64,000 nucleotides of DNA from positions 558,001-622,000 of the forward strand of contig NZ_JAPDPF010000001.1 in NCBI RefSeq assembly GCF_026283925.1. The letters run 5' to 3'. Positions 1 through 64,000 of this stretch are shown here, piece by piece. The position numbers were made by a program, and so were the translations under genes. The notes beneath the pieces are model-generated. The model worked only from the letters and a program-made list of their open reading frames with translations, had not been told where the DNA came from and made no database searches. The first letter of the stretch is position 1. Every line of letters starts with the position of its first letter. Source of the DNA: Dyella halodurans. GTDB lineage: Bacteria; Pseudomonadota; Gammaproteobacteria; Xanthomonadales; Rhodanobacteraceae.

Positions 1-138
1 AAGGCGGGTGCGTACGCGATCCAGGGTCACGGCGCGAAGTTGATCGAGCACCTCGACGGCAGCCACTCCGGGGTGATGGGGCTGCCGATCTTCGAAACGG
101 CGCGCCTGCTGCGTGCGCACGCGTTGATCACGGCCTAA
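1..138 (+). CDS. maf: Maf family nucleotide pyrophosphatase, C-terminal end
   Basis: The window opens inside a reading frame that ends at a TAA at 136-138. The 45 visible residues contain the C-terminal Maf pattern [12 protein letters not shown] followed by [18 protein letters not shown]. Maf proteins hydrolyse non-canonical or modified nucleoside triphosphates in the cytoplasm (housecleaning of the nucleotide pool). The catalytic N-terminal part lies outside the window, so the subfamily (dTTP/UTP or 7-methyl-GTP type) cannot be decided. The stop overlaps the end of the convergent CPBP gene by 4 bp. Confidence 0.85.
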
Positions 139-953
139 CTGGCAGGCGTCATCACGAACCACGAGACCACGGCGAGCAGGTTGTTCATGCCGTGTGCCAG
201 GACGGCCGGCCAGATCGAACCGGACTGCACGCGCAGCCAGCCAAGCAGCAATCCCAGCAAGGCCAGGTTGGGTAGCGCGTACCAGAGAAACGACAGGTCG
301 GGCAGATGGACGCAGGCGAAGATGACGGCGGTCAGCATGATCGCCCAGCCGCCTCCTACGTAGCGCGCGATCGACGACAGCAGCACGCCGCGGAACAGCA
401 GTTCTTCCACCAGCGGGCCGATGCTCACCACCAGCAGGGCGAGCGGGATGCGCAAGGGCAGGGAGATGTGTGCGCCGAGCTGCTTGATGTCCTGGCTGAC
501 CTCGTGGCCATGCGCCACCCACTGCGTCAGCATGCCACCGACGAAGGGCGTGGCCAGTCCCAGCACCATCGCGAGGAGATACATGGCCGGCTGCGTCGAC
601 ATGACAAAGCCAAAGCCGGGGAGCTCGGCCTTGGCCCAAAGCTGTGGCCACCAGCGACGCGCCAGGTGCAGGATCACGGCGGCTGCCACCAGCAAGGTGG
701 CGATGACGGCGATGGCGCTCGCGTCCGAATGGGCCAGCCATGCGCGCCCACTGGTAATGATCGAAGTGATATCGCCGCCGTGCTGCGCGAGAGCCACCAG
801 GCCCGCCGCGAGACCGATGACGGCCGCAACCGAGAGCTGCAGCGCGAAGTACAGGGCGATCAGGCCGAGGGCATACCAGACGCTGGGCGCCAAGGTGGCA
901 AGAGCGGGAGACGGCGGCGAAATGGGAGCGTAGTTCGGATGGTTCGCATCCAT
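135..953 (-). CDS. CPBP family intramembrane metalloprotease
   Basis: This is a multi-pass membrane protein of about 272 residues. Its C-terminal half shows the CPBP (CAAX protease and bacteriocin-processing) signature: a glutamate pair and arginine in EELLFRG (about residues 183-189), a histidine in FACVHLP (about 216) and HGMNN (about 254-258). These residues form the metal site of Rce1-like intramembrane proteases. Substrates are unknown in most bacteria. I chose the ATG at 953 because an AGGA lies about 10 nt upstream and MDANHP gives a compact N-terminus. The frame stays open upstream to 1073, and an ATG at 1016 with a GGGGA upstream is an alternative. Confidence 0.8.
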
Positions 954-1163
954 CGATGGTGGGTCCTGCGGGCGAGCGTCCAGATGGTTTTCGCCAGGAC
1001 GCAACGCGCTCGTCATCTGGCGTCCCCACGCTAGCCCCTGCCGCCGGATGGGCGCAATCCTGCCCTTTGGCATGGTCTGGCATGGCTTGCGCAGCGTTCA
1101 CAAAGTCGCCCTGTATAGTTGCAGCACGTTCCAAGGAGGAAACTGGCGCTTCGGTGCCGACCC

Positions 1164-2720
1164 ATGTTCGCTTTCGACTGGCTGGCCGACCCTACTGCCT
1201 GGGCCGGACTCCTCACCCTGGTGGTGCTGGAGATCGTGCTCGGCATCGACAATCTCGTCTTCATTGCGATCCTCGCCGACAAGCTGCCGGCGCGGGAGCG
1301 CGACAAGGCACGCGTGCTCGGCCTCACGCTGGCCCTGATCATGCGCCTGGCCTTGCTGGGGGCGATGTCGTGGCTGGTGAAACTCACCGCACCGATCATC
1401 GCCTGGCAGGGCATCTCGTTTTCGTGGCGCGACATCATCCTGTTGCTGGGTGGCGCCTTTCTGCTGTTCAAGGCCACCGTGGAGCTGCACGAACGGCTGG
1501 AGGCAGATGACGACCACGATGCCGCCAAACGCGCGCCAGCCCGGTTCTGGCTGGTGGTGGCGCAGATCGTCGCGCTAGACGCGGTGTTCTCGCTCGATTC
1601 GGTGATTACTGCCGTCGGCATGGTCGACCACCTGTCGGTGATGATGGTGGCGGTGGTGATCGCGATGATCCTGATGATCAGTGCGAGCAAGCCGTTGACC
1701 AACTTCGTCAACGCGCGACCGACGGTGGTGATCCTGTGCCTGTCGTTCCTGCTAATGATCGGTTTCAGCCTGGTGGCCGAGGCGTTCGGCTTCCATATCC
1801 CGAAGGGTTACCTGTACGCGGCGATCGGCTTCTCGATCATGATCGAGGCGTTCAACCAGACCATGCGCCGCAATCGCCAGCGCAGCCTGTTCAGCAGCGC
1901 GCGCACCTTGCGTGACCGCACCGCGATGGCCGTGCTTAACCTGCTGGGCGGTTCCGGCGATGACGAGAAGGACACCTCGCATGCCGCTACCACGGCCACG
2001 GACGGCGGCGCGGCCATGTTCGGCAAGGACGAGCTGGCGATGGTGCAGGGCGTGCTGGACCTGGCCCACCGACCGGTGCGTTCGATCATGACGCCGCGCC
2101 CCGAGATCAACTGGATCGATCCGCGCGAAAGCGCCGAACAACTGCGCGCCGAAGTCACCTCGTCCAGTCATGCCTGGCTGCCGGTGGCGGGTGACGATCT
2201 CGACCAGTTGGTCGGCGTGGCCTCATCGCGAGATCTGCTGGCCAGCCTGCTCGAGCACGGGCATATCGACGTCGATACGGTCGTGCGCAAGCCGCTCACC
2301 GTGCTGGAGTCACTCAGCGTGCTGCGGCTGATCGAAGAGTTCCGCCGCTCGCCTTTGCAGGTGGCGCTGGTGGTGGACGAGTACGGCAGCGTGCTTGGGC
2401 TGGTGACGCCTACCGATGTGCTCGAGGTGATCGCCGGCGAATTTCCCGATGACGAAAGCGGCGATCCCTCGTTCGTTCAGGCGGGTGATGGCAGCTGGAT
2501 GCTGGATGCGAGCCTGGACCTGCGGCGTGTCGAGCACATGCTCGGCTTCAAACTTAGCGGCGACGACAGCTTTTCCACGCTGGCAGGCTATGTGCTGCAA
2601 CAATTGGGACGCTTGCCCAGCGCGGGCGACAGCTTCACCAGCGAAGGCCTGCGCTTCGAAGTGGTGACCATGGACGGCGCGCGCATCGAGCGCCTGAAGG
2701 TTACGCCGGTCGGCGGTTAG
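1164..2720 (+). CDS. TerC family integral membrane protein with CBS pair and CorC/HlyC domain
   Basis: The protein has about 518 residues. The first ~235 form a TerC-type membrane domain ([15 protein letters not shown], and a second conserved [15 protein letters not shown], each with membrane-buried acidic residues). A cytoplasmic CBS pair follows (about 290-410, starting at RSIMTPR), then a C-terminal CorC_HlyC domain. This is the YoaE/YegH architecture. TerC proteins are linked to metal, especially manganese, efflux; the exact substrate here is inference. The start at 1164 matches the family N-terminus. The only strong Shine-Dalgarno (AAGGAGGA, 1133-1140) lies about 24 nt upstream, further than usual. 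A TATAGT at 1114-1119 could be a -10 but lacks a good -35. Confidence 0.85.
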
Positions 2721-2732
2721 CTGTCGCTGTGA

Positions 2733-3030
2733 CTCCTTCTCCCCTTCGGGGAGAAGGTCGGGATGGTGCTCGCCTTTGACGCGACAATCGAGCGGTATCG
2801 CCAGGGTGCCGCTTACGCAGCGGGCGTTCCGAACCGCTGCCGCGGTCCTGGTCACTTTTCTTTTGCTGGCCCAAAAGAAAAGTAACCCAAAGAAAATGGC
2901 CTGAAGAGCTCATAGCATTGCGTGGGATGCGAGCCTGACGGGCGAGGCCAGCCGGATAGGTGGCGGCCCATGGCCGCTACACAGCGGCTACACCGCAACG
3001 CGCCGAGGCGGAGAGGGCTTAAGGCGTGGG
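2733..3030 (+). repeat. Long dispersed repeat, copy A1
   Basis: It begins with a 23-bp palindrome (2735-2757, arms CCTTCTCCCC / GGGGAGAAGG). A shared stretch with GGTGCCGCTTACGCAGCGGGCG follows in the middle. Next comes a perfect 11-bp hairpin (2855-2865 and 2872-2882, arms CTTTTCTTTTG / CAAAAGAAAAG, loop CTGGCC). It ends near the shared GGAGAGGGCTTAAGGCG. Copies A2 (inverted, 3091-3390) and A3 (41338-41643) share the same order of blocks. No terminal direct repeats or coding capacity are seen. Confidence 0.8.
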
Positions 3031-3090
3031 TGACGAGTTGACCATCTGTGCCTCCGGATACTGCGAGCGTTTCGACCATCGGCAAGACCT

Positions 3091-3390
3091 GTTTTAAGTC
3101 CTCACCGTTTTGGCGCGTTGCGGTGTAGCCGCTGTGTAGCGGCCGTGGGCCGGCAGCTAGTTGCTCGCCTAGACCTTCCAACGCTTCTATCCAGCGGAGT
3201 GCTACCAGCTCTAGAGGCCATTTCTTTGGGTTACTTTTCTTTGGGCCAGCAAAGAAAAGTGACTCGGCTGCCGGCAGGCAGTCGAAACGCCCGCTGCGTA
3301 AGCGGCACCCTGGCCACCACGCCCAGTTGTCGCGCTACCGTGAGCACCCGCCCCTCATCCCAACCTTCTCCCCGGAGGGGAGAAGGAGCA
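3091..3390 (-). repeat. Long dispersed repeat, copy A2, inverted relative to A1
   Basis: Read on the minus strand this copy carries the same blocks as A1 in the same order. These are the CCTTCTCCCC palindrome (3364-3386), the GGGTGCCGCTTACGCAGCGGGCG block, a slightly shorter AAAG-rich hairpin near 3235-3260, and the block around GGCCGCTACACAGCGGCTACACCGCAACGCGCC. It is more diverged than A1 and A3 beyond the hairpin. With A1 it makes an imperfect palindrome of about 650 bp that could fold into a very large cruciform or RNA hairpin. Confidence 0.75.
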
Positions 3391-3432
3391 GAAGCGGGGT
3401 CGCCGGCGCGCCAGGCCGCAAAAGGCTGGCGC

Positions 3433-3828
3433 CTAGCCCGCGAGCAAGGCCCGGACCAGTCCGAAGATGCCCAGCACCAGCATCACCGCCCATCCGGCGG
3501 AAGCCACCATGAAGCCGGGACCACGCTTGGCGGGGTCGTTCAGATAGGCCACGGCATACCACACGCGGCCAAACACCCAGACCAGGCCGGCGATGCTGCC
3601 CCACAGGGGGAAGCCGTACTGCACGGCCAGCCACAGCGTGGGCAGGAAGATCAGGGTGGCTTCCAGCGTGTTCATCTGCACGCGCCAGGCCCGCTCGAAG
3701 CCCGGATGGCCGCTGATCGCCGGTGCCTTGATGCCGAATTTCTCGCGCGCTTTGCCGGTAGCCCACATGGTGCCGACCTGCAGCAGGATGGTGAGCAGCA
3801 CAACGACGGCGGGTAGATGCAAGGCCAT
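3433..3828 (-). CDS. MAPEG family membrane protein
   Basis: The product is 131 residues with four predicted membrane segments. It has the MAPEG pattern: N-terminal helix, a polar loop with GHPGFERAWRVQMNTLEATLIFLP, then FGRVWYAVAYLNDPAKRGPGF. The R..QxNTxE motif is the conserved glutathione-binding region of this superfamily (microsomal glutathione transferases and leukotriene synthases). Bacterial members probably conjugate or reduce hydrophobic substrates with glutathione; the substrate is unknown. It ends next to the inverted repeat pair and is a single-gene unit. Confidence 0.85.
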   Translation of the reverse strand: MALHLPAVVVLLTILLQVGTMWATGKAREKFGIKAPAISGHPGFERAWRVQMNTLEATLIFLPTLWLAVQYGFPLWGSIAGLVWVFGRVWYAVAYLNDPAKRGPGFMVASAGWAVMLVLGIFGLVRALLAG

Positions 3829-3944
3829 GACGGACTCTCGTGAAAAGGTGGCCCACTGTAGCCATCGTGCACACGTAGCGGGAGAGGGCGCGAGGCGCTA
3901 TCGTCACCCGGTCACCGCTGCGGTGTGCGACCGAGGGCCGTCAT

Positions 3945-4805
3945 ATGGATTGGCAAAAGGGCGAGCGCAGTCAGAACGTCGAAGTCGATAGCGGCGGGGG
4001 CGGCGGTCCCCGCTTTGGTGGCGGCCGCGGCATGGGCATCGGCGGCATCATCATCCTGGCGATCCTGGGCGTGGTGTTCTTCAAGGACCCCACGGCCCTG
4101 CTCAACCAGGCGGACAATGGCGGCCAGGTAGCCGCGCCCAGCGGCGAGCCGGCCCAGGTCGATCCGCAGACCAAGGATTTCGTCAGTGCGATCCTCGGCT
4201 CCACCGAAAAGACCTGGGGCGACATCTTTGCGGCGCACGGCCAGCAATACGTCGATCCCAAGCTCGACCTGTTCAGTGGCGGCGTGAATACCGCCTGCGG
4301 TTCGGCGTCGACCGCAGTCGGGCCGTTCTACTGTCCTGGCGACCAGAAGGTATATCTGGACGTCGCGTTCTTTCAGGAGCTGGAAAACCGCTTCCATGCC
4401 TCGGGCGATTTCGCGCGGGCTTATGTGATTGCGCATGAAGTCGGCCACCACGTGCAGAACCTGATCGGCGTGTTCGACCAGGTGGAGCAGGCGCGCCGTC
4501 GCGGCGCGCGCATGGAAGGCGCCGACGGCTTGTCGGTACGGCAGGAATTGCAGGCCGACTGTTTTGCTGGCGTCTGGGCCAATCACAGCCAGCAGCGCTT
4601 GCAATGGCTGCAGCCGGGCGACATCGAGTCGGCGCTCAACGCGGCGAGCAAGATTGGCGATGACGCCTTGCAGCAGCAGGCGCAAGGCCGGGTGGTGCCC
4701 GATTCCTTCACCCATGGCACCTCGGCGCAGCGCGTGCACTGGTTCCGTACCGGTTTCGAAAGCGGCGACATGGCCAGCTGCAATACGTTTGCGGGCCCAC
4801 TCTGA
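3945..4805 (+). CDS. YpfJ-type neutral zinc metallopeptidase
   Basis: The product has 286 residues. The N-terminus is short and charged, followed by a Gly-rich linker and one membrane segment (about 29-45, GIGGIIILAILGVVFF). A periplasmic domain then carries the zincin motif HEVGHH (in VIAHEVGHHVQNLIG, about residue 165) and the downstream acidic segment RQELQADCFAGVWA, which supplies a further ligand. This is the architecture of the putative neutral zinc metallopeptidase family (YpfJ, pfam zn_peptidase). The biological substrate is not established. It is monocistronic and followed by a short gap. Confidence 0.88.
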   Translation: MDWQKGERSQNVEVDSGGGGGPRFGGGRGMGIGGIIILAILGVVFFKDPTALLNQADNGGQVAAPSGEPAQVDPQTKDFVSAILGSTEKTWGDIFAAHGQQYVDPKLDLFSGGVNTACGSASTAVGPFYCPGDQKVYLDVAFFQELENRFHASGDFARAYVIAHEVGHHVQNLIGVFDQVEQARRRGARMEGADGLSVRQELQADCFAGVWANHSQQRLQWLQPGDIESALNAASKIGDDALQQQAQGRVVPDSFTHGTSAQRVHWFRTGFESGDMASCNTFAGPL

Positions 4806-4908
4806 ACGAATGTCATGGCACGGATGCGCGAAGGCCCGACACCTGCAGGCCTTCGTCGTTTTAAAATAAGACCGCCGCACGCCTTGGGGTGTGCCTTAGA
4901 ACGACCGC

Positions 4909-5277
4909 ATGTTGCATCCCTGTTTACGTTGCGGCGCCTGCTGCGCCTATTTCCGCGTGGCCTTTCACTGGTCAGAGGCGGACGCGTCCCTGGGGGGCGT
5001 GGTTCCGCCAGAGCTGACCGAAACGCTTGATCCGCACCGCTTGGTGATGCGTGGCACGCAAGCGTCGAAGCCACGTTGCGTGGCCCTGCAGGGCACGGTG
5101 GGTGAGGCAGCGCATTGCGGTGTCTACGAGCAACGGCCGTCGGTTTGCCGCGAGGTGCAGCCCTCGTGGGAGTTCGGGGTGATCAGTCTGCAGTGCGACA
5201 AGGCCCGCGTGGCGCACGGATTGCCGGTGCTGACGCCGGCGGACTGGCCTGAGGCAAGCGGCGCCGACGCCGCGTAG
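4909..5277 (+). CDS. YkgJ family cysteine cluster protein
   Basis: The product is 122 residues, beginning MLHPCLRCGACCAYF. The spaced cysteines CLRCGACC at the N-terminus, with later ones in HCGVYEQRPSVCREV and LQCDKARVAHG, match the CxxCGxCC pattern of the YkgJ/zinc- or iron-chelating family. Members are thought to bind a metal or Fe-S cluster. The function is unknown. The gene sits alone between the peptidase and the convergent anti-sigma gene. Confidence 0.85.
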   Translation: MLHPCLRCGACCAYFRVAFHWSEADASLGGVVPPELTETLDPHRLVMRGTQASKPRCVALQGTVGEAAHCGVYEQRPSVCREVQPSWEFGVISLQCDKARVAHGLPVLTPADWPEASGADAA

Positions 5278-5306
5278 GCATCTCAGGGCCTCTTGAGCCG
5301 CCTGGG

Positions 5307-6086
5307 TCAGTGCGTACTGGGCGTGCTCGCCTCGTTCTGGAAGGCGAGCACGAACTGCTTCAAGTCGTTCTCATTGACGTCCGAGATGGCCACGTACTGC
5401 ATGCCATCGGCGCGCCAGCGAATCACCGTAAAGCCGTGTCGTTGCGTCTGCACCTGCGTGTTCGCCGCGGCCTCCGTTGGCCACTGGTAGAGGTTGATGA
5501 CATGCAGGCGCCGCTTGAAGATCAGCGCCGCGACAGCGTGGCCGTCGATGGCATCGAGCCGCCCGCCGACCAGCGGGAAGCCTTCGCTGGCGAGATCCTT
5601 CACGCGTGGCGAGAAATCGAGCTTGCCCTCGAACCACGGCTTGACCGTATGTTGATCGGTCGACACCACGTCCATCAAATGCTGCTCCTGCAGCGAGCGG
5701 AGATGGCCCGAGATCACCTCGGCCACGACCTGATCGTCGCCCAGGGCGGGCTGCCGCCACGCGTGGAACCAGGCCGGACTGGTGAGCAGCAGCGCACCCG
5801 CGAAGCCGGCGGCCATGGCCAAGGCTAGCGGCGCGCGGCGGCGCCTTGGCGACGCCTTCACCGCAACGGCAGGCCTGGCCTGAGTCCAGCGCTGGCGCAA
5901 TGCCTCCGGCGCACGCCGGTACAGCGCGGGTTGCGCGAGCGCCTTGTGCAGGGTGGCGTAGGTGCCGTAGCGGGCCGTGCAGGCGGTGCAGTCCTGCATG
6001 TGCTGAGCGACGGCCGCGCTGTTGGCCGCGTCGAGTTCGTCGTCCAGATACGCGTGTAGGAGCAGCCTGGCGTCATCGCACATCAT
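5307..6086 (-). CDS. Anti-sigma factor with zinc-finger ZAS domain
   Basis: The product has about 259 residues. The N-terminal cytoplasmic anti-sigma domain carries H-x3-C-x2-C (HMQDCTAC, about residues 29-36) after MMCDDARLLLHAYLDDELD, the usual zinc-associated anti-sigma pattern. One membrane helix follows (about 88-107), then a periplasmic domain of unknown fold that probably senses the signal. It overlaps the upstream sigma gene by 14 bp, so the two are translationally coupled; a GGAGG lies 9 nt before the ATG at 6086. It should bind and silence the sigma factor until a periplasmic cue releases it. The signal is unknown. Confidence 0.85.
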   Translation of the reverse strand: MMCDDARLLLHAYLDDELDAANSAAVAQHMQDCTACTARYGTYATLHKALAQPALYRRAPEALRQRWTQARPAVAVKASPRRRRAPLALAMAAGFAGALLLTSPAWFHAWRQPALGDDQVVAEVISGHLRSLQEQHLMDVVSTDQHTVKPWFEGKLDFSPRVKDLASEGFPLVGGRLDAIDGHAVAALIFKRRLHVINLYQWPTEAAANTQVQTQRHGFTVIRWRADGMQYVAISDVNENDLKQFVLAFQNEASTPSTH

Positions 6087-6645
6087 GGCGACGTACCTCC
6101 TTGGGTCGACAGGTCAGTTCGGTCTTCAGCCGTTCGCGGGCACGCGCCAGTCGTGACATGACCGTGCCGATCTTCTGTTCGGTAATCGCGGCGATCTCCT
6201 TGTACGAACACTCTTCCAGTTCGCGCAGCACGATCACTTCGCGCAGCGGTGGTGGCAGGTGCTCCAATGCAGTTTGCAGCGCGCCCACGTCCACTGCGAG
6301 CAAGGTCAGCGTCTCGGGCGAGGGGCCTTCGTCGATCAATGGGTGGGCATCGTCATCCAGCGCTGCGTGAAGCGCATCCTGCGGTGCCTTCGCCCGCAGC
6401 GTGTAGAACGTATTGCGCACGATCGCCAGCAGCCACACGCGTGCATCGCCACCATGGAAGCTGTCGAAATAGCGCAGCGCCCGCAGCATGGCTTCCTGCA
6501 CGACGTCCTGTGCATCCGCATCGTCACGGGCGAGCCAGTGCGCGAGGTTGTAGGCAGCATCGAGGTACGGCAGCACGAGCGACTCGAAGCGAGCGCTTTT
6601 CGCTGGGTCGTGGCCGAGTGGTCCGTCGGGCGCGTCGATGGGCAT
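6073..6645 (-). CDS. ECF (group 4) RNA polymerase sigma factor
   Basis: The product has 190 residues with sigma region 2 (FESLVLPYLDAAYNLAHWLARDDADAQDVVQEAMLRALRYF region) and region 4 (LREVIVLRELEECSYKEIAAITEQKIGTVMSRLARARERLK region, a helix-turn-helix). Regions 1 and 3 are absent, as in ECF sigma factors. It is the first gene of a sigma/anti-sigma operon and is divergent from a metallophosphoesterase/cupredoxin operon. A possible GGAATA-N17-GTATTC promoter lies at 6651-6679 but overlaps the likely ribosome-binding site (GAGG about 10 nt before the ATG). Confidence 0.9.
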   Translation of the reverse strand: MPIDAPDGPLGHDPAKSARFESLVLPYLDAAYNLAHWLARDDADAQDVVQEAMLRALRYFDSFHGGDARVWLLAIVRNTFYTLRAKAPQDALHAALDDDAHPLIDEGPSPETLTLLAVDVGALQTALEHLPPPLREVIVLRELEECSYKEIAAITEQKIGTVMSRLARARERLKTELTCRPKEVRRHDVR

Positions 6646-6650
6646 AAGAG

Positions 6651-6679
6651 GAATACCTCGATGGACGCCACTTTATTCC
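6651..6679 (-). promoter_or_regulatory. Candidate ECF promoter for the sigma/anti-sigma operon
   Basis: On the minus strand GGAATA (6679-6674) is followed, after 17 nt, by GTATTC (6656-6651). The same spacing and similar hexamers occur on the plus strand at 6717-6745. The -10-like element ends only 5 nt before the sigma start codon, so use of this promoter would give an almost leaderless transcript. It also overlaps the GAGG Shine-Dalgarno, which weakens the call. Confidence 0.3.
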
Positions 6680-6716
6680 ATGTTGGTGTCGTGGGGGCGC
6701 AAGCGGCGCAAACACG

Positions 6717-6745
6717 GGAATAGATCCTCGGGTCTTCCGGTAATG
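6717..6745 (+). promoter_or_regulatory. Candidate ECF promoter for the metallophosphoesterase/cupredoxin operon
   Basis: GGAATA at 6717-6722 is followed by a 17-nt spacer and GTAATG at 6740-6745. The first hexamer resembles the GGAA-type -35 of ECF sigma factors. It would start transcription near 6752, about 70 nt upstream of the start codon at 6821, a sensible distance. Confidence 0.4.
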
Positions 6746-6820
6746 CACGGTGAGGGGCGCCTTGGATCGACGCCCGCATTCCGAATGGCCGCAGGGCCAC
6801 CCAGCCTGGAGATTCCGCTC

Positions 6821-7762
6821 ATGCGCGACATAGAAGACAACCAAGTCGGCGGCCGCCGCCAATTCCTCCAATGCATGGCCTGGGCAGGTGCGGGCACGCT
6901 ATGGCTGATGAAAGGCGGCGTGCTGCATGCCCAGCCCCTGGGCGAAGGAGGCGCTGCGGCAGCGGCCGACGCCAGCTTCAGCTTCGTGCAGATCAGCGAT
7001 TCGCATATCGGCTTTCACAAGGCGCCCAACATGGATGTGGCATCCACCCTGCGCGCATCGCTGGGCATGGTCAATGCCCAGCCGAAGCGGCCGGAATTCA
7101 TGCTGCACACGGGCGACCTCACCCATTTGTCGAAACCGGAAGAGTTCGACACGCTGGCGGAACTCATGCGCGAGGCGCGTACCGACAAGGTGTTCTACGT
7201 GCCTGGCGAACACGACGTGATCGGCGACAACGGTGCCGAGTTCTTCCGCCGCTTTGGCGAGCGGCAGCAGTCCGGCGGCTGGTACAGCTTTGATCATCGC
7301 GGCGTGCATTTTGTCGGCCTGATCAATGTGCTGAATCTCCAGGCAGGCGGGCTCGGCTCGTTGGGCGCGGAGCAACTGGCATGGCTGAAAAAGGATCTGG
7401 CCGGTCGTTCCGCCGAGACGCCGCTGGTGGTCTTCGCGCATATGCCGCTGTGGCCTTTGTATCCGCCGTGGGGCTGGGGCACGGACGACAGTGCCGAAGC
7501 CATGGGATACCTGCGCCGCTTCGGTTCGGTCAGCGTGCTCAATGGCCATATCCACCAGATCCAGCAGAAGGTGGAAGGCAACATCACGTTCTACACGGCG
7601 CGTTCCACCGCCTATCCGCAACCCGCGCCGGGCGTGGGGCCGGCCCCGGGGCCGCTGAAGGATATTGCGCCGGATGCGTTGCATGGCTATCTCGGCATCC
7701 GCGAGGTGCGCCATGTGAAGGGTGGGCACGCGCTTGCGGTCACCGACGAGGCGATGTCATGA
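6821..7762 (+). CDS. Tat-exported metallophosphoesterase
   Basis: The product has 313 residues. The N-terminus carries a twin-arginine signal (GGRRQFLQ, Arg12-Arg13, then a hydrophobic stretch ending in LHAQP), so the folded protein is probably sent to the periplasm. The calcineurin-like metal motifs appear in order: SDSHIG, HTGDLTH, PGEHD, FAHMPLW and NGHIHQ. The third is GEHD rather than the usual GNHD/E, so the asparagine ligand is replaced by glutamate. The start at 6821 follows GGAG by about 10 nt. The stop overlaps the cupredoxin start (ATGA), so the two are coupled. The substrate is unknown. Confidence 0.85.
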   Translation: MRDIEDNQVGGRRQFLQCMAWAGAGTLWLMKGGVLHAQPLGEGGAAAAADASFSFVQISDSHIGFHKAPNMDVASTLRASLGMVNAQPKRPEFMLHTGDLTHLSKPEEFDTLAELMREARTDKVFYVPGEHDVIGDNGAEFFRRFGERQQSGGWYSFDHRGVHFVGLINVLNLQAGGLGSLGAEQLAWLKKDLAGRSAETPLVVFAHMPLWPLYPPWGWGTDDSAEAMGYLRRFGSVSVLNGHIHQIQQKVEGNITFYTARSTAYPQPAPGVGPAPGPLKDIAPDALHGYLGIREVRHVKGGHALAVTDEAMS

Positions 7763-8121
7763 ACGCGAAGCGCCAAGGTGTCACCGCATTGCTGATGGGT
7801 GTCTTGTGCTGCGGTCCGGGCCTCGCCGGGCCCGCCCTCGCGGCCGAGGCAGCGAGCCCGGCGAGCGCGATGACCGATCAGGTCGAGATAAAGAACTTTG
7901 CCTTTGCGCCGCGCACCTTGACCGTGCGCGCCGGCACCCGCGTGGTATGGACGAACCGGGACGACGAACCACACCGGATTGCCAGCGCGGGCGGCACCTT
8001 TGCTGCGTCGAATGCGCTGGATACCAGCGACAGCTATGCGGTCACCTTTGCCAAGCCAGGGACGTACGCGTACTACTGTTCGATTCATCCGATGATGGTG
8101 GGAACCATCATCGTGCAGTAA
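7759..8121 (+). CDS. Periplasmic cupredoxin (amicyanin/plastocyanin-like)
   Basis: The product has 120 residues. It has a signal peptide (about 1-29, ending PALAA) and a cupredoxin fold with type 1 copper ligands His72 (DDEPHRI), Cys107, His110 and Met113 (YYCSIHPMM). The C-x2-H-x2-M spacing is that of amicyanin. It should carry one electron or bind copper in the periplasm. The start overlaps the phosphoesterase stop by 4 bp. Its operon partner and the divergent ECF pair suggest a shared envelope response, possibly to copper or redox stress (inference). Confidence 0.88.
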   Translation: MNAKRQGVTALLMGVLCCGPGLAGPALAAEAASPASAMTDQVEIKNFAFAPRTLTVRAGTRVVWTNRDDEPHRIASAGGTFAASNALDTSDSYAVTFAKPGTYAYYCSIHPMMVGTIIVQ

Positions 8122-8917
8122 TCGGCTTATTCACTGCGTCGAAGCGATAGATATCCATCGCCAGCAGGCCGTATTCGATGCCGGCATCGATGCGCTCTGC
8201 GGTGGCGTGAGGACCCGCCGCGCCGAGCGCCACGAACAGCGGCAATAGATGTTCGTCGGTGGGGTGGGCCCGTTCGGCGAACGGAGCCTGGCGGCGATAG
8301 TCGAGCAGGGCGTCGACGTCGCCTGCCGCCAGTTTGCGTTCGATCCATTCGATGAACGGGCGCACGTAGGGAGCTTCGCGCTCCTCGCTATAGCCGGCGC
8401 GGAAGTCGAGCAGGTTATGCGTGATGCTGCCCGAGCCGATCACTAGCACGCCTTGCTCACGCAGCGGCGCCAGGGCGCGACCCACGGCGTACTGGTGCGC
8501 CGGCCCCAGGGCAGGCTGGATGGACATCGGCACGACCGGAATATCGGCCTCGGGATAAAGCAGGCGCATCGGCACCCAGGCGCCATGGTCGAGCCCCTGG
8601 GTGGGGTCGAGCGTGGTGGCCAGTCCCGCCTTGTCGAGCAGCTCGGTGACTTGCGCTGCAAGTTCAGGAGCGCCTGGCGCCGGGTACTGGATGGCGAACA
8701 GTTCGCGTGGGAAGCCGCCGAAGTCGTGGATGGTTTCGGGCCGCGCGGCACCACCTACGTGCGGCTGCCTGGCGAGCCAGTGCGCGGTTGCGATGACGAC
8801 GGCCCTGGGGCGCGGCAGGCTGCGCGCCAGTTCGGCCAGGCGTGCGCCGATCTGCCGCGGCTGGATCGCGGTCATCGGGGAGCCGTGGGAGATATACAGG
8901 CTGGGTAGGGTGGTCAT
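8108..8917 (-). CDS. ygiD: Class III extradiol dioxygenase, YgiD (4,5-DOPA dioxygenase) family
   Basis: The product has 269 residues of the LigB/YgiD superfamily. The segments LYISHGSP, ATAHWL, LDHGAWVPMRLLYP and SGSITHNL contain the conserved histidines that hold the catalytic metal. Family members cleave catechol rings such as L-DOPA; the natural substrate here is not known. The ATG at 8917 is preferred because AAGG lies about 7 nt upstream; a GTG at 8938 is in frame. Its 3' end overlaps the convergent cupredoxin gene by 14 bp. Confidence 0.85.
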   Translation of the reverse strand: MTTLPSLYISHGSPMTAIQPRQIGARLAELARSLPRPRAVVIATAHWLARQPHVGGAARPETIHDFGGFPRELFAIQYPAPGAPELAAQVTELLDKAGLATTLDPTQGLDHGAWVPMRLLYPEADIPVVPMSIQPALGPAHQYAVGRALAPLREQGVLVIGSGSITHNLLDFRAGYSEEREAPYVRPFIEWIERKLAAGDVDALLDYRRQAPFAERAHPTDEHLLPLFVALGAAGPHATAERIDAGIEYGLLAMDIYRFDAVNKPITAR

Positions 8918-9070
8918 GGTGGTCACCTTGGGGACCACCCTAGGGTACGGGGCGCTGGGCGAAATTGCGGCGTGCTTATGGTGAACAATGAGTCACGCGA
9001 TTCGAACGATCGCGCCACCCGACCGTCATCCCGGCATGGGCCGGAATGACGGTAGCTCGAGCGTGCAGGT

Positions 9071-10948
9071 TTACTTGGCGCGGCGCGGCGGCTTGCCGCC
9101 GCCATGGCCATGCGGGCGCGGCTTGCCACCACCGCCGCCGGGCTTCTTGAAGCCGCCCGGACGGAAACCGCCACCAGGACGGCGCGGAGCCGATTCTTCG
9201 GCGCCGGTGTCGTTGCCGTCCCATTCCTTGATGCGCAGCTGCTGCTGGCTCACCCACACCTTTTGCAGATGCTGGAACACTTCCGCCGGCATGCCGTCAG
9301 GCAGGTCGATCAGGCTGTATTCGCCGCGGATGCTCAGGCGACCGATGAAGCCGCTTTCCAGCCCCGCTTCATTGGCGATGGCGCCAATGATGTTGCCCGG
9401 CTTCACGCCGTGTTCGTGGCCGACTTCGACGCGATAGGTGCGCTTGCCTTCCTCGGTGTGGTGCGGGCGCACCGGCCGGGCGACGAACTCGCGTGGACCG
9501 CTGTCGCGATCGCGCGGGCGATGCTCGCGCTCGCCACGATCGTGGCTGGCGTGCTCGCGAGTGTATTCGCGGGTGCCCTGCTCGCGCGGGGTGTGTTCGC
9601 GCTTGGGCGGCGGCGTCAACAGCAGCGGCTGCTTGCCTTGCGCGATGCGCGCGAGCGCGGCGGCAATCTCGATGGCCGGAATGTCGTGTTCCTGCTCGTA
9701 CTGTTCGATCAGCTGCTGGAACAGTTCCAGTTCGCCCAGGGCCAGTGTGTCGCTGATGCGCTGCTTGAACTTGGCGATGCGCTGGTCGTTGACGGCTTCC
9801 ACCGTCGGCAGCTTCATCTCCTCGATCGGCTGGCGCGTGGCGCGTTCGATCGCGCGCAGCATGCCCTTCTCGCGCGGTGTGACGAACAGGATCGCCTCGC
9901 CGCTGCGGCCGGCACGACCGGTGCGGCCAATGCGATGCACGTAGCTTTCGGTGTCGTACGGAATGTCGTAGTTCATCACGTGGCTGATGCGCTCGACGTC
10001 GAGGCCGCGCGCGGCCACGTCGGTCGCCACCAGGATGTCCAGCTTGCCTTCCTTGAGCTGCTGGATCACGCGCTCACGCTGCGCCTGGGCGATGTCGCCG
10101 TTGATGGCGGCAGCGGCGAGGCCGCGCGCCTGCAGCTTTTCGGCCAGCTCCTCGGTCGCCTGCTTGGTGCGCGCGAAGATGATCATCGCGTCGAACGGCT
10201 CGGCTTCCAGGATGCGCGTCATCGCGTCGAGCTTGTGCATGCCGCTGACGAACCAGTAGCGCTGGCGGATATTGGCGGCCGTGGTGGTGGACGACTTGAT
10301 CGTCACTTCCACCGGCTCCTTGAGGTGTCGCTGCGCGATCTTGCGGATCGGCGGCGGCATGGTGGCCGAGAACAGCGCCACCTGGCGGGTGGGCGGGGTC
10401 GCTTCCAGCACCTTCTCGACGTCGTCGATGAAGCCCATGCGGAGCATTTCATCGGCCTCGTCCAACACCAGGAATTTCAGCTCGGACAAATCCAGCGTGC
10501 CGCGATCCAGATGATCGATCACGCGCCCGGGCGTGCCGACGACGATGTGCACGCCACGCTTGAGCGAGTGCAACTGCGGGCCATAGCTTTGGCCGCCGTA
10601 GATCGGCAGCACCTGCAGGCCGGGCAGATGCGCGGCGTAACGCTGGAACGCTTCGGCAACCTGGATCGCCAGCTCGCGCGTCGGCGCCAGCACCAGCGCC
10701 TGCGGCTTGCCGGGCTTGAGGTCGATGCGCGAAAGCAACGGCAGCGCAAACGCGGCGGTCTTGCCGGTACCGGTCTGCGCCTGGCCGAGCACATCGCGGC
10801 CTTCCATCAGCGGAGGAATGGTGGCGGCCTGGATCGGCGACGGCGATTCATAACCGACGTCAGTCAATACGCGCAGCACATCCGGATGAAGGCCAAGCGC
10901 AGCGAAGCCGGCGGCTGCCGGCTGGGAATCGGAAGACGGGGAGGACAT
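9071..10948 (-). CDS. deaD: DEAD-box ATP-dependent RNA helicase, DeaD/CsdA type
   Basis: The product has 625 residues. The helicase core has the Q motif (GYESPSPIQAATIP), Walker [16 protein letters not shown] (FSATMPP) and [12 protein letters not shown] linker rich in Arg/Glu/His follows (about 440-500), then a DbpA-type RNA-binding domain (TYRVEVGHEHGVKPGNIIGA region) and a Gly/Arg/Lys tail. This is the CsdA/DeaD architecture, used in ribosome assembly and mRNA decay in the cold. Start 10948 has GAGG 8-9 nt upstream. It is divergent from the SDR gene. Confidence 0.9.
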   Translation of the reverse strand: MSSPSSDSQPAAAGFAALGLHPDVLRVLTDVGYESPSPIQAATIPPLMEGRDVLGQAQTGTGKTAAFALPLLSRIDLKPGKPQALVLAPTRELAIQVAEAFQRYAAHLPGLQVLPIYGGQSYGPQLHSLKRGVHIVVGTPGRVIDHLDRGTLDLSELKFLVLDEADEMLRMGFIDDVEKVLEATPPTRQVALFSATMPPPIRKIAQRHLKEPVEVTIKSSTTTAANIRQRYWFVSGMHKLDAMTRILEAEPFDAMIIFARTKQATEELAEKLQARGLAAAAINGDIAQAQRERVIQQLKEGKLDILVATDVAARGLDVERISHVMNYDIPYDTESYVHRIGRTGRAGRSGEAILFVTPREKGMLRAIERATRQPIEEMKLPTVEAVNDQRIAKFKQRISDTLALGELELFQQLIEQYEQEHDIPAIEIAAALARIAQGKQPLLLTPPPKREHTPREQGTREYTREHASHDRGEREHRPRDRDSGPREFVARPVRPHHTEEGKRTYRVEVGHEHGVKPGNIIGAIANEAGLESGFIGRLSIRGEYSLIDLPDGMPAEVFQHLQKVWVSQQQLRIKEWDGNDTGAEESAPRRPGGGFRPGGFKKPGGGGGKPRPHGHGGGKPPRRAK

Positions 10949-11068
10949 GGGGGAACCTCGACATGGCATGCACGCGGGCATGCGGGAGAATGGCGGTATT
11001 GTAGCAGGCTACCCCGCCCAAGCCGGCCTTTTTCTGGCTTTTGTCCCCCCATCAGCAAAGGAAAACCC

Positions 11069-11818
11069 ATGTCTCAACGTCTTGACGGTCGCGTCGCGCT
11101 GGTCACCGGAGCGTCTTCCGGCATCGGTGAGGCCACCGCGCTGGCCTTGGCCGAGGCTGGCGCCCGCGTGGCCATAGCGGCCAGGCGCCGCGATCGACTG
11201 CAAGCCCTGGCCGCGAAGCTCGAGGCGCTGGGCGCCGAGCCACTCGTGCTGGTGGCGGACCTGAACTCGGAAGCCGAGGCGCAGCGGGTCGTTGCCGACA
11301 CCGAAGCGCACTACGGTCGGCTGGATATTCTCGTGAACAATGCGGGCGTGATGTATCTGGAGCCGATCGTTGAAGCCGATCTGGGCCGCTGGCGACGCAT
11401 GCTCGAACTCAACGTGCTCAGTCTGATCGCATCCACCCAGGCCGCCTTGCCCGGCATGCGCAGCCGTCGTGATGGCCATATCGTGAATATTTCGTCCACG
11501 GCAGGTCGCGTCGCCAACCCCAATGCGGCTGGCTATGCGGCGACCAAGTTTGGCGTGGTGGCCTTCTCCGAGGCGCTGCGTCGCGAGGCTTATCAGCACA
11601 ATATCCGCGTCACCGTCATCGAGCCGGGTGCGGTGGCGACCGAGCTGCGCGAGCATATCGGTCACGCCGAAGTGCAGGCTGCCACCAATGCCTGGGCCGA
11701 AGGCATGCGACAGCTGCAGGGCAGCGATGTCGCCGACGCCATCGTGTTTTGCGTCTCGCGTCCTGCGCACGTGAACATCAACGAAGTGTTGATGCGGCCT
11801 ACTGATCAGGAGCGGTAA
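11069..11818 (+). CDS. SDR family NAD(P)-dependent oxidoreductase
   Basis: The product has 249 residues of a classical short-chain dehydrogenase. The glycine motif TGASSGIG is near residue 12, NNAGVM near 88, and the catalytic Ser and YxxxK in NISSTAGR and GYAATKFG. The sequence resembles the YdfG/serine-type 3-hydroxy acid dehydrogenase group (PGAVATEL, C-terminal NINEVLMRPTDQ). The exact substrate is not clear. AAAGGAAAA upstream gives the ribosome-binding site. It lies 45 bp upstream of fghA and could be cotranscribed with it. Confidence 0.88.
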   Translation: MSQRLDGRVALVTGASSGIGEATALALAEAGARVAIAARRRDRLQALAAKLEALGAEPLVLVADLNSEAEAQRVVADTEAHYGRLDILVNNAGVMYLEPIVEADLGRWRRMLELNVLSLIASTQAALPGMRSRRDGHIVNISSTAGRVANPNAAGYAATKFGVVAFSEALRREAYQHNIRVTVIEPGAVATELREHIGHAEVQAATNAWAEGMRQLQGSDVADAIVFCVSRPAHVNINEVLMRPTDQER

Positions 11819-11863
11819 AACACGTCTATCATCGCGACCCGTGCCAGGACAGGGAGAACCAGC

Positions 11864-12712
11864 ATGAGCGAGATCGAGACGATCTCCGAGCAGCGTTGCC
11901 ACGACGGCGTGCAGGGTTTCTATCGCCATCACTCGGAAAGCTGCGGCGGACCGATGCGCTTCGCCGTCTATCAACCGCCGCAGGCAGCGCGCGAGGCGTG
12001 TCCGGTGTTGTATTTTCTTGCGGGGCTCACCTGCACGGAGGAAACCGCCACGATCAAGGCCGGCGCGCAGCGTGTCGCCGCCGAATTGGGCCTGATCCTG
12101 GTGATGCCGGATACCAGCCCACGCCACACAGGCATCGACGGTGCCATCGGCGATTGGGAATTCGGCGAAGGTGCGGGCTTTTATGTCGATGCTACGCAGT
12201 CACCGTGGGCTTCGCGTTTTCGCATGCACGACTATATCGCCAGCGAATTACCCGCCTTGCTCAAACGAAGGTTTCCGGTGGATGCCGAGCGTTCGGGCAT
12301 CACAGGTCACTCGATGGGCGGGCATGGTGCGCTGACCATGGCGCTGCGCCATCCGCAGCAATTCCGTTCGGTGTCCGCGTTCGCACCGATCGTCGCGCCG
12401 AGTCAGGTGCCGTGGGGGCACAAGGCGTTTTCCCGCTATCTGGGCGACGACCCCGCCACGTGGGCCGACTACGACGCGTGTGAGCTGGTGCGGCGGCGGA
12501 CCTTCGACGGCACCATCCTGATCGACCAGGGCGAGGCGGATGGTTTCCTCACCAGCCAGCTCAAGCCCGAACTGTTCGACCAGGCCTGTGCCGAAGGAGG
12601 GCAGTCGCTGGTGCTGCGCCGGCATGCGGGCTACGACCACAGCTATTACTTCATCACCAGTTTCATCGAAGATCACCTGCGGCATCACGCCGAGGCGTTG
12701 GGCCGCCTGTGA
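11864..12712 (+). CDS. fghA: S-formylglutathione hydrolase
   Basis: The product has 282 residues of the esterase D family. The nucleophile serine is in GHSMGGHG, with LAGLTCTEE near the oxyanion region and the catalytic histidine in GYDHSYYF. It hydrolyses S-formylglutathione to formate and glutathione in formaldehyde detoxification. The usual partner, glutathione-dependent formaldehyde dehydrogenase (adhC/frmA), is not next to it in this window; an SDR of unknown substrate precedes it. The stop overlaps the GTG start of the following acetyltransferase by 4 bp. Confidence 0.93.
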   Translation: MSEIETISEQRCHDGVQGFYRHHSESCGGPMRFAVYQPPQAAREACPVLYFLAGLTCTEETATIKAGAQRVAAELGLILVMPDTSPRHTGIDGAIGDWEFGEGAGFYVDATQSPWASRFRMHDYIASELPALLKRRFPVDAERSGITGHSMGGHGALTMALRHPQQFRSVSAFAPIVAPSQVPWGHKAFSRYLGDDPATWADYDACELVRRRTFDGTILIDQGEADGFLTSQLKPELFDQACAEGGQSLVLRRHAGYDHSYYFITSFIEDHLRHHAEALGRL

Positions 12713-13260
12713 ATCTGCTTCATCCCATCACCACGGCGCGTACGCTGATCCGTGTGGTGGAGCCGGCGGACGCATCGCTGCTGCTGCGTTACCGGGTGCA
12801 GAACCGCGATTATCTGGCGCCATGGGAGCCATTGCGCGATTCGGCGTACTACACGCTGGGGCACTGCACGCAGACGCTGGCCGATTCACGTGAAGCGGTG
12901 CGTTGCGATCGCGCGTATCCGTTCTTCGTGCTTGATCTGGCGGGCAGCGAAATCATGGGCTGCTTCACCTTTGCCAATATCGTGCGGGGTGCGTTCCAGG
13001 CCTGCCATCTCGGCTATAGCATCGCCGAACGTCGACAAGGGCAGGGGCTGATGCGGGAGTCGTTGCAGGCGACCCTGCCTTGGGCCTTCAGCGAGCTGGA
13101 CCTGCATCGGGTCATGGCCAATTACATGCCACGCAACGAGCGCAGCGCACGGCTATTGCAGCATCTTGGCTTCGAGCAGGAAGGTTATGCGAAGCGCTAC
13201 CTGCAAATCGCTGGCGTGTGGGAAGACCACGTGCTCACGTCGCGTGTTCGCAACGACTAA
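12709..13260 (+). CDS. GNAT acetyltransferase, RimJ/RimL type
   Basis: The product has 183 residues and starts at a GTG inside the fghA stop (GTGA overlap), so translation is coupled. It has the GNAT acetyl-CoA binding region (LGYSIAERRQGQGLMRESLQ) and the C-terminal strand NYMPRNERSARLLQHLGFEQEGYAKRYL. This pattern is typical of the RimJ/RimL subgroup that acetylates the N-terminus of ribosomal proteins S5 or L12. The target here is inferred only from similarity. A GTAGGAGCGC-type repeat pair follows. Confidence 0.85.
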   Translation: MNLLHPITTARTLIRVVEPADASLLLRYRVQNRDYLAPWEPLRDSAYYTLGHCTQTLADSREAVRCDRAYPFFVLDLAGSEIMGCFTFANIVRGAFQACHLGYSIAERRQGQGLMRESLQATLPWAFSELDLHRVMANYMPRNERSARLLQHLGFEQEGYAKRYLQIAGVWEDHVLTSRVRND

Positions 13261-13273
13261 CGCCGGAAGCTCA

Positions 13274-13361
13274 TGTAGGAGCGCACCCAGTGCGCGACCG
13301 GTTCCGCGGTGGCGCCGCATCATCGCTTCGTAGGCTTTTCGCGCACTGGGTGCGCTCCTAC
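13274..13361. repeat. Inverted pair of GTAGGAGCGC palindromes (REPIN/BIME-like)
   Basis: TGTAGGAGCGCACCCAGTGCGCGA at the left is mirrored by TCGCGCACTGGGTGCGCTCCTA at the right, about 40 bp apart. Each half is itself a short hairpin and the two halves pair with each other. A second example lies at 57508-57654. Pairs like this are moved by RAYT-type transposases in related bacteria; no such gene is in the window. Confidence 0.8.
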
Positions 13362-13376
13362 TGGGGCGTATCCCGA

Positions 13377-13400
13377 CCCTCTCCCCCGCAAGGGAGAGGG
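13377..13400. repeat. Short GGGAGAGGG palindrome
   Basis: CCCTCTCCC and GGGAGAGGG arms (9 bp) flank a 6-nt loop just before the 3' end of rhlE. It belongs to the palindrome family seen at 2735, 3364, 17592, 32260, 32383, 41338 and 61193. In this position it could also end transcription or protect the 3' end of mRNA. Confidence 0.7.
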
Positions 13401-13413
13401 ACAAAGCGCTAGA

Positions 13414-14754
13414 TCAGGCCTTCGCCGCCGGGCGACGACGGCGCTGGCGGTTGCGGTTGCCTTCGGCAGGACGCTCGCTGCTGCCGTGCGGATGCGCGGG
13501 ATTGTGCGGGCGATAGCCGCCGCCCTGCGGACGGCCGCCTTGCGGACGACCCTGGCGCTGCGGGCGCTGGCCCTGGCCGCCCTGCACCGGACGCGGTGCG
13601 CCGGCGTCGGTGCGCAGCGGGTGCGAGGGTTCGAAGCCGGGTACGTCGCTGATGGCGATGTCCTGCTTGAGCAGCTTGCGGATATCGCGCAGCAGGCCCG
13701 ATTCCTCATGGCTCACCAGCGACACGGCCATGCCGTCGGCGCCGGCGCGGCCGGTGCGGCCGATGCGGTGCACGTAGTCTTCGGCGACCATCGGCAGGTC
13801 GAAGTTAATCACGATCGGCAACTGGTCGATATCGATGCCGCGCGCGGCGATGTCGGTGGCCACCAATACGGTGACGCGGCCGGTCTTGAAATCGCTGAGT
13901 GCGCGCGTACGGGCATTCTGGCTCTTGTTGCCATGAATGGCCGCAGCGCGCAGGCCGGCGACTCCCAGATACGTCACCAGCTTGTCGGCGCCGTGCTTGG
14001 TGCGGCTGAACACCAGTGTCTGGCGACGGCTGTCCTGCGACAGTACGTGCAGCAACAGATCACGCTTCTTGGCGGCATCGACCGGGTGCACGTGATGCGT
14101 CACGGTGGTGGCGACCGTATTGGCCGGCGTCACCGACACTTCGCGCGGCTCATGCATGAACTGCATGGCCAGCGCCTTGATCGGCGGTGCGAAGGTGGCC
14201 GAGAACAGCAGGGTCTGACGCTGGCGCGGCAGGGCGGCCAGGATGCGCTTGAGCGCCGGCAGGAAGCCCATGTCGAGCATGCGGTCCGCTTCGTCGAGCA
14301 CCAGCACTTCGACGCCCGACAGGTCGAGCGAGCGCTGCTGCATATGGTCGATCAGGCGACCCGGCGTGGCGATGACCACGTCGACGCCGCGACGCAGGGC
14401 CTGCATTTGCGGACCCATGCTGACGCCACCAAAGATGGTCGTGCTGGTGATGCGCATATGCTTGCCGTAATCGCGCAGGTTGTCATGCACCTGTGCAGCG
14501 AGTTCACGCGTCGGCGTCAGCACCAGGGCGCGCGGACGGCGCGTGCCGGCCGGCGGACCGTTGGCGATGTGCTGCAGCAGCGGCAGCGCAAACGCCGCGG
14601 TCTTGCCGGTGCCGGTCTGCGCGGCGGCCAGCAGGTCGCTGCCTTCGAGCACGATCGGAATGGCCGCAGCCTGGATGGGGGTGGGTTGGGCGTAGCCTTG
14701 TTCAACAAGCGCACGCAACAACGCGGGCGCGAGGCCCAGCGATTCAAAAGACAT
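13414..14754 (-). CDS. rhlE: DEAD-box ATP-dependent RNA helicase, RhlE type
   Basis: The product has 446 residues. Core motifs: [21 protein letters not shown] with [10 protein letters not shown] (Q motif), [12 protein letters not shown] (Walker A), [16 protein letters not shown] and [10 protein letters not shown]. The C-terminal ~70 residues are rich in Gln, Gly, Arg and Pro, and lack the DbpA-type domain of the other helicase in this window. RhlE helps ribosome maturation and RNA turnover. It stands alone with a 245-bp 5' region in which I see no gene. Confidence 0.9.
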
Positions 14755-14999
14755 GGAAGCTCCAGAGCAACCCGGAGCGTTCTATCGAACCGCGTTGCAG
14801 TATTCAGTGAGGGATGGGCGGCGATCGCCGCGCTGCGAAGTATAGCTGAAATGCAGGAACGCCGCTCGGCATGCATGAACAGCGAGCAACGCGAGCTGGA
14901 GATCAAGGGCCGAAAGCGAGCCAGCGCAACGCTTCGAGGGTGTCTGGGCCTGGTGGTGAGAAGGCCTTACGCACCCTTCCGATCAGGTCTTCCCAGCCC

Positions 15000-15665
15000 T
15001 CAAAGCCTTCGCTGGGCGACCAATAAATAGCTGTTGTAAGGGGTATGGCCATGTAACGGACGAATGGTGACCTGCAGGCCGGCGGCTTCCAACGGCACGC
15101 GCAGTTCGTCGGCGCTGGGATAGTGTTGCGCACCGACGCGCATCCAACCGCTGATGCGCAGGAAGAATTCCGACACCCGTGTGACCTGGTAGCGCCAATT
15201 GGGTTCGCGCAGCACGCTGCGCACGATCAACAGGCCGTCAGGGGCGAGTTGGCGAACGGCATGCTCGATCACGGCGCGCTGGCGCTCTTCGGGCAGGTAA
15301 TGCAACACGTCGAGCAAGGCGACATGTCCCCGCAGGGTTTGCGCCGTCGTGCCGTCGGCGCAGCGCAATTGCAGCGATTGATCGAGGCCGGCTCGACGCA
15401 GCGCACGCAGCCCGGCGTCGATCTTGCGCGGGTCGTGATCAATGCCGACGTACGCCGGCACGCAGCCTTGGGCGTGCAGATACTGACCCAGCAGCCCGAT
15501 GCCGCAACCGATGTCCAGCAACGGCAGCGGGTGCTCGGCAATCAGTGCGGCGGCGGCCGCGTACACGGGATCGGTGGCGAGCTTGCCGCGCACGTAGCCC
15601 CGTTGTAGCCCGTGCTCGTAGTAGCCGGCAATGCGATGGCGGGCGGCGGCGTCCATGCTCAGCAT
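15000..15665 (-). CDS. Class I SAM-dependent methyltransferase
   Basis: The product has about 221 residues. The SAM-binding glycine motif is LLDIGCGIGLLG (about 49-60), with an acidic residue after the second strand (GIDHDPRKID) and LLDVLHYLP further on. The C-terminus (SGWMRVGAQHYPSADELRVPLEAAGL) resembles small-molecule methyltransferases. The substrate cannot be told. The start is uncertain: ATGs at 15665 and 15656 are both plausible and neither has a strong Shine-Dalgarno. It is divergent from the MFS permease gene. Confidence 0.75.
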   Translation of the reverse strand: MLSMDAAARHRIAGYYEHGLQRGYVRGKLATDPVYAAAAALIAEHPLPLLDIGCGIGLLGQYLHAQGCVPAYVGIDHDPRKIDAGLRALRRAGLDQSLQLRCADGTTAQTLRGHVALLDVLHYLPEERQRAVIEHAVRQLAPDGLLIVRSVLREPNWRYQVTRVSEFFLRISGWMRVGAQHYPSADELRVPLEAAGLQVTIRPLHGHTPYNSYLLVAQRRL

Positions 15666-15800
15666 GTCAGCCGACTCGGTGGCTGCGCGGCGTGAAGGCA
15701 GCAGTCGGCCTGACTTGATCCCGCCCTTGCGTCGCGACGGCCATGGTGGTTCGCTTGGCGCCCTGTGTGCCGCGCTGACGGCTTTGCCCTGGAGTCCTTG

Positions 15801-17045
15801 ATGTCGCCGTTTGCGCCCCTGCGGGAATTGACTCACACCCAGCGCCACACCGTATTGGCCAGCTTCCTGGGCTGGACGCTCGATGCGTTCGACTATTTCC
15901 TGCTCACCTTCGTCATCGTCGCGGTGGCGAAGGAATTCAATGTCGACAAGGAACACGTCACCTTCGGCCTCTTTCTCACGCTGGCGGCGCGGCCGATCGG
16001 GGCCCTGCTGTTCGGCCGGCTGGCCGACCGTTTCGGGCGTCGCCCGATACTGATGATCAACGTGATCATGTTCTCGCTGTTCGAGCTGTTCACGGCGTTT
16101 TCCACCACGCTGACCATGCTGCTGGGGCTGCGCTTCCTGTTTGGCGTGGCCATGGGTGGAGAATGGGGTATCGGCGCCTCGCTGGCGATGGAGTCGATAC
16201 CGGCGAAGTCGCGCGGCATGGTGTCTGGCCTGTTGCAGAGCGGTTATCCCTGCGGCTTCTTCCTTGCCGCGTTGGCGAACTGGCTGCTGGTGGACCACAT
16301 CGGCTGGCGCGGCTTGTTCGTGGTCGGCGCGGTGCCGGCCCTGCTGGTGCTGTATATCCGCAGCAGCGTGCCGGAGTCGGAGGTGTGGAAGCAGGGCCAG
16401 GCGCAGCGCGAGCATCGCGGCCTGCTGGCGTCCATGCGCGGCCACTGGAAGCTGGCCATCTACCTGATGCTGCTGATGGCGGCGTTCAACATGTTCAGCC
16501 ACGGCTCGCAGGACATGTACCCGACCTTCCTGCAGACCAACCTGCATATTCCTGGCGGTTCGGGCACGGCGTTCCTGCTGACGGCCTTGCTCAACATCGG
16601 CGCCCTGGTGGGCGGTCTGTTCTTCGGCTCGCTGTCGGAGCGGATTGGCCGGCGTCGCGCCATCATGGCGGCCGCACTGCTGGCCATCCCGACCATCCCG
16701 CTATGGATGCACGGTGGCTCGATCCTGTTGCTCGGGCTGGGCGCGTTCCTGATTCAGGTGATGGTGCAGGGCGCCTGGGGCGTGGTGCCAACCCATCTCA
16801 ACGAGCTGTCGCCGGATGCGGTGCGCGGTACCTTGCCGGGCTTTGCCTACCAGATGGGTAACCTGCTGGCGGCCATCACGGCCACCGCCCAGACCTGGAT
16901 CGCCGACTGGCGCGGCGGCGACCTGGCGTTTGCCATGTCGTTCTGGATCGCCGCGGTGGCCGTGCTGCTGGCCTTGCTGGCCTGGCTGGGGCCGGAGGCG
17001 CACGGCGTGCGCTTTGGCCAGCAGGGGTCGGGCGCTGGCCGGTAA
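15801..17045 (+). CDS. MFS permease, SHS (lactate/carboxylate:H+ symporter) type
   Basis: The product has 414 residues and 12 predicted membrane helices. The A-motif-like loop GRLADRFGRRPILM lies after helix 2. The N-terminus LGWTLDAFDYFLLTFV and the SGLLQSGYPCGFFLA segment are typical of the sialate:H+ / lactate (SHS) branch of the major facilitator superfamily. It probably imports a monocarboxylate with a proton. Start 15801 has GGAG 6-7 nt upstream. It stands 51 bp upstream of the FKBP gene. Confidence 0.82.
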   Translation: MSPFAPLRELTHTQRHTVLASFLGWTLDAFDYFLLTFVIVAVAKEFNVDKEHVTFGLFLTLAARPIGALLFGRLADRFGRRPILMINVIMFSLFELFTAFSTTLTMLLGLRFLFGVAMGGEWGIGASLAMESIPAKSRGMVSGLLQSGYPCGFFLAALANWLLVDHIGWRGLFVVGAVPALLVLYIRSSVPESEVWKQGQAQREHRGLLASMRGHWKLAIYLMLLMAAFNMFSHGSQDMYPTFLQTNLHIPGGSGTAFLLTALLNIGALVGGLFFGSLSERIGRRRAIMAAALLAIPTIPLWMHGGSILLLGLGAFLIQVMVQGAWGVVPTHLNELSPDAVRGTLPGFAYQMGNLLAAITATAQTWIADWRGGDLAFAMSFWIAAVAVLLALLAWLGPEAHGVRFGQQGSGAGR

Positions 17046-17096
17046 CCCGGCGGCTTGCTGTTAGAATGCCCAACTGCACCAATCACGAGACATGCA

Positions 17097-17582
17097 ATGA
17101 AGGCTGGCAAGGACAAGGTCATCTCGCTCCACTACGCGCTGACGGTGGACGGGGAAAAGGTTGAGAGCTCCCTCGATCGCAACGAGCCGCTGTGGGTGCT
17201 GCTGGGCCACGGCCAGCTGATCCCGGGTCTGGAATCGGCGCTGGAAGGCCACGAGGCCGGCGAAAACCTGCAGGTCGATGTCGCCCCGGCCGAAGGCTAC
17301 GGCGAGCGCCAGGAAGGCATGGTCCAGCGCGTGCCGAAGAAGTACTTCCAGCAGTCCGCCAAGCTGAAGCCCGGCATGACCACGGTGCTGGCGCTGAAGG
17401 AAGGCGGCCACCGCGTGGTGATGGTGCAGAAGGTCGGCATGACCACGGTCGACGTGGATCTGAACCACCCGATGGCCGGCAAGTCGCTGCACTTCGACGT
17501 GACGATCAACGAAGTGCGCGATGGCACGGAAGAAGAAATCCAGCACGGCCACGCCCACCCGCCGGGCGGCGAGGCTCACTAA
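17097..17582 (+). CDS. slyD: FKBP-type peptidyl-prolyl isomerase, SlyD-like
   Basis: The product has 161 residues. The FKBP domain is split by an insert-in-flap domain (PAEGYGERQEGMVQRVPKKYF and following), as in SlyD. Visible pieces are VISLHYALTVDGE, PLWVLLGHGQLIPGLESALEGHEAGE and HPMAGKSLHFDVTINEVR. The C-terminus has a few histidines (HGHAHPPGGEAH) but not the long metal-binding tail of E. coli SlyD. It is a cytoplasmic folding helper. Confidence 0.88.
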   Translation: MKAGKDKVISLHYALTVDGEKVESSLDRNEPLWVLLGHGQLIPGLESALEGHEAGENLQVDVAPAEGYGERQEGMVQRVPKKYFQQSAKLKPGMTTVLALKEGGHRVVMVQKVGMTTVDVDLNHPMAGKSLHFDVTINEVRDGTEEEIQHGHAHPPGGEAH

Positions 17583-17591
17583 GTCTTTAAA

Positions 17592-17614
17592 CCCTCTCCC
17601 CTTTGGGGAGAGGG
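17592..17614. repeat. Short CCCTCTCCCC palindrome
   Basis: CCCTCTCCCC and GGGGAGAGGG arms (10 bp) flank TTT, starting 10 bp after the slyD stop. GTAGGGTGAGGGGA follows, the usual sequence next to this palindrome in the window. In RNA it would be a strong hairpin at the mRNA 3' end. Confidence 0.75.
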
Positions 17615-17692
17615 TAGGGTGAGGGGACATGTTCCCTCAGCATCACAACGGCGCCTCACGGCGCCGTTGTCGTATCTGCCTTGACGAACCGT

Positions 17693-18124
17693 TCAGACCA
17701 GCGTGATCTGCACGTCGACATTGCCACGCGTGGCATGTGAATACGGGCAGATATCGCGATGGGCAGTATCGATCAGCTCCTGCGCCACGGCCCGATCCAG
17801 CCCCGGCAGGTTCACGTCCAGCTTCACCGCGATGCCGAAGCCGGTCGGTTCACGCGGGCCGATGCCGACGTGTGCGGTGACCGAGGAATCCTTGCTCATC
17901 GTGACGTTCTTTTGACGGGCGACGAAGCGCATGGCGCCCTCGAAGCACGCCGCATAGCCAGCGGCAAACAGCTGTTCCGGATTGCTGCCGGCGCCGCCCG
18001 GGCCACCGAGCTCCTTGGGTACGACCAACTGCAGGTCGAGCACGCCATCGCTGCTCTTGGCGTGACCTTCGCGGCCGCCGACGACGGTGGCGGTAGCGGT
18101 ATACAGAACCTTGGTGCTGCTCAT
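17693..18124 (-). CDS. ohr: Organic hydroperoxide resistance protein Ohr
   Basis: The product has 143 residues. It has the two Ohr redox cysteines, in FAAGYAACFEGAM and RDICPYSHATRGNV, together with VVPKELGGPGGAGSNPEQLF. Ohr reduces organic and lipid hydroperoxides with lipoylated-protein or dihydrolipoamide electrons. It begins 3 bp after the ohrR stop, so the pair forms an ohrR-ohr operon under the operator at 18612-18625. Confidence 0.95.
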   Translation of the reverse strand: MSSTKVLYTATATVVGGREGHAKSSDGVLDLQLVVPKELGGPGGAGSNPEQLFAAGYAACFEGAMRFVARQKNVTMSKDSSVTAHVGIGPREPTGFGIAVKLDVNLPGLDRAVAQELIDTAHRDICPYSHATRGNVDVQITLV

Positions 18125-18127
18125 GGG

Positions 18128-18595
18128 TTAATCCTCGATCGTGGGGGTTTGGGTGTGGCGGGTAAGTTGCTTCAGTTCATCACGCAGGCGTTGCATCTGG
18201 TCGAGTGACAGCTCCAGCCGCTGCGCCAGGCATGCGGGTATATCGTTGGCCTGTTCGCGCAGGGCGAGCCCGGCCGGGGTGAGGCGGATCTCCACGACGC
18301 GCTCGTCGTCGCTGCGGCGCTGGCGACTGACCAGGCCCGCCGCTTGCAGGCGCTTCAGCAGCGGCGTCAGCGTTCCCGAATCCAACTGTAGGCGCTGACC
18401 TAGTTCACGCACGGTGACGTCGTCCTGCTCCCACAGCACCAGCATCACCAGGTATTGCGGATAGGTCAGCCCCATGGGCTCCAGCAGCGGGCGGTAAAGC
18501 CCGGTGATGGAGCGTGAGGCGGCATACAGCGCAAAACACAGTTGCTGGTCCAGCAGCAGATGGTCAGGGGTGGGCATCCGTTTCATGGGCTGCAT
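18128..18595 (-). CDS. ohrR: MarR family organic peroxide sensor OhrR
   Basis: The product has 155 residues. It is a winged-helix MarR protein (TVRELGQRLQLDSGTLTPLLKRLQ recognition region and the DDERVVEIRLT wing). A cysteine near the N-terminus (QQLCFALYAASRS, Cys20) is at the position of the peroxide-sensing cysteine of OhrR. Oxidation of this cysteine releases DNA and induces ohr. Starts at 18595, 18586 and 18577 are all possible; 18586 has AGGA about 8 nt upstream. Confidence 0.92.
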   Translation of the reverse strand: MQPMKRMPTPDHLLLDQQLCFALYAASRSITGLYRPLLEPMGLTYPQYLVMLVLWEQDDVTVRELGQRLQLDSGTLTPLLKRLQAAGLVSRQRRSDDERVVEIRLTPAGLALREQANDIPACLAQRLELSLDQMQRLRDELKQLTRHTQTPTIED

Positions 18596-18611
18596 CCTAT
18601 GTGCAAAATTA

Positions 18612-18625
18612 AATTGTGTACAATT
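18612..18625. promoter_or_regulatory. Probable OhrR operator
   Basis: AATTGT-GT-ACAATT is a 6-bp inverted repeat with a 2-bp centre, 17 bp upstream of the ohrR start. It matches the TACAATT/AATTGTA type of site known for OhrR proteins. The AT-rich stretch stands out in this GC-rich region and probably overlaps the promoter, which would make the operon autorepressed. Confidence 0.75.
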
Positions 18626-18670
18626 AAAGTTTTCGATCGAAACAATAGGCCCAGCCTGTCGAACCGGGCA

Positions 18671-19237
18671 TCAGTCGAGCAGACGCTTGCCGAAGGCGAA
18701 GTGATCGCGCCAGTACGGGCCGTCGATATCGTCCAGCCGTACGGTACCGCCGCTGTTGGGCGCATGCACGAAGCGGCCCTTGCCGACGTAGACGCCCACG
18801 TGGCTGATGCCGCCGCTACCACCGAAGAAAACCAGGTCGCCGCTGACCAGGTCGGTCATTTGCGGCACCTTGCGCCCATCCATGGTGGACATCTCGCGCG
18901 AGCTATGCGGCAGCATGAGGCCCGCTGCGTTGCGGTAGATGTAGTCGACCAGACCGCTGCAGTCGAAACCGCCGTCGGGCGTATTGCCACCCCAACGATA
19001 AGGCGTACCGACCAGGGCGATGGCCCGGAACAGCACGTCGTTTGCCGTGCCGGTATTGGCCGCAGGCCCGCGGGCCGGCTCGTCGGCCAGCGCCGAACGG
19101 GAGTCCTTATGGGTGGCTTGCGGCTTGCGCGGGGCACTGGAACAGGCCGCCAGCAATAGCAGGGTCGCGCCCAGCAGCAGCTGGCGCGCCGGGCGCCATC
19201 GCGCTGGCGCACGTAAGGAGGGGTCGATGGCGTCCAC
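18671..19237 (-). CDS. NlpC/P60 family (C40) cell wall hydrolase lipoprotein
   Basis: The product has 188 residues. The N-terminal signal ends in a lipobox (LLAAC, about residue 32). The NlpC/P60 domain has the catalytic cysteine in GGFDCSGLVDYIY, the histidine in GGISHVGVYVG and a further His in GRFVHAPNSGG. These enzymes cut peptidoglycan stem peptides, usually D-Glu-mDAP bonds. It starts at GTG 19237 because no ATG is well placed. It is monocistronic. Confidence 0.88.
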   Translation of the reverse strand: MDAIDPSLRAPARWRPARQLLLGATLLLLAACSSAPRKPQATHKDSRSALADEPARGPAANTGTANDVLFRAIALVGTPYRWGGNTPDGGFDCSGLVDYIYRNAAGLMLPHSSREMSTMDGRKVPQMTDLVSGDLVFFGGSGGISHVGVYVGKGRFVHAPNSGGTVRLDDIDGPYWRDHFAFGKRLLD

Positions 19238-19336
19238 GACTTAAGCATCCCCTGGGTTTCGGCTCGAGAGGATGCTAGCAAATCAATAGTTTGGAGGAAA
19301 GTTGTGAGTTGGTACGTGAGCAACGGTCTCAGAGTT

Positions 19337-20656
19337 TCATGAGCCCGGCTTGTCGACCGTCAGGTTGCGTTTGCCGGTCGTGCGTCCTTCTCGATCCCAG
19401 GCGCGCAAGGTGTATTGGCCAGGTTTCAGGTAAAGCGTATTCATGCTGTTGTCGGTCAGGAAGACATAGCGGTCGACCGGGATGGCATCGTCGGACTCCT
19501 GCGTGTAGCGGGCCTCGACGACGCAGGGAAGCTGGCGGGCGCAGATGTCGCTGGTCACCACCCGCGTCTCGCGGGTGTCCCCAAGCGACAGCCAATGAGG
19601 GCGACGTTGATGGCCTGCCTTGGGCAAGATCACGTCGACGTCATGCCGGGCCGGATCGGAGGTCCACACGCTGCCGTTCTGCCGGTTGATCAGTACCGAG
19701 GGGCGGTCGACCGGGAATTGCGCAATCAACTGGTTATACGGGTCGGTATTCGGCATCGGTCCGATATCCCGCCAGCGCGTCTGATCAATCGACAGCGGGT
19801 CGAATCCGGACAGCTGTTTCAATTGCATCGCCATCGGTTTCACGTCATCACCCAGATTGCCGGCGGCCTTGTCGATATGCGCGTAGCCCGCATGGACGAA
19901 CAGGCGCGCCTTGGGGTCCTTGGCGAACACCTTCAGGTAAAGCTGGTTCGCCTGTCCCATTTCGCGGTCTGCCAGCTTCTCCGCGTCTGAGTCATAGGCG
20001 ACGACCACGAAGCCTAGTCGAATCGCCTCGCGGATGATCTCGCCGTAGAGCGGCTCATGCAGATACTCGCTGCCGCTGGTGCTGATGGGATATCCGCGCT
20101 TCATCAGTTCGGTGTCGGTGTGGCTCAGCGCTTCCGCCGCGAAGTAGTTGAAGCCCTCCGCGCGCAGCAGCGGCAGCAGTGCCAGCGTCAGTTCGCGCGT
20201 GTGGGCGTCATGATGTGCCTCGTTGACCATCACGATGCGGCGGTTGGCCGCGAGCTTCGCGATCTCGCCGGCGGCGTCGGCAGACTGCCAGTCGGTGGGC
20301 GGCGGCAGCGGCACGGGCGTCTGCACCCGGTTGTCGAACGGGAAATCGTTCATGGCCTCGTTGTAGAGCCCCAATTCGTCTTCCACGGTCGCCAGCAGTT
20401 GCTGATCAATCAGGCGATCTCTTTGCTGAAGCTGCGGTATCGCCTCCCGCAGATACAGGTAGCGCGCGAGATCGTTCTTGATACGGGCCGTTTCGGTAAA
20501 CAGGTCGCGCGATACGTCGGGCTGCGATGTCGCCGACGCCGGGGGAGTTGCCATCGAGCGCCCGGCCAGCAGGGCCATGGCCAGAAACAAGGCGCAGGCA
20601 GCCGCCGAACGCCAGAGATCCATCACCGAGCCAGACTTCATCACAGTCGATTCCAT
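19337..20656 (-). CDS. Secreted ChaN/EreA-like domain protein of unknown function
   Basis: The product has about 439 residues. After an N-terminal hydrophobic segment (AACALFLAMALLAGRSMA) it has the pattern RRIVMVNEAHHDAHTRELTLALLPLLRAEGFNYFAAEAL (split in the protein around residues 140-180). A conserved glutamate and histidines in this pattern recall the ChaN, erythromycin-esterase and TIKI group of hydrolase-like or haem-binding domains. The ~100-residue C-terminal part, with a Cys pair (DICARQLPCV), looks like a small beta domain. I do not recognise a named family. ATG 20656 has AGGGA about 10 nt upstream. Confidence 0.65.
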   Translation of the reverse strand: MESTVMKSGSVMDLWRSAAACALFLAMALLAGRSMATPPASATSQPDVSRDLFTETARIKNDLARYLYLREAIPQLQQRDRLIDQQLLATVEDELGLYNEAMNDFPFDNRVQTPVPLPPPTDWQSADAAGEIAKLAANRRIVMVNEAHHDAHTRELTLALLPLLRAEGFNYFAAEALSHTDTELMKRGYPISTSGSEYLHEPLYGEIIREAIRLGFVVVAYDSDAEKLADREMGQANQLYLKVFAKDPKARLFVHAGYAHIDKAAGNLGDDVKPMAMQLKQLSGFDPLSIDQTRWRDIGPMPNTDPYNQLIAQFPVDRPSVLINRQNGSVWTSDPARHDVDVILPKAGHQRRPHWLSLGDTRETRVVTSDICARQLPCVVEARYTQESDDAIPVDRYVFLTDNSMNTLYLKPGQYTLRAWDREGRTTGKRNLTVDKPGS

Positions 20657-20710
20657 CGCACTGCTTCCCTTGGGGTTAGGGTCGGGCACTTCAGACGCTA
20701 CAATAGTTTC

Positions 20711-21970
20711 ATGGATGCTTCACGCAGTGATGTGCTGATTCTTGGCGGCGGCGTTATCGGCCTGGCCTGTGCCTATTACCTGCTGAAGTCCGGAGCTACC
20801 GTGCGCATTTTGGAGCAGGGTACCCCGGGCTGCGGCAGTTCGCACGGCAATTGTGGAACGATCACGCCCAGCCATGCCGCGCCCCTGGCGATGCCGGGTG
20901 CGTTGGGCGTGGCCTTGCGTTCCATGCTTCGATCGGACGCGCCGCTCTACCTCAACCCCCGTTTCGATGGTCCGCGCCTGCGCTGGATGCTGGGCTTCGC
21001 CCGGCACTGCAACTGGCGCGACTTTGATCATGCGGCCAGGGCACGCGCGGCCATCCTCAATCGTTCCAGGTCCTTGCTGCCCGCGCTGATCCGTGACGAG
21101 GGCCTTGATTGCGAGTTCCGCGAGGGCGGCGTGTTGTACGTGTATCGCACGCCACAGGCGCTGCAAGGTGACGAGAAGCATCACGCCCAGCTGCTCGATC
21201 AACTCGGCGTCGAAGTGCAGCGGCTGCGTGGCGATGAGGTGGAGGCCATGGAGCCGGCATTGAAGCCGGGCGTGGCCGGTGGCCTGTTCCATCCCGGCGA
21301 CGCCCGCCTGCGCCCGGACCGCTATGTGGCGGAACTGGCGCGTCGGGTGTTGGAGCTAGGTGGATCGATCGAAACCGGCGCGCGCATCGATCACGTGGGC
21401 ACGCGCGACGGCAGCATCGACTTCGTCCGCACGACGCGCGGCGTGTTTCGCGGTGACCGCGTGGTGATGGCGCTTGGCGCTTGGTCACCCTTGCTCGGCA
21501 GGCAGCTTGGCCTGCACCTGCCCATGCAGCCCGGCAAGGGTTATTCGCTGACCTATACGCGCCCGGTGCATGCGCCGCGCCATGCCCTGGTGCTGCGTGA
21601 GGCGGCCGTGTGCGTGACCACCTGGGACAGCGGTTACCGCCTGGGCAGCACCATGGAATTCTCCGGCTATTCCGAAGGGCTCAATCGCACGCGCCTGGAC
21701 GCTTTGCGTCGCGGCGCGGCTCAAGGTCTGCACGAGCCGGAAGGGCCGCAACTGCTGGAGGAGTGGTGGGGTTGGCGGCCGATGAGCGTGGACGAAGTGC
21801 CGATCATCGGACCGAGTACGCGTTGGTCCAATCTCACCCTGGCAACGGCTCACGGCATGCTCGGCGTAAGCATGTCGGCAGCGACGGGCGAACTGGTGGC
21901 GGGCATGCTGGGCGGCAAGGGGCTGCCGATCGATCCCACGCCTTATGCACCGGCAAGGTTTGGCGCGTAA
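20711..21970 (+). CDS. FAD-dependent D-amino acid dehydrogenase-like oxidoreductase
   Basis: The product has 419 residues of the DAO/glycine-oxidase superfamily. The FAD-binding GGGVIGLACAYYLLKSGATVRILEQ fold is at the N-terminus (residues ~11-35) and the C-terminal ATAHGMLGVSMSAATGELVAGML closes the FAD site. GWRPMSVDEVPIIGP is typical of DadA-type enzymes. It probably deaminates D-amino acids at the membrane. A TACAAT stretch lies only ~10 nt before the ATG at 20711, so the transcript may be leaderless or the promoter lies further up. Confidence 0.82.
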   Translation: MDASRSDVLILGGGVIGLACAYYLLKSGATVRILEQGTPGCGSSHGNCGTITPSHAAPLAMPGALGVALRSMLRSDAPLYLNPRFDGPRLRWMLGFARHCNWRDFDHAARARAAILNRSRSLLPALIRDEGLDCEFREGGVLYVYRTPQALQGDEKHHAQLLDQLGVEVQRLRGDEVEAMEPALKPGVAGGLFHPGDARLRPDRYVAELARRVLELGGSIETGARIDHVGTRDGSIDFVRTTRGVFRGDRVVMALGAWSPLLGRQLGLHLPMQPGKGYSLTYTRPVHAPRHALVLREAAVCVTTWDSGYRLGSTMEFSGYSEGLNRTRLDALRRGAAQGLHEPEGPQLLEEWWGWRPMSVDEVPIIGPSTRWSNLTLATAHGMLGVSMSAATGELVAGMLGGKGLPIDPTPYAPARFGA

Positions 21971-21998
21971 TCCTTGATGCCACCCGATGGAGACAGGC

Positions 21999-23345
21999 AT
22001 GGCCGATAGCTTCGATCTGATCGTGCTGGGCGGAGGTTCGGGCGGGTTGGCCGTGGCGGTCCGCGCTGCGCGGCATGGCGCGCGCGTGGCGATGCTCGAG
22101 CCGGGCGCGCTCGGCGGTACCTGCGTCAATGTCGGCTGCGTCCCCAAGAAAGCGCTGTGGTATGCCGCGCAGCTGGCGCAGGAACAACGGTTGGCGCTGG
22201 ACTACGGCTTTGCTTCCAGCCCAGGAGCACTCGACTGGGAGCACTTCCGGCAGTTACGCCAGGACTATATCGATGGCATTCGCCAACGCTATGCCGCTCG
22301 CCTCGCCGACGCCGGCATCCAGTTGCTCGCCGAAACCGGTCGCTTCGTCGCCGCCGATACGGTAGCCACGTCCAGCGGCAACGAGTTGCGCGCCACGCAG
22401 ATTGTCATCGCCACCGGCGCGCGCCCCCGACGGCTGGAGCTGCCCGGCTTCGAGCTGGGCCTGGTTTCCGACGACATCTTTGCGTTGCGCAGCTTGCCGC
22501 GTCGTATCGCCGTCGTCGGTGGTGGCTACATCGCGGTGGAGTTCGCCGGTCTGTTGCGCGCACTGGGCAGCGATGTCACGTTGCACGTGCGCAGCCGGCT
22601 GCTCTCGGGTTTCGATGCGGAACTGGTCGATGCATTGGAACAGCGCATGCTTGCACAAGGCATCGCCGTCACGCATGGCGTGCAGGTCGCGGGCTTGCGC
22701 CGTGCGGACGACGGCATCGTGCTGGACGACGCCGTCAGCGGCGAGTGTGGCCCGTACGACGCCGTGCTCTGGGCCGTGGGGCGCGTGCCCAATAGCGAGC
22801 GTCTCGATCTGGACGCTGCAGGCGTGCGTGTCGACGACGAAGGCCATGTGATCGTCGATGACTGGCAGAACAGCACGACTCCCGGCATCTGCGCGGTGGG
22901 CGACGTCACCGGTCGCGAGGAGCTCACGCCGGTGGCGGTAGCGGCGGGGCGCAATCTCGCCGATCGCCTGTTCGGCGGACAGCCGGAGAGTCGGCTTGAT
23001 TACGAGAACGTGCCGAGCGTGGTGTTTGCCGAGCCGCCGCTGGCCAGGGTTGGCCTCACCGAGGCGCAAGCACAGGAGCTATATGGCGATGGTTTGCGCG
23101 TTTATCGCAGCCGTTTCACGCCCATGCAGTGGGCGCTGACCGGGCACGGCAGCAAGACCATCATGAAGCTGCTTTGCGCTGGCGACGATGAGCGCGTCGT
23201 CGGCATCCATGTGTTCGGCGCGGGTGCGGATGAGATGCTCCAGGGTTTCGCCGTGGCGATGCGCATGGGTCTGCGCAAGCGCGACATGGACAGCACGGTC
23301 GCCATCCATCCCAGCTCCGCCGAAGAGCTGGTGCTGATGTCCTGA
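21999..23345 (+). CDS. gorA: Glutathione-disulfide reductase
   Basis: The product has 448 residues. It has the FAD motif LGGGSGGLAVAVRAA, the redox disulfide GGTCVNVGCVPKK, the NAD(P) motif VVGGGYIAVEFAGLL with basic residues after it (HVRSR, favouring NADPH), and the C-terminal HPSSAEELV with the catalytic His. This fits glutathione reductase rather than lipoamide dehydrogenase. It keeps glutathione reduced in the cytosol. Start 21999 has GGAGACAGG directly upstream; ATG 21987 is in frame. It is close behind the FAD oxidoreductase gene. Confidence 0.9.
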   Translation: MADSFDLIVLGGGSGGLAVAVRAARHGARVAMLEPGALGGTCVNVGCVPKKALWYAAQLAQEQRLALDYGFASSPGALDWEHFRQLRQDYIDGIRQRYAARLADAGIQLLAETGRFVAADTVATSSGNELRATQIVIATGARPRRLELPGFELGLVSDDIFALRSLPRRIAVVGGGYIAVEFAGLLRALGSDVTLHVRSRLLSGFDAELVDALEQRMLAQGIAVTHGVQVAGLRRADDGIVLDDAVSGECGPYDAVLWAVGRVPNSERLDLDAAGVRVDDEGHVIVDDWQNSTTPGICAVGDVTGREELTPVAVAAGRNLADRLFGGQPESRLDYENVPSVVFAEPPLARVGLTEAQAQELYGDGLRVYRSRFTPMQWALTGHGSKTIMKLLCAGDDERVVGIHVFGAGADEMLQGFAVAMRMGLRKRDMDSTVAIHPSSAEELVLMS

Positions 23346-23369
23346 GCTCATGCCGGTTAGACTTTGACG

Positions 23370-24149
23370 ATGAGTACCTACAGCCTGCATCGCGGCACTG
23401 CGCCGCTGTTGATCAGTCTGCCGCACGACGGCAGTGCCATTCCCGCCGACGTAGCTGACCGCATGCTGCCGGCAGCACGGCGCTCGGTGGACACCGACTG
23501 GCATGTCGGGCGCTTGTACGAGCCCTTGGCCAAGGCCCTGGGCGCGAGTCTGTTGAAACCGGTGGCATCGCGCTACGTGGTCGACCTCAACCGTCCCGCC
23601 GACGGCCAGGCGCTATACCCGGGGCGTCGCGAGACGGGCCTGGTATCGACCATCGGCTTCGATGGCGCGCCGCTTTATCGCGACGGTGCCGAGCCGACGG
23701 CCGACGAAATTCAACGGCGGGTAAATGAATTCTGGCGTCCCTACCACGACGCCTTGTCGCAAGAACTTGAACGACTGCGCGCCGAACACGGCCGCGTGGT
23801 GCTGTGGGAAGGGCATTCCATCCGCAGCCGCGTGCCCATGCTGTTCGACGGCCAGCTGCCGGATTTCAACCTGGGCACGGCCGACGGCGCCAGTTGCGGG
23901 GGCGGGCTGCAGCAGCGCCTGCAAACCGCGCTGGAAGGCCAGTCCCGCTACAGTTTCGTGGTCAATGGACGCTTCAAGGGCGGCTACATCACGCGCCATT
24001 ACGGTCGCCCGCAAGACGGTGTGCACGCCGTGCAGCTGGAGCTGGCCCAGCTCAACTACATGGACGAAGACAGCTTCGCGTATGACGAGGCGAAGGCATC
24101 GCAGCTGCAGGCGACCATGGGACAGCTGCTGCGCCTTTGCATCGAGTGA
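23370..24149 (+). CDS. hutG: N-formylglutamate deformylase
   Basis: The product has 259 residues of the N-formylglutamate amidohydrolase family. Conserved parts are ISLPHDGSAIP, DTDWHVGRLYEPLA, YVVDLNRPADGQALYPGRRETGL, VLWEGHSIRSRVP and FKGGYITRHYGRP; the His and Glu residues are the metal site. The enzyme releases formate and glutamate in the five-step histidine degradation route. No other hut gene is near, so either the pathway is scattered or the physiological substrate differs. Confidence 0.88.
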   Translation: MSTYSLHRGTAPLLISLPHDGSAIPADVADRMLPAARRSVDTDWHVGRLYEPLAKALGASLLKPVASRYVVDLNRPADGQALYPGRRETGLVSTIGFDGAPLYRDGAEPTADEIQRRVNEFWRPYHDALSQELERLRAEHGRVVLWEGHSIRSRVPMLFDGQLPDFNLGTADGASCGGGLQQRLQTALEGQSRYSFVVNGRFKGGYITRHYGRPQDGVHAVQLELAQLNYMDEDSFAYDEAKASQLQATMGQLLRLCIE

Positions 24150-24331
24150 CGCAAGAATATTCGGTCGATGTTAGGGAGTCGGAAAGTCAAGCTCCGCCGG
24201 CCTGAACAGCGCCTGCGCACGTAGAAAACGGTGGTTTCGATGCGTCGCGAAACATGCCATGTTTTAGCCGTCGCGCCGCCCGTGTTGCCGGGTTCCGGCC
24301 GGGTCCGCGGCATGACCTGTTGAGGCTCATC

Positions 24332-24607
24332 ATGATGCGTAAGTTCGCGATCGCTTCCCTGCTGGTGGCGGGGGTTGCTCTCTCTGGTTCGGTGCTGGCG
24401 CAGAACGCAGCCCCGCAGGCTGCGCCCGCGACCAAACCGGCGGCGGCCCAGCCGGCCCAGCCGGCCAGCTCTTCTACCAAGCACCACAAGAAGGGTAATA
24501 AGCCGACCCAGATCAGTGGCCAGCCTGGCGCCGCCAAGGGCGGCAAATCCGGCAAGCATTCCGGCAAGTCGACCCTGCCGCCGGTGACGTCCGGCCCGTC
24601 GACGTAA
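24332..24607 (+). CDS. Small secreted Ala/Pro/Lys-rich protein of unknown function
   Basis: The product has 91 residues. A clear signal peptide (MMRKFAIASLLVAGVALSGSVLAQN) precedes a low-complexity mature part rich in Ala, Pro, Gln, Lys, Gly and Ser (KHHKKGNKPTQISGQPG, GKSGKHSGKS). No family is recognised. It has GAGG 6 nt before the ATG at 24332 and a strong hairpin after the stop. It is probably periplasmic and basic. Confidence 0.7.
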   Translation: MMRKFAIASLLVAGVALSGSVLAQNAAPQAAPATKPAAAQPAQPASSSTKHHKKGNKPTQISGQPGAAKGGKSGKHSGKSTLPPVTSGPST

Positions 24608-24620
24608 AGCGTTGGCGCGT

Positions 24621-24649
24621 GAAACCCCGGTGGCGGCCACCGGGGTTTC
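24621..24649. terminator. Bidirectional hairpin between converging genes
   Basis: A perfect 13-bp stem (GAAACCCCGGTGG / CCACCGGGGTTTC) with loop CGG sits between the small secreted protein gene and the converging ridA. Each strand ends in only a short T run. Confidence 0.75.
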
Positions 24650-24670
24650 CATCTCGGCTGAGCCGATCGC

Positions 24671-25099
24671 TCAGCGATCGCTGCGCGGCAGCGCGGCCAC
24701 GCACTTCAGTTCGATCGCGATGGGCGTGGGCAGGGCGGTGATGCCCAGGGTCGTGCGGCAGGCGTCCACGCCGGCGAAATACTCGGCATAGAGCCGGTTG
24801 TAGGTGGCGAAGTCGCGCGCCATGTCGGTCAGGAACACCGTGACGTCGACCAGTTGCTCCCAGCGTGCCCCGCTGGCTTCGAGCACGGCGCGCACGTTCG
24901 CGAACACCTGGCGGCATTGCGCCTCGATGTCATAGTCGACCAGCGCGCCCTGCGCATCGTGGACGTTGCCCGGTATCGCATTCGTGCCCGGCATGCGCGG
25001 CCCCACCCCGGACAGGAACAGCAGGTCGCCCACACGCCGTGCATGCGGGTAGGCACCGACCGGTGCCGGGGCCTGTTCGGTGCGGACGACGTCGCTCAT
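24671..25099 (-). CDS. RidA family protein, 2-aminomuconate deaminase-like
   Basis: The product has 142 residues of the YjgF/YER057c/UK114 (RidA) family (PVGAYPHARRVGDLLFLSG near the N-terminus, CRTTLGITALPTPIAIELKCVA near the end, with the conserved arginine). Family members deaminate enamine/imine intermediates. The location, last in an operon behind a semialdehyde dehydrogenase, suggests the 2-aminomuconate deaminase of the 3-hydroxyanthranilate route. That assignment is inference from context. Its start overlaps the carbonic anhydrase stop by 4 bp. Confidence 0.8.
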   Translation of the reverse strand: MSDVVRTEQAPAPVGAYPHARRVGDLLFLSGVGPRMPGTNAIPGNVHDAQGALVDYDIEAQCRQVFANVRAVLEASGARWEQLVDVTVFLTDMARDFATYNRLYAEYFAGVDACRTTLGITALPTPIAIELKCVAALPRSDR

Positions 25100-25764
25100 C
25101 GGTTGAACTCGGGCACCGTGCCAAGGCGCTGCAGGGCCGCCTCGTAGGCAGGCCGCAGTTGCTCGCGCGAGCTGACATGCATGCCAAGGTCATTCACATG
25201 CCCGTCGAACAGGCTGTAGCACCACGCGTGCACGGACAGCTTCTGGCCGCGCTCCCACGCATCCATCACCATCGTCGTGTGGCAGACATTGAGCACCTGT
25301 TCCATCGCGTTGAGTTCGCACAGGCGGCTGTTGCGCAGATTCATCATGTCGATGGACGACAGCATGCCGGAATGCTTCTGCGCCACATCGCCGACATGGC
25401 GCAGCCAGTTGTCGACCAGGCCGAGGCGACGCTCGTCGAGCACCGCCTGCACGCCGCCGCAGCCGTAATGGCCGACCACCAGGATGTGCTCGACCTTGAG
25501 CACGTCGACGGCAAACTGGATGGTGCTGAGGCAGTTGAGGTCGGTATGCGACACCACGTTGGCGACGTTGCGCTGGACGAAGATGTCGCCCGGCGGCAGG
25601 TCCACGATCTGGGTGGCCGGTACGCGCGAATCGGAGCAGCCGATCCACAGGTATTTCGGCGCCTGTTGCTGGGAGAGGCGCTCGAAGAAGCGCGGATCCT
25701 GCGCGCGCACGTCGGCGGACCAGCGGCGATTGCTGTCGAGCAGATTCTGTAGCGGACTGTTCAC
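25096..25764 (-). CDS. can: Beta-class carbonic anhydrase
   Basis: The product has 222 residues. Zinc ligands of the beta class are visible as Cys43 and Asp45 (WIGCSDSR), His99 and Cys102 (VVGHYGCGG). It interconverts CO2 and bicarbonate in the cytoplasm. The length and motifs match E. coli Can. Translation starts at GTG 25764, just after the dehydrogenase stop (25775), so it sits inside an operon for an aromatic semialdehyde route, an unusual place. Confidence 0.92.
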   Translation of the reverse strand: MNSPLQNLLDSNRRWSADVRAQDPRFFERLSQQQAPKYLWIGCSDSRVPATQIVDLPPGDIFVQRNVANVVSHTDLNCLSTIQFAVDVLKVEHILVVGHYGCGGVQAVLDERRLGLVDNWLRHVGDVAQKHSGMLSSIDMMNLRNSRLCELNAMEQVLNVCHTTMVMDAWERGQKLSVHAWCYSLFDGHVNDLGMHVSSREQLRPAYEAALQRLGTVPEFNR

Positions 25765-25774
25765 GGCGGGACTC

Positions 25775-27226
25775 TCAATAGCGAATGCAGATGTTTTTCG
25801 GTTCGGTGAAGAAGCGCAGCGCTTCCGTGCCACCTTCGCGGCCCAGGCCGGATTGCTTGGTGCCGCCAAACGGGGTGCGCAAATCGCGCAGCAGCCAGCA
25901 GTTGATCCATACGATGCCGAAGTCGAGCTGGCCGCCGAAGCGATGCGCACGGGAAAGGTCGCGCGTCCACACCGAGGCGGCCAGGCCGTAGCCGGTGCCG
26001 TTGGCAATGGACAGTGCTTCGGCTTCATCGTCGAACGGAATCAGGCTGACGACCGGTCCGAAAATTTCGTGTTGATTGGTAGCGGCGTGGCCATCCAGCC
26101 CTTCGATCACGGTGGGCTGCACGAACCAGCCATCGGCGCAGCGGCCGTCCATGTTCACGACTTCACCACCGCACAAGACGTGGCCACCTTCGTCGCGCGC
26201 CTGGGCAATGCAGCCCATGACCTTGTCGAAATGTTCCCGTGAAACCAGTGCGCCAAGATCCGTGCTGCCGTCGTTGGGATCGCCCACGCGCAGTGCCTGC
26301 ACGCGCGCCAGATAGCGCTCGCGAAACGATGCGTAGATGGAGCGTTGTACCAGCAGGCGTGAGCCGCACAGGCAGATCTCGCCCTGGTTGGCGAAGCCCG
26401 AGCGCACGATGGTGTCCAGCTGGGCATCGCTGAGATCGGCGTCCTCGAACACCACGGCCGGGTTCTTGCCGCCCAGTTCCAGCGACAGCTTCTTGAACTG
26501 CGGAGCCGCCACGCTGGCGATCTGTGCGCCGGTGCGTGTGCTCCCGGTGAACGACACTGCCTTGACGCCGGCATGCTCGACGATGGCCTGGCCCACGCTG
26601 GGGCCACGGCCGTGCACGATGTTCAGTACGCCGGCCGGCATGCCAGCCTCGATGCTCAGCTCGCCGAGCAGGGCGGCCGTACAGGGGGTGATTTCCGACG
26701 GTTTGGCCACCACCGCATTGCCGGCGGCCAGGGCCGGCGCAATCTTCCAGGTGAACAGATACAGCGGCAGGTTCCACGGGCTGATGCAGCCCACCACGCC
26801 GAGTGGCTGGCGCAGCGTGTAATTGATCGCGCCGACTTCCATCGCATGCGACTCGCTGCTCCACGGCACGATGGCGGCGGCGAAGTAGCGGAGGTTGGAG
26901 ACGGCGCGCGGAATATCGAGGCCGCGGGCCAGGCTCAGTGGCTTGCCGCTGTCGCGCGATTCCAGCGCGACAAACTCTTCGAGGCGCGCTTCGATCAAGT
27001 CGGCCAGTCGCTGCAGCAGGCGGGCGCGCTGCTCGGCCGGCGTCGCGCTCCAGCCGGGCGCGGCGCGTTGGGCTGCGGCGACGGCATCGGCAACGTCTTG
27101 CGCGGACGAGTCCGGGCAGTGTGCGAATACCTGGCCGGTGGCGGGCTCGAATACATCGAGCCAGCGCGAATCACGTGGCGCCTGCAGGCGACCGTCGATC
27201 AGATTGGCGAGGCGCAGGTTTGGCAT
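25775..27226 (-). CDS. Aldehyde dehydrogenase, 2-aminomuconate/2-hydroxymuconate semialdehyde type
   Basis: The product has 483 residues. Typical ALDH features are SPWNLPLYLFTWKIAPALAAGN, FTGSTRTGAQI, LELGGKNPAVVFEDAD (catalytic Glu) and GFANQGEICLCGSRLLVQ (catalytic Cys). The last motif, with C-terminal GGTKQSGLGREGGTEALRFFTEPKNICI, is characteristic of the 2-hydroxymuconic / 2-aminomuconic semialdehyde dehydrogenase subgroup. It would oxidise the ring-cleavage semialdehyde with NAD+. The neighbours carbonic anhydrase and RidA follow in the same operon. Confidence 0.85.
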   Translation of the reverse strand: MPNLRLANLIDGRLQAPRDSRWLDVFEPATGQVFAHCPDSSAQDVADAVAAAQRAAPGWSATPAEQRARLLQRLADLIEARLEEFVALESRDSGKPLSLARGLDIPRAVSNLRYFAAAIVPWSSESHAMEVGAINYTLRQPLGVVGCISPWNLPLYLFTWKIAPALAAGNAVVAKPSEITPCTAALLGELSIEAGMPAGVLNIVHGRGPSVGQAIVEHAGVKAVSFTGSTRTGAQIASVAAPQFKKLSLELGGKNPAVVFEDADLSDAQLDTIVRSGFANQGEICLCGSRLLVQRSIYASFRERYLARVQALRVGDPNDGSTDLGALVSREHFDKVMGCIAQARDEGGHVLCGGEVVNMDGRCADGWFVQPTVIEGLDGHAATNQHEIFGPVVSLIPFDDEAEALSIANGTGYGLAASVWTRDLSRAHRFGGQLDFGIVWINCWLLRDLRTPFGGTKQSGLGREGGTEALRFFTEPKNICIRY

Positions 27227-27300
27227 CGGCGGAAGCTTAGAGCCTGCGCCCGATATTTGCACCGGACGCCGCCGTATGCGTGGCACGGATCAGAGCATCC

Positions 27301-28089
27301 CTAGCTCAGCGAGCGCGTGCGGCCACCGTCCACGGCGATGCTCACACCGTTCACATAGGCCGCGGCAGGCGTACACAGGAAGGCGATCACGGCCGCCACC
27401 TCCGCGGCGTCGCCGAAGCGTCGCGCCGGCACCGTGGCCAGCATCGCTTGCGCCACTTCGTCTTCGCTGCGTCCACTGCCGGCGACTTGAGCTGCGAGGA
27501 TGGCGTCCAGCCGGGCCGTGCGGGTGTAGCCGGGCAGCACGTTGTTGATCGTGATGCCATCGGCGGCCAGTTCGTTCGATAGCGTCTTGGCCCAGGCAGC
27601 CACCGCCGCGCGCACCGTATTTGACACGCCCAGGCCGACGATCGGCTCCTTCACCGAGGTGGAGATCACATTGACGATGCGGCCATAAGCGCTGGCCCGC
27701 ATGCCTGGCAAGAGCGTTTGCACCAGGGTCTGGCCGGCCAGCATGTGCTGGCGAAACGCGCTCTCGAAGGCATCGGTTGCTGCCGTGTGCGCCGGGCCAC
27801 CCGGTGGGCCACCGGTGTTGTTGATCAGGATCTGCGCCGGATGCTCGGCCACGATATCAGCCACGGTGCGGCGCAGGTTGTCCGTCTGCAGCATGTCGAC
27901 GGCAAGCCAGCGATGGTGTTGATCATGCTTGCGCGGCAGGGCCTCGGCCACGGTCTGCAAGGCCTCGGCCGAGCGCGCGAGCAGGGTTACGCTGGCGCCC
28001 AGTTCCGCCAGTTCGATCGCGCTGGCGCGACCGATGCCTTGCGAGGCGCCGCAGACGAGGGCGTGGCGCCCACTCAGGTCAAGCAACAT
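27301..28089 (-). CDS. SDR family oxidoreductase
   Basis: The product has 262 residues. The nucleotide motif is CGASQGIGRASAIELAELG, followed by NNTGGPPGGP and IVNVISTSVKEPIVGLGVSN. The usual catalytic tyrosine of the YxxxK motif is not visible at the expected place (VGLGVSNTVRAAVAAWAKTL), which suggests a divergent SDR. AAGGGG lies 8 nt before ATG 28089. It stands 75 bp upstream of the dehydrogenase gene, same strand, and is likely the first gene of the operon. Confidence 0.82.
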   Translation of the reverse strand: MLLDLSGRHALVCGASQGIGRASAIELAELGASVTLLARSAEALQTVAEALPRKHDQHHRWLAVDMLQTDNLRRTVADIVAEHPAQILINNTGGPPGGPAHTAATDAFESAFRQHMLAGQTLVQTLLPGMRASAYGRIVNVISTSVKEPIVGLGVSNTVRAAVAAWAKTLSNELAADGITINNVLPGYTRTARLDAILAAQVAGSGRSEDEVAQAMLATVPARRFGDAAEVAAVIAFLCTPAAAYVNGVSIAVDGGRTRSLS

Positions 28090-28132
28090 GGTGAGCCCCT
28101 TCGGAACGTGGAGTCGGGATGGATCAGGCCCT

Positions 28133-28447
28133 TCAGCGTGCCGCCCATTGCATGGCGAGCGCGCCGAACCAGCACAGCCAGGCCACCCACGGACAATAAC
28201 GCCACAGGCGTCGCCAGCGGGTGATGCCGTCGTCGTCCAGCGCCGGCAGCACCGGTGAGCGCAGCGCGAGCTGCAGCCGCAGCCAGGTGCGCCATGGCGT
28301 CGTGGGGCGTCCATCGGCCTCGGCGATGATTTGCCATTGCTGCGGATGCTTGTCGCGCAACAGCGAGGCGACGCGGTACTGCGCCACGAAGTGCAGCACG
28401 AAGCTGACCACGCCGGCGACCAGTAACATTAGGTAGAGCTCGATCAT
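28133..28447 (-). CDS. Small membrane protein of unknown function
   Basis: The product has 104 residues. An N-terminal helix (LYLMLLVAGVVSFVLHFVAQY) and a C-terminal one (PWVAWLCWFGALAMQWA) enclose a charged middle with DKHPQQWQIIAEADGR. I do not recognise a named family. It lies 43 bp upstream of the SDR gene in the same direction. Confidence 0.65.
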   Translation of the reverse strand: MIELYLMLLVAGVVSFVLHFVAQYRVASLLRDKHPQQWQIIAEADGRPTTPWRTWLRLQLALRSPVLPALDDDGITRWRRLWRYCPWVAWLCWFGALAMQWAAR

Positions 28448-28489
28448 GCCGCGCCTGTCTTCAGTGGTCGATGTGAATCATGCAGTAGA

Positions 28490-29368
28490 TCAGCCCTTGC
28501 CGGCACCGGCGTTGGCTGCCGATGCGGCGCCATCGGCTGGCGTCGCGCTGCTGTTCTTGGCTTCGGCGCTCTTGCTGCTGGAGCTCCCCCATCCCGGCAC
28601 CGGAATGGACTCGCGCAGCGTGTTGAGCACGCCGTTGCCCTGTTCAGGCTTGCCGCAGATGGCGTTGTTCACGGCATCCTTGAACGTATTGTCCATCAGT
28701 CCGATCCAGACCGTGCCATCGGGCCCATGCGGCACCTTGAAGCTGCCGGTGGCGGCCATCTTCACCGGCGCCTCGGCCGAGAAAGACGCTGGCGACTGCT
28801 CCCAGTAGGTGCTGCCGGCCTGTTGCTTGGCCGAGCTGTAGAGGACCAGGTAACGAGCACGCTTGTCGGTGATTTCCATGCTGCCGAACGCGCCCGAGGT
28901 CTGGTCCGTCCAGCCCATGTGTTCGCACAGGCCGACATCCTGCGAGCTGATCGGCTGGAACGCTTCGTCCAGCACCACCACGGTGGGAGCGAACAAATAG
29001 CTGGAGCGCAGCCAGCGGCCGTTCAATTCGGACTTGATCGCCACGCGGTACGGCAGCTCGACTTCGCGCGGCAGGCTGAAACTGAGGAAATAACTGCGCT
29101 CGCCATTGAGATTGCCGACCAGGCTGCCCGGACCCAGCGCGAATTTCTTCGGTTGCCAGGGCAGGGCGTTCTGGAACGAGAAGTCCGCAAACGTGGTGCA
29201 GCACGGCGTCGCCTTCTGCAATTCGGCCTTCGCCGCATCGAGACTGCTGCGATTGTTCTCCGGCGGCCTCAGGTTCGGCGGCACCAGCGTCTTCACGCTA
29301 TGGCAGCCGCTTACCAGCAGCAGGACGAAAACGACGAGAGCAGTGACGACGGGTAGGCGATAACGCAT
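28490..29368 (-). CDS. MalM-like periplasmic lipoprotein
   Basis: The product has 292 residues. A signal peptide ends in a lipobox (LLLVSGCHS, Cys about residue 20). The middle holds CCTTFADFSFQNALPW, RSYFLSFSLPREVELPYRVAIKSEL and LFAPTVVVLDEAFQPISSQD. These pieces resemble the MalM family (maltose operon periplasmic protein), but no maltose genes are near. The C-terminal ~35 residues are Ser/Ala/Lys-rich. The real role is unknown. It ends upstream of the small membrane protein gene. Confidence 0.7.
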   Translation of the reverse strand: MRYRLPVVTALVVFVLLLVSGCHSVKTLVPPNLRPPENNRSSLDAAKAELQKATPCCTTFADFSFQNALPWQPKKFALGPGSLVGNLNGERSYFLSFSLPREVELPYRVAIKSELNGRWLRSSYLFAPTVVVLDEAFQPISSQDVGLCEHMGWTDQTSGAFGSMEITDKRARYLVLYSSAKQQAGSTYWEQSPASFSAEAPVKMAATGSFKVPHGPDGTVWIGLMDNTFKDAVNNAICGKPEQGNGVLNTLRESIPVPGWGSSSSKSAEAKNSSATPADGAASAANAGAGKG

Positions 29369-29385
29369 AAGCTGATTCGTGTGGG

Positions 29386-30786
29386 TCAGAATTCGGCCGT
29401 CCCCGCTGCGCGCGGGTAGGGGATGGCGTCGCGAATATTGGACAGGCCGCACACATAGACCAGCAGGCGTTCGAAGCCCAGGCCGAAGCCGGCGTGCGGC
29501 ACGGTGCCGTAACGGCGAAGATCACGATACCAGCCGTAGGTGGCCGGATCGAGGCCGAACTGGGCCATGCGGCGGTCCAGGTAGTCGAGGCGTTCTTCGC
29601 GCTGCGCGCCGCCGATGATCTCGCCGATGCCAGGCGCCAGCACGTCCATCGCGGCGACGGTCTTGCCGTCGTCGTTCAAGCGCATATAGAACGCCTTGAT
29701 CTGCTCGGGGTAGTTCATCACCACCACCGGACGGCCGACGTGCTTCTCGGCGAGATAGCGTTCGTGCTCGGTCTGCAGGTCGATGCCCCAGGCCACCGGG
29801 AATTCAAACTTCTGGCCGGACTTCTTCAGGATCTCGATGGCGTCGGTGTAGTCGATGCGTTCGAACGGCTGCGCGATGAACGACTCCAGCCGGCTGATCG
29901 CATCAGGCTGCACGCGCTCGGCAAAGAACGCCATGTCATCCGGGCGCTCGTCCAGCACCGCCTTGAAGATGGCCTTGAGGAAACCCTCGGCGCAGTCGGC
30001 GTTGTCGTGCAGGTTGGCGAAGGCGATTTCCGGCTCCACCATCCAGAACTCGGCCAGGTGGCGCGGCGTGTTGGAGTTCTCGGCGCGGAAGGTCGGGCCG
30101 AACGTGTAGACCTTGCTCATCGCCAGGCAGTAAGCCTCGACATTGAGCTGGCCGGACACGGTGAGAAACGCTTCGCGGCCGAAGAAATCCTTGCGGAAAT
30201 CAATCTTGCCGTTTTCGTTGCGCGGCAGGTTGGCCAGGTCCAGGGTGGACAGGCGGAACATGTCGCCCGCGCCTTCGGCATCGGAGGTGGTGATGATCGG
30301 GGTGTTGATCCAGAAGAAACCCTGTTCGGTGAGCCAGCGATGGATCGCCGTCATCATGGTGTGGCGCACGCGGGTCACGGCGCCGAACAGGTTGGTGCGC
30401 GGGCGCAGATGCGCCACTTCGCGCAGGAATTCCATCGAGTGCTGCTTGGGCTGAATCGGATACGTCTCCGGGTCGTCGACGAAACCGGTTACCGTCACTT
30501 CGCTGGCCTGGATCTCGAAACTCTGGCCCTTGCCCTGCGAGGCCACCAGGGTGCCGGTGACGATCACGCCCGCGCCGGCGGTGAGGTGCTTCACCTCGGT
30601 TTCGTAATTGGCGACCTGGTCGGTGACCACCGCCTGGATCGGGTCGAAGCAGGAACCATCGCTCACATTGACGAAGGACAGGCCCGCCTTCGAATCGCGC
30701 CGGGTGCGGACCCAGCCGCGCACGGTCACGGTGTTGCCGGCTTCGATGCTGCCGGAAAGAGCCTGCTTAACACTAACCACCGCCAT
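29386..30786 (-). CDS. asnS: Asparaginyl-tRNA synthetase
   Basis: The product has 466 residues of a class IIb synthetase. It has an N-terminal OB-fold anticodon domain ([25 protein letters not shown]), motif 2 around [25 protein letters not shown], and motif 3 [27 protein letters not shown]. The AsnRS family features ([13 protein letters not shown]) separate it from AspRS. AGGAG lies 9 nt before ATG 30786. The MalM-like gene follows 17 bp after its stop. Confidence 0.96.
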
Positions 30787-30924
30787 GGATTGAAACTCCT
30801 GCTGGGCGCCGCATATCGGACGCGTAAGACCAAGTTCGACATGATAATGTACGTATCGTTCAGGTAGCGACCCTTCGCACCTCGATTTCCAATCCTCGTA
30901 GCACCTCGGTATTTGCATCCAGCC

Positions 30925-31251
30925 ATGACCATCACCATCACTCCCGCTGCCAGCGAACGCATGCGCCAGTTTCTGGCCGGTACGCCGGAGGCCGCCGGCG
31001 TCCGCTTCGGCGTGAAGCGCACCGGGTGCTCCGGTTTTGGCTATGTGGTGGACCTGGCCGATGCGCTGGGCAGTGACGACCAACTGGTGAATGTCGACGG
31101 CGTGCCGCTGATCGTGGACGCCAAGAGCCTGGCCCTGGTCGACGGCACGGTGATCGATTTTCAGCGCCAGGGTCTGAACGCCAGCTTCGTCTTCCACAAT
31201 CCCAACGCGACAGGTGAGTGCGGTTGCGGCGAGAGTTTTACCGTCGGGTAA
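30925..31251 (+). CDS. iscA: Iron-sulfur cluster assembly protein IscA
   Basis: The product has 108 residues of the HesB/IscA A-type carrier family. The three conserved cysteines are Cys35 (RTGCSGFGY), Cys99 and Cys101 (GECGCGESF), at the same numbers as E. coli IscA. It binds Fe or an Fe-S cluster and passes it on to client proteins. No iscS, iscU or hsc gene is next to it, so it stands apart from the main assembly operon. ErpA or SufA is a less likely name. Confidence 0.8.
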
Positions 31252-31567
31252 AGACAGGGGTTAGGGACGGGTAGTGAGGGCGCACGAGTGGTGTGCCACC
31301 GCGATCCTTGGCCCCCAGTCTTACATCGCTCGACCCTCGCCCCTCGACCCTTGGTGCCAGTCGCCTGAAGCCTGCGGCCGCGTCCTTCGTGCGCCCCGCT
31401 ACCCGCCTTACACCCCGGGCAAGCCCCCCAACTTGCGCCAAACCCCCGTCCCGCCGTAGAATTCCGCTTCTGTCCGAGGCGAAAGGCCCCGGATGGAACC
31501 TTGCCTCACCGCATCGTGCGGGAGGCTGCGAGGCCGCAAGGCCGCATCCACAAGGAGTCACCCAACA
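31252..31567. other. Intergenic region with a GAGGGGCGAG-type inverted repeat, leader of rpsF
   Basis: From 31254 to about 31352 it holds a G-run motif (AGGGGTTAGGGACGGGTAGTGAGGGCG) and an opposing C-run motif (CCCTCGCCCCTCGACCC), the same family as 45521-45630 and 60596-60714. The last ~90 bp before rpsF (GCGAAAGGCCCCGG and following) probably forms the mRNA leader. It might hold the S6:S18 autoregulatory structure known in many bacteria, which I cannot confirm. Confidence 0.5.
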
Positions 31568-32005
31568 ATGTCCCTGCGACATTACGAAGTTGTGTTTCTG
31601 GTCCACCCTGACCAGAGCGAGCAGGTCCCGGCGATGATCGAGCGCTACAAGGCGCTGATCGAAACCGACGGTGGCAAGATCCATCGCCTGGAAGACTGGG
31701 GCCGCCGTCAGCTGGCCTACCCGATCGTGAACCTGGCCAAGGCTCACTACGTCATGCTCAACATCGAAGTGAGCCAGAACGCGCTGAACGAGCTGGAGTC
31801 GGGTTTCCGCTTCAACGACGCCGTGCTGCGCCACCTGGTGGTTCGCCGCGATGAGGCCGACACCGAGCAGTCCTTCATCCTCAAGAGCAAGGAAAAGGAC
31901 GACGCCAAGTCCTCGCGTCGCCGCGATGACGACAGCGACGGTGACGAGCGCCCGGCACGTCGCGACCGCGACGACCGCGATAACGATCGCGACAGCGACG
32001 ACTGA
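31568..32005 (+). CDS. rpsF: 30S ribosomal protein S6
   Basis: The product has 145 residues: the S6 core ([49 protein letters not shown]) and a long charged tail of Arg/Asp/Glu (about 115-145) with repeated RDRDDRD. In E. coli the tail is extended by RimK-added glutamates; here a long acidic and basic tail is encoded directly. First gene of the rpsF-rpsR-rplI operon. An AAGGAG lies upstream of ATG 31568. Confidence 0.95.
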
Positions 32006-32019
32006 TCAGGAGCCAAGAC

Positions 32020-32250
32020 ATGTCAAAGTTCTTCCGCCGCCGCAAGTTCTGCCGCTTCACGGCCGAAAAAGTCAAAGAGATCGATTACAAGGATCTCAAC
32101 ACCCTGCGCCAGTACGTGACCGAGAACGGCAAGATCGTTCCCAGCCGCATCACCGGCACCAAGGCTCGCTACCAGCGTCAGCTGGCGACCGCGATCAAGC
32201 GCGCTCGCTTCCTGGCTCTGCTGCCGTACACCGACAACCACGACGTCTAA
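32020..32250 (+). CDS. rpsR: 30S ribosomal protein S18
   Basis: The product has 76 residues. The sequence [24 protein letters not shown] and [29 protein letters not shown] is the full S18 pattern. It binds S6 in the platform of the small subunit. It follows rpsF by 14 bp. A single N-terminal cysteine is kept. Between rpsR and rplI lies a ~220 bp insert with two palindromes, instead of the short gap usual in this operon. Confidence 0.97.
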
Positions 32251-32259
32251 TGCGTCGAT

Positions 32260-32282
32260 CCTTCTCCCCTCCGGGGAGAAGG
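32260..32282. repeat. Short CCTTCTCCCC palindrome after rpsR
   Basis: CCTTCTCCCC and GGGGAGAAGG arms (10 bp) flank TCC, 9 bp after the rpsR stop. It is one of two in the rpsR-rplI gap and should form a stable hairpin in the operon mRNA. Confidence 0.75.
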
Positions 32283-32382
32283 TGCCTCGTAAGGGGCGGA
32301 TGAAGGGTCGGGGCTTGCGCCAACGCAGATTCGAAGCACGCATTGAATCAGCCGTCCGGCGAGCACCCACCCCTCACCCCAA

Positions 32383-32405
32383 CCCTCTCCCCAGTGGGGA
32401 GAGGG
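32383..32405. repeat. Short CCCTCTCCCC palindrome before rplI
   Basis: CCCTCTCCCC and GGGGAGAGGG arms (10 bp) flank AGT. It is preceded by GAGCACCCACCCCTCACCCCAA, the reverse complement of the sequence that follows the palindromes at 41338 and 61193. It therefore faces the palindrome at 32260 in inverted orientation. Confidence 0.75.
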
Positions 32406-32474
32406 AGTTGGAAAATTCGGACAACCGTCCACGGCTGCGCCGGGCCACACCGGTGCTAACGAAAAGGAACCATC

Positions 32475-32924
32475 ATGGAACTCATTCTTCTCGAAAAAGT
32501 CCGCAACCTCGGCAACCTGGGCGACAAGGTCAAGGTCAAGCCGGGTTACGGCCGTAACTACCTGCTGCCCCAGGGCAAGGCCGTGCCGGTCAACGCCGCC
32601 AACCTCGAAGCCTTCGAGAAGCGCCGCGCCGAGTACGAGGCCAAGGCCAAGGACCAGCTGTCCGGCGCCGAAGGCCGCAAGGCCAAGCTGGAAGGCGTGT
32701 CGGTGACCATCGCCGCGAACGCCAGTCCGGAAGGCAAGCTGTACGGCTCGGTCGGCCCGCGCGAAATCGCCGAGGCTCTCCAGGCCGCTGGCCAGGACGT
32801 CAACAAGGGTGAAGTGATCCAGGGCGAAGGCCCGATCCGCCACACCGGCGAGTTCGACGTCGTGATCAGCCTGCACGCTGACGTGCAGACCCAGGTCAAG
32901 GTGATCGTGGTCGGCGAAAAGTAA
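32475..32924 (+). CDS. rplI: 50S ribosomal protein L9
   Basis: The product has 149 residues. The N-terminal domain ([36 protein letters not shown]) is the L9 signature. A long helix with the [14 protein letters not shown] stretch connects to the C-terminal domain ([31 protein letters not shown]). It stabilises reading frame on the ribosome. AAAAGGAA lies 8 nt before the ATG. A terminator follows at 32951. Confidence 0.97.
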
Positions 32925-32950
32925 GCCGATTCATCGCTATGTAGTACCCG

Positions 32951-32981
32951 GACGGGCGCCTCCAGGGCGCCCGTCTGCTTT
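32951..32981 (+). terminator. Rho-independent terminator of the rpsF-rpsR-rplI operon
   Basis: A 10-bp stem (GACGGGCGCC / GGCGCCCGTC) with loop TCCAG is followed by TGCTTTT, 26 bp after the rplI stop. Confidence 0.85.
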
Positions 32982-32992
32982 TGTGTCGGCAC

Positions 32993-33022
32993 TTATCCAC
33001 GCCTGCACACAGGTTATCCACA
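32993..33022 (+). promoter_or_regulatory. Two DnaA boxes upstream of dnaB
   Basis: TTATCCACG (32993-33001) and TTATCCACA (33014-33022) are both in the same orientation, with starts 21 bp apart (two helical turns). The second is the perfect consensus DnaA box. They lie about 100 bp upstream of dnaB and just after the terminator, where the dnaB promoter should be. DnaA control of dnaB is inferred. Confidence 0.65.
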
Positions 33023-33119
33023 GACTTATGGTCTCGCGGCATGAGATGGCGCCGCGTATGCTCTGTGCCCAACGTCATGCCGCCGGCGAATGCGTGCCGG
33101 GCCGCAGCGAGGAATCTTG

Positions 33120-34547
33120 ATGCCCTTCGTTACTGATCGTACAGATCGCCCTGAGCGCCGCGGTCGTTCCGAGCGCAGGCCTCCTTCCAACATCGACGCG
33201 CTGCGCGTGCCGCCGAGTTCGATCGACGCGGAGCAGGCGGTACTGGGCGGCCTCATGCTGTCCCCCGACTCGCTGGACAAGGTGGCCGACCGCCTGAGCG
33301 AGCAGGACTTCTACCGCAAGGACCACCGCCTGATCTGGCGTGCCATCACCGAGCTGGCGGCCAAGGGCATGCCTTGCGATGCGGTGACCCTGGGCGACTG
33401 GTTCGAGGCCAACGGCCTGGGTGACCTGGTCGGTGGCGCCTCGTACCTGATCGACCTGGCCAACACCACGCCCAGTGCGGCGAATATTGCTGCGTACGCA
33501 GAAATCGTGCGTGAGAAGTCGGTGTTGCGCCAGCTGATCGACGCCGGCACCGGCATCGCCGAGGACGGCTATCAGCCCGAAGGGATGGGCGTACAGGAGG
33601 TGCTGGAGCGCGCCGAGCAGGCGGTCTTCAAGATCGCCGAGTCGGGTGCCCGCGGCAAGAAAGACACGGTGTCGATGCGCGAGGCGGTCAAGGACGCGTT
33701 TCGCATCCTGTCCGAGCGCTTCGAGAACAAGGGCCAGCTCACCGGCGTCTCCACCGGCTTTTCGGATCTCGATGAACTTACTTCGGGCCTGCAGCCCTCC
33801 GACTTGATCATCGTCGCGGCGCGACCCTCGATGGGCAAGACGGCGTTCTCGGTGAACATTGCCGAAGCGGTGGCGATGCGCGGCAAGAAGGCCGTGGCGA
33901 TCTTCTCGATGGAGATGTCGGCCTCGCAGCTGGCCTTCCGTATGATTTCCTCGGTCGGCCGCATCCACGCGCAGCATCTGCGCAACGGCGACCTGGCCGA
34001 GGAAGACTGGCCGCGCGTCACCAATGCCATCGCCTTGCTGTCCGAGGCGAAGATCTTCATCGATGACACGCCGGGCCTGTCCCCGGTGGAAATGCGTTCG
34101 CGTTCCCGTCGACTGCATCGTGAGCACGGTGGCCTGGGCCTGATCGTGATCGACTACCTGCAGCTGATGCAGGTGCCGGGCATGAAGGAGAATCGCGCCA
34201 CCGAAATCTCGGAGATCTCGCGCTCGCTGAAGGGACTGGCCAAGGAACTCAATTGCCCGGTGATCGCGTTGTCGCAGTTGAACCGCTCGCTGGAGCAGCG
34301 CGCCGACAAGCGGCCGATGATGTCCGACCTGCGCGAGTCGGGCGCTATCGAGCAGGACGCCGACGTGATCATGTTCATCTACCGCGACGAGTACTACAAC
34401 AAGGAATCGCCCGATAAGGGTCTCGCCGAAATCATCATCGGCAAGCAGCGAAACGGTCCGACCGACACGATCAAGCTCACCTTCCTCGGCCACTACACCA
34501 AGTTCGAGAACTACGCGCCCGATTCGTTCGTTGGCGCCTTCGAGTGA
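33120..34547 (+). CDS. dnaB: Replicative DNA helicase DnaB
   Basis: The product has 475 residues. It has an N-terminal DnaG/DnaC-interaction domain (PPSSIDAEQAVLGGLML, DFYRKDHRLIWRAITEL), a linker, and a RecA-like core with Walker A ARPSMGKTAF, Walker B LIVIDYLQLM and AIEQDADVIMFIYRDEYY. It is the hexameric helicase at the replication fork. GAGGAA lies before the ATG at 33120. No intein is present. In relatives alr usually follows directly; here a protease gene and small genes intervene. Confidence 0.97.
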   Translation: MPFVTDRTDRPERRGRSERRPPSNIDALRVPPSSIDAEQAVLGGLMLSPDSLDKVADRLSEQDFYRKDHRLIWRAITELAAKGMPCDAVTLGDWFEANGLGDLVGGASYLIDLANTTPSAANIAAYAEIVREKSVLRQLIDAGTGIAEDGYQPEGMGVQEVLERAEQAVFKIAESGARGKKDTVSMREAVKDAFRILSERFENKGQLTGVSTGFSDLDELTSGLQPSDLIIVAARPSMGKTAFSVNIAEAVAMRGKKAVAIFSMEMSASQLAFRMISSVGRIHAQHLRNGDLAEEDWPRVTNAIALLSEAKIFIDDTPGLSPVEMRSRSRRLHREHGGLGLIVIDYLQLMQVPGMKENRATEISEISRSLKGLAKELNCPVIALSQLNRSLEQRADKRPMMSDLRESGAIEQDADVIMFIYRDEYYNKESPDKGLAEIIIGKQRNGPTDTIKLTFLGHYTKFENYAPDSFVGAFE

Positions 34548-34583
34548 GCCAAAAGCGCCAGCCATCCGATGGCGGGTAAACGA

Positions 34584-34614
34584 CACAAGGGGCGGCCATG
34601 GGCCGCCCCTTGTG
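34584..34614. terminator. Hairpin between dnaB and the S53 protease gene
   Basis: A perfect 14-bp stem (CACAAGGGGCGGCC / GGCCGCCCCTTGTG) with loop ATG sits between two converging genes. No long T run follows, so it could act as a factor-assisted terminator or an mRNA-end stabiliser. Confidence 0.6.
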
Positions 34615-34629
34615 CATGTACGTGACTGC

Positions 34630-36411
34630 TTACGGATGCGTGGCGGTGTTGAAGCCCGGCGTGGCGCTGATGAAGGCGGCTGCCGACTGGATGTCGAAGC
34701 TGCCCCAACCGGTCGCGTTGTCACGGCCAGCGGTGGCCGAGTAGTAGCCATTGTTGCCGGTGGTGACGTCGTGGAACGGGAACTGGCTGGAGTAGGCGTA
34801 GAGCGCCGGAGCGGCGAAGCCCAGTCCGTTGCCGTTGGCCGACTCAAGCCGCGCCCAGGCACCGACGAACAGCGGCGAGGCCAGGCTGGTGCCGCCATTG
34901 GTGTAGTAGCCCGACTGTGGGATGCCCGAGGTGGAGCTCGCCGTGAAGTAGACGATGATCGGCGAGTTCGTCCAGTCCGCATCGAAGGCCACGTCCGGCA
35001 CCGAGCGGTGGGCATAGCTGCTCGACTGCCAGCTCGGCGTCGCTTCCGAACTGCTCACGCCGCCGCCGCTGTACGGCCAGGAGGCTTCCGAGGTGTAGGC
35101 GTCGGCCGAGGTGGTGTTCAAGGTCGTGCCGCCTGCGGCCACCACGTAGGGCGAGCTTGCCGGGTAGTTCACGGACAGCGTGGATGTGCTGCCGTAGCTG
35201 CCGTTCTGCGGTGCCGTGCTGCCGTTCGGGCACGGATACGAGCCGTTGTCGCCGGTAGCGGCCGAGAAGGTCTGGCCCTGGGTCACGCCGAGCTGGAAGG
35301 CCGAGTCGGCGAAGCCGGGCGCGCCGTCGCACTCGGGCAGGCCCCATGACATGTTGATCACGCGGGCGGTGTTGTCGCTCACCGCCTTGTTGATCACCGT
35401 CAGCAGGCCGCTGTTGGACGCGCCGCTCGAGCCCGTGCGGCTGCTGTAGGTGCCGCCGTCGGTATAGAAGATCAGCTTCTGCACGCCGCCGCTGATGCCG
35501 ACGATGGCCTGTGCGTCCATGCCCCATTCGCCCTGGCCGCTATCGTCGGTGCTGCTCTTGGTCACGGTGGATTCGATCGCGGTCGGCACGGCGGTGAGGC
35601 CCTGGCCGCTTTCGAACTTGCTCAGGTCCGTCTGTGCATTGGTCATGCTGCCCCAGCCAAGGATCGCCACCGTGGTCGAGGTGGCGGCCGTGGTGGTGCC
35701 GGCGTGATAGACGGTGGCGAACTCCTGCGGATAGTAGGCATGCGCCGCGGAGTTGCCGGTCACCGAGACGACCGTGTAGGCCGGCTTGATTTGCGAGGAC
35801 GGCAACGAGAACACGCGGGCCTGGTGCAGCGTGTTGAAGCCGAGCACCTGGTCGACCTGGGCGCTCAGCGCCGAGGGGATCTGGACGTCCGTCGTATTGG
35901 CAATGCCGTCATGGCCGTTGCGGCTGAAATGACCGATCGAGGTGCGGAATGCGTTGCGCGCCGAACCCACGGTGCCGTCGGCCGTCACCAGCAGGCGGTT
36001 CGAAGCGATCTGGATGTTGGTAAAGCCCTGCTGGCTGAGATAGTCGGCGACCGCCTGTGCTTGCTGCTGCGTGGGCGCAAACAACGCCGTGCTGTCCTGG
36101 CTGCTCAGGAACTGGTGATAGGACGGGCTGCCAGGACGGAACAACTCGTTGATGTAGCTATCGAGTACGTCCTGATTGCGCAGTTTCAGGGTAACCGTGA
36201 TGGATACGGGTTCCTGGTCCGCTGCATAGCCGTTGAACTTGGCGTTGGCGGTATAGGGGGCAAACGTGCGCGTGGCCGACCAGGTCGTGGCATCGGCGCT
36301 ATACGCAGGCCCGCTGGCGAGTACCCCTTGCATGCCGATCAGCAACGCCAGCGCTCCGGCCAGACGTCCGCGCGTCAGGACGCGCGACACACCATTTCCA
36401 GCATTCTTCAT
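34630..36411 (-). CDS. S53 family serine-carboxyl peptidase (sedolisin/xanthomonalisin type)
   Basis: The product has 593 residues. A signal peptide (about 1-39, GALALLIGMQGVLASGPAYSA) is followed by a pro-domain (about 40-215, with FRPGSPSYHQFL) and a catalytic domain. The sedolisin residues are visible: Glu295 and Asp299 (GQGEWGMDAQ), oxyanion Asp388 (SAATGDNG) and nucleophile Ser509 (NGGTSLASP). The C-terminal calcium-binding part is present (GRDNATGWGSFD). It is a secreted acid-active endopeptidase that self-activates. It is the main accessory gene between dnaB and alr. Confidence 0.93.
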   Translation of the reverse strand: MKNAGNGVSRVLTRGRLAGALALLIGMQGVLASGPAYSADATTWSATRTFAPYTANAKFNGYAADQEPVSITVTLKLRNQDVLDSYINELFRPGSPSYHQFLSSQDSTALFAPTQQQAQAVADYLSQQGFTNIQIASNRLLVTADGTVGSARNAFRTSIGHFSRNGHDGIANTTDVQIPSALSAQVDQVLGFNTLHQARVFSLPSSQIKPAYTVVSVTGNSAAHAYYPQEFATVYHAGTTTAATSTTVAILGWGSMTNAQTDLSKFESGQGLTAVPTAIESTVTKSSTDDSGQGEWGMDAQAIVGISGGVQKLIFYTDGGTYSSRTGSSGASNSGLLTVINKAVSDNTARVINMSWGLPECDGAPGFADSAFQLGVTQGQTFSAATGDNGSYPCPNGSTAPQNGSYGSTSTLSVNYPASSPYVVAAGGTTLNTTSADAYTSEASWPYSGGGVSSSEATPSWQSSSYAHRSVPDVAFDADWTNSPIIVYFTASSTSGIPQSGYYTNGGTSLASPLFVGAWARLESANGNGLGFAAPALYAYSSQFPFHDVTTGNNGYYSATAGRDNATGWGSFDIQSAAAFISATPGFNTATHP

Positions 36412-37025
36412 ACAGAGATACTCCTAAAGTGAATGGATACTCCGGTTCGGGCTTGCCTTCGCAGCATCGATCGCGCGTCGACACACCAACGGCTCGGCTC
36501 GCCTCCGGGCGGCCGAGATGACGCGATCGATTCGGGATGGAGCGTGCGTGTCCGAACACGCTCCTGCAGATTCCCGGTCTGCGAGTTTTTTTATAGAGGA
36601 GCGAACACCTTCAATGTGTGCGAGCTCGCACAGATTGTTGCCGCTGCGCGGATTTGCTTATGACTTTATGGCGCTGGCTTATAGTCAATAAGTTATCAGT
36701 TGCATCGCAAATTCATGTGGTGGCGACAGTGACTCGAGGTGCGCCAAGCGTTGCTGCTCGAGGTCACGTGGATGCGAAAACCGTGTCGCGTTGCGTCACT
36801 CATCACTGCGCGATTTCTCGGCGATGTCGCCACCGTTGATGAATCGTGCCTTGCCAAGCCAGGCGATGTAACGACGCATCCAGCCCTCCATCAGCTTGGG
36901 CTCATCTCACGAAATGCCAGCTGTACCGCGGGCCTGTCCTATGCATCACCTACACGAAATCCACCGGGGCCATTCACGTGCGCGGGCGCAGCCTGCCAGC
37001 TGTGTTTACACCAGAGGCGTAACCC
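36412..37025. other. 614-bp intergenic region upstream of the small tandem genes
   Basis: The left part (36412-36800) should hold the promoter of the S53 protease on the minus strand; I see no gene or clear repeat in it. From about 36820 the sequence is related to 37510-37715 (same order of short blocks, for example CTGTAC, CTATGCA, TACACG, CGGGCGCAGCC), marking the start of a tandem duplication. Confidence 0.55.
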
Positions 37026-37178
37026 ATGTCGCTCATTCTTCTGCTCATCATCGTGTTGCTTCTGCTTGGCGCTGTCCCGGCCTGGCCGTATAGCCGCTCC
37101 TGGGGTTACGGGCCAAGCGGTGGCCTCGGCATCATTCTTGTCGTTCTCATCGTCTTGCTCGTCATGGGCGTCATCTGA
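37026..37178 (+). CDS. DUF3309 family small membrane protein
   Basis: The product has 50 residues: a hydrophobic N-terminal helix (MSLILLLIIVLLLLGAVPAW), a Tyr/Gly/Ser loop (PYSRSWGYGPSGGLG) and a second helix (IILVVLIVLLVMGVI). This is the complete DUF3309 pattern, a short two-helix membrane protein often induced by stress in proteobacteria; the function is unknown. The lipoprotein gene starts 12 bp after its stop, and a decayed copy is at 37716. Confidence 0.85.
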   Translation: MSLILLLIIVLLLLGAVPAWPYSRSWGYGPSGGLGIILVVLIVLLVMGVI

Positions 37179-37190
37179 GGTGAGGTGGCC

Positions 37191-37400
37191 ATGAACAGAT
37201 CATGGATTCTCGCGTTGCTGGTTGGCGGTTGCGTACCCCTTGCCGGCTGCGGGAGTACCACGCGCGTGGTGCAGAACAACGAGACCTGCGGCAGGCAAAT
37301 GACGGATTTGCAGAATGCGCTTGCTTCGGGCGCCATGACCCAGCACGAATATGAGCGGGCTCGCCGGGAAGCGATCAAGCGCTGCGATAAGTCGTCCTAG
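37191..37400 (+). CDS. Small lipoprotein, tandem copy 1
   Basis: The product has 69 residues. The signal peptide ends in a lipobox (LAGC, Cys20). The mature part has STTRVVQNNETC, QMTDLQNALASGAMTQHEYERARREAIKRC, with two conserved cysteines and a short helix recalling SHOCT-like domains (short C-terminal oligomerisation module). The start at 37191 has GAGG close upstream. A paralogue with the same cysteine spacing is at 37879. The function is unknown. Confidence 0.75.
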   Translation: MNRSWILALLVGGCVPLAGCGSTTRVVQNNETCGRQMTDLQNALASGAMTQHEYERARREAIKRCDKSS

Positions 37401-37715
37401 GATCTTGCTGGCGCGATGGCGCCCGGCAGGAAGCCTCGCGGGGTACGAGGCTGTGACGGGCGTCGGGGCCGGTCCTTGGGTCCCGGCGCCCCAGGCGAGA
37501 TCACCGGCTCGTAATTGCGGATGTCGCCTATGCGCACATTCTTGCCGAAGAAAGTCGACGTGACGAATGCGTTTGGCCGTCTATCAGGCGGTCGTCACGT
37601 AACGTAACGGCGCCTGTACGCGATCTTTCACCTATGCAGCTTTTACACGGAAAACACCTGGGACGTTTACGTCGTCGGGCGCAGCCTGTTGGGCGCGTTT
37701 CTCCGAGGTGCATCC
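37401..37715. other. 315-bp spacer between tandem units
   Basis: The first ~110 bp show nothing recognisable. From about 37510 it aligns by eye with the leader of copy 1, ending with CGGGCGCAGCC and the ATG of a decayed DUF3309 gene at 37716. No gene is supported. Confidence 0.5.
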
Positions 37716-37866
37716 ATGTCGATGATTCCTCAGCAGTCATCTTGCTTTTACCGCCTGCTGCCATCCCTTTTCGCTGCAAAGCCGCTCCTGATGCCACGGG
37801 CCGGGCAGCAGCCTGGGTGCCAACCTCCCTGTTCCGATGGTGTTACTCGTTATGGGTGTTCCGTGA
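37716..37866 (+). pseudogene. Frameshifted DUF3309 copy
   Basis: The ATG at 37716 lies in the same context as the intact gene (CGGGCGCAGCC about 35 bp upstream). The end still reads as the family C-terminus, PMVLLVMGV, to a TGA at 37864-37866. The distance from start to stop codon is 148 bp, against 150 bp in the intact copy, so the start and end are in different frames. The middle has lost the hydrophobic helix coding. Confidence 0.65.
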
Positions 37867-37878
37867 GGTGCACTGGTC

Positions 37879-38085
37879 ATGAACAAATCACTGCTACCAG
37901 GTCTTTTGTTGGGTTGCTGTATGGCGCTTGTGGGCTGCGCGAGTACGACCCGCGTTGCGCAAAAGAATGAGCCTTGCGATATGCGGTTGCTGGATTTGCG
38001 CGGCGCGTTTGACGCCGGTCGCATGGATCAGACGCAATATACGCACGCTCGCCGCGACGCGGTCAGGCGCTGCCAAGGGGCGTAA
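37879..38085 (+). CDS. Small lipoprotein, tandem copy 2
   Basis: The product has 68 residues. A signal peptide ends in a lipobox (LVGC, Cys20), followed by ASTTRVAQKNEPC, RLLDLRGAFDAGRMDQTQYTHARRDAVRRC. It keeps the two cysteines, the STTRV start and the helix of the first copy (37191-37400), while many other residues differ. So it appears to be under selection, unlike its DUF3309 neighbour. The function is unknown. Confidence 0.75.
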   Translation: MNKSLLPGLLLGCCMALVGCASTTRVAQKNEPCDMRLLDLRGAFDAGRMDQTQYTHARRDAVRRCQGA

Positions 38086-38384
38086 GGCGCGCCTGGCTTC
38101 TCTCTGAAGGAGTGGGTTGCCAGCTGCTTGTCGGCTTGCCGCCGGCAGCGGCAAGGCATGCGTGTCGCGCCGGCTTGGGGCCAGGCTTGAGCGGCGGGTC
38201 GTGGATTGCCCGATAACTGCCATCGTGATGGCTCGATCCAGCCGCGGGGTGGGGTTAGGGTTGGGGCGTCGCATCGGGTGGATCAGGCAGTGCTGCTAAG
38301 CTGCCTGCAAGGTCCGCGGCAAACGTCCGTCCCGGAGCGTCCCTCTCCTCTCTTATCGCGCCGCGGCTGCGGCACCAAGCAGGC
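38086..38384. other. ~300-bp region upstream of alr
   Basis: I see no convincing gene or repeat. Short open frames on either strand have no recognisable product or ribosome-binding site. It probably carries the alr promoter. Confidence 0.4.
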
Positions 38385-39473
38385 ATGAGTCGTACTACTG
38401 TCGCCACCGTCCATCTCGGCGCATTGCGCCACAATCTGGCCCGCATCAAGGCGCTGTCCGCGCCGGCGAAGGTGATGGCCGTGGTCAAGGCCGATGCGTA
38501 TGGGCATGGGCTGGAACGCGTGGCGCGTGCGCTCGATGGCGAGGCGGACGCCTTTGCCGTGGCGGCGCTGGGCGATGGACTGCGCCTGCGTGCGGCGGGA
38601 CATCGGCAACGTATCGTGGTGTTGTCCGGTCCGGACCAGGCCAGCGATATCGCAGAAATGCAGCGACTGAATCTGGATGCAGCGATCCATCACGAAGCGC
38701 AACTGCATTGGTTGAAGGAAGCGTCACCAGCGCGGGGCTCGCTGCGCGTGTGGCTGAAGGTAGACAGTGGCATGCATCGCCTGGGCTTCGCGCCGGAGGC
38801 GGTAGGGTTTGTGCATGCGCAGCTGGCGACCATCCCGGGGATCGATCCGGAAATCGGCTTGCTGACGCATTTTGCCGAGTCGGAAGTGTTTGATGGGATG
38901 CAGACGCCTGCGCAGATCATTCGCTTCGCCGAGGCCACGCGAGGCCTGCGTGGGCCGCGCTCGCTATCCAACTCCGCTGCCGTGCTTGGCTGGGCCGATG
39001 CGCGCGGCGACTGGGTGCGTACGGGCGGCTTGCTGTATGGGCTCTCCGTGGTGGACGGAAAAACCGGCGCGGACTTTGGTTTCCGCCCGGCCATGACGCT
39101 GAGCACGCGTTTGATTGCAATCAATCGGATCGGCAAGGGCGAGCGCATCGGCTACAACGGCACGTGGACCTGTCCGGAAGACATGGCGGTAGGCGTGGCC
39201 GCCGTGGGTTATGGCGATGGTTACCCGCGCAGCGCGGTGGCCGGTACGCCCGTGCTGGTGGGCGAGCGGCAGGTGCCGCTTATCGGCCGCGTGTCCATGG
39301 ACCTGATCACGCTGGACCTGCGCCAGGCGCCTGACGCCAAGGTGGGCGATCGTGTCACCTTGTGGGGAGAGCCATTGCCGGTCGAGATCATCGCTGCACA
39401 GGCGGGCACCATCTCGTACGACCTGACTTGCGGCATGACCCGTCGCGTCTTGTTTGTCGAAGACGAGCACTGA
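38385..39473 (+). CDS. alr: Alanine racemase
   Basis: The product has 362 residues. The PLP lysine is in AVVKADAYGHGLERV (Lys36 region). Conserved parts are KVDSGMHRLGF, SNSAAVLGW and the catalytic tyrosine in GYNGTWTCPEDM. It makes D-alanine for peptidoglycan. It is on the dnaB strand; the dnaB-alr order is kept but separated by about 3.8 kb of accessory DNA. Confidence 0.96.
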   Translation: MSRTTVATVHLGALRHNLARIKALSAPAKVMAVVKADAYGHGLERVARALDGEADAFAVAALGDGLRLRAAGHRQRIVVLSGPDQASDIAEMQRLNLDAAIHHEAQLHWLKEASPARGSLRVWLKVDSGMHRLGFAPEAVGFVHAQLATIPGIDPEIGLLTHFAESEVFDGMQTPAQIIRFAEATRGLRGPRSLSNSAAVLGWADARGDWVRTGGLLYGLSVVDGKTGADFGFRPAMTLSTRLIAINRIGKGERIGYNGTWTCPEDMAVGVAAVGYGDGYPRSAVAGTPVLVGERQVPLIGRVSMDLITLDLRQAPDAKVGDRVTLWGEPLPVEIIAAQAGTISYDLTCGMTRRVLFVEDEH

Positions 39474-39496
39474 TTGCGCTCGCGGATACCGGCAAC

Positions 39497-39703
39497 CTAA
39501 GCGGGCTCCAGGGGATCGGCGCAACGCGCCGATGCCGTGTCCAGGCCGAACTCCAGCCAGTCGTCGCCAAACGACTCGACCGGGTGCGGCGTGCGTTCGG
39601 AGCCATTGCCGCAGCGCAACGCATCGGCGGCGCAGTACTTGTCGCAGCCCCAGCAAATCCGCTCGGGATGCTTGGGGTGCAGGGCGATCTTCTTTGACTT
39701 CAT
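39497..39703 (-). CDS. DUF3079 family small cysteine-rich protein
   Basis: The product has 68 residues: MKSKKIALHPKHPERICWGCDKYCAADALRCGNGSERTPHPVE and FGDDW further on. The C-x2-C-x3-C and later Cys pattern with the HPERICWGCD start is the DUF3079 signature, probably a small metal-binding protein. The function is unknown. It converges on alr and is divergent from radA. Confidence 0.85.
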   Translation of the reverse strand: MKSKKIALHPKHPERICWGCDKYCAADALRCGNGSERTPHPVESFGDDWLEFGLDTASARCADPLEPA

Positions 39704-39898
39704 GCTGCCGATCAGCGGTCCGGAGAGCCGAAGATGACCGTACGCGGCCCAGGTCGGCCCCGCCTTGATGCAGGTCAGTCATCCGTCGGATTCCGCGGCT
39801 GCGGGGAGCAAGGCCCTGGCGGGGGGGCACGCGTCTCGCCGTTTGCGATGCCGGGAGGCTAAGCTCTCCCAACTACGTACCTCAACCTGGAAATCCGC

Positions 39899-41281
39899 AT
39901 GGCCAAAGCCAAGACCGCCTATGTCTGCACCGACTGCGGTGCAGAGCATTCGAAATGGCAGGGCCAGTGCATTGAATGCGGCGCCTGGAACACCTTGAGC
40001 GAATTCGTGGTGCAGCCTGCGGTGAAGTCCGCAGGTGCTGCGCGCAGTACGACTGGCTACGCGGGCGCTGCGGCGGGTTCGCCTAAGGTGACGCCGCTGA
40101 CCGCGGTCGCCTTGAATGCCGAAACGCGCACGCTTACCGGCATCGGCGAACTGGATCGCGTGCTGGGCGGTGGCCTGGTCGATGGTTCGGTGGTGCTGAT
40201 TGGCGGCGATCCGGGCATCGGCAAATCCACCTTGCTGTTGCAGATGCTGGGTACGCTCGGCGCGCAGCTGTCCAGCGTCTACGTCACCGGCGAGGAATCG
40301 CTGGCCCAGGTCGCTGCGCGCGCGCAGCGCCTGGACCTGCCGCTGGCGCCGCTGCACGCGCTGGCCGAAACCTGCATCGAGCGCATCATCGAACAGGCCC
40401 TGGCGAACCGGCCACGGGTCCTGGTGATCGACTCGATCCAGACCATCTGGACCGAGCTGCTCACGGCGGCGCCGGGCTCGGTGAGCCAGGTGCGCGAATC
40501 GGCGGCCAAGCTCACCCGTTTTGCCAAGGAAACCGGCACCTCGGTGTTCCTGGTGGGACACGTCACCAAGGAGGGCGGCATCGCGGGACCGCGCGTGCTC
40601 GAGCACATGGTGGACGCGGTGCTGTATTTCGAAGGCGAATCCGGCAGCCGCTTCCGCGTGTTGCGCGCGTTCAAGAACCGCTTCGGCGCCGTCAACGAGC
40701 TGGGCGTATTCGCCATGTCGGAAAAGGGCTTGCGTGAAGTGTCCAATCCCTCGGCGATCTTCCTCTCCGCGCATAGCGGTCCGACGTCGGGTAGCGCCGT
40801 GATGGTGACGCGCGAGGGTACGCGGCCGCTGCTGGTCGAGGTGCAGGCGCTGGTGGACCAATCATCACTGGGCAACCCGCGGCGCGTGGCCCTGGGTCTG
40901 GAGCAGAACCGCCTGGCCATGCTGCTGGCCGTCTTGCATCGACATGGCGGTGTGGCGGCCTACGACCAGGACGTGTTCGTCAACGTGGTCGGCGGCATTC
41001 GCGTGCAGGAAACGGCAGCCGATATGCCGGTGCTGCTGGCGGTGCTGTCCAGCCTGCGCGATCGTCCGCTGCCGGAGAAGAACATCGCCTTTGGCGAAGT
41101 GGGCCTTTCCGGGGAAATTCGGCCGGTGCCGAATGGCGAGGAGCGCTTGAAGGAAGCTGCACACCACGGTTTCCAGCGTGCCATCGTGCCGAAGGCGAAT
41201 GCGCCGAAGAAGGGGCGCGTGGGTGATATGGAGGTGGTGGCGGTGGAGCGGCTGTCGGAAGCCATTGACGCCTGCCGCTGA
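39899..41281 (+). CDS. radA: DNA repair protein RadA
   Basis: The product has 460 residues. It has an N-terminal zinc finger (CTDCGAEHSKWQGQCIECGAWN), a RecA-like ATPase with Walker A GDPGIGKST, the RadA-specific KNRFG motif (AFKNRFGAVNELG), and a C-terminal Lon-like domain (VGGIRVQETAADMPVLLAVLSS). It drives branch migration in recombination repair. It is transcribed alone; a copy of the long repeat follows. Confidence 0.96.
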   Translation: MAKAKTAYVCTDCGAEHSKWQGQCIECGAWNTLSEFVVQPAVKSAGAARSTTGYAGAAAGSPKVTPLTAVALNAETRTLTGIGELDRVLGGGLVDGSVVLIGGDPGIGKSTLLLQMLGTLGAQLSSVYVTGEESLAQVAARAQRLDLPLAPLHALAETCIERIIEQALANRPRVLVIDSIQTIWTELLTAAPGSVSQVRESAAKLTRFAKETGTSVFLVGHVTKEGGIAGPRVLEHMVDAVLYFEGESGSRFRVLRAFKNRFGAVNELGVFAMSEKGLREVSNPSAIFLSAHSGPTSGSAVMVTREGTRPLLVEVQALVDQSSLGNPRRVALGLEQNRLAMLLAVLHRHGGVAAYDQDVFVNVVGGIRVQETAADMPVLLAVLSSLRDRPLPEKNIAFGEVGLSGEIRPVPNGEERLKEAAHHGFQRAIVPKANAPKKGRVGDMEVVAVERLSEAIDACR

Positions 41282-41721
41282 GCTTTCTTCCTCTTCTCTC
41301 CTTCGGGCGCCTCGAACGCTTGCTGGCGCTCTCTGCTCCTTCTCCCCGTCGGGGAGAAGGTTGGGATGAGGGGCGGGTGCTCGCGACAGCGCGACAACCG
41401 AGCGTGGCTGCAAGGGTGCCGCTTACGCAGCGGGCGTTTCGACTGCCTGCCGGCAGCCGAGTCACTTTTCTTTTGCTGGCCCAAAAGAAAAGTAACCCAA
41501 AGAAAATGGCCTTGAGAGCTCGTAGCATTGCGTGGGATACAAGCCTGACGGGCGCGGCCAGCCAGATACGTGGCGGCCCATGGCCGACACACAGCGGCTA
41601 CACCACAACGCGCCGATGCGGAGAGGGCTTAAGGCGTTGGTGGGGTGGTGGCTATCGGAGTCCTTGGGCGCCGGGGTTGTTTCGACCTTCTTCGCCATAG
41701 CGGAGAAGGTCGAAAGCCTAT
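41282..41721. other. 440-bp intergenic region occupied by repeat copy A3
   Basis: No gene is supported between radA and the converging glutathione transferase gene. Most of the space is the long repeat. A short GAAGGTCGAAA pair (41684-41713, GACCTTCTTCGCC / GGAGAAGGTCGAAA) may form a further hairpin. Confidence 0.6.
41338..41643 (+). repeat. Long dispersed repeat, copy A3
   Basis: It carries the same ordered blocks as A1: CCTTCTCCCC palindrome (41338-41360), GAGGGGCGGGTGCTCGCGACA, GGTGCCGCTTACGCAGCGGGCG, the perfect 11-bp hairpin (41465-41475 and 41482-41492, loop CTGGCC), AACCCAAAGAAAATGGCC, TAGCATTGCGTGGGAT and GGAGAGGGCTTAAGGCG. It is close to A1 in sequence, 38 kb away, in the same orientation. 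Confidence 0.85.
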
Positions 41722-42330
41722 TCACACCGGCGGTAACGCCGCAAAGTCCGGATGCTGTTCCGCGCGTGCAGCGAATGCCGCTAGCCGTGGGTAGGACGAC
41801 GGGTCGATGGTCTCTGGCGTCACCAACTGGGTGAAACCCCAGGCCACGGCGATGGAAATGTCGGCCTGTCCCGGCGCGCTGCCGAACAGCCAGCCATTCG
41901 TGCCGTTGATGTCGCGTTCCAACGCATCGTAAGCCGCATGCAACTGGCCTTTCACCCGTTGCAGCCACGCTGCGTCGCGCTTGTCGGCCTCGCGCTTGTG
42001 CTCATAGACGATCTGCACGCTCTTCTCGCTGGCGGTAAGCGCGGCGCCGATCAGGCGCAGCGCGCGCAGGCGCTCGGTCGGCTCGCTTGGCATCAGGCTG
42101 GGGCGGTCGCTGATGGTCTCGGCCCAGTCGATGATCAGATTGGAGTCGACCAGCAGGTTGCCGTTGTCCAGGACCAGGGTCGGCGCCTTCACCTGCGGAT
42201 TGATCGACCGGAATTCGTCGAAGTTGCGGAACACGGACAGCGAGCGATGAGTGAAGGGGATCCCCAGCAGGCGCAGCGAAATGGCCGCGCGGCGAACATA
42301 GGGGGAGTCGAGCATGCCGATCAGGTCCAC
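41722..42330 (-). CDS. Glutathione S-transferase family protein
   Basis: The product has 202 residues. The thioredoxin-like N-terminal domain starts VDLIGMLDSPYVRRAAISLRLLGIPF and contains the cis-proline segment VKAPTLVLDNGNLLVDSNLIIDWAE; the helical C-terminal domain ends with YPRLAAFAARAEQHPDF. I chose GTG 42330 because GGAG lies 6-7 nt upstream and it gives the family start. The substrate is unknown. It starts 14 bp after purU, same strand. Confidence 0.85.
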   Translation of the reverse strand: MDLIGMLDSPYVRRAAISLRLLGIPFTHRSLSVFRNFDEFRSINPQVKAPTLVLDNGNLLVDSNLIIDWAETISDRPSLMPSEPTERLRALRLIGAALTASEKSVQIVYEHKREADKRDAAWLQRVKGQLHAAYDALERDINGTNGWLFGSAPGQADISIAVAWGFTQLVTPETIDPSSYPRLAAFAARAEQHPDFAALPPV

Positions 42331-42343
42331 CAGATTCTCCAGG

Positions 42344-43201
42344 TCATGAAGTGAAGATGACCGTCTTGCTGCCGTTGAGCAGCACGCGGTCGTCGAGGTA
42401 AAGCCGCAAGGTGCGCGCCAGTACGCGACGCTCAATATCGCGGCCGATGCGGATCAGGTCGTCCGGCGTGTCGGCATGCGTCACGCGCTCGATGTCCTGT
42501 TCGATGATCGGGCCTTCGTCCAGTTCCGCCGTGACGAAGTGCGCCGTGGCGCCGATCAGCTTGACGCCGCGGCGGTGCGCCTGATGGTACGGGCGCGCAC
42601 CCTTGAAACCGGGCAGGAAGGAATGATGGATATTGATGCAGCGCCCCTCCAGCTGCCTTGCCAGCCCGGCTGAAAGCACTTGCATATAGCGGGCGAGCAC
42701 GACGAGCTCGGCGCCGCTGGCTTCGATCAGTTTCGACAAGGCAGCTTCCTGCGCCACGCGATGCTCTCTGTCGATGGGCAGGAAATGGAACGGGATGGTG
42801 TCGAAGTCCAGGTGCCGATACGTCTCACGTGGATGGTTGGCGACGATGCCGACGATGTCCATCGACAGCTCGCCGATGCGCCAGCGATACAGCACGTCAG
42901 CCAGGCAATGGTCGAATTTCGACACCAGCAACAGGACGCGGTGGCGCTGCGTGCGATCGCGCAAGGTCCATTGCATGTCGAACGTATCGGCGACGGCGGC
43001 AAAGCCGCGTTGTAGCTCATCCTGGTCGATGCCGCCGCTCTGGAAGACCAGGCGCAGGAAGAAACGCGCCGTCTCGTCGTCGCCGAACTGCTGCGCCTCC
43101 ACGATATTGCAGCCACGTCCCGCCAGATGCCCCGAAACCGCCGCCACGATGCCGGCGCGATCCGGACAGGAGAGGGTGAGGATGAACTGGTCGGCGGCCA
43201 T
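42344..43201 (-). CDS. purU: Formyltetrahydrofolate deformylase
   Basis: The product has 285 residues. An N-terminal ACT domain ([26 protein letters not shown]) is followed by a formyltransferase-like hydrolase domain with [26 protein letters not shown] and the final [14 protein letters not shown]. PurU releases formate from 10-formyl-THF and balances one-carbon pools. The start at 43201 lies 6 bp after the ypjD stop (43207), so ypjD, purU and the GST gene can be one transcript. Confidence 0.95.
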
Positions 43202-43206
43202 GCGGG

Positions 43207-44004
43207 TCAGGGCGTGCGGTGCAGGATCAGTTCCAGTACGGCCTTGGTGCCGAAGAACGCCAGCAGCAGTACGCCCATGCCGGTCAGGGTGAGATTCACT
43301 GCGCTGCGGCCGCGCCAGCCATGCCGCCAGCGCCCGTAAAGCAGGGCGCCGAACACCAGCCACGCGATGATCGACAACACCGTCTTGTGGATCAGGTGCT
43401 GGCCGAACAGGTTTTCCACGAACAGGATGCCGCTGAGCAGGGTCAGCGTGAGCAGGACGAAACCCGCGCCAATCAAGCGGAACAGCAGGGTCTCGGTAAG
43501 CGTCAGCGGCGGCAGCGCGCGCAGCCAGGGGCCGAACTGGCGGTGGCGCAAGGCGCGCTCCTGGATCGCCAGCAGGATCGCCAGCGCTGCCGCGATCGAC
43601 AGCAGGCTGAAGGCGAGCAGAGCCACCGTGACATGCAGCTTGATCTGCCATTCCAGCGGCTGTGGCGAGGTGGCTGGCGCTACAAACGTATCCGCCGCCA
43701 ACAACAGGGCGGTGAGCGGAAACACGATCACGCCCAGCGCCGCCACCGGACGCGAGATATTGACCACCAGGGTGAGTGCCGAGACCACGCAAGCCGCCAG
43801 CGACAGCGCAGCGAAGAAATGCAGGTCCAGGGCGCCGCGGTGAATGCTCAGCAGAATGCCTGCGTGAATCACCACGGCGGTGCCGGCCAGGGCCAGGGCC
43901 GAGCGATTCAGCGGTTTGCCGCCGCCCAGCAACGGCCGCGCCAGGCCGGCGGCGGCGGTGAGATAGAGCACGACGGCAAGCAGGGCGAAGAGGGTGATGG
44001 CCAT
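43207..44004 (-). CDS. ypjD: YpjD-like CcsA family inner membrane protein
   Basis: The product has 265 residues with eight or so membrane helices. It starts [21 protein letters not shown] and has conserved histidines in [39 protein letters not shown] and [13 protein letters not shown]. This is the CcsA/HemX-like (YpjD) family found next to ffh in many gammaproteobacteria. It was linked by analogy to haem or cytochrome handling; the true function is not settled. It is divergent from ffh. Confidence 0.85.
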
Positions 44005-44132
44005 GACGCGGGAGTGTAGGGGGTAAGTCGGGCGCCTGTGGAGGAGGGGCGTCACCCTGTCAGAACCGGGTGGCCGGACCAGCGCGTCGTGGTCCGCTAT
44101 ACTCTGCGATCCTCCAAGGTCACCCGCTGCTT

Positions 44133-45515
44133 ATGTTCGAGTCGCTCAGCCAACGCCTATCCGCCACCGTCAACCGCCTGCGTGGCCGCGGTCGCCTGAC
44201 CGAAGAGAACATTCGCGAGTCCATGCGCGAAGTGCGTATTGCGCTGCTGGAAGCCGACGTGGCCTTGCCGGTGGTGCAGGCCCTGGTCGAGCGCGTCAAG
44301 GTGCGCGCAGTGGGCCAGGAAGTGCTCAAGAGCCTGTCGCCGGGCCAGGCGCTGGTGAAGGTGGTCAGCGACGAGCTGACCGCCCTGATGGGCACGGCCA
44401 ATGCCGAGCTCAACCTCGCCCAGCAGCCGCCTGCGGTGGTGCTGATGGCTGGCCTGCAAGGCGCCGGCAAGACCACCACGGTGGCCAAGCTCGCCCGCTT
44501 CCTCACCGAGCGCAAGAAGAAAAAGGTGATGGTGGTGAGCTGCGACGTGTACCGTCCGGCCGCCATCGAGCAGCTGCGCACGCTGGCCGAACAGGTCGGG
44601 GTGAAGTTCTTCCCGTCCGAAGCCGGCCAGAATCCGGTCGATATCGCGAAGAACGCGATTGCCGCCGCGCGTCGCGAAGTGGTCGACGTGTTGCTGGTCG
44701 ATACCGCCGGCCGCCTGCACGTGGACGAGGCCATGATGGCGGAGATCAAGGCGCTGCATGCCGCGATCACCCCGATCGAAACCCTGTTCGTGGTCGACTC
44801 CATGACCGGTCAGGACGCGGCCAATACCGCCAAGGCGTTTGCCGAAGCGTTGCCGCTCACCGGCGTGGTGCTGACCAAGACCGATGGTGATGCGCGCGGT
44901 GGCGCGGCGCTGTCCGTGCGTTATGTCACTGGCCGTCCGATCAAGTTTCTGGGCGCGGGCGAGAAGACCGATGCGCTGGAGCCGTTCCATCCGGATCGCG
45001 TGGCGCAGCGCATCCTCGGCATGGGCGACGTGCTGTCGCTGGTCGAGGAAGTCGAGCGCAAGGTCGATCAGGAAAAGGCGCAGAAGCTGGCCGAGAAGGT
45101 CATCAAGGGCAAGCGCTTCGATCTCAACGACATGCGCGACCAGCTCGAGCAGATGAACAGCATGGGCGGCCTGGCCGGCCTGATGGACAAGCTGCCGGGC
45201 GTGTCGGGCCTGCCCGATAGCGTGAAATCCAAGGTCAACGACGGTGAGATCAAGCGCATGATCGCGATCATCGGCTCGATGACCAAGAAAGAACGTCGTC
45301 ATCCGGACCTGCTGAATGGTTCCCGCCGTGCCCGTGTGGCGCGCGGTTCGGGCACCCAGCCGGCCGACGTCAACCGTCTGCTGAAGCAGTACATGCAGAT
45401 GGAGAAAATGATGTCCAAGCTCTCCAAGGGCGGCTCCAAGGGTCTGCTGCGGCAGATGAAGGGCGCCATGAAGGGCATGGGCGGCATGGGCGGTGGTTTC
45501 CCGCCGATGCGTTGA
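44133..45515 (+). CDS. ffh: Signal recognition particle protein Ffh
   Basis: The product has 460 residues. Order: N domain (MFESLSQRLSATVNRLRGRGRL), GTPase G domain with GLQGAGKTTTVAKLA, VDTAGRLHVDE and TKTDGDARGG, and a methionine-rich M domain (about 330-460) with the RNA-binding SGLPDSVK..MIAIIGSMTKKERRHPDLLNGSRR region. It targets membrane proteins co-translationally. It heads the ffh, rpsP, rimM, trmD, rplS block, though rpsP has its own upstream region. Confidence 0.97.
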   Translation: MFESLSQRLSATVNRLRGRGRLTEENIRESMREVRIALLEADVALPVVQALVERVKVRAVGQEVLKSLSPGQALVKVVSDELTALMGTANAELNLAQQPPAVVLMAGLQGAGKTTTVAKLARFLTERKKKKVMVVSCDVYRPAAIEQLRTLAEQVGVKFFPSEAGQNPVDIAKNAIAAARREVVDVLLVDTAGRLHVDEAMMAEIKALHAAITPIETLFVVDSMTGQDAANTAKAFAEALPLTGVVLTKTDGDARGGAALSVRYVTGRPIKFLGAGEKTDALEPFHPDRVAQRILGMGDVLSLVEEVERKVDQEKAQKLAEKVIKGKRFDLNDMRDQLEQMNSMGGLAGLMDKLPGVSGLPDSVKSKVNDGEIKRMIAIIGSMTKKERRHPDLLNGSRRARVARGSGTQPADVNRLLKQYMQMEKMMSKLSKGGSKGLLRQMKGAMKGMGGMGGGFPPMR

Positions 45516-45520
45516 AATCC

Positions 45521-45630
45521 AGGGGTGAGGGACGAGGGGTGAGGGGCGATGGCCTCATGCGTCGCGGCCGCCCATCACGGGCCCCGGTAGCCGGTTTTTG
45601 CGCCCTCGCCACTCATCCCTAGCCCCCGCT
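45521..45630. repeat. GAGGGGTGAG/CTCGCCACTCA inverted repeat, copy 2
   Basis: AGGGGTGAGGGACGAGGGG on the left is opposed by CGCCCTCGCCACTCATCCCT on the right, about 60 bp apart. The right arm shares 16 identical bases (GCGCCCTCGCCACTCA) with the repeat at 60596-60714. A weaker relative is at 31254-31352. Confidence 0.65.
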
Positions 45631-45737
45631 TTTACCCCAACCCCTTCCTTTTTCCCCAAAATTCATTAAAATGCCGCGTTTACCGCGCACGGCTAAGTGC
45701 GTGCTGCCGGCATCCGGCAACTCTGGAGCTTTTACTT

Positions 45738-45992
45738 ATGGTCAAGATTCGTCTTTCGCGCGGCGGCGCCAAGGGCCGTCCGTTCTACCACATCGTTGTC
45801 ACCGATCAGCGCAGCAAGCGCGACGGCCGCAGCATTGAGAACGTTGGTTTCTACAACCCGGTTGCCTCGGGCAAGGACAAGCGCCTTGAACTGAACGTCG
45901 TGCGCGTGCAGGAGTGGGTTGCCAAGGGTGCGCAGCTGACCGACAAGGTCGCGGCCCTGGTGAAGGAAGCCGGCAAGCAGCAGGCTGCCTGA
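45738..45992 (+). CDS. rpsP: 30S ribosomal protein S16
   Basis: The product has 84 residues: [31 protein letters not shown] and [10 protein letters not shown] are the S16 signature. First gene of rpsP-rimM-trmD-rplS. TAAAAT at 45669-45674 in the AT-rich stretch upstream is a candidate -10. GGAG lies about 10 nt before the start codon. Confidence 0.97.
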
Positions 45993-45994
45993 GC

Positions 45995-46510
45995 ATGACG
46001 GCAGCCGGTCGGCGCGTCCTGGTAGGACGCATCGTCGGGCTGTACGGCGTGCAGGGCTGGGTCAAGCTCGAATCCTGGACCGAGCCCCGCACGCGGATCT
46101 TCACCTACCAGCCCTGGCAGCTCTCATCGGCGCCGGGTGTGGAGACGGAGATCACGGGAGTGAAGGGACGTCCGCAGGGCAAGGGGCTGATTGCCCAACT
46201 GCCTGGCGTGGATGGCCGCGAAGCCGCGGCAGCATTGGTGGGACAGGACATTTATGTCGCCCGCGAGTTGCTGCCTCCTCCCGGCAAGGATGAGTATTAC
46301 TGGGTCGATCTCGAAGGTCTTGAGGTCGTCACCACGGAAGGCGTCATGCTGGGGCGGGTCAGTCATGTCTTCGCGACCGGCGCCAATGATGTCGTGGTGG
46401 TTAAGGACGGCGCGCGCGAGCGGCTGATTCCTTTCGTCCAGGGTTCTTATGTGCGTTCAGTGGACTTGTCCGGTGGGCGCATGGTGGTGGACTGGGATCC
46501 TGAATTCTGA
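45995..46510 (+). CDS. rimM: Ribosome maturation factor RimM
   Basis: The product has 171 residues. [26 protein letters not shown] is the N-terminal beta-barrel signature, and [37 protein letters not shown] is the PRC-barrel domain. It assists S19 and 16S rRNA head maturation. The start is 2 bp after the rpsP stop. Confidence 0.95.
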
Positions 46511-46543
46511 GCGCGCCTGGCGCGGCCTAAAGGGTTGAGGATC

Positions 46544-47317
46544 ATGCGCATCGATGTCGTCACGTTGTTTCCCGACTTCATGCGTCAGTGTGCTGCCGTT
46601 GGTGTCGTGGGGCGAGCGCAACAGCGCGAGCTGCTGCAGGTGGAAACCTGGAACCCGCGCGACTACGCCACCGACAATTACCGTACCGTGGACGGCCGCA
46701 CCTGCGGCGGCGGGCCCGGCATGGTGATGCTGATCCAGCCTTTGCGCGCGGCCCTCAAGGCCATGCGTGAAGTCGCACCGGAGCCGGTGCACGTGATTTA
46801 TCTCAGTCCGCAGGGAGCGCGGCTGACGCAGGGTAGGGTGGAAGCGCTGGCGAAACTGCCGCGCATCGCCTTGCTCTGTGGGCGTTACGAAGGTGTGGAC
46901 GAGCGTTTGCTTGCGCACGAGGTCGACGAGGAGCTCTCCATCGGCGATTATGTGCTGTCAGGTGGCGAGCTTGGCGCGGCAGTGATCATCGATGCCGTGG
47001 GCCGCTTGCAGGAAGGCGCGTTGAACGACGCGCAGTCGGCGCAGCAGGATTCGTTTTCGGATGGCCTGCTGGATTGTCCGCACTATGCAAAACCGGTGCA
47101 CGATGCACTGGGCGACGTACCGGAGGTGTTGCTTTCCGGTGACCACGCGGCGATTCGCCGTTGGCGCCTGAAGCAGTCGCTGGGACGGACCTGGTTGCGA
47201 CGTCCCGATCTTTTGGCGCAGCGCGCGCTGGATGCTGAATCCCGAGCGCTGTTGGACGAATTCCGCCGCGAGCATGCACGATCGCAAGCGCGGCACAACG
47301 ATACGGTCACCCAGTGA
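46544..47317 (+). CDS. trmD: tRNA (guanine-37-N1)-methyltransferase
   Basis: The product has 257 residues. It has the SPOUT knot fold with [15 protein letters not shown] at the start, [31 protein letters not shown] and the [17 protein letters not shown]-binding knot. It methylates G37 to prevent +1 frameshifts. GAGG lies just before the ATG 46544; a TTG at 46535 is in frame but less likely. Confidence 0.96.
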
Positions 47318-47346
47318 CCGCAGTTTGATATGAGACAGGTGTTGCC

Positions 47347-47739
47347 ATGAACAAGATCATTGAACAGTTCGAAGCCGAGCAGATCACCCGCCAGCTGCCG
47401 GAATTCGGCCCTGGCGACACCGTGGTGGTCAACGTGAAAGTGAAGGAAGGCAATCGCGAGCGCGTCCAGGCGTTCGAGGGTGTCGTCATCGCCAAGCGCA
47501 GCCGCGGCCTGCATTCCGCCTTCACCGTGCGCAAGATCTCGCACGGCACCGGCGTGGAGCGCGTGTTCCAGGCGCACAGCCCGGCCATCGACTCGCTCGA
47601 AGTCAAGCGCAAGGGCAAGGTGCGTGGCGCCAAGCTGTACTACCTGCGCGGCCTGGAAGGCAAGGCGGCCCGCATCAAGGAAGACATCGCCGCCGTCTCC
47701 GCTGCCAAGGCTGCGAAGAAGGCTGCTGCTGCCGAGTAA
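47347..47739 (+). CDS. rplS: 50S ribosomal protein L19
   Basis: The product has 130 residues. [39 protein letters not shown] and [44 protein letters not shown] is the full L19 pattern. The C-terminal tail is Ala/Lys-rich. Last gene of the operon, followed by a strong terminator. Confidence 0.97.
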
Positions 47740-47765
47740 GCTCGGTACGCGTCATCCGCTACAAC

Positions 47766-47797
47766 AAAAACCCCGCGGAGCGATCCGCGGGGTTTTT
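47766..47797 (+). terminator. Rho-independent terminator after rplS
   Basis: The stem CCCCGCGG / CCGCGGGG with A5 on the left and T5 on the right makes a perfect 13-bp hairpin with loop AGCGAT. It also works for transcripts arriving from the minus strand. Confidence 0.92.
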
Positions 47798-47868
47798 GCG
47801 TTGGGCTTGTGCTGGCGAGTCTGGCATGGGCGGTGCGCCGAGACGCACCCGGGGTGATTGCACCCCGG

Positions 47869-49920
47869 TCAGTTACCGATGCTGAGCCGCTGGGGTTCCT
47901 GCAGGAAGTTGCCCTGCACGAAGTCCACGCCGCAGGCAAACAGCAGCGAGGTGCTGGCGGCGTCTTCCACCCATTCGGCAATGGTCTGCTTCTTCAGTTC
48001 GCGTGCCTGGCGGCAGATCTCGGCGACCTTCTTCTGGCTCTCCTGCTGCTGCGGCAGGTCCGCCATATAGCTGCGGTCGATCTTCAGGTAGTCCGCGTCG
48101 ATATGGTTGAGCAGCTGGAACGAGTTGAGGCCCGAGCCGAACTGCTCCAGCGCGAACTGGCCGCCCAGCTTTTTCCAGGCCGTGATGAATTCCTGCGCCG
48201 GGCGCAGCGAGGTCACCACCTTGCTCTCGGTGGTTTCCAGCACCAGCTGTCCGTGCTTCAGCGCCGCCTTGTTCAAGCGATCGCCCAGCCAGGGCAGCAA
48301 CTCGGCATCCTGCAATGAGCCCGAGGTCAGCTTGACGAAGAACGTGGTCGGCGTGCCCATGCGCTCGCGCGCCTTGAGTGCCTCGATCGCCTCGTTCAGT
48401 ACCCAGCGGTCAATCGCGGGAGTGAGGTTGTGCTTCTCGGCGATCGGCATGAAGAAGCCCGGCAGCACTTCGCCCTGCGGGCCATTGAGGCGCAGCAGGA
48501 TTTCCGAGAATTCGCCTTCGGCGTCCTGCAGGCTGATCGTCTGCTGGTGATAGAGCACGAAATCATTCTGCGTGAGCGCCTGCTGCAGCACGCCCAGCCA
48601 GTAGCGCTCGCGTTCCTCGTCGGCCTTCTCGCGCGCGGCAGGATCATGCAGGTCGCTACGGTTGCCACCCTGGCTCTGCGCATTGCGCAGGGCCTGGCTG
48701 GCCTGGTTGAGCAGCAGCTCGGTATTCGCGTTCTTCTCGCCCAGCAGGCTGCCGCCGATGCTGGCGGTGATCGTGATGGAGCGGGTGCCGAGATCGAAGA
48801 TGCCGCCGGCGATGCTCTGCTGCAGGCTGGCGATCCAGCTCTTGATGCCTTCGTCGTTGCGGGTGTGTAGCAGCACGCCGACCGTGTGTTCGGCCAGCAG
48901 GCCGGCCGTATCGTGCGCGCCGAGCTGTGCTTCCACGCGCGCGGCGAACGCGGCGAGCAGCTCGTCGGCCTTGGCCAGGCCCACGCCGGCCACAATGGTC
49001 TGCCAGTTGTCCGGCTCGATCAGCAGCAGTGACTGGCCCTTGGTGCCCTCCGTGGCCGCGGCCACCGCCTGGTCGATGGCTTCGAGCGTGCGCGCGCGAT
49101 TGAACAGGCCGGTGACCTGGTCGCGCTGCAGCTGCTCGATCACGCTGGCGTCGACCTGCTGGCGTCGGAACACCACCTGCAGGCAGGGTTCGCCCTCGAA
49201 CGTGGCATGGGCAAATTCCACGCTGGCCTTGAAGCTGGTGGCGTCGGCCCGGCGCGCCTGCAGCTCGAGCGGGCCGTTGTGCTTCTCGCCGCGTGACAGG
49301 CCTTTCAGGGTTGCCTTGAACTCTTCGGTGTCGCTCGGACCGATCATGTCCAGCACGGGCAGGCCGAGCAGGTCGTCAAAATCGGTGTAGCCGAATGTAT
49401 CGAGATAGGCTTGGTTGGCGCGCACGTGCATGCCTTCGTGCACGTAGGCGATGGGATCGTTGGACGAGTCGAGCAAGGCATCGCAGCGACGCTCGGACTC
49501 GCGCAGGGCGGTCTCCAGGCGGCGCAGCTGGCGACGCGTATTGAGGGCGTCGAACTCGCGCTGGATCACTGCCATCAGCTGCTTGGGCTGCGGCCGCAGC
49601 GCCACGCTGCGGGCGCCATTGACGAACAGGTCGGTGACCACGGCATTGTCGACCTGGGCGACCAGGGCGATCAGCGAGAGATCGCGCCCATGGGCGTCCA
49701 GCAGGCGGGTGAGGTCACGCAGTTCGACGGTGCCCACGGAGGGGTCGAACAGCACGATGTCCGGACCCAGCTCGTCGAGGGCGGCCGTTACTTGATCGGT
49801 GCTGGTGGCGCGCGCCGGGCGCACGGCAATGCCGCTGTTGCGCAGCAGGCTGATGATCTGTTCCGCGTCTTCGACCGACTTTTCGATGAAAAGGATCTTG
49901 ATGACCTGGTCTGTTTTCAT
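47869..49920 (-). CDS. fimX: FimX-like REC-PAS-GGDEF-EAL protein (degenerate)
   Basis: The product has about 683 residues. Order: receiver-like domain (about 1-125), PAS domain (about 140-255), GGDEF-type domain (about 265-425) and EAL-type domain (about 440-670). The GGDEF signature is lost (AEHTV near residue 345), and EAL reads EIL (473-475) with EQFGSG instead of DDFGTG, so neither cyclase nor phosphodiesterase activity is expected. This matches FimX, which binds c-di-GMP and works with PilZ and PilB in type IV pilus assembly. Start at ATG 49920; GTG 49926 is possible. Confidence 0.78.
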   Translation of the reverse strand: MKTDQVIKILFIEKSVEDAEQIISLLRNSGIAVRPARATSTDQVTAALDELGPDIVLFDPSVGTVELRDLTRLLDAHGRDLSLIALVAQVDNAVVTDLFVNGARSVALRPQPKQLMAVIQREFDALNTRRQLRRLETALRESERRCDALLDSSNDPIAYVHEGMHVRANQAYLDTFGYTDFDDLLGLPVLDMIGPSDTEEFKATLKGLSRGEKHNGPLELQARRADATSFKASVEFAHATFEGEPCLQVVFRRQQVDASVIEQLQRDQVTGLFNRARTLEAIDQAVAAATEGTKGQSLLLIEPDNWQTIVAGVGLAKADELLAAFAARVEAQLGAHDTAGLLAEHTVGVLLHTRNDEGIKSWIASLQQSIAGGIFDLGTRSITITASIGGSLLGEKNANTELLLNQASQALRNAQSQGGNRSDLHDPAAREKADEERERYWLGVLQQALTQNDFVLYHQQTISLQDAEGEFSEILLRLNGPQGEVLPGFFMPIAEKHNLTPAIDRWVLNEAIEALKARERMGTPTTFFVKLTSGSLQDAELLPWLGDRLNKAALKHGQLVLETTESKVVTSLRPAQEFITAWKKLGGQFALEQFGSGLNSFQLLNHIDADYLKIDRSYMADLPQQQESQKKVAEICRQARELKKQTIAEWVEDAASTSLLFACGVDFVQGNFLQEPQRLSIGN

Positions 49921-50113
49921 GGGCACGTCGAGCTATCCATTGTTCGCCGCAGAGGGTCAAACCTGCCATGACAGCAGGGCGCGGGCCATGCGTGGTTGTA
50001 GCGGATTCCGTCAGTCACTACCAGCGGAAATATTCCGGAAGTGACACGGCCCACAGCTGTGAGCTGGTTCAAAGTCCTTGCAGGGCGCGCGCACGGGCGC
50101 CGGAGTGGCGTGA

Positions 50114-51124
50114 CTAAAGCGGCGTTTTGGACGCTTCGCCGGCTACTTCACGCACCAGCTTGGGCACCAGGTAGCCGGGCAGGCGCTGGCGCAGCTCTTC
50201 GACCAGGGCGAGTGCACGGCTGTCATCGACTTCGAAGTGGGCCGCCCCCCGCACCCGGTCGAGCTGGTGCAGGTAGTAGGGCAGCACGCCGGCGGCGAAC
50301 ATGCGTTCGGACAACGCTGCGAGTGCATCGGCGTTGTCATTGACGCCACGCAGCAGCACCGCCTGGTTGAGCAGGGTGGCGCCGGCCTCGCGCAGCCGCG
50401 CGCAGGCTTCGTCCACACTGGCGTCGAATTCGTTGGCGTGATTGGCATGCAGCACCACCACCTTCTGCAGTGGCAGTTGCGCCATCCAGTCCATCAGCGC
50501 CCGGTCGACGCGCTCAGGCAGCACCACCGGCAAGCGGGTATGGATGCGCAGGCGCACGACGTGCGGGATCTCCTGCAGGCCCTGAGTGAGCTCTTCCAGC
50601 TTGGCTGTGGCGAGTGAGAGCGGGTCGCCGCCGGACAGGATCAGCTCGGTGATCGTCGGGTCCTGTCGGACATGGTCCAGGGCCTTGCGCCACTGCCCCG
50701 CGGCGGCGATCTCGTCGCCATAGGGAAAGTGTCGGCGAAAACAGTAGCGGCAATTGATGGCGCAGCTGCCGCTGGCGACCAGCAAAGCACGGCCGCTGTA
50801 TTTGTGCAGGACCCCTTGCCCTGCCTTCGCGGGCAGGTCACCCACAGCATCCGTCGTGAAACCTTCGACCTGGTCGTGCTCGGCCGCCCGCGGCAAGACC
50901 TGCAGCAGGAGGGGGTCGGCAGGGTCGCCCTGGCGCATCCGCGCCACGAAGCCGCGTGGGACGCGCAGCGCGAAGCCCGCATCGTCGACTGGCAGCAGGT
51001 CGGCGCGGTGGCCGAGGCCCGCGGCCTGCAGGAGTTCGGCAGCGTTGGTAATGGCATCTCGCCACAGCTCGCGCCAGTCGGCGGCGGCTGGCGATAGGCG
51101 GGCAGTAGGGCTTGCGGTTATCAT
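50114..51124 (-). CDS. epmB: EF-P beta-lysylation protein EpmB (lysine 2,3-aminomutase family)
   Basis: The product has 336 residues. The radical-SAM cysteines are Cys121, Cys125 and Cys128 (CAINCRYCFRR), and RRHFPYGDE and LSGGDPLS follow. It converts lysine to (R)-beta-lysine for attachment to EF-P. It is divergent from efp, which carries the target lysine. The other modification gene, epmA, is not in the window. Confidence 0.93.
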   Translation of the reverse strand: MITASPTARLSPAAADWRELWRDAITNAAELLQAAGLGHRADLLPVDDAGFALRVPRGFVARMRQGDPADPLLLQVLPRAAEHDQVEGFTTDAVGDLPAKAGQGVLHKYSGRALLVASGSCAINCRYCFRRHFPYGDEIAAAGQWRKALDHVRQDPTITELILSGGDPLSLATAKLEELTQGLQEIPHVVRLRIHTRLPVVLPERVDRALMDWMAQLPLQKVVVLHANHANEFDASVDEACARLREAGATLLNQAVLLRGVNDNADALAALSERMFAAGVLPYYLHQLDRVRGAAHFEVDDSRALALVEELRQRLPGYLVPKLVREVAGEASKTPL

Positions 51125-51214
51125 GGTGGGCCTTGGGACGGGCCTTTGGGCCCGCGACAGACCCTAATTCTAGCCGCCCCGCGTGGCGGTTTTACCTTTT
51201 GGAGTAGATAGCGC

Positions 51215-51784
51215 ATGGCGACCGCCGGTCTGAATGACGTCAAGAAGGGTATGAAGATCCTTCACAACAACGACCCGTGGGTCATCACCGAGGCCGAGTT
51301 CATCAAGCCCGGCAAGGGCCAGGCCTTCACCCGCATCTTCATCCGCAACCTGAAGAACGGACGCACCACCGAGCAGACCATGAAGTCCAGCGACAGCTTC
51401 GAAGTCGCCGACGTCGTGGACACTGACATGCAGTACCTGTACTCCGATGGCGAGTTCTGGCACTTCATGCACCAGGAAAGCTTCGAGCAGCACCAGGCCG
51501 GCAAGGCCGGCATGGGCGATGCCTCCAAGTGGCTCAAGGGCGAGGAAGAGTGTGTGGTCACGCTGTTCAACGGCGAGGTCATCGCGGTCCAGCCGCCGAA
51601 CTTCGTCGAGCTGAAGATCACCGAGACCGATCCAGGCGTGCGTGGCGATACCTCCGGTGGCGGTGGCAAGCCGGCCACGCTGGAAACCGGCGCCGTGGTG
51701 CGCGTGCCCCTGTTTGTCGGCCAGGATGAAACGATCAAGGTCGACACCCGCACGGGTGAATACGTCAGCCGCGTCGGCAAGTGA
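51215..51784 (+). CDS. efp: Elongation factor P
   Basis: The product has 189 residues and three beta-barrel domains. The modification site is Lys34 in [13 protein letters not shown], exactly at the E. coli number, and the conserved YVSRVGK ends the protein. It relieves stalling at polyproline. TTTTGGAG is the ribosome-binding site. The divergent epmB next to it supports beta-lysylation rather than rhamnosylation. Confidence 0.97.
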
Positions 51785-52032
51785 CGAACCGGCGCGCGGG
51801 CTTCGCCCGCGCCCTGGCCGGTTCGTCATCCCTGCAAGGGCAGCGGTCCAGCGAAAGATGCCGTGCGAAGCACACGAACTTGCTCACGTGGCGTTACCGC
51901 AACAATCACTGGGTCCCAGCCTGCGCTGGAACGGCGATGCCTGAAGCGTCATGAATTCAGGCAACCATGGGGCGGCCACCGCGAGGTGATCCGCCCCATG
52001 TCGTATCCACCATTGAAAAAGCGAGCCTAAGG

Positions 52033-53373
52033 ATGAGCCATACCACCCCGCAGACCATCGACCTGCTGATCGAGGCGCGCTGGGTCGTGCCCGTGGAGCC
52101 GCATGGCGTCGTGCTGGAACAGCACGCCGTGGCGGTGGACCAGGGCGTGATCGTTGCATTGCTGCCCATCGCCGACGCGCGAGCTGCCTATGCGCCGCGC
52201 GAACGCGTGGAGCTAGGCGAACACGTGCTGATCCCTGGCCTGGTCAACACCCACACGCACAACCCGATGACCTTGCTGCGTGGCCTGGCCGACGACCTAC
52301 CCTTGATGGTGTGGCTGCAAAAACATATCTGGCCGGTGGAAGGGCAGGTGATCGGGCCGGAGTTCGTGCGCGATGGCGTGGAACTGGCCGTGGCCGAGAT
52401 GATTCGCGGCGGCACTACCTGCGCCAACGAGAATTACTTTTTCCCCGATGTCATCGGCGCCACCTACCGGCGCATGGGCTTCCGCGCCGTGGTCGGCCTG
52501 CCGGTGATCGAATTCCCGACGGCCTGGGCAAAGTCGCAGGACGAATACTTCGAGCGCGCCATCGAGGTGCACGACAGCTTTCGCGGCGATCCACTGGTCG
52601 GCACGGCCTTTGCGCCGCATGCGCCGTACACCGTGTCGGACGAGAGCTTCGAGCGCATCCGCGTGCTGTCCGACCAGCTCGATATCCAGGTGCATCTGCA
52701 TACGCATGAAACCGCGCATGAGGTGGATGAAGAGAAGGGCAAGAGCGGCCTGCGTCCGTTCCAGCGGCTGCAGAAGCTGGGCCTGGTCAACGATCGCCTG
52801 ATCGCGGTGCACATGACCCAGCTCACCGAAGGCGAAATCGCCGCTTGCGCGGAGGCGGGCGTCTCCGTCGTGCATTGCCCGGAATCCAATCTCAAGCTGG
52901 CGTCGGGCTTCTGCCCCGCCGAGAAGCTGCGCCGGGCCGGCGTGAATGTGGCGCTGGGTACTGACGGCTGCGCTTCCAACAACGACCTGGACATGTTCGG
53001 CGAAATGCGTACGGCAGCCTTGCTGGCGAAGGCAGTGGCGGGCGACGCGGCGGCCTTTGATGCGGCGTATGCGCTGCGCGCGGCGACGCTCAACGGTGCG
53101 CGCGCCATGGGCCTGGAAGACCGGATCGGTTCGATCGAAGTGGGCAAGCAGGCCGATCTTGCCGCCGTGCGCCTGTCCGATCTGGAAACCCAGCCGCTGT
53201 TCCATATCGCCTCGCAGCTGGCCTATGCCGCGGGACGCCATCAGGTGAGCGACGTGTGGATCCATGGCGTGCGCAAACTCGCCGCGCGAACCCTGGTGGA
53301 TATCGACACCGACGCCATACTCGCCAAGACGCATGCCTGGCGCGAGCGCATTGCGGCCATCGACGCGGGTTGA
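52033..53373 (+). CDS. Amidohydrolase, TRZ/ATZ (5-methylthioadenosine/SAH deaminase) family
   Basis: The product has 446 residues. Metal motifs: NTHTHNPMTLLRG (HxH, about 70), HLHTHETAHEVDE, HMTQLTEGE and GTDGCASNNDLDMFGEMR. The last sequence is typical of the S-adenosylhomocysteine / methylthioadenosine deaminase (MtaD) group. It probably deaminates an adenosine-like compound; the substrate needs a test. AAGG lies 3-6 nt before ATG 52033. YciI, ubiG, gph and the synthase-like gene follow in the same direction. Confidence 0.85.
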   Translation: MSHTTPQTIDLLIEARWVVPVEPHGVVLEQHAVAVDQGVIVALLPIADARAAYAPRERVELGEHVLIPGLVNTHTHNPMTLLRGLADDLPLMVWLQKHIWPVEGQVIGPEFVRDGVELAVAEMIRGGTTCANENYFFPDVIGATYRRMGFRAVVGLPVIEFPTAWAKSQDEYFERAIEVHDSFRGDPLVGTAFAPHAPYTVSDESFERIRVLSDQLDIQVHLHTHETAHEVDEEKGKSGLRPFQRLQKLGLVNDRLIAVHMTQLTEGEIAACAEAGVSVVHCPESNLKLASGFCPAEKLRRAGVNVALGTDGCASNNDLDMFGEMRTAALLAKAVAGDAAAFDAAYALRAATLNGARAMGLEDRIGSIEVGKQADLAAVRLSDLETQPLFHIASQLAYAAGRHQVSDVWIHGVRKLAARTLVDIDTDAILAKTHAWRERIAAIDAG

Positions 53374-53382
53374 AAGGAAAGC

Positions 53383-53640
53383 ATGATGAATCGCTATCTC
53401 GTTATGGCCATGCGGCGCCCCGGCTTCGATCCGGCCATCGTGCAGCCGCACAAGGATTTTCTGGAAGGCCTGCGCGCAGGTGGGCGTATCGAGCTGAGCG
53501 GTGGTTTCAGCGACCAGTCCGGCGGCGCCTATCTGTTGCTCGCCGATCACGTCGACGAGGCGCTGGCCATCGCGCATGAAGACCCGGCCCACCTGAGCGG
53601 CGGCTGGGATATCACGGTATACGAATGGCAGGCGCGTTAA
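53383..53640 (+). CDS. YciI family protein
   Basis: The product has 85 residues: RYLVMAMRRPGFDPAIVQPHKDFLEGLRAGGRIELSGGFSDQSGGAYLLLADHVDEALAIAHEDPA. It matches the YciI-like fold with a conserved His-Asp pair, a small dimeric cytoplasmic protein of unknown reaction. It begins 9 bp after the amidohydrolase stop and has AAAGGAA before the start, so it belongs to the same transcript. Confidence 0.85.
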   Translation: MMNRYLVMAMRRPGFDPAIVQPHKDFLEGLRAGGRIELSGGFSDQSGGAYLLLADHVDEALAIAHEDPAHLSGGWDITVYEWQAR

Positions 53641-53671
53641 GCTCTGCCGCTGGGTAAAAAGGATGCGTTCG

Positions 53672-54394
53672 ATGCAAGCTGCGGCCAATGTGAGTCCCGA
53701 GGAAATCGCCCGTTTCGGCAAGCTGGCGGCGCGCTGGTGGGACCCGGACGGCGAGTCCCGTCCGCTGCATGATCTCAACCCCGTGCGTGCCGCTTATGTG
53801 GCAGCCCGCGTGGATCTGCGGCGTGCCAAGGTGGCTGATGTCGGTTGTGGCGGTGGCCTGCTCAGCGAGGCCCTGGCTCGCGCTGGCGCCCATGTCACCG
53901 GCATCGATCTTGGTGAGAAGGTGATCGAGATTGCGCGCCTGCATCTGCACGAGTCGCGACTCGACGCGCCCGACCTGCATGTCGACTATCGCGTGCAGGC
54001 GTCTGCCGAACTGGCGGCGGCTGAGCCGGAAAGCTTCGACGCCGTGTGTTGCATGGAATTGATCGAGCACGTGCCCGACCCGGCCGCCCTGGTCAACGAC
54101 CTGGCACGCATGGTGAAGCCGGGCGGGGTGGTGGTGATGTCCACGCTCAATCGCACGCCGGTCGCCTTTGGTGCTGCCATTCTTGGTGCGGAATACATCA
54201 CGCGCATGCTGCCGCGCGGTACGCACCATTACGCGCAGTTCCTGAAGCCGTCGGAGCTTGGCCGCCTGCTGCGCCACGCCGGGCTGGAGCTGGACGACGT
54301 TTCCGGCCTTGGCTACAACCCGATCAACCGCAAAGCCTGGTTGAGCCGCGTCACGGCGGTGAATTATCTGATCAGCGCACACAAGCCGGCATGA
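53672..54394 (+). CDS. ubiG: Ubiquinone biosynthesis O-methyltransferase UbiG
   Basis: The product has 240 residues. The UbiG features are WWDPDGESRPLHDLNPVRAAYV near the N-terminus, the SAM motif VADVGCGGGLLSEALARAGAHVTGID, ELIEHVPDP and TRMLPRGTHHYAQFLKPSEL. It does both O-methylations of ubiquinone. AAGGA lies about 10 nt before ATG 53672; ATG 53663 is too close to that site. Its stop overlaps the gph start by 4 bp. Confidence 0.95.
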   Translation: MQAAANVSPEEIARFGKLAARWWDPDGESRPLHDLNPVRAAYVAARVDLRRAKVADVGCGGGLLSEALARAGAHVTGIDLGEKVIEIARLHLHESRLDAPDLHVDYRVQASAELAAAEPESFDAVCCMELIEHVPDPAALVNDLARMVKPGGVVVMSTLNRTPVAFGAAILGAEYITRMLPRGTHHYAQFLKPSELGRLLRHAGLELDDVSGLGYNPINRKAWLSRVTAVNYLISAHKPA

Positions 54395-55071
54395 AGTCCT
54401 TTCCCCAAAACATCCAGGGCGTGCTGTTCGATCTCGACGGCACCTTGCTCGACAGCGCCGTCGACCTCTTTGGCGCACTGAAGCAGCAGTGTGAGGAAAT
54501 GGACGTCCCTGCGCCGCCCTACGAGATGGTGCGCGAGGTGGTGTCGCGTGGTTCGCGTGCGATCCTGCGCTGTGCCTTTCCCGCTATCGGCGAGGCGGAA
54601 CTGTTGACCCTGGTGCCGCGCTACCTGGAGCTTTACGAGGCGGTCATGGCCGACCAGACGCGTCCGTTCGAAGGTGTGGACGAACTGCTCTCCGTGATCG
54701 AGGCACAGGGTCTGGCCTGGGGCATCGTCACCAACAAGCCAGGGTTCCTGACCGACGGACTGGTGGAACGCATTGGCTGGGCCCCGCGCGTGGCCGCCGT
54801 GGTGTCGGGCGACACCTTGCCGGTTAAGAAGCCTGACCCGGCGCCGGTGCTGCTCGCCTGCGAACGCGCCGGGCTCGATCCCGCACGTTGCCTGTTCGTC
54901 GGCGACGATCGCCGTGATGTGCTCGCAGGCGCCGCCGCCGGCCTGTATACGGTCGCCGTTCGCTGGGGTTATCTGGATGGCGGCGATCCGCAGCAGTGGG
55001 ACGCCGATCTGGTGCTCGACCGTCCGTCCGAACTCACCGGACTGCTGCGTCGCCAACGGGTGACGGCATGA
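54391..55071 (+). CDS. gph: HAD family phosphoglycolate phosphatase
   Basis: The product has 226 residues. HAD motifs: GVLFDLDGTLLDSAVDL (nucleophile Asp), GIVTNKPGF, and VKKPDPAPVLLACE with FVGDDRRDVLAG. The cap and its place after ubiG match phosphoglycolate phosphatase, or the MupP-like N-acetylmuramate 6-phosphate phosphatase found in ubiG-mupP order in pseudomonads. The two cannot be separated by sequence alone. It overlaps both neighbours by 4 bp. Confidence 0.88.
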   Translation: MKSFPQNIQGVLFDLDGTLLDSAVDLFGALKQQCEEMDVPAPPYEMVREVVSRGSRAILRCAFPAIGEAELLTLVPRYLELYEAVMADQTRPFEGVDELLSVIEAQGLAWGIVTNKPGFLTDGLVERIGWAPRVAAVVSGDTLPVKKPDPAPVLLACERAGLDPARCLFVGDDRRDVLAGAAAGLYTVAVRWGYLDGGDPQQWDADLVLDRPSELTGLLRRQRVTA

Positions 55072-55910
55072 GCGAGGCCGCGCTGCAGAGCTATATCGAC
55101 AAATGGCTCGCGGTACAGCCGCAACAACGCATCGCGCTGGCCTTCGTCGACCAAAAAAACTATCCCGGCCATATCGCGCTGGCCGCGCTCGAGCAGGAGT
55201 TGCTGGCGGCGGCCTACGGCATCCGTGAGCCGCAGGTGGCCGCCGGCAAGTTGAACTGGTGGGCTGAAGAGCTTTCCGGTGCGGCCACCAGCGGTGGCCG
55301 CCATCCGTTGACCCAGGTGCTGTTCGACGACGAACGCGCGCATGCCCTGCCGAGCGAACGCTGGGTGGCGCCGGTGCTGGCCGCCATGGCGCAGCTGGAA
55401 GAGGGCACGGCGGCGGATTTCCCCGCCCAGCTCGCCGCCGGATCCCTCTTGCATGGTGCGCTGGCGGAACTTGAGACCGCGTGGTGGTTTGGCGAACAAG
55501 TTTCCCCTGAACGCGCCGGCCGCGTCGCTACGCTGTCGCATTTGCTGTTTTCCCTGCTGCGGCTGGAAGAGGACGCCGAACGCGACCGGCTGGCCCTGCC
55601 GATGGCGCGGCTGGCCCGCTTCGGCCTGAGCCGTAACCAGCTGCGCATGACCAGTGCGGCGCGTGAAGACGCCATCCGTGCCCAATTGGACGACCTGTAT
55701 GCCGCCTGGCGCGAATCCGAGCGCCTGGCGGGGCCGCTCAGTGCGTTTCGCGGGCTCGAATCGCGGCATGGGCGCGCGCTGGTGGCGCGGGCGCGCAAGG
55801 CGGCCCATCCGCTGGAGGTGTTGCGTCAAGGCCAGGGTCGCCAGGGGCCTGGCGTGACCTGGCAGGCCTGGCAGGCGGCGCGGGCCTGGCGCCGGCAGCT
55901 GGTCGACTGA
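55068..55910 (+). CDS. Squalene/phytoene synthase-like protein
   Basis: The product has 280 residues of the trans-isoprenyl diphosphate synthase (SQS/PSY) fold. The first Asp-rich motif is not visible (in its place AAYGIREPQVAAGKLNWWAEEL), and the second is only partly kept (LRLEEDAERDRLALP). This resembles the non-catalytic NDUFAF6-type branch more than true squalene synthases. Coupled to gph by a 4-bp overlap and one step from ubiG, so a role linked to quinone or respiratory assembly is possible. Confidence 0.75.
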   Translation: MSEAALQSYIDKWLAVQPQQRIALAFVDQKNYPGHIALAALEQELLAAAYGIREPQVAAGKLNWWAEELSGAATSGGRHPLTQVLFDDERAHALPSERWVAPVLAAMAQLEEGTAADFPAQLAAGSLLHGALAELETAWWFGEQVSPERAGRVATLSHLLFSLLRLEEDAERDRLALPMARLARFGLSRNQLRMTSAAREDAIRAQLDDLYAAWRESERLAGPLSAFRGLESRHGRALVARARKAAHPLEVLRQGQGRQGPGVTWQAWQAARAWRRQLVD

Positions 55911-56033
55911 CCCCGGCGGGACTCAGCGTTTCCGTCACGCCACTATTGCGAGGCTGCTGTCGTGCCCCAAGATTGATGTCGCTTGCGGGGCCTGATCACC
56001 CGCTGGACTACGGCTGGACTACAGGATTCACCC

Positions 56034-56987
56034 ATGTATACCGACGAAAACACTGCCCGCCTGTTGCCTGATGTGGCTGTGCATGCCCAGCCGCACCTGG
56101 TCGGCGCCCTCGATTGGGTCGGCATGAATGGCATCGAGGTGCCGGTACGTTTCGATGCCGGTGACGGCGATGCGCAGCGCGCCAGTGCGCGGGTTGGCGC
56201 CTTCGTCAATCTGAAACGGCCGGACAAGCGTGGCATCCACATGTCGCGGCTTTACCTACTGGTGGAGCAGGCGCTGAGCACGCAGACGCTGAGTGCGCAT
56301 TCGCTGCACGATCTGCTGCGCTCCTTTCTTGAATCGCACAAGGATCTTTCCGACCGCGCCTGCCTGAGCATCCGCTTTGAGCATCTGGTGCGCCGTCCGG
56401 CCTTGCGTAGCGCCAATAGCGGCTGGCGCGCCTATCCCGTGTGCATCGAAGCGAGCCTGGTCGGCGACGAATTCCTGCTCGAATTCGGCACTGAAGTGGT
56501 CTATTCCTCCACTTGCCCGGCCTCGGCCGCGCTGTCGCGTCAGCTGATCCAGGACCAGTTCACCAAGGACTTCAATCCGTCGGCGCCGATTGAGCACGCC
56601 GCCGTCATTGCCTGGCTCGGCAGCGAGAAGGGCATCGTGGCCACGCCGCATGCGCAGCGCAGCGTGGCACGGCTGCGCGTACGTATCGCCAAGGATGCCC
56701 GCTTCGACCTGATCAACCTGATCGATCAAACCGAGCAGGCCCTGGGCACGCCAGTGCAGACCGCGGTGAAGCGCGAAGACGAGCAGGCCTTTGCGCTCGC
56801 CAATGGCAGCAACCTGATGTTTTGCGAAGACGCGGCACGTCGTATCCAGAAGGCACTCGATGCCGACGCAAACCTCAGCGACTTCCATGTGCGCGTGGAG
56901 CACCAGGAAAGCCTGCACCCGCACGATGCCGTGGCCTATGCCAGCAAGGGCGTGGTGGGTGGCTTTGCGGGCAAGGGCTGCCCCTGA
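56034..56987 (+). CDS. folE2: GTP cyclohydrolase I type 2
   Basis: The product has 317 residues of the FolE2 (GCYH-IB) family (VGMNGIEVPVRF, KRPDKRGIHMSRLY, FLESHKDLSDRACLSIRFEHL, TEVVYSSTCPAS, ATPHAQRS). It converts GTP to 7,8-dihydroneopterin triphosphate for folate. The usual CPCS reads CPAS here, so one of two close cysteines is replaced by alanine; the first is the likely active-site one. I see no zinc-regulator site upstream. Confidence 0.92.
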   Translation: MYTDENTARLLPDVAVHAQPHLVGALDWVGMNGIEVPVRFDAGDGDAQRASARVGAFVNLKRPDKRGIHMSRLYLLVEQALSTQTLSAHSLHDLLRSFLESHKDLSDRACLSIRFEHLVRRPALRSANSGWRAYPVCIEASLVGDEFLLEFGTEVVYSSTCPASAALSRQLIQDQFTKDFNPSAPIEHAAVIAWLGSEKGIVATPHAQRSVARLRVRIAKDARFDLINLIDQTEQALGTPVQTAVKREDEQAFALANGSNLMFCEDAARRIQKALDADANLSDFHVRVEHQESLHPHDAVAYASKGVVGGFAGKGCP

Positions 56988-57055
56988 CATTGGTTTACGG
57001 ATCCTCCTGTTAGCATCGCGGGAGCCTTGGATTAGGCTCCCCACAGGAGATCTGC

Positions 57056-57493
57056 ATGCTGTCCCGTTTTTCGCTGCTCGCCGTCGCCGCTTTCGCGCTG
57101 GCGGGTTGCTCCATGTTTTCGCATCACTCCAAGAGTGATGCTGCGCCCGCGCACCAGGCCCTGATGAAGTCGATCACCGGCGATATCCGCTATGCACTGC
57201 CGCATCCGGTCCCCGCTGACGCCTATCTCCTGGTCACCCTGGCGGACGTGAGCCGGCAGGATGTCACCGGGCGCACCATTGCCGAGGAACGGGTCGAGCC
57301 GGTGACGGCCTCGCCGGTGGATTTCCTTATCAGCTACGACCCCTCTGAGCTGAAGGATGGCGTGGACTTCGCCATCAGCGTGCGCCTGCAGCAGGGCGAC
57401 AAGCTGCTGGCCATCAACGACACCCGGGTGAGCGTGCTTGGCCGTTCCGGTGAAAACGGGCCGGTGAGCGTGATGCTCAAGCCCGTGCCCTGA
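57056..57493 (+). CDS. YbaY family lipoprotein
   Basis: The product has 145 residues. The signal peptide ends in a lipobox (FALAGCSMF, Cys18). The mature domain ITGDIRYALPHPVPADAYLLVTLADVSRQDVTGRTIAEERVE with VDFLISYDPSELKDGVDFAISVRLQQGDKLLAINDTR is the YbaY-type beta domain. It is likely an outer membrane lipoprotein; the role is unknown. A GTAGGAGCGC repeat pair follows. Confidence 0.82.
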   Translation: MLSRFSLLAVAAFALAGCSMFSHHSKSDAAPAHQALMKSITGDIRYALPHPVPADAYLLVTLADVSRQDVTGRTIAEERVEPVTASPVDFLISYDPSELKDGVDFAISVRLQQGDKLLAINDTRVSVLGRSGENGPVSVMLKPVP

Positions 57494-57507
57494 CGACACC
57501 CGCTCTG

Positions 57508-57654
57508 TGTAGGAGCGCACCCTGTGCGCGATCACGGCGTCGCCGCTTCGTCGGGTTTGAACTCGGGCCATCCTTGGCCCTCGCCCTGCGGGCAGCTTGC
57601 GCTGTGCAAACCGGCATTCCTGCCGGTTTGTCGCGCACAGGGTGCGCTCCTACA
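57508..57654. repeat. Inverted pair of GTAGGAGCGC palindromes (REPIN/BIME-like), second copy
   Basis: TGTAGGAGCGCACCCTGTGCGCGA (57508-57531) is mirrored by TCGCGCACAGGGTGCGCTCCTACA (57631-57654). Between them lies a further hairpin (AAACCGGCA / TGCCGGTTT, about 57608-57629). It is the same family as 13274-13361, with one base different in the central arm. Confidence 0.85.
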
Positions 57655-57704
57655 GCAGGCCGACGCCATGCGGGCGGGGCGGGCAGTCTGCCCGCCCCGT
57701 CCTC

Positions 57705-59042
57705 TCAGCGGGCGAAGCTCAGCCGCTGTCCGCGCACGCTGCCATCGATGGACGAGCCATCCCACACCCGCTGGCCATTGACGAAGGTGGCCACGATCGA
57801 GCTGTTGAAGGTGTAGCCCTCGAACGGCGACCAGGCGCACTTTGACAGCACTTCGTCACGGCTCACCGTATGCGGCTTGTTCGGATCGACCAGGACCAGG
57901 TCGGCGGCATAGCCTTCGCGCAGGTAGCCGCGCTCCTTGACGTCGAACAGGGTGGCCGGCGCGTGCGTCACGGCTTCCACCACGCGCTCCAGGGTCAGCT
58001 TGCCTTCGAATACCCGCTGCAAGGCCGCCTGGAGGGCGAACTGCACCAGCGGCAGGCCGCTGGGCGCCTTGTCGTACAGCTGGGCCTTCTCTTCGAGCAG
58101 ATGCGGGGCATGGTCGGTGGCCAGCACGTCGATACGGCCTTCGGCCAACGCCTCGATGATCGCCGTACGGTCAGCGGCGGTCTTGATCGCGGGGTTGCAC
58201 TTGATCAGGAAGCCCAGGCGCTCATAGTCGCGGTCGTCGAAGTGCAGGAAATGCACGCAGGTTTCCGCGGTGATGCGCTTGCCCTTGAGCGGACCGGGCT
58301 CGAACAGCGCCAGCTCGTCGGCCGTGGAAATGTGCAGCACGTGCAGGCGGCTGTTGTGCCGGCGCGCCAGCTCGATGGCCAGGCGGGTGGACTTGATGCA
58401 GGCTTCGCGCGAGCGGATCAGCGGATGTTCCCAGGCCGGGATGTCGTCGCCGTACTTCGCATGTGCGACGGCGAGGTTCGCGTCGATCATAGGCGTGTCT
58501 TCGCAGTGCGTGATGATCGGCGTGGGCGCATAACGGAAGATGCCGTCGAGCACCTCCGGATTGTCCACCAGCATGTTGCCGGTCGAGGCACCCATGAACA
58601 CCTTGATGCCCGGGGCAGCCAGCGGGTCCAGGCTGCGGATCGCCTCCAGGTTGTCGTTGCTGGCACCCATATAGAACGCGTAGTTCACCGCGGAGGATTC
58701 GGCGCCGCGGGCATACTTGGCCTCCAGGGTCTCGCGATCCAGGGCGGGCGGCTTGGTATTGGGCATCTCCATGAAACTGGTGATGCCGCCGGCGGCGCAG
58801 GCACGCGACTCGTGGGCGATGTCGGCCTTGTGGGTCAGGCCGGGTTCGCGGAAGTGCACCTGGTCGTCGATCATGCCCGGGAACAGCCACAGGCCGCTCG
58901 CGTCGATCACCTGTTCGCCAGGCCGGGCATCCAGATCGCCGGCGATGGTTTCAATGCGGCCCTGCTTTACGCGAAGATCGGCATGGAAACGGCGGCCTTC
59001 ATTGACCAGTTCGGCGTTCTTGATCAGCCAGTCAGTGGACAT
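57705..59042 (-). CDS. pyrC: Dihydroorotase (class I type)
   Basis: The product has 445 residues. Metal motifs: [21 protein letters not shown] (HxR type), [20 protein letters not shown] and [15 protein letters not shown]; the usual carbamylated lysine region is the segment PGIKVFMG. This is a class I dihydroorotase, unlike the shorter E. coli PyrC, and could also be named pyrC2. It closes the pyrimidine precursor ring. GGAG lies 7 nt before ATG 59042, inside the end of yidD. Confidence 0.9.
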
Positions 59043-59292
59043 GGTTTTCTCCAGGGGGGCGGCAACGGCGGAAAGTGAACTGCTCGGGAACGGGGTCGTG
59101 GCCGCCTTCGCACAAAGGCTGGCAGCGCAGCAGCCGCCAGCCAGCCAGTGCGCTGCCGCGCCACGGACCGAAGCGCACGACCGCAATCCGTGCATAATCA
59201 GAGCAGCTGGGATGGAAACGGCAGCGCTGACCCAGCAGGGGGCTTAGCCAGCGCTTGTAGAAGCCAAGCAGTAGAAGTAGTAGTCGGGTCAC
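59032..59292 (-). CDS. yidD: Membrane protein insertion efficiency factor YidD
   Basis: The product has 86 residues: [34 protein letters not shown] and [29 protein letters not shown] are the YidD signature. YidD supports YidC insertion and usually sits beside rnpA and yidC. Here it overlaps the dihydroorotase start by 11 bp, with neither rnpA nor yidC near. GTG 59292 is the best start but has a weak ribosome-binding site. Confidence 0.88.
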
Positions 59293-59417
59293 GACGGTTT
59301 TAAGCTGCCGAGACAGCTTGCGGCATATAGTGCCGCAAGTATTCCAGAAGCACGGTTGCCGGTGTAAGGCACATGGGCTATAACACCCGGCCGCCAAGGC
59401 CAAAATGGTGAAGGGAT

Positions 59418-60536
59418 ATGGCGAAAACGACGCGTAGTGCTACAGCCACCAAGTCGCAGAAGGGAAAAGCTGCGGGCAAGGTGAAGGACGTCAAGGCCAG
59501 CAAGAAAGCTCCTGCCGTCGGGCGGGGAGCGAAAAGCGTGCCGGCCAAGGCAGCCGTCAAGGCGGCCCCGGCCAAGAAACCGGCTACCAAGAAGGTTGCG
59601 GCCAAGCAGGCCGTAGCGAAGAAACCGGTTGCCAAGAAAGCCGCGAAGTCCCCGGCAAAGCGCGTCGTTGCGAAGAAAGCTGCTCCCAAACCGGTGGCCA
59701 AGAAGGCCGCGCCGGCCAAGAAGCCGCCGGCCAGCAAGGCCGTTGTAAAGAAAGTGGCGAAGCCCGTAGCCAAGAAGGTGACGGCACCCGCCAAGAAGCA
59801 ACCACCCCAGGCGGTGGCCAAGCCGGCTGCAACCCCGGTGAAGGCCGCCAAGGCGCCACCGGCAAAGCCGGTCGCCAAACCGGCTGCCAAGCCTGCACCG
59901 GCCAAGCCCGCTCCCAAGCAGGCGGCTCCGGCGAAGGCAGCGCCAGCGCCCGTCGAGCGGGCCAAACCCGCAGCTCTGCCCATAACGGGTAAAGTAGCGA
60001 GTGCTACCGCTCGTCATACCACTCCTCAAAAGCAGAAAGCCCAGCAGTCCTCGATGAATAATCCTGCAACTCTCGACAATGGCATCACCCGCGAAGACGG
60101 CCGCTACGCGCTGCCTTCCACCACCACGATCGACCTGCCCAAGGGTTACCGTCCCTCGAACGACGAGGAGTACATGAACCCCAAGCACCTGGCCTATTTC
60201 CGCAACAAGCTGCGCGAATGGCGCGACCAGCTGGTGGAAGAGTCGCGTCAGACCATGGAAAACCTCCGTGACGAAGTGCGCGACGTGGGCGACGAAGCCG
60301 AGCGCGCCACCCGTGAGACGGAAAACTCGCTGGAACTGCGCACGCGCGATCGCTACCGCAAGCTGATTTCCAAGATCGACAAGGCCTTGCGCCGCATCGA
60401 AGAAGGCCGTTACGGCTACTGCGAAGAGACGGACGAGGAGATTGGTGTCGAGCGTCTCGATGCCCGCCCGATCGCCACGCTGTCGCTGGACGCGCAGGAG
60501 CGTCGCGAGCACCTGCAGAAGCAGATGGGCGACTGA
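59418..60536 (+). CDS. dksA: DksA family regulator with histone H1-like N-terminal domain
   Basis: The product has 372 residues. Residues 1 to about 210 are almost only Lys, Ala, Pro and Val with AKKP/VAKK repeats, like histone H1 tails. The DksA core begins near Met213 (position 60054). The coiled-coil tip reads D292-E-A-E295-R-A297, close to the E. coli DxxDxA. Of the four zinc-finger cysteines only Cys335 remains; the others are Thr338, Ser356 and Ala359. DksA binds RNA polymerase with ppGpp. A downstream start at 60054 could yield the core alone. GAAGGG precedes the ATG. Confidence 0.88.
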
Positions 60537-60557
60537 GTTCGGCTGCTTTTGAATAGG

Positions 60558-60590
60558 CAAAACCCCGCCAAAGTGCGGGGTTTTGTTTTT
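60558..60590 (+). terminator. Rho-independent terminator after dksA
   Basis: An 11-bp stem (CAAAACCCCGC / GCGGGGTTTTG), loop CAAAGT, then T5. It begins 21 bp after the dksA stop. Confidence 0.9.
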
Positions 60591-60595
60591 CTGGG

Positions 60596-60714
60596 CGAAG
60601 GGCGAGTAGCGAGGGGCGAGAGGGGCGATTATTGCTTCCATGCTTCGACGGGAGGCCCTTCAAGGCTGGCGCGGAGGCTGGTGCATGCGCCCTCGCCACT
60701 CACCCCTCGTCGCG
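60596..60714. repeat. GAGGGGCGAG/CTCGCCACTCA inverted repeat, copy 3
   Basis: GCGAGTAGCGAGGGGCGAG on the left is opposed by GCGCCCTCGCCACTCACCCCTCGTCGCGC on the right, about 70 bp apart. The right arm shares GCGCCCTCGCCACTCA with 45600-45615. It lies between the dksA terminator and sufE. Confidence 0.65.
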
Positions 60715-60718
60715 CTAC

Positions 60719-61150
60719 TCAAGCTAACATCGCAGCCGCATAGGCCTTGAGCTTGGCCAGCATCGCCGCCAGCCCATTCGAGCGCGTGGGTGACAGGTGC
60801 TTGGCCAGGCCGATGGCCTCGATAAAGCGCGGCTCGGTCGCCACGATGTCGTGCGCGGAGCGGTCGGAGTACACGCGCAGCACCAGGGCGATCAGGCCGG
60901 AGACGATGGCCGAGTCGCTGGTGGCCTGGAAATGCAACTTGTCCGCGCTGCCGCTGGGTACCAGCCAAACCATCGACTGGCAACCATGCACGCGGTAGTC
61001 CTCGGTCTTCAGGTCATCGGGAAACGGTGGCAATTGCTTGCCCAGGTCGATCAGGTACTGGTAGCGCTCGGTCCAGTCACCGAAAAAGGCGAACTCATCG
61101 ACGATATCAAGCTGCGCCTGCTCGGCGTTCGGTGTGGCAATAGCATTCAT
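60719..61150 (-). CDS. sufE: SufE family cysteine desulfurase activator
   Basis: The product has 143 residues. DIVDEFAFFGDWTERYQYLIDLGKQLPPFP is the SufE start, the sulfur-accepting cysteine is in YRVHGCQSMVWL, and GLAKHLSPTRSNGLAAMLAKLKAYA the end. It takes sulfur from a cysteine desulfurase for Fe-S cluster building. No suf operon is adjacent. It stands alone. Confidence 0.92.
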   Translation of the reverse strand: MNAIATPNAEQAQLDIVDEFAFFGDWTERYQYLIDLGKQLPPFPDDLKTEDYRVHGCQSMVWLVPSGSADKLHFQATSDSAIVSGLIALVLRVYSDRSAHDIVATEPRFIEAIGLAKHLSPTRSNGLAAMLAKLKAYAAAMLA

Positions 61151-61192
61151 GCGCCCATTATCGCGCGTTTTGCTGAATTACCGCTCTTGGTT

Positions 61193-61215
61193 CCCTCTCC
61201 CCTCCGGGGAGAGGG
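61193..61215. repeat. Short CCCTCTCCCC palindrome
   Basis: CCCTCTCCCC and GGGGAGAGGG arms (10 bp) flank TCC; TTAGGGTGAGGGGTGGGTGCTCGCGACA follows, the same extension as in repeat A3. It resembles the left end of the long repeat without its remainder. Confidence 0.75.
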
Positions 61216-61380
61216 TTAGGGTGAGGGGTGGGTGCTCGCGACAAAGCTGCTACAACGCCGGCTCTAAGGTGGGTTGGTCGCAAGAGTGCCCCCTCACCTC
61301 AGTCCTCTCCTCGCTCCTCAAAGCCGGGGCCATCCATGGCCCCTCCCCACGTGCCCCAAAGGGGAGAGGAAGTAAGAGCC

Positions 61381-62769
61381 TCAACCCTTCACCACGCTCC
61401 ACCGCGTCCCCTGGGCACCATCTTCAATGGCGATGCCCATTGCCGTGAGTTCGTCACGAATCTCATCCGCACGCTTGAAATCGCGGGCAGCGCGGGCAGC
61501 GCGGCGCGCTTCCAGCAAGGCTTCGATGCGCGCTTCGTCAATCTCCGAGGCATCGCTGGTCTGCCTGAACCAGCTTTCAGGATCCTGCTGCAGCAGGCCG
61601 AGCAGGGCGCCGGCGCCGAGCAGTGCCCGCTTGGCTTCGCGCCGGGCGCCTGCATCGCCGGCCTGGCGGGCGGCATCGGCCAGCTGGGACAGTTCGGCCA
61701 ACGCCTGCGGCGTGTTGAGATCGTCGCACAGCGCGGCCTCGACGCTCGCCGGCACCGGCAGGTCGGTGCTGTCGACCTCGACATCAGCCAGGTCGCGCAG
61801 CACGCGATACCAGCCTTCGAGCGTATTGATCGCTTGCGCGATGGTCGCATCGGACCAGTCCAGCGGCTGGCGGTAATGACCCCGCAGCAGCAACAGGCGC
61901 AAGGCCTCCGGCGGGTGTTGCTTGAGCAGCTCGTGCACCAGCATCACATTGCCGAGCGACTTGGACATCTTGCGGCCGCCGAACGTCAGCATGCCGTTGT
62001 GCAGCCAGTAGCGCGCGAAAATCCTGCCGCCGTGCGCGCAGGTGGACTGCGCGATCTCGTTTTCGTGGTGCGGGAACTGCAAATCCACGCCGCCGGCGTG
62101 GATGTCGATGGTTTCGCCCAGGTGCGCTTCGCTCATGGCCGAGCACTCGATATGCCAGCCCGGACGGCCACGACCCCAGGGACTGTCCCAGCCGGGCAGT
62201 TCGGGCGTAGAGGGCTTCCACAAGACGAAATCGCCCGGACTCTGCTTGTAGGGGGCCACTTCGACGCGGGCGCCGGCGAGCAGCTCCTCCGGGTCGCGGC
62301 CCGACAAGGCACCGTAATCGGCGTAGGAATCCACGTTGAACAGCACGTGGGATTCGGCCGCATAGGCATGCCCGCTGGCGATCAGCCGCTCGATCATCGC
62401 AATGATCTGGGGCATGTGCGCCGTGGCGTGCGGCTCCACGTCCGGCGCAGCGATACCAAGCGCCGCCATGTCTTCGCGGTAGGCCTGCGTGTAGCGGCCA
62501 GTGATGCTCTCGATGCCCACGCCCAGCTGCTGGGCGGCGGCATTGATCTTGTCGTCCACGTCGGTGATGTTGCGGGCGTAGACCACCTGGGGATAGTGGC
62601 GGCGCAGCAGGCTCACCAGCACGTCGAATACCACCGGACCACGCGCGTTGCCGATATGCACGTAGTTGTAGACCGTGGGCCCGCACAAATACATCGTCAC
62701 CCGGTCGGGATCGAGCGGGGTGAACGTTTCAACGCGGCGCGTCAGGTTGTTGTGGAGCGAAATCGGCAT
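61381..62769 (-). CDS. cysS: Cysteinyl-tRNA synthetase
   Basis: The product has 462 residues of a class I synthetase. Motifs: [17 protein letters not shown] (zinc Cys and HIGN), [21 protein letters not shown] and KMSKSLGN; the helical anticodon domain ends the protein. The start at 62769 gives the family N-terminus [12 protein letters not shown]; the frame is open further up, and the ribosome-binding site is weak. It is divergent from the glycine-zipper gene. Confidence 0.96.
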
Positions 62770-63000
62770 CGGCAGGAAATCCGGGCGGTGGGAGCGGGCG
62801 CAGGCTGGCGCAAGCCGGCCGCGCATCTTAACAAGCGGATGCCGCCGCCGCAGGCACCGGGCCGGAGAGACGTGGGCGAGCAGCGACGTTTGGTCGCAAG
62901 ACCTTGGGTGAGTTCTAAGCGTCGATTCAGTGTGAATTTGTTGCAATGGATGCTATGAGGCGCATAGATGCGCCCAACTTGCCCCTGAGCGGAGGTCGTA

Positions 63001-63576
63001 ATGACCAAGATGGTGTTTCCCGCGCTGGTGCTAGCCCTGATGGCCTGTGGCCTGACGGTTACCAGCGCATTTGCGCAGGATGCGCGGTACCAAAGTCAAA
63101 ATCCGAATCAAAATCAAGCCCAGAACGACGACAACACCCACTACGGCTGGGCTGATGTATTGCGCGTCGATCCCGTCTACGGGGTCGCCCGCACCGAGGT
63201 GCCGCGCCAGGAATGCTACGACCAGCAGGTCGTGCAGACCGCGCCGCCGCAGGGCAGCGCAGCCGGCACCATCCTGGGCGCCGTCGTGGGCGGCGTGCTG
63301 GGCAGCACCGTCGGCCACGGCAGTGGGCGCACCGCCGCCACCGTGGTGGGTGCGGTCGCCGGTGGCGCGGTCGGCAACAGCGTGTCGGCCGCGGGCGGTG
63401 GCGAGTATCAGAGCACCGAGACCCATTGCCGCCAGGTGGCTGCGGTGAGCGAGCAGCGGCGCATCATGGGGTACGACGTGGAGTATCGCTATCGCGGCGA
63501 GGTCTATGTTTCCCGGCTCAACTACGACCCGGGCGAGCGCCTGCGGGTGCGGGTAAGCGTCGCGCCCGCCGACTGA
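63001..63576 (+). CDS. Glycine-zipper 2TM domain protein
   Basis: The product has 191 residues. A signal peptide (about 1-25, ending SAFAQ), an Asn/Gln-rich stretch (QSQNPNQNQAQNDD), then a glycine-zipper membrane segment (AGTILGAVVGGVLGSTVGHG and AATVVGAVAGGAVGNSV), and a C-terminal domain (YDVEYRYRGEVYVSRLNYDPG). This is the 17-kDa surface antigen-like pattern of an outer membrane or periplasmic protein. GGAGG lies 8 nt before the ATG 63001. Confidence 0.85.
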   Translation: MTKMVFPALVLALMACGLTVTSAFAQDARYQSQNPNQNQAQNDDNTHYGWADVLRVDPVYGVARTEVPRQECYDQQVVQTAPPQGSAAGTILGAVVGGVLGSTVGHGSGRTAATVVGAVAGGAVGNSVSAAGGGEYQSTETHCRQVAAVSEQRRIMGYDVEYRYRGEVYVSRLNYDPGERLRVRVSVAPAD

Positions 63577-63604
63577 GACTTGCTGCCCGATCCGTTCAGC
63601 TACG

Positions 63605-63627
63605 CCGCCGCCTTCGGGCGGCGGTTT
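63605..63627 (+). terminator. Terminator-like hairpin after the glycine-zipper gene
   Basis: An 8-bp GC stem (CCGCCGCC / GGCGGCGG) with loop TTCG is followed by TTT only. Confidence 0.6.
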
Positions 63628-63713
63628 GCTGTGGGGGCCCCGCCAGCCCATCCTGCTTGTTGCATGGCAGCGAAAATCCCGTCATGATGCGCGTTCAACC
63701 ACCCGGAACCCCC

Positions 63714-63818
63714 ATGTCCGCAGCCGTCTATACCGCCACCGTCCTTACCAGCGCCCGCATGGCTGCTGGCATGACGTCGCGTGCGCGCCGACCGCTGGTC
63801 CGACATTCGGCCGGGTAG
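63714..63818 (+). CDS. Candidate arginine-rich leader peptide
   Basis: A 34-codon frame in the leader of the next gene has CGGAA about 7 nt upstream of its ATG. The residues near the end are TSRARRPLVRHSAG, with Arg at 15, 23, 25, 26 and 30; two are the CGA codon, rare in GC-rich genomes. The frame continues upstream to ATGs at 63687 and 63684. Its stop (63816-63818) overlaps a segment that can pair with the terminator arm. Whether it is translated is not shown by sequence alone. Confidence 0.5.
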   Translation: MSAAVYTATVLTSARMAAGMTSRARRPLVRHSAG

Positions 63819-63880
63819 GCTGTCGCACGCGTTTCATGTGTATCGACGACAAAACCCGGCCTGCAGCCGGGTTTTTTTGT
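63809..63880 (+). promoter_or_regulatory. Candidate transcription attenuator (antiterminator/terminator switch)
   Basis: GGCCGGGT (63809-63816) is fully complementary to ACCCGGCC (63854-63861), which includes the 5' arm of the terminator at 63852-63874. The two pairings exclude each other. A ribosome stalled on the Arg codons at 63780-63803 would leave GGCCGGGT free; one that reached the stop at 63818 would cover it. This is the layout of leader-peptide attenuation. Confidence 0.45.
63852..63880 (+). terminator. Terminator in the leader of the carbamoyltransferase gene
   Basis: A 9-bp stem (AAACCCGGC / GCCGGGTTT), loop CTGCA, followed by a T run (TTTTGT). It lies about 90 bp upstream of the start codon at 63966 on the same strand, and downstream of no complete gene, which suggests a regulated terminator. 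Confidence 0.85.
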
Positions 63881-63965
63881 TTTTGGATTTTGTTTCGACG
63901 CGGGTTGGCCCGCCACTAGACCACCGGCCTACCGGGCCGACCGATTCGACAAAGGTATTCACGAG

Positions 63966-64000
63966 ATGACTCTTCGCCATTTTCTGACCACCCAGGACTA
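63966..64000 (+). CDS. Carbamoyltransferase, N-terminal end (probably N-acetylornithine or ornithine type)
   Basis: The window ends 35 bp into this frame. The visible residues MTLRHFLTTQD are close to the start of Xanthomonas N-acetylornithine carbamoyltransferase (which I recall as beginning MSLKHFLNTQDW) and also resemble ordinary ornithine carbamoyltransferases. Either is in arginine biosynthesis. AAAGG lies about 10 nt before the ATG. With so few residues the identity is provisional. Confidence 0.6.
   Translation, partial: MTLRHFLTTQD

Follow-up and report, generated by a model that had tools for sequence, protein, structure and literature searches.

What supply might the short, Arg-rich open reading frame (ORF) ahead of a carbamoyltransferase gene in Dyella halodurans sense, and what would it control? 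The stretch of DNA analysed here (the window; 64,000 nucleotides) ends at its 3′ side with the start of this gene, and the operon that it heads reaches past the right edge and was read from the continuing DNA. A sequence-only reading of the locus had proposed an arginine attenuator composed of the short frame, a terminator and a segment that competes for the terminator stem, placed before a gene resembling argF or argF′. The gene beginning at ATG 63966 proved to be argF′, coding for N-acetylornithine carbamoyltransferase (AOTC; NF003384, E 1.3e-183, 610 bits where the cut-off is 288). It leads an arginine operon in the order argF′-argG-argE′-argB-argC-argH-proB-proA, with a few other ORFs interspersed. 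The genes behind the leader therefore make the amino acid that would be sensed, their products being AOTC, ArgG, ArgE′, ArgB (acetylglutamate kinase), ArgC and ArgH.

We conclude that positions 63714-63878 very probably form a ribosome-mediated transcription attenuator of the arginine operon, and comparison among related sequences supports the attenuator proposed earlier. The anatomy, conservation, covariation, geometry and synteny of the element, and the absence of ArgR, were observed; ribosome stalling, termination and the response to arginine are what we infer. The features are as follows.

63660..63688, + strand: putative promoter TTGCAT-17 nt-CATGAT, a weak match read by eye
63714..63818, + strand: leader peptide ORF of 34 aa, MSAAVYTATVLTSARMAAGMTSRARRPLVRHSAG and stop, recognised by conservation and by purifying selection on its core
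63778..63831, + strand: possible protector structure (1:2 type) joining the Arg-codon region with the stop region and just beyond, suggested by the minimum-energy fold
63780..63791, + strand: regulatory Arg codons CGT (GCG) CGC CGA, encoding R-A-R-R, recognised by conserved Arg and CGA enrichment
63789-63791, + strand: presumed stall point, the CGA codon for the third Arg of R-A-R-R, from the CGA bias
63801..63803, + strand: further CGA Arg codon between core and stop, not universal, from the frequency of CGA after the core
63810..63816, + strand: segment 2, GCCGGGT, the antiterminator 5′ strand, which covers the two final codons and extends one base into the stop, from spacing and pairing with segment 3
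63851..63878, + strand: intrinsic terminator hairpin (segments 3:4) and T run, from stem, T tail, energy and covariation
63854..63860, + strand: segment 3, ACCCGGC, the terminator 5′ arm and antiterminator 3′ strand, from pairing on the alignment and folding
63966..64000 and running beyond the window, + strand: start of argF′, first gene of the arginine operon, from the NF003384 match

In the proposed mechanism, the attenuator would sense charged arginine tRNA and control the arginine operon. A ribosome would begin the leader ORF soon after the onset of transcription. If Arg-tRNA is short, this ribosome would stall at R-A-R-R, most of all on its slow CGA codon, leaving segment 2 (GCCGGGU) free to pair with the terminator 5′ arm, and transcription would proceed into argF′. 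If arginine is plentiful, the ribosome would reach the stop codon and cover segment 2, such that the terminator would form and transcription would end ~180 nt from the putative start.

The Arg-rich frame is present much as the sequence-only reading described it, ending in ...MTSRARRPLVRHSAG with CGA codons at 63789-63791 and 63801-63803 and a TAG stop at 63816-63818. A start at position 63684 did not hold, the conserved start being ATG 63714 (MSAAVYTA..., 34 aa). The in-frame ATGs at 63684 and 63687 overlap the putative -10 box, and the stretch they would add is unconserved, with conservation from 63714 on. Besides this start, that reading overlooked two features treated below, namely peptide-level conservation around the Arg codons and orthology to the catalogued RNA Xoo5 (RF02242).

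Conservation of the leader peptide and its Arg codons

The leader precedes argF′ in all 81 loci chosen by their AOTC gene, which comprise the window and the best 80 of 443 relatives (Dyella, Rhodanobacter, Frateuria, Luteibacter, Tahibacter and others), and its peptide has the form ...SARxAAGMTSRARRP....AG or near it. A set of 210 loci was assembled from the window, these best 80 of 443 relatives, 90 gene-chosen loci of families f1 and f2, nine loci of f3 and f4, and 30 loci chosen by their Xoo5 match (f1-f12, g45 and the like are code labels for families and genera). One locus is cut by a contig end, and the same leader stands before argF′ in 209/209 evaluable loci of the four families f1-f4. 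The counting patterns demanded SRAR[RH] behind a [GS][MLI][TAS]-like triplet, and no evaluable f1-f4 locus failed. Some species were sampled twice, and the f1/f2 loci represent 168 distinct leaders.

The core of the peptide, A[AS]GMTSRARR, is held with unusual strictness. Its M, S, R, A, R and R residues are invariant among 129 distinct 14-codon haplotypes, and thus RARR, whose conservation in relatives the earlier reading had proposed to check, occurs in every one. Thr is retained in 128 of these haplotypes and Gly in 126, each through four different codons, and four codons likewise encode the Ala at -5; the Ser codon is TCG in 126/129 haplotypes, for which we have no explanation. Among leaders of common length (79 from f1 and 65 from f2), pN/pS from A(-5) to the last core Arg (R3) is 0.061 between families, 0.007 within f1 and 0.090 within f2, whereas the five codons past the Pro that follows the core give 0.99-1.04. 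This difference (~0.06 versus ~1.0) implies that the frame is probably translated, that the chain is constrained as a peptide through RARR, and that the remainder is mere spacer. The N terminus differs between families. The MTSRARR coding pattern was found once per genome in 9/9 genomes, and no Pfam family matches the leader peptide at E values up to 10.

Choice among synonymous Arg codons is equally uneven. All 168 distinct f1/f2 leaders use CGT or CGC for the first two core Arg residues, and 164 of them use CGA for the third; across 80 argF′ genes, CGA accounts for 28 of 1545 Arg codons. Where Arg codons occur after the core, 45/67 are CGA. The codons CGT, CGC and CGA share one inosine tRNA, which reads CGA poorly. 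High sensitivity of an attenuator is held to need a particular synonymous codon choice (PMC1183508).

Conservation of the peptide exceeds what plain codon starvation needs, and this suggests a contribution of the nascent chain to stalling. We advance such a contribution tentatively, on the strength of the conserved residues before the Arg codons. With similar reserve, and at somewhat less than even confidence, we picture the leader as a hybrid of starvation attenuator and arrest peptide, in which A[AS]GMTSRARR would hold the ribosome at the slow CGA and a small drop in Arg-tRNA would throw a sharp switch. In this hybrid, the f2 ORF would lie on a nearly leaderless mRNA with ribosome and polymerase starting in step, and the peptide would have become fixed in four related families from an ancestral attenuator with a plain Arg run.

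Competing RNA structures and their spacing

The terminator and its competitor are both where the sequence-only reading had placed them. The terminator stem (63851-63875) has 10 pairs and folds at -16 kcal/mol, the antiterminator (63809-63860) folds at -22.3 kcal/mol, and the 8-nt segment at the leader stop, GGCCGGGT (63809-63816), is fully complementary to ACCCGGCC (63854-63861). A scripted scan recovered a hairpin and T run after the stop in 204/209 rows. Of the remaining rows, L133 is a spurious ORF, and in four the hairpin is present but its T run is broken.

In an alignment of 89 f1/f2 sequences, the terminator is paired in 100% of cells and shows 63 double-sided changes (shuffle mean 21), with slid versions reaching at most 65% paired; the antiterminator is paired in 97.9% of cells and shows 37 such changes (shuffle mean 16), with slid versions reaching at most 55%, all cells being counted without a tree and not as independent events. 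Competing pairs that covary in relatives, another point on which the earlier proposal turned, are therefore present for both structures. At the key three-way columns, 45 of the 89 rows have C/G/C, 36 have U/A/U and 4 have U/G/C, with failure in the other 4.

Contiguous pairing of the stop-codon region with the terminator 5′ arm (G-U allowed) extends to at least six pairs in 185/204 loci, to five in 15 and to fewer in 4. Among upstream control windows a run of at least six pairs arises in only 123 of 7541, and among shuffles in 482 of 4080, and so this pairing is beyond chance. The antiterminator is weaker in f3 and f4, where 0/6 loci reach six pairs, and some f2 rows carry a second GCCGGG after the stop. 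RNAalifold applied to whole leader sets returned little besides the terminator. A 1:2 protector hairpin is suggestive only: the minimum-energy fold of 63760-63840 contains the protector structure with a z of only -1.4, and a related hairpin is paired in 70.1% of alignment cells compared with at most 51.5% when slid.

The position of segment 2 relative to the Arg codons is tightly kept. It begins 21 nt after CGA 63789-63791 in the window, and 20-22 nt past the CGA in 168 of 181 distinct leaders with at least five pairs. The stop codon of 14 of these 181 leaders lies merely 12-18 nt from the CGA, with segment 2 beyond it, and in all 14 segment 2 is still 19-22 nt from the CGA. Retention of this spacing despite the moved stop indicates an RNA element tied to the Arg codons, and overall the motif-to-stop distance varies more than the distance from motif to segment 2. 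A ribosome covers ~12-13 nt beyond its A-site codon. With a footprint of this size, a ribosome at the CGA would leave segment 2 free and a ribosome at the stop would cover it.

The transcript start was approached through promoter-like boxes and through the Xoo5 model. The -10 of a -35/-10-like pair ends 23-27 nt before the leader ATG in 96/111 f1 loci and 6-10 nt before it in 72/90 f2 loci, in a scan that picked the start codon with the best boxes and is biased towards fit. A strict promoter scan did not recover the putative promoter at 63660..63688. In the Xanthomonas-type loci L006-L010, L013, L020, L024 and L027, the start of the Xoo5 model lies 2 nt ahead of the leader ATG, and RACE mapping in X. 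oryzae had defined the Xoo5 5′ end (PMC3039613). The model 5′ end and the box distances together indicate that the f2 leader is probably read from a nearly leaderless mRNA, and the f1 leader from an mRNA with a short 5′ UTR.

Relationship to Xoo5 and alternative explanations

The Rfam model RF02242 (Xoo5) matches window positions 63712-63835 with 30.1 bits (E 5e-4), below its 50-bit gathering threshold. Searched in 398 genomes of the order, the model finds a match at E 0.001 in 162 and reaches the threshold in 84; each of its best 30 matches sits immediately ahead of argF′ (30/30). The original Xoo5 clone, from Xanthomonas oryzae, is an RNA of 124 nt that lies between PXO_00354 and PXO_00353 (PMC3039613, Table 2), the latter named N-acetylornithine carbamoyltransferase (Table 4 of the same source). 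Given the placement of the best matches and the identity of PXO_00353 as AOTC, Xoo5 is the argF′ leader, and the window leader is its orthologue on the basis of synteny and the shared peptide rather than of the Rfam threshold. The two share their position before argF′, a leader peptide and a terminator; they differ in that Xoo5 is catalogued as a ‘Xanthomonadaceae sRNA’ (PMC3039613) and the window copy is sub-threshold. The words ‘arginine’, ‘argF’ and ‘leader’ are absent from the main text of PMC3039613, and the paper, as far as it was available, assigns the RNA no function.

Several details of the Xoo5 searches deserve mention. A second Xoo5 match occurs in each of G136, G207 and G279, where the MTSRARR coding pattern is single. 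Four of 274 genomes in a sample of the class match Xoo5, three of them within the order; the fourth (L245), outside it, has no SRAR leader and has long open frames across the match, and was treated as chance. In an X. oryzae mutant without the small RNA Xoo1, the protein spots of AOTC (PXO_00353) and ArgG (PXO_00352) are among those that are down (PMC3039613, Table 4); both genes belong to the operon behind Xoo5.

If the short leader transcript were an independent regulatory RNA acting in trans, its attenuator features would be secondary. In Xanthomonas, Xoo5 was recovered by cloning and gave short bands of ~130 and ~100 nt on Northern blots (PMC3039613), sizes unlike those expected from the terminator: in the Xanthomonas-type locus L006 the Xoo5 model stops 8 nt short of the terminator stem, and the terminated transcript would be ~158 nt, which is longer than the Northern sizes, with processing possible. 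Leader RNAs can moreover act in trans (PMC4997734). However, a free-standing small RNA is not favoured by the invariable placement of the best 30 matches before argF′, the conserved part consists of a coding frame and neutral spacer, and terminator and antiterminator covary. We consider an independent RNA improbable, and a role in trans could in any case coexist with the attenuator. Chance occurrence of an ORF before an ordinary terminator has in its favour that G+C-rich DNA yields many Arg codons and GC-rich pairings; it is contradicted by the 209/209 conservation, pN/pS, CGA bias, covariation and spacing, and we give it almost no credence.

Peptide-level conservation opens two further possibilities. 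Ribosomes carrying particular nascent chains can sense metabolites, as with TnaC and SpeFL, and a ribosome with the GMTSRARR chain might sense free L-arginine (or a relative), in which case arrest and not codon starvation would set the switch. Such a sensor would account for the strongly conserved A[AS]GMTSRARR peptide, whose Thr, Ala and Gly codons vary synonymously, and at a CGA stall the conserved residues would adjoin the peptidyl transferase centre. Yet arrest at RARR would free segment 2 and turn the operon on with arginine, which is the wrong direction for biosynthesis. Arginine-driven arrest at the stop codon would instead need a fixed distance from motif to stop, and is disfavoured because that distance is the more variable one; in addition, distant families retain Arg clusters only. 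We therefore judge metabolite sensing unlikely. The same conservation could reflect a released regulatory peptide that acts in trans, of which the Sinorhizobium trp leader peptide is an example, but the five codons after the core seem unconstrained as peptide and the N terminus is not shared between families, and we regard this as very unlikely. A starvation attenuator, perhaps aided by the nascent chain, is the reading that we prefer.

Arginine control in the order and in known systems

Families more distant from the window keep the arrangement without the peptide. An Arg-rich short ORF precedes a terminator in 19 of the 21 f5-f11 loci examined; L126 (f6) and L141 (f10) have no Arg leader or terminator just upstream of argF′ and are possible losses of the attenuator. 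At least six antiterminator pairs are found in 12 of the 16 f5-f11 leaders scored and fewer in 4, the 12 including L137, where the terminator sequence is different (GCCAGGTT with acctggt). The f5-f11 peptides are devoid of MTSRARR, and Arg clusters are common to them. AOTC is detected at E 1e-100 in 357/398 genomes, with no f12 genome among them, and some f5, f8 and f9 genomes are likewise without a match at that value.

ArgR regulates the same pathway in E. coli. It differs from the present element in being a DNA-binding repressor (PF01316), and its family has no match in the genome of the window, the control being positive in 9/14. ArgR was found in 8/151 genomes of the order, all of them in f12. 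T-boxes read uncharged tRNA through direct RNA binding, whereas here a translated leader would do the sensing; arginine T-boxes (PMC1262725) have in common with it arginine control at the RNA level.

Enteric attenuators (trp, his, ilv, pheA and others; PMC1183508) resemble the argF′ leader in having a leader ORF with codons for the amino acid that the pathway makes, an antiterminator (II:III) and a terminator (III:IV) that exclude each other, and a starvation-sensitive choice of synonymous codon. They differ in that the amino acid here is arginine, that the peptide is conserved around its regulatory codons, and that the f2 ORF probably starts ~2 nt from the transcript 5′ end according to the Xoo5 model. 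The Salmonella speF leader orf34/SpeFL also has two consecutive Arg codons, a conserved peptide and ribosome pausing at low arginine, but its target is ornithine decarboxylase, which it controls via Rho, translation and RNase G, and no intrinsic terminator was found there (PMC6386406). Its peptide (DUF2618, PF10940, HIRRT core) is unrelated, and there is no HIRRT in the window leader. The Pseudomonas carA leader precedes a gene that feeds arginine synthesis, and a leader peptide was reported and attenuation proposed in P. aeruginosa; there, however, pyrimidines are named as the cause of attenuation, and the effect of arginine is attributed to transcriptional control of the ArgR type (PMC4997734).

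The mechanism is of a known kind; arginine would be a new branch of it, the fixed peptide is unusual, and in relatives the leader is probably almost leaderless. No arginine-biosynthesis attenuator with a translated leader was found among the listed matches in the open-access PMC literature, which is weak evidence of absence. If our reading is true, arginine joins the biosynthetic operons read by a translated attenuator, a bacterial group mostly without ArgR gains a route of arginine control, and the catalogued orphan small RNA Xoo5 gains a function. Residues fixed across many genera beside the regulatory codons, together with a freely drifting spacer, would also make nascent-chain sharpening of starvation attenuators directly testable.

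The surroundings of the leader offer some minor observations. An ORF at 63001-63576 (+) encodes a small protein that is rich in glycine and has a signal-like N terminus, and a terminator-like hairpin lies downstream of it at 63603-63623. Several loci of the order have coding sequence related to this ORF ahead of their argF′ leader, which indicates a conserved neighbourhood. Further upstream, the protein encoded at window positions 59418-60536 (+) has a C-terminal part that we take to be DksA/TraR-like, preceded by a long, Lys/Ala/Pro-rich and histone-H1-like N-terminal stretch.
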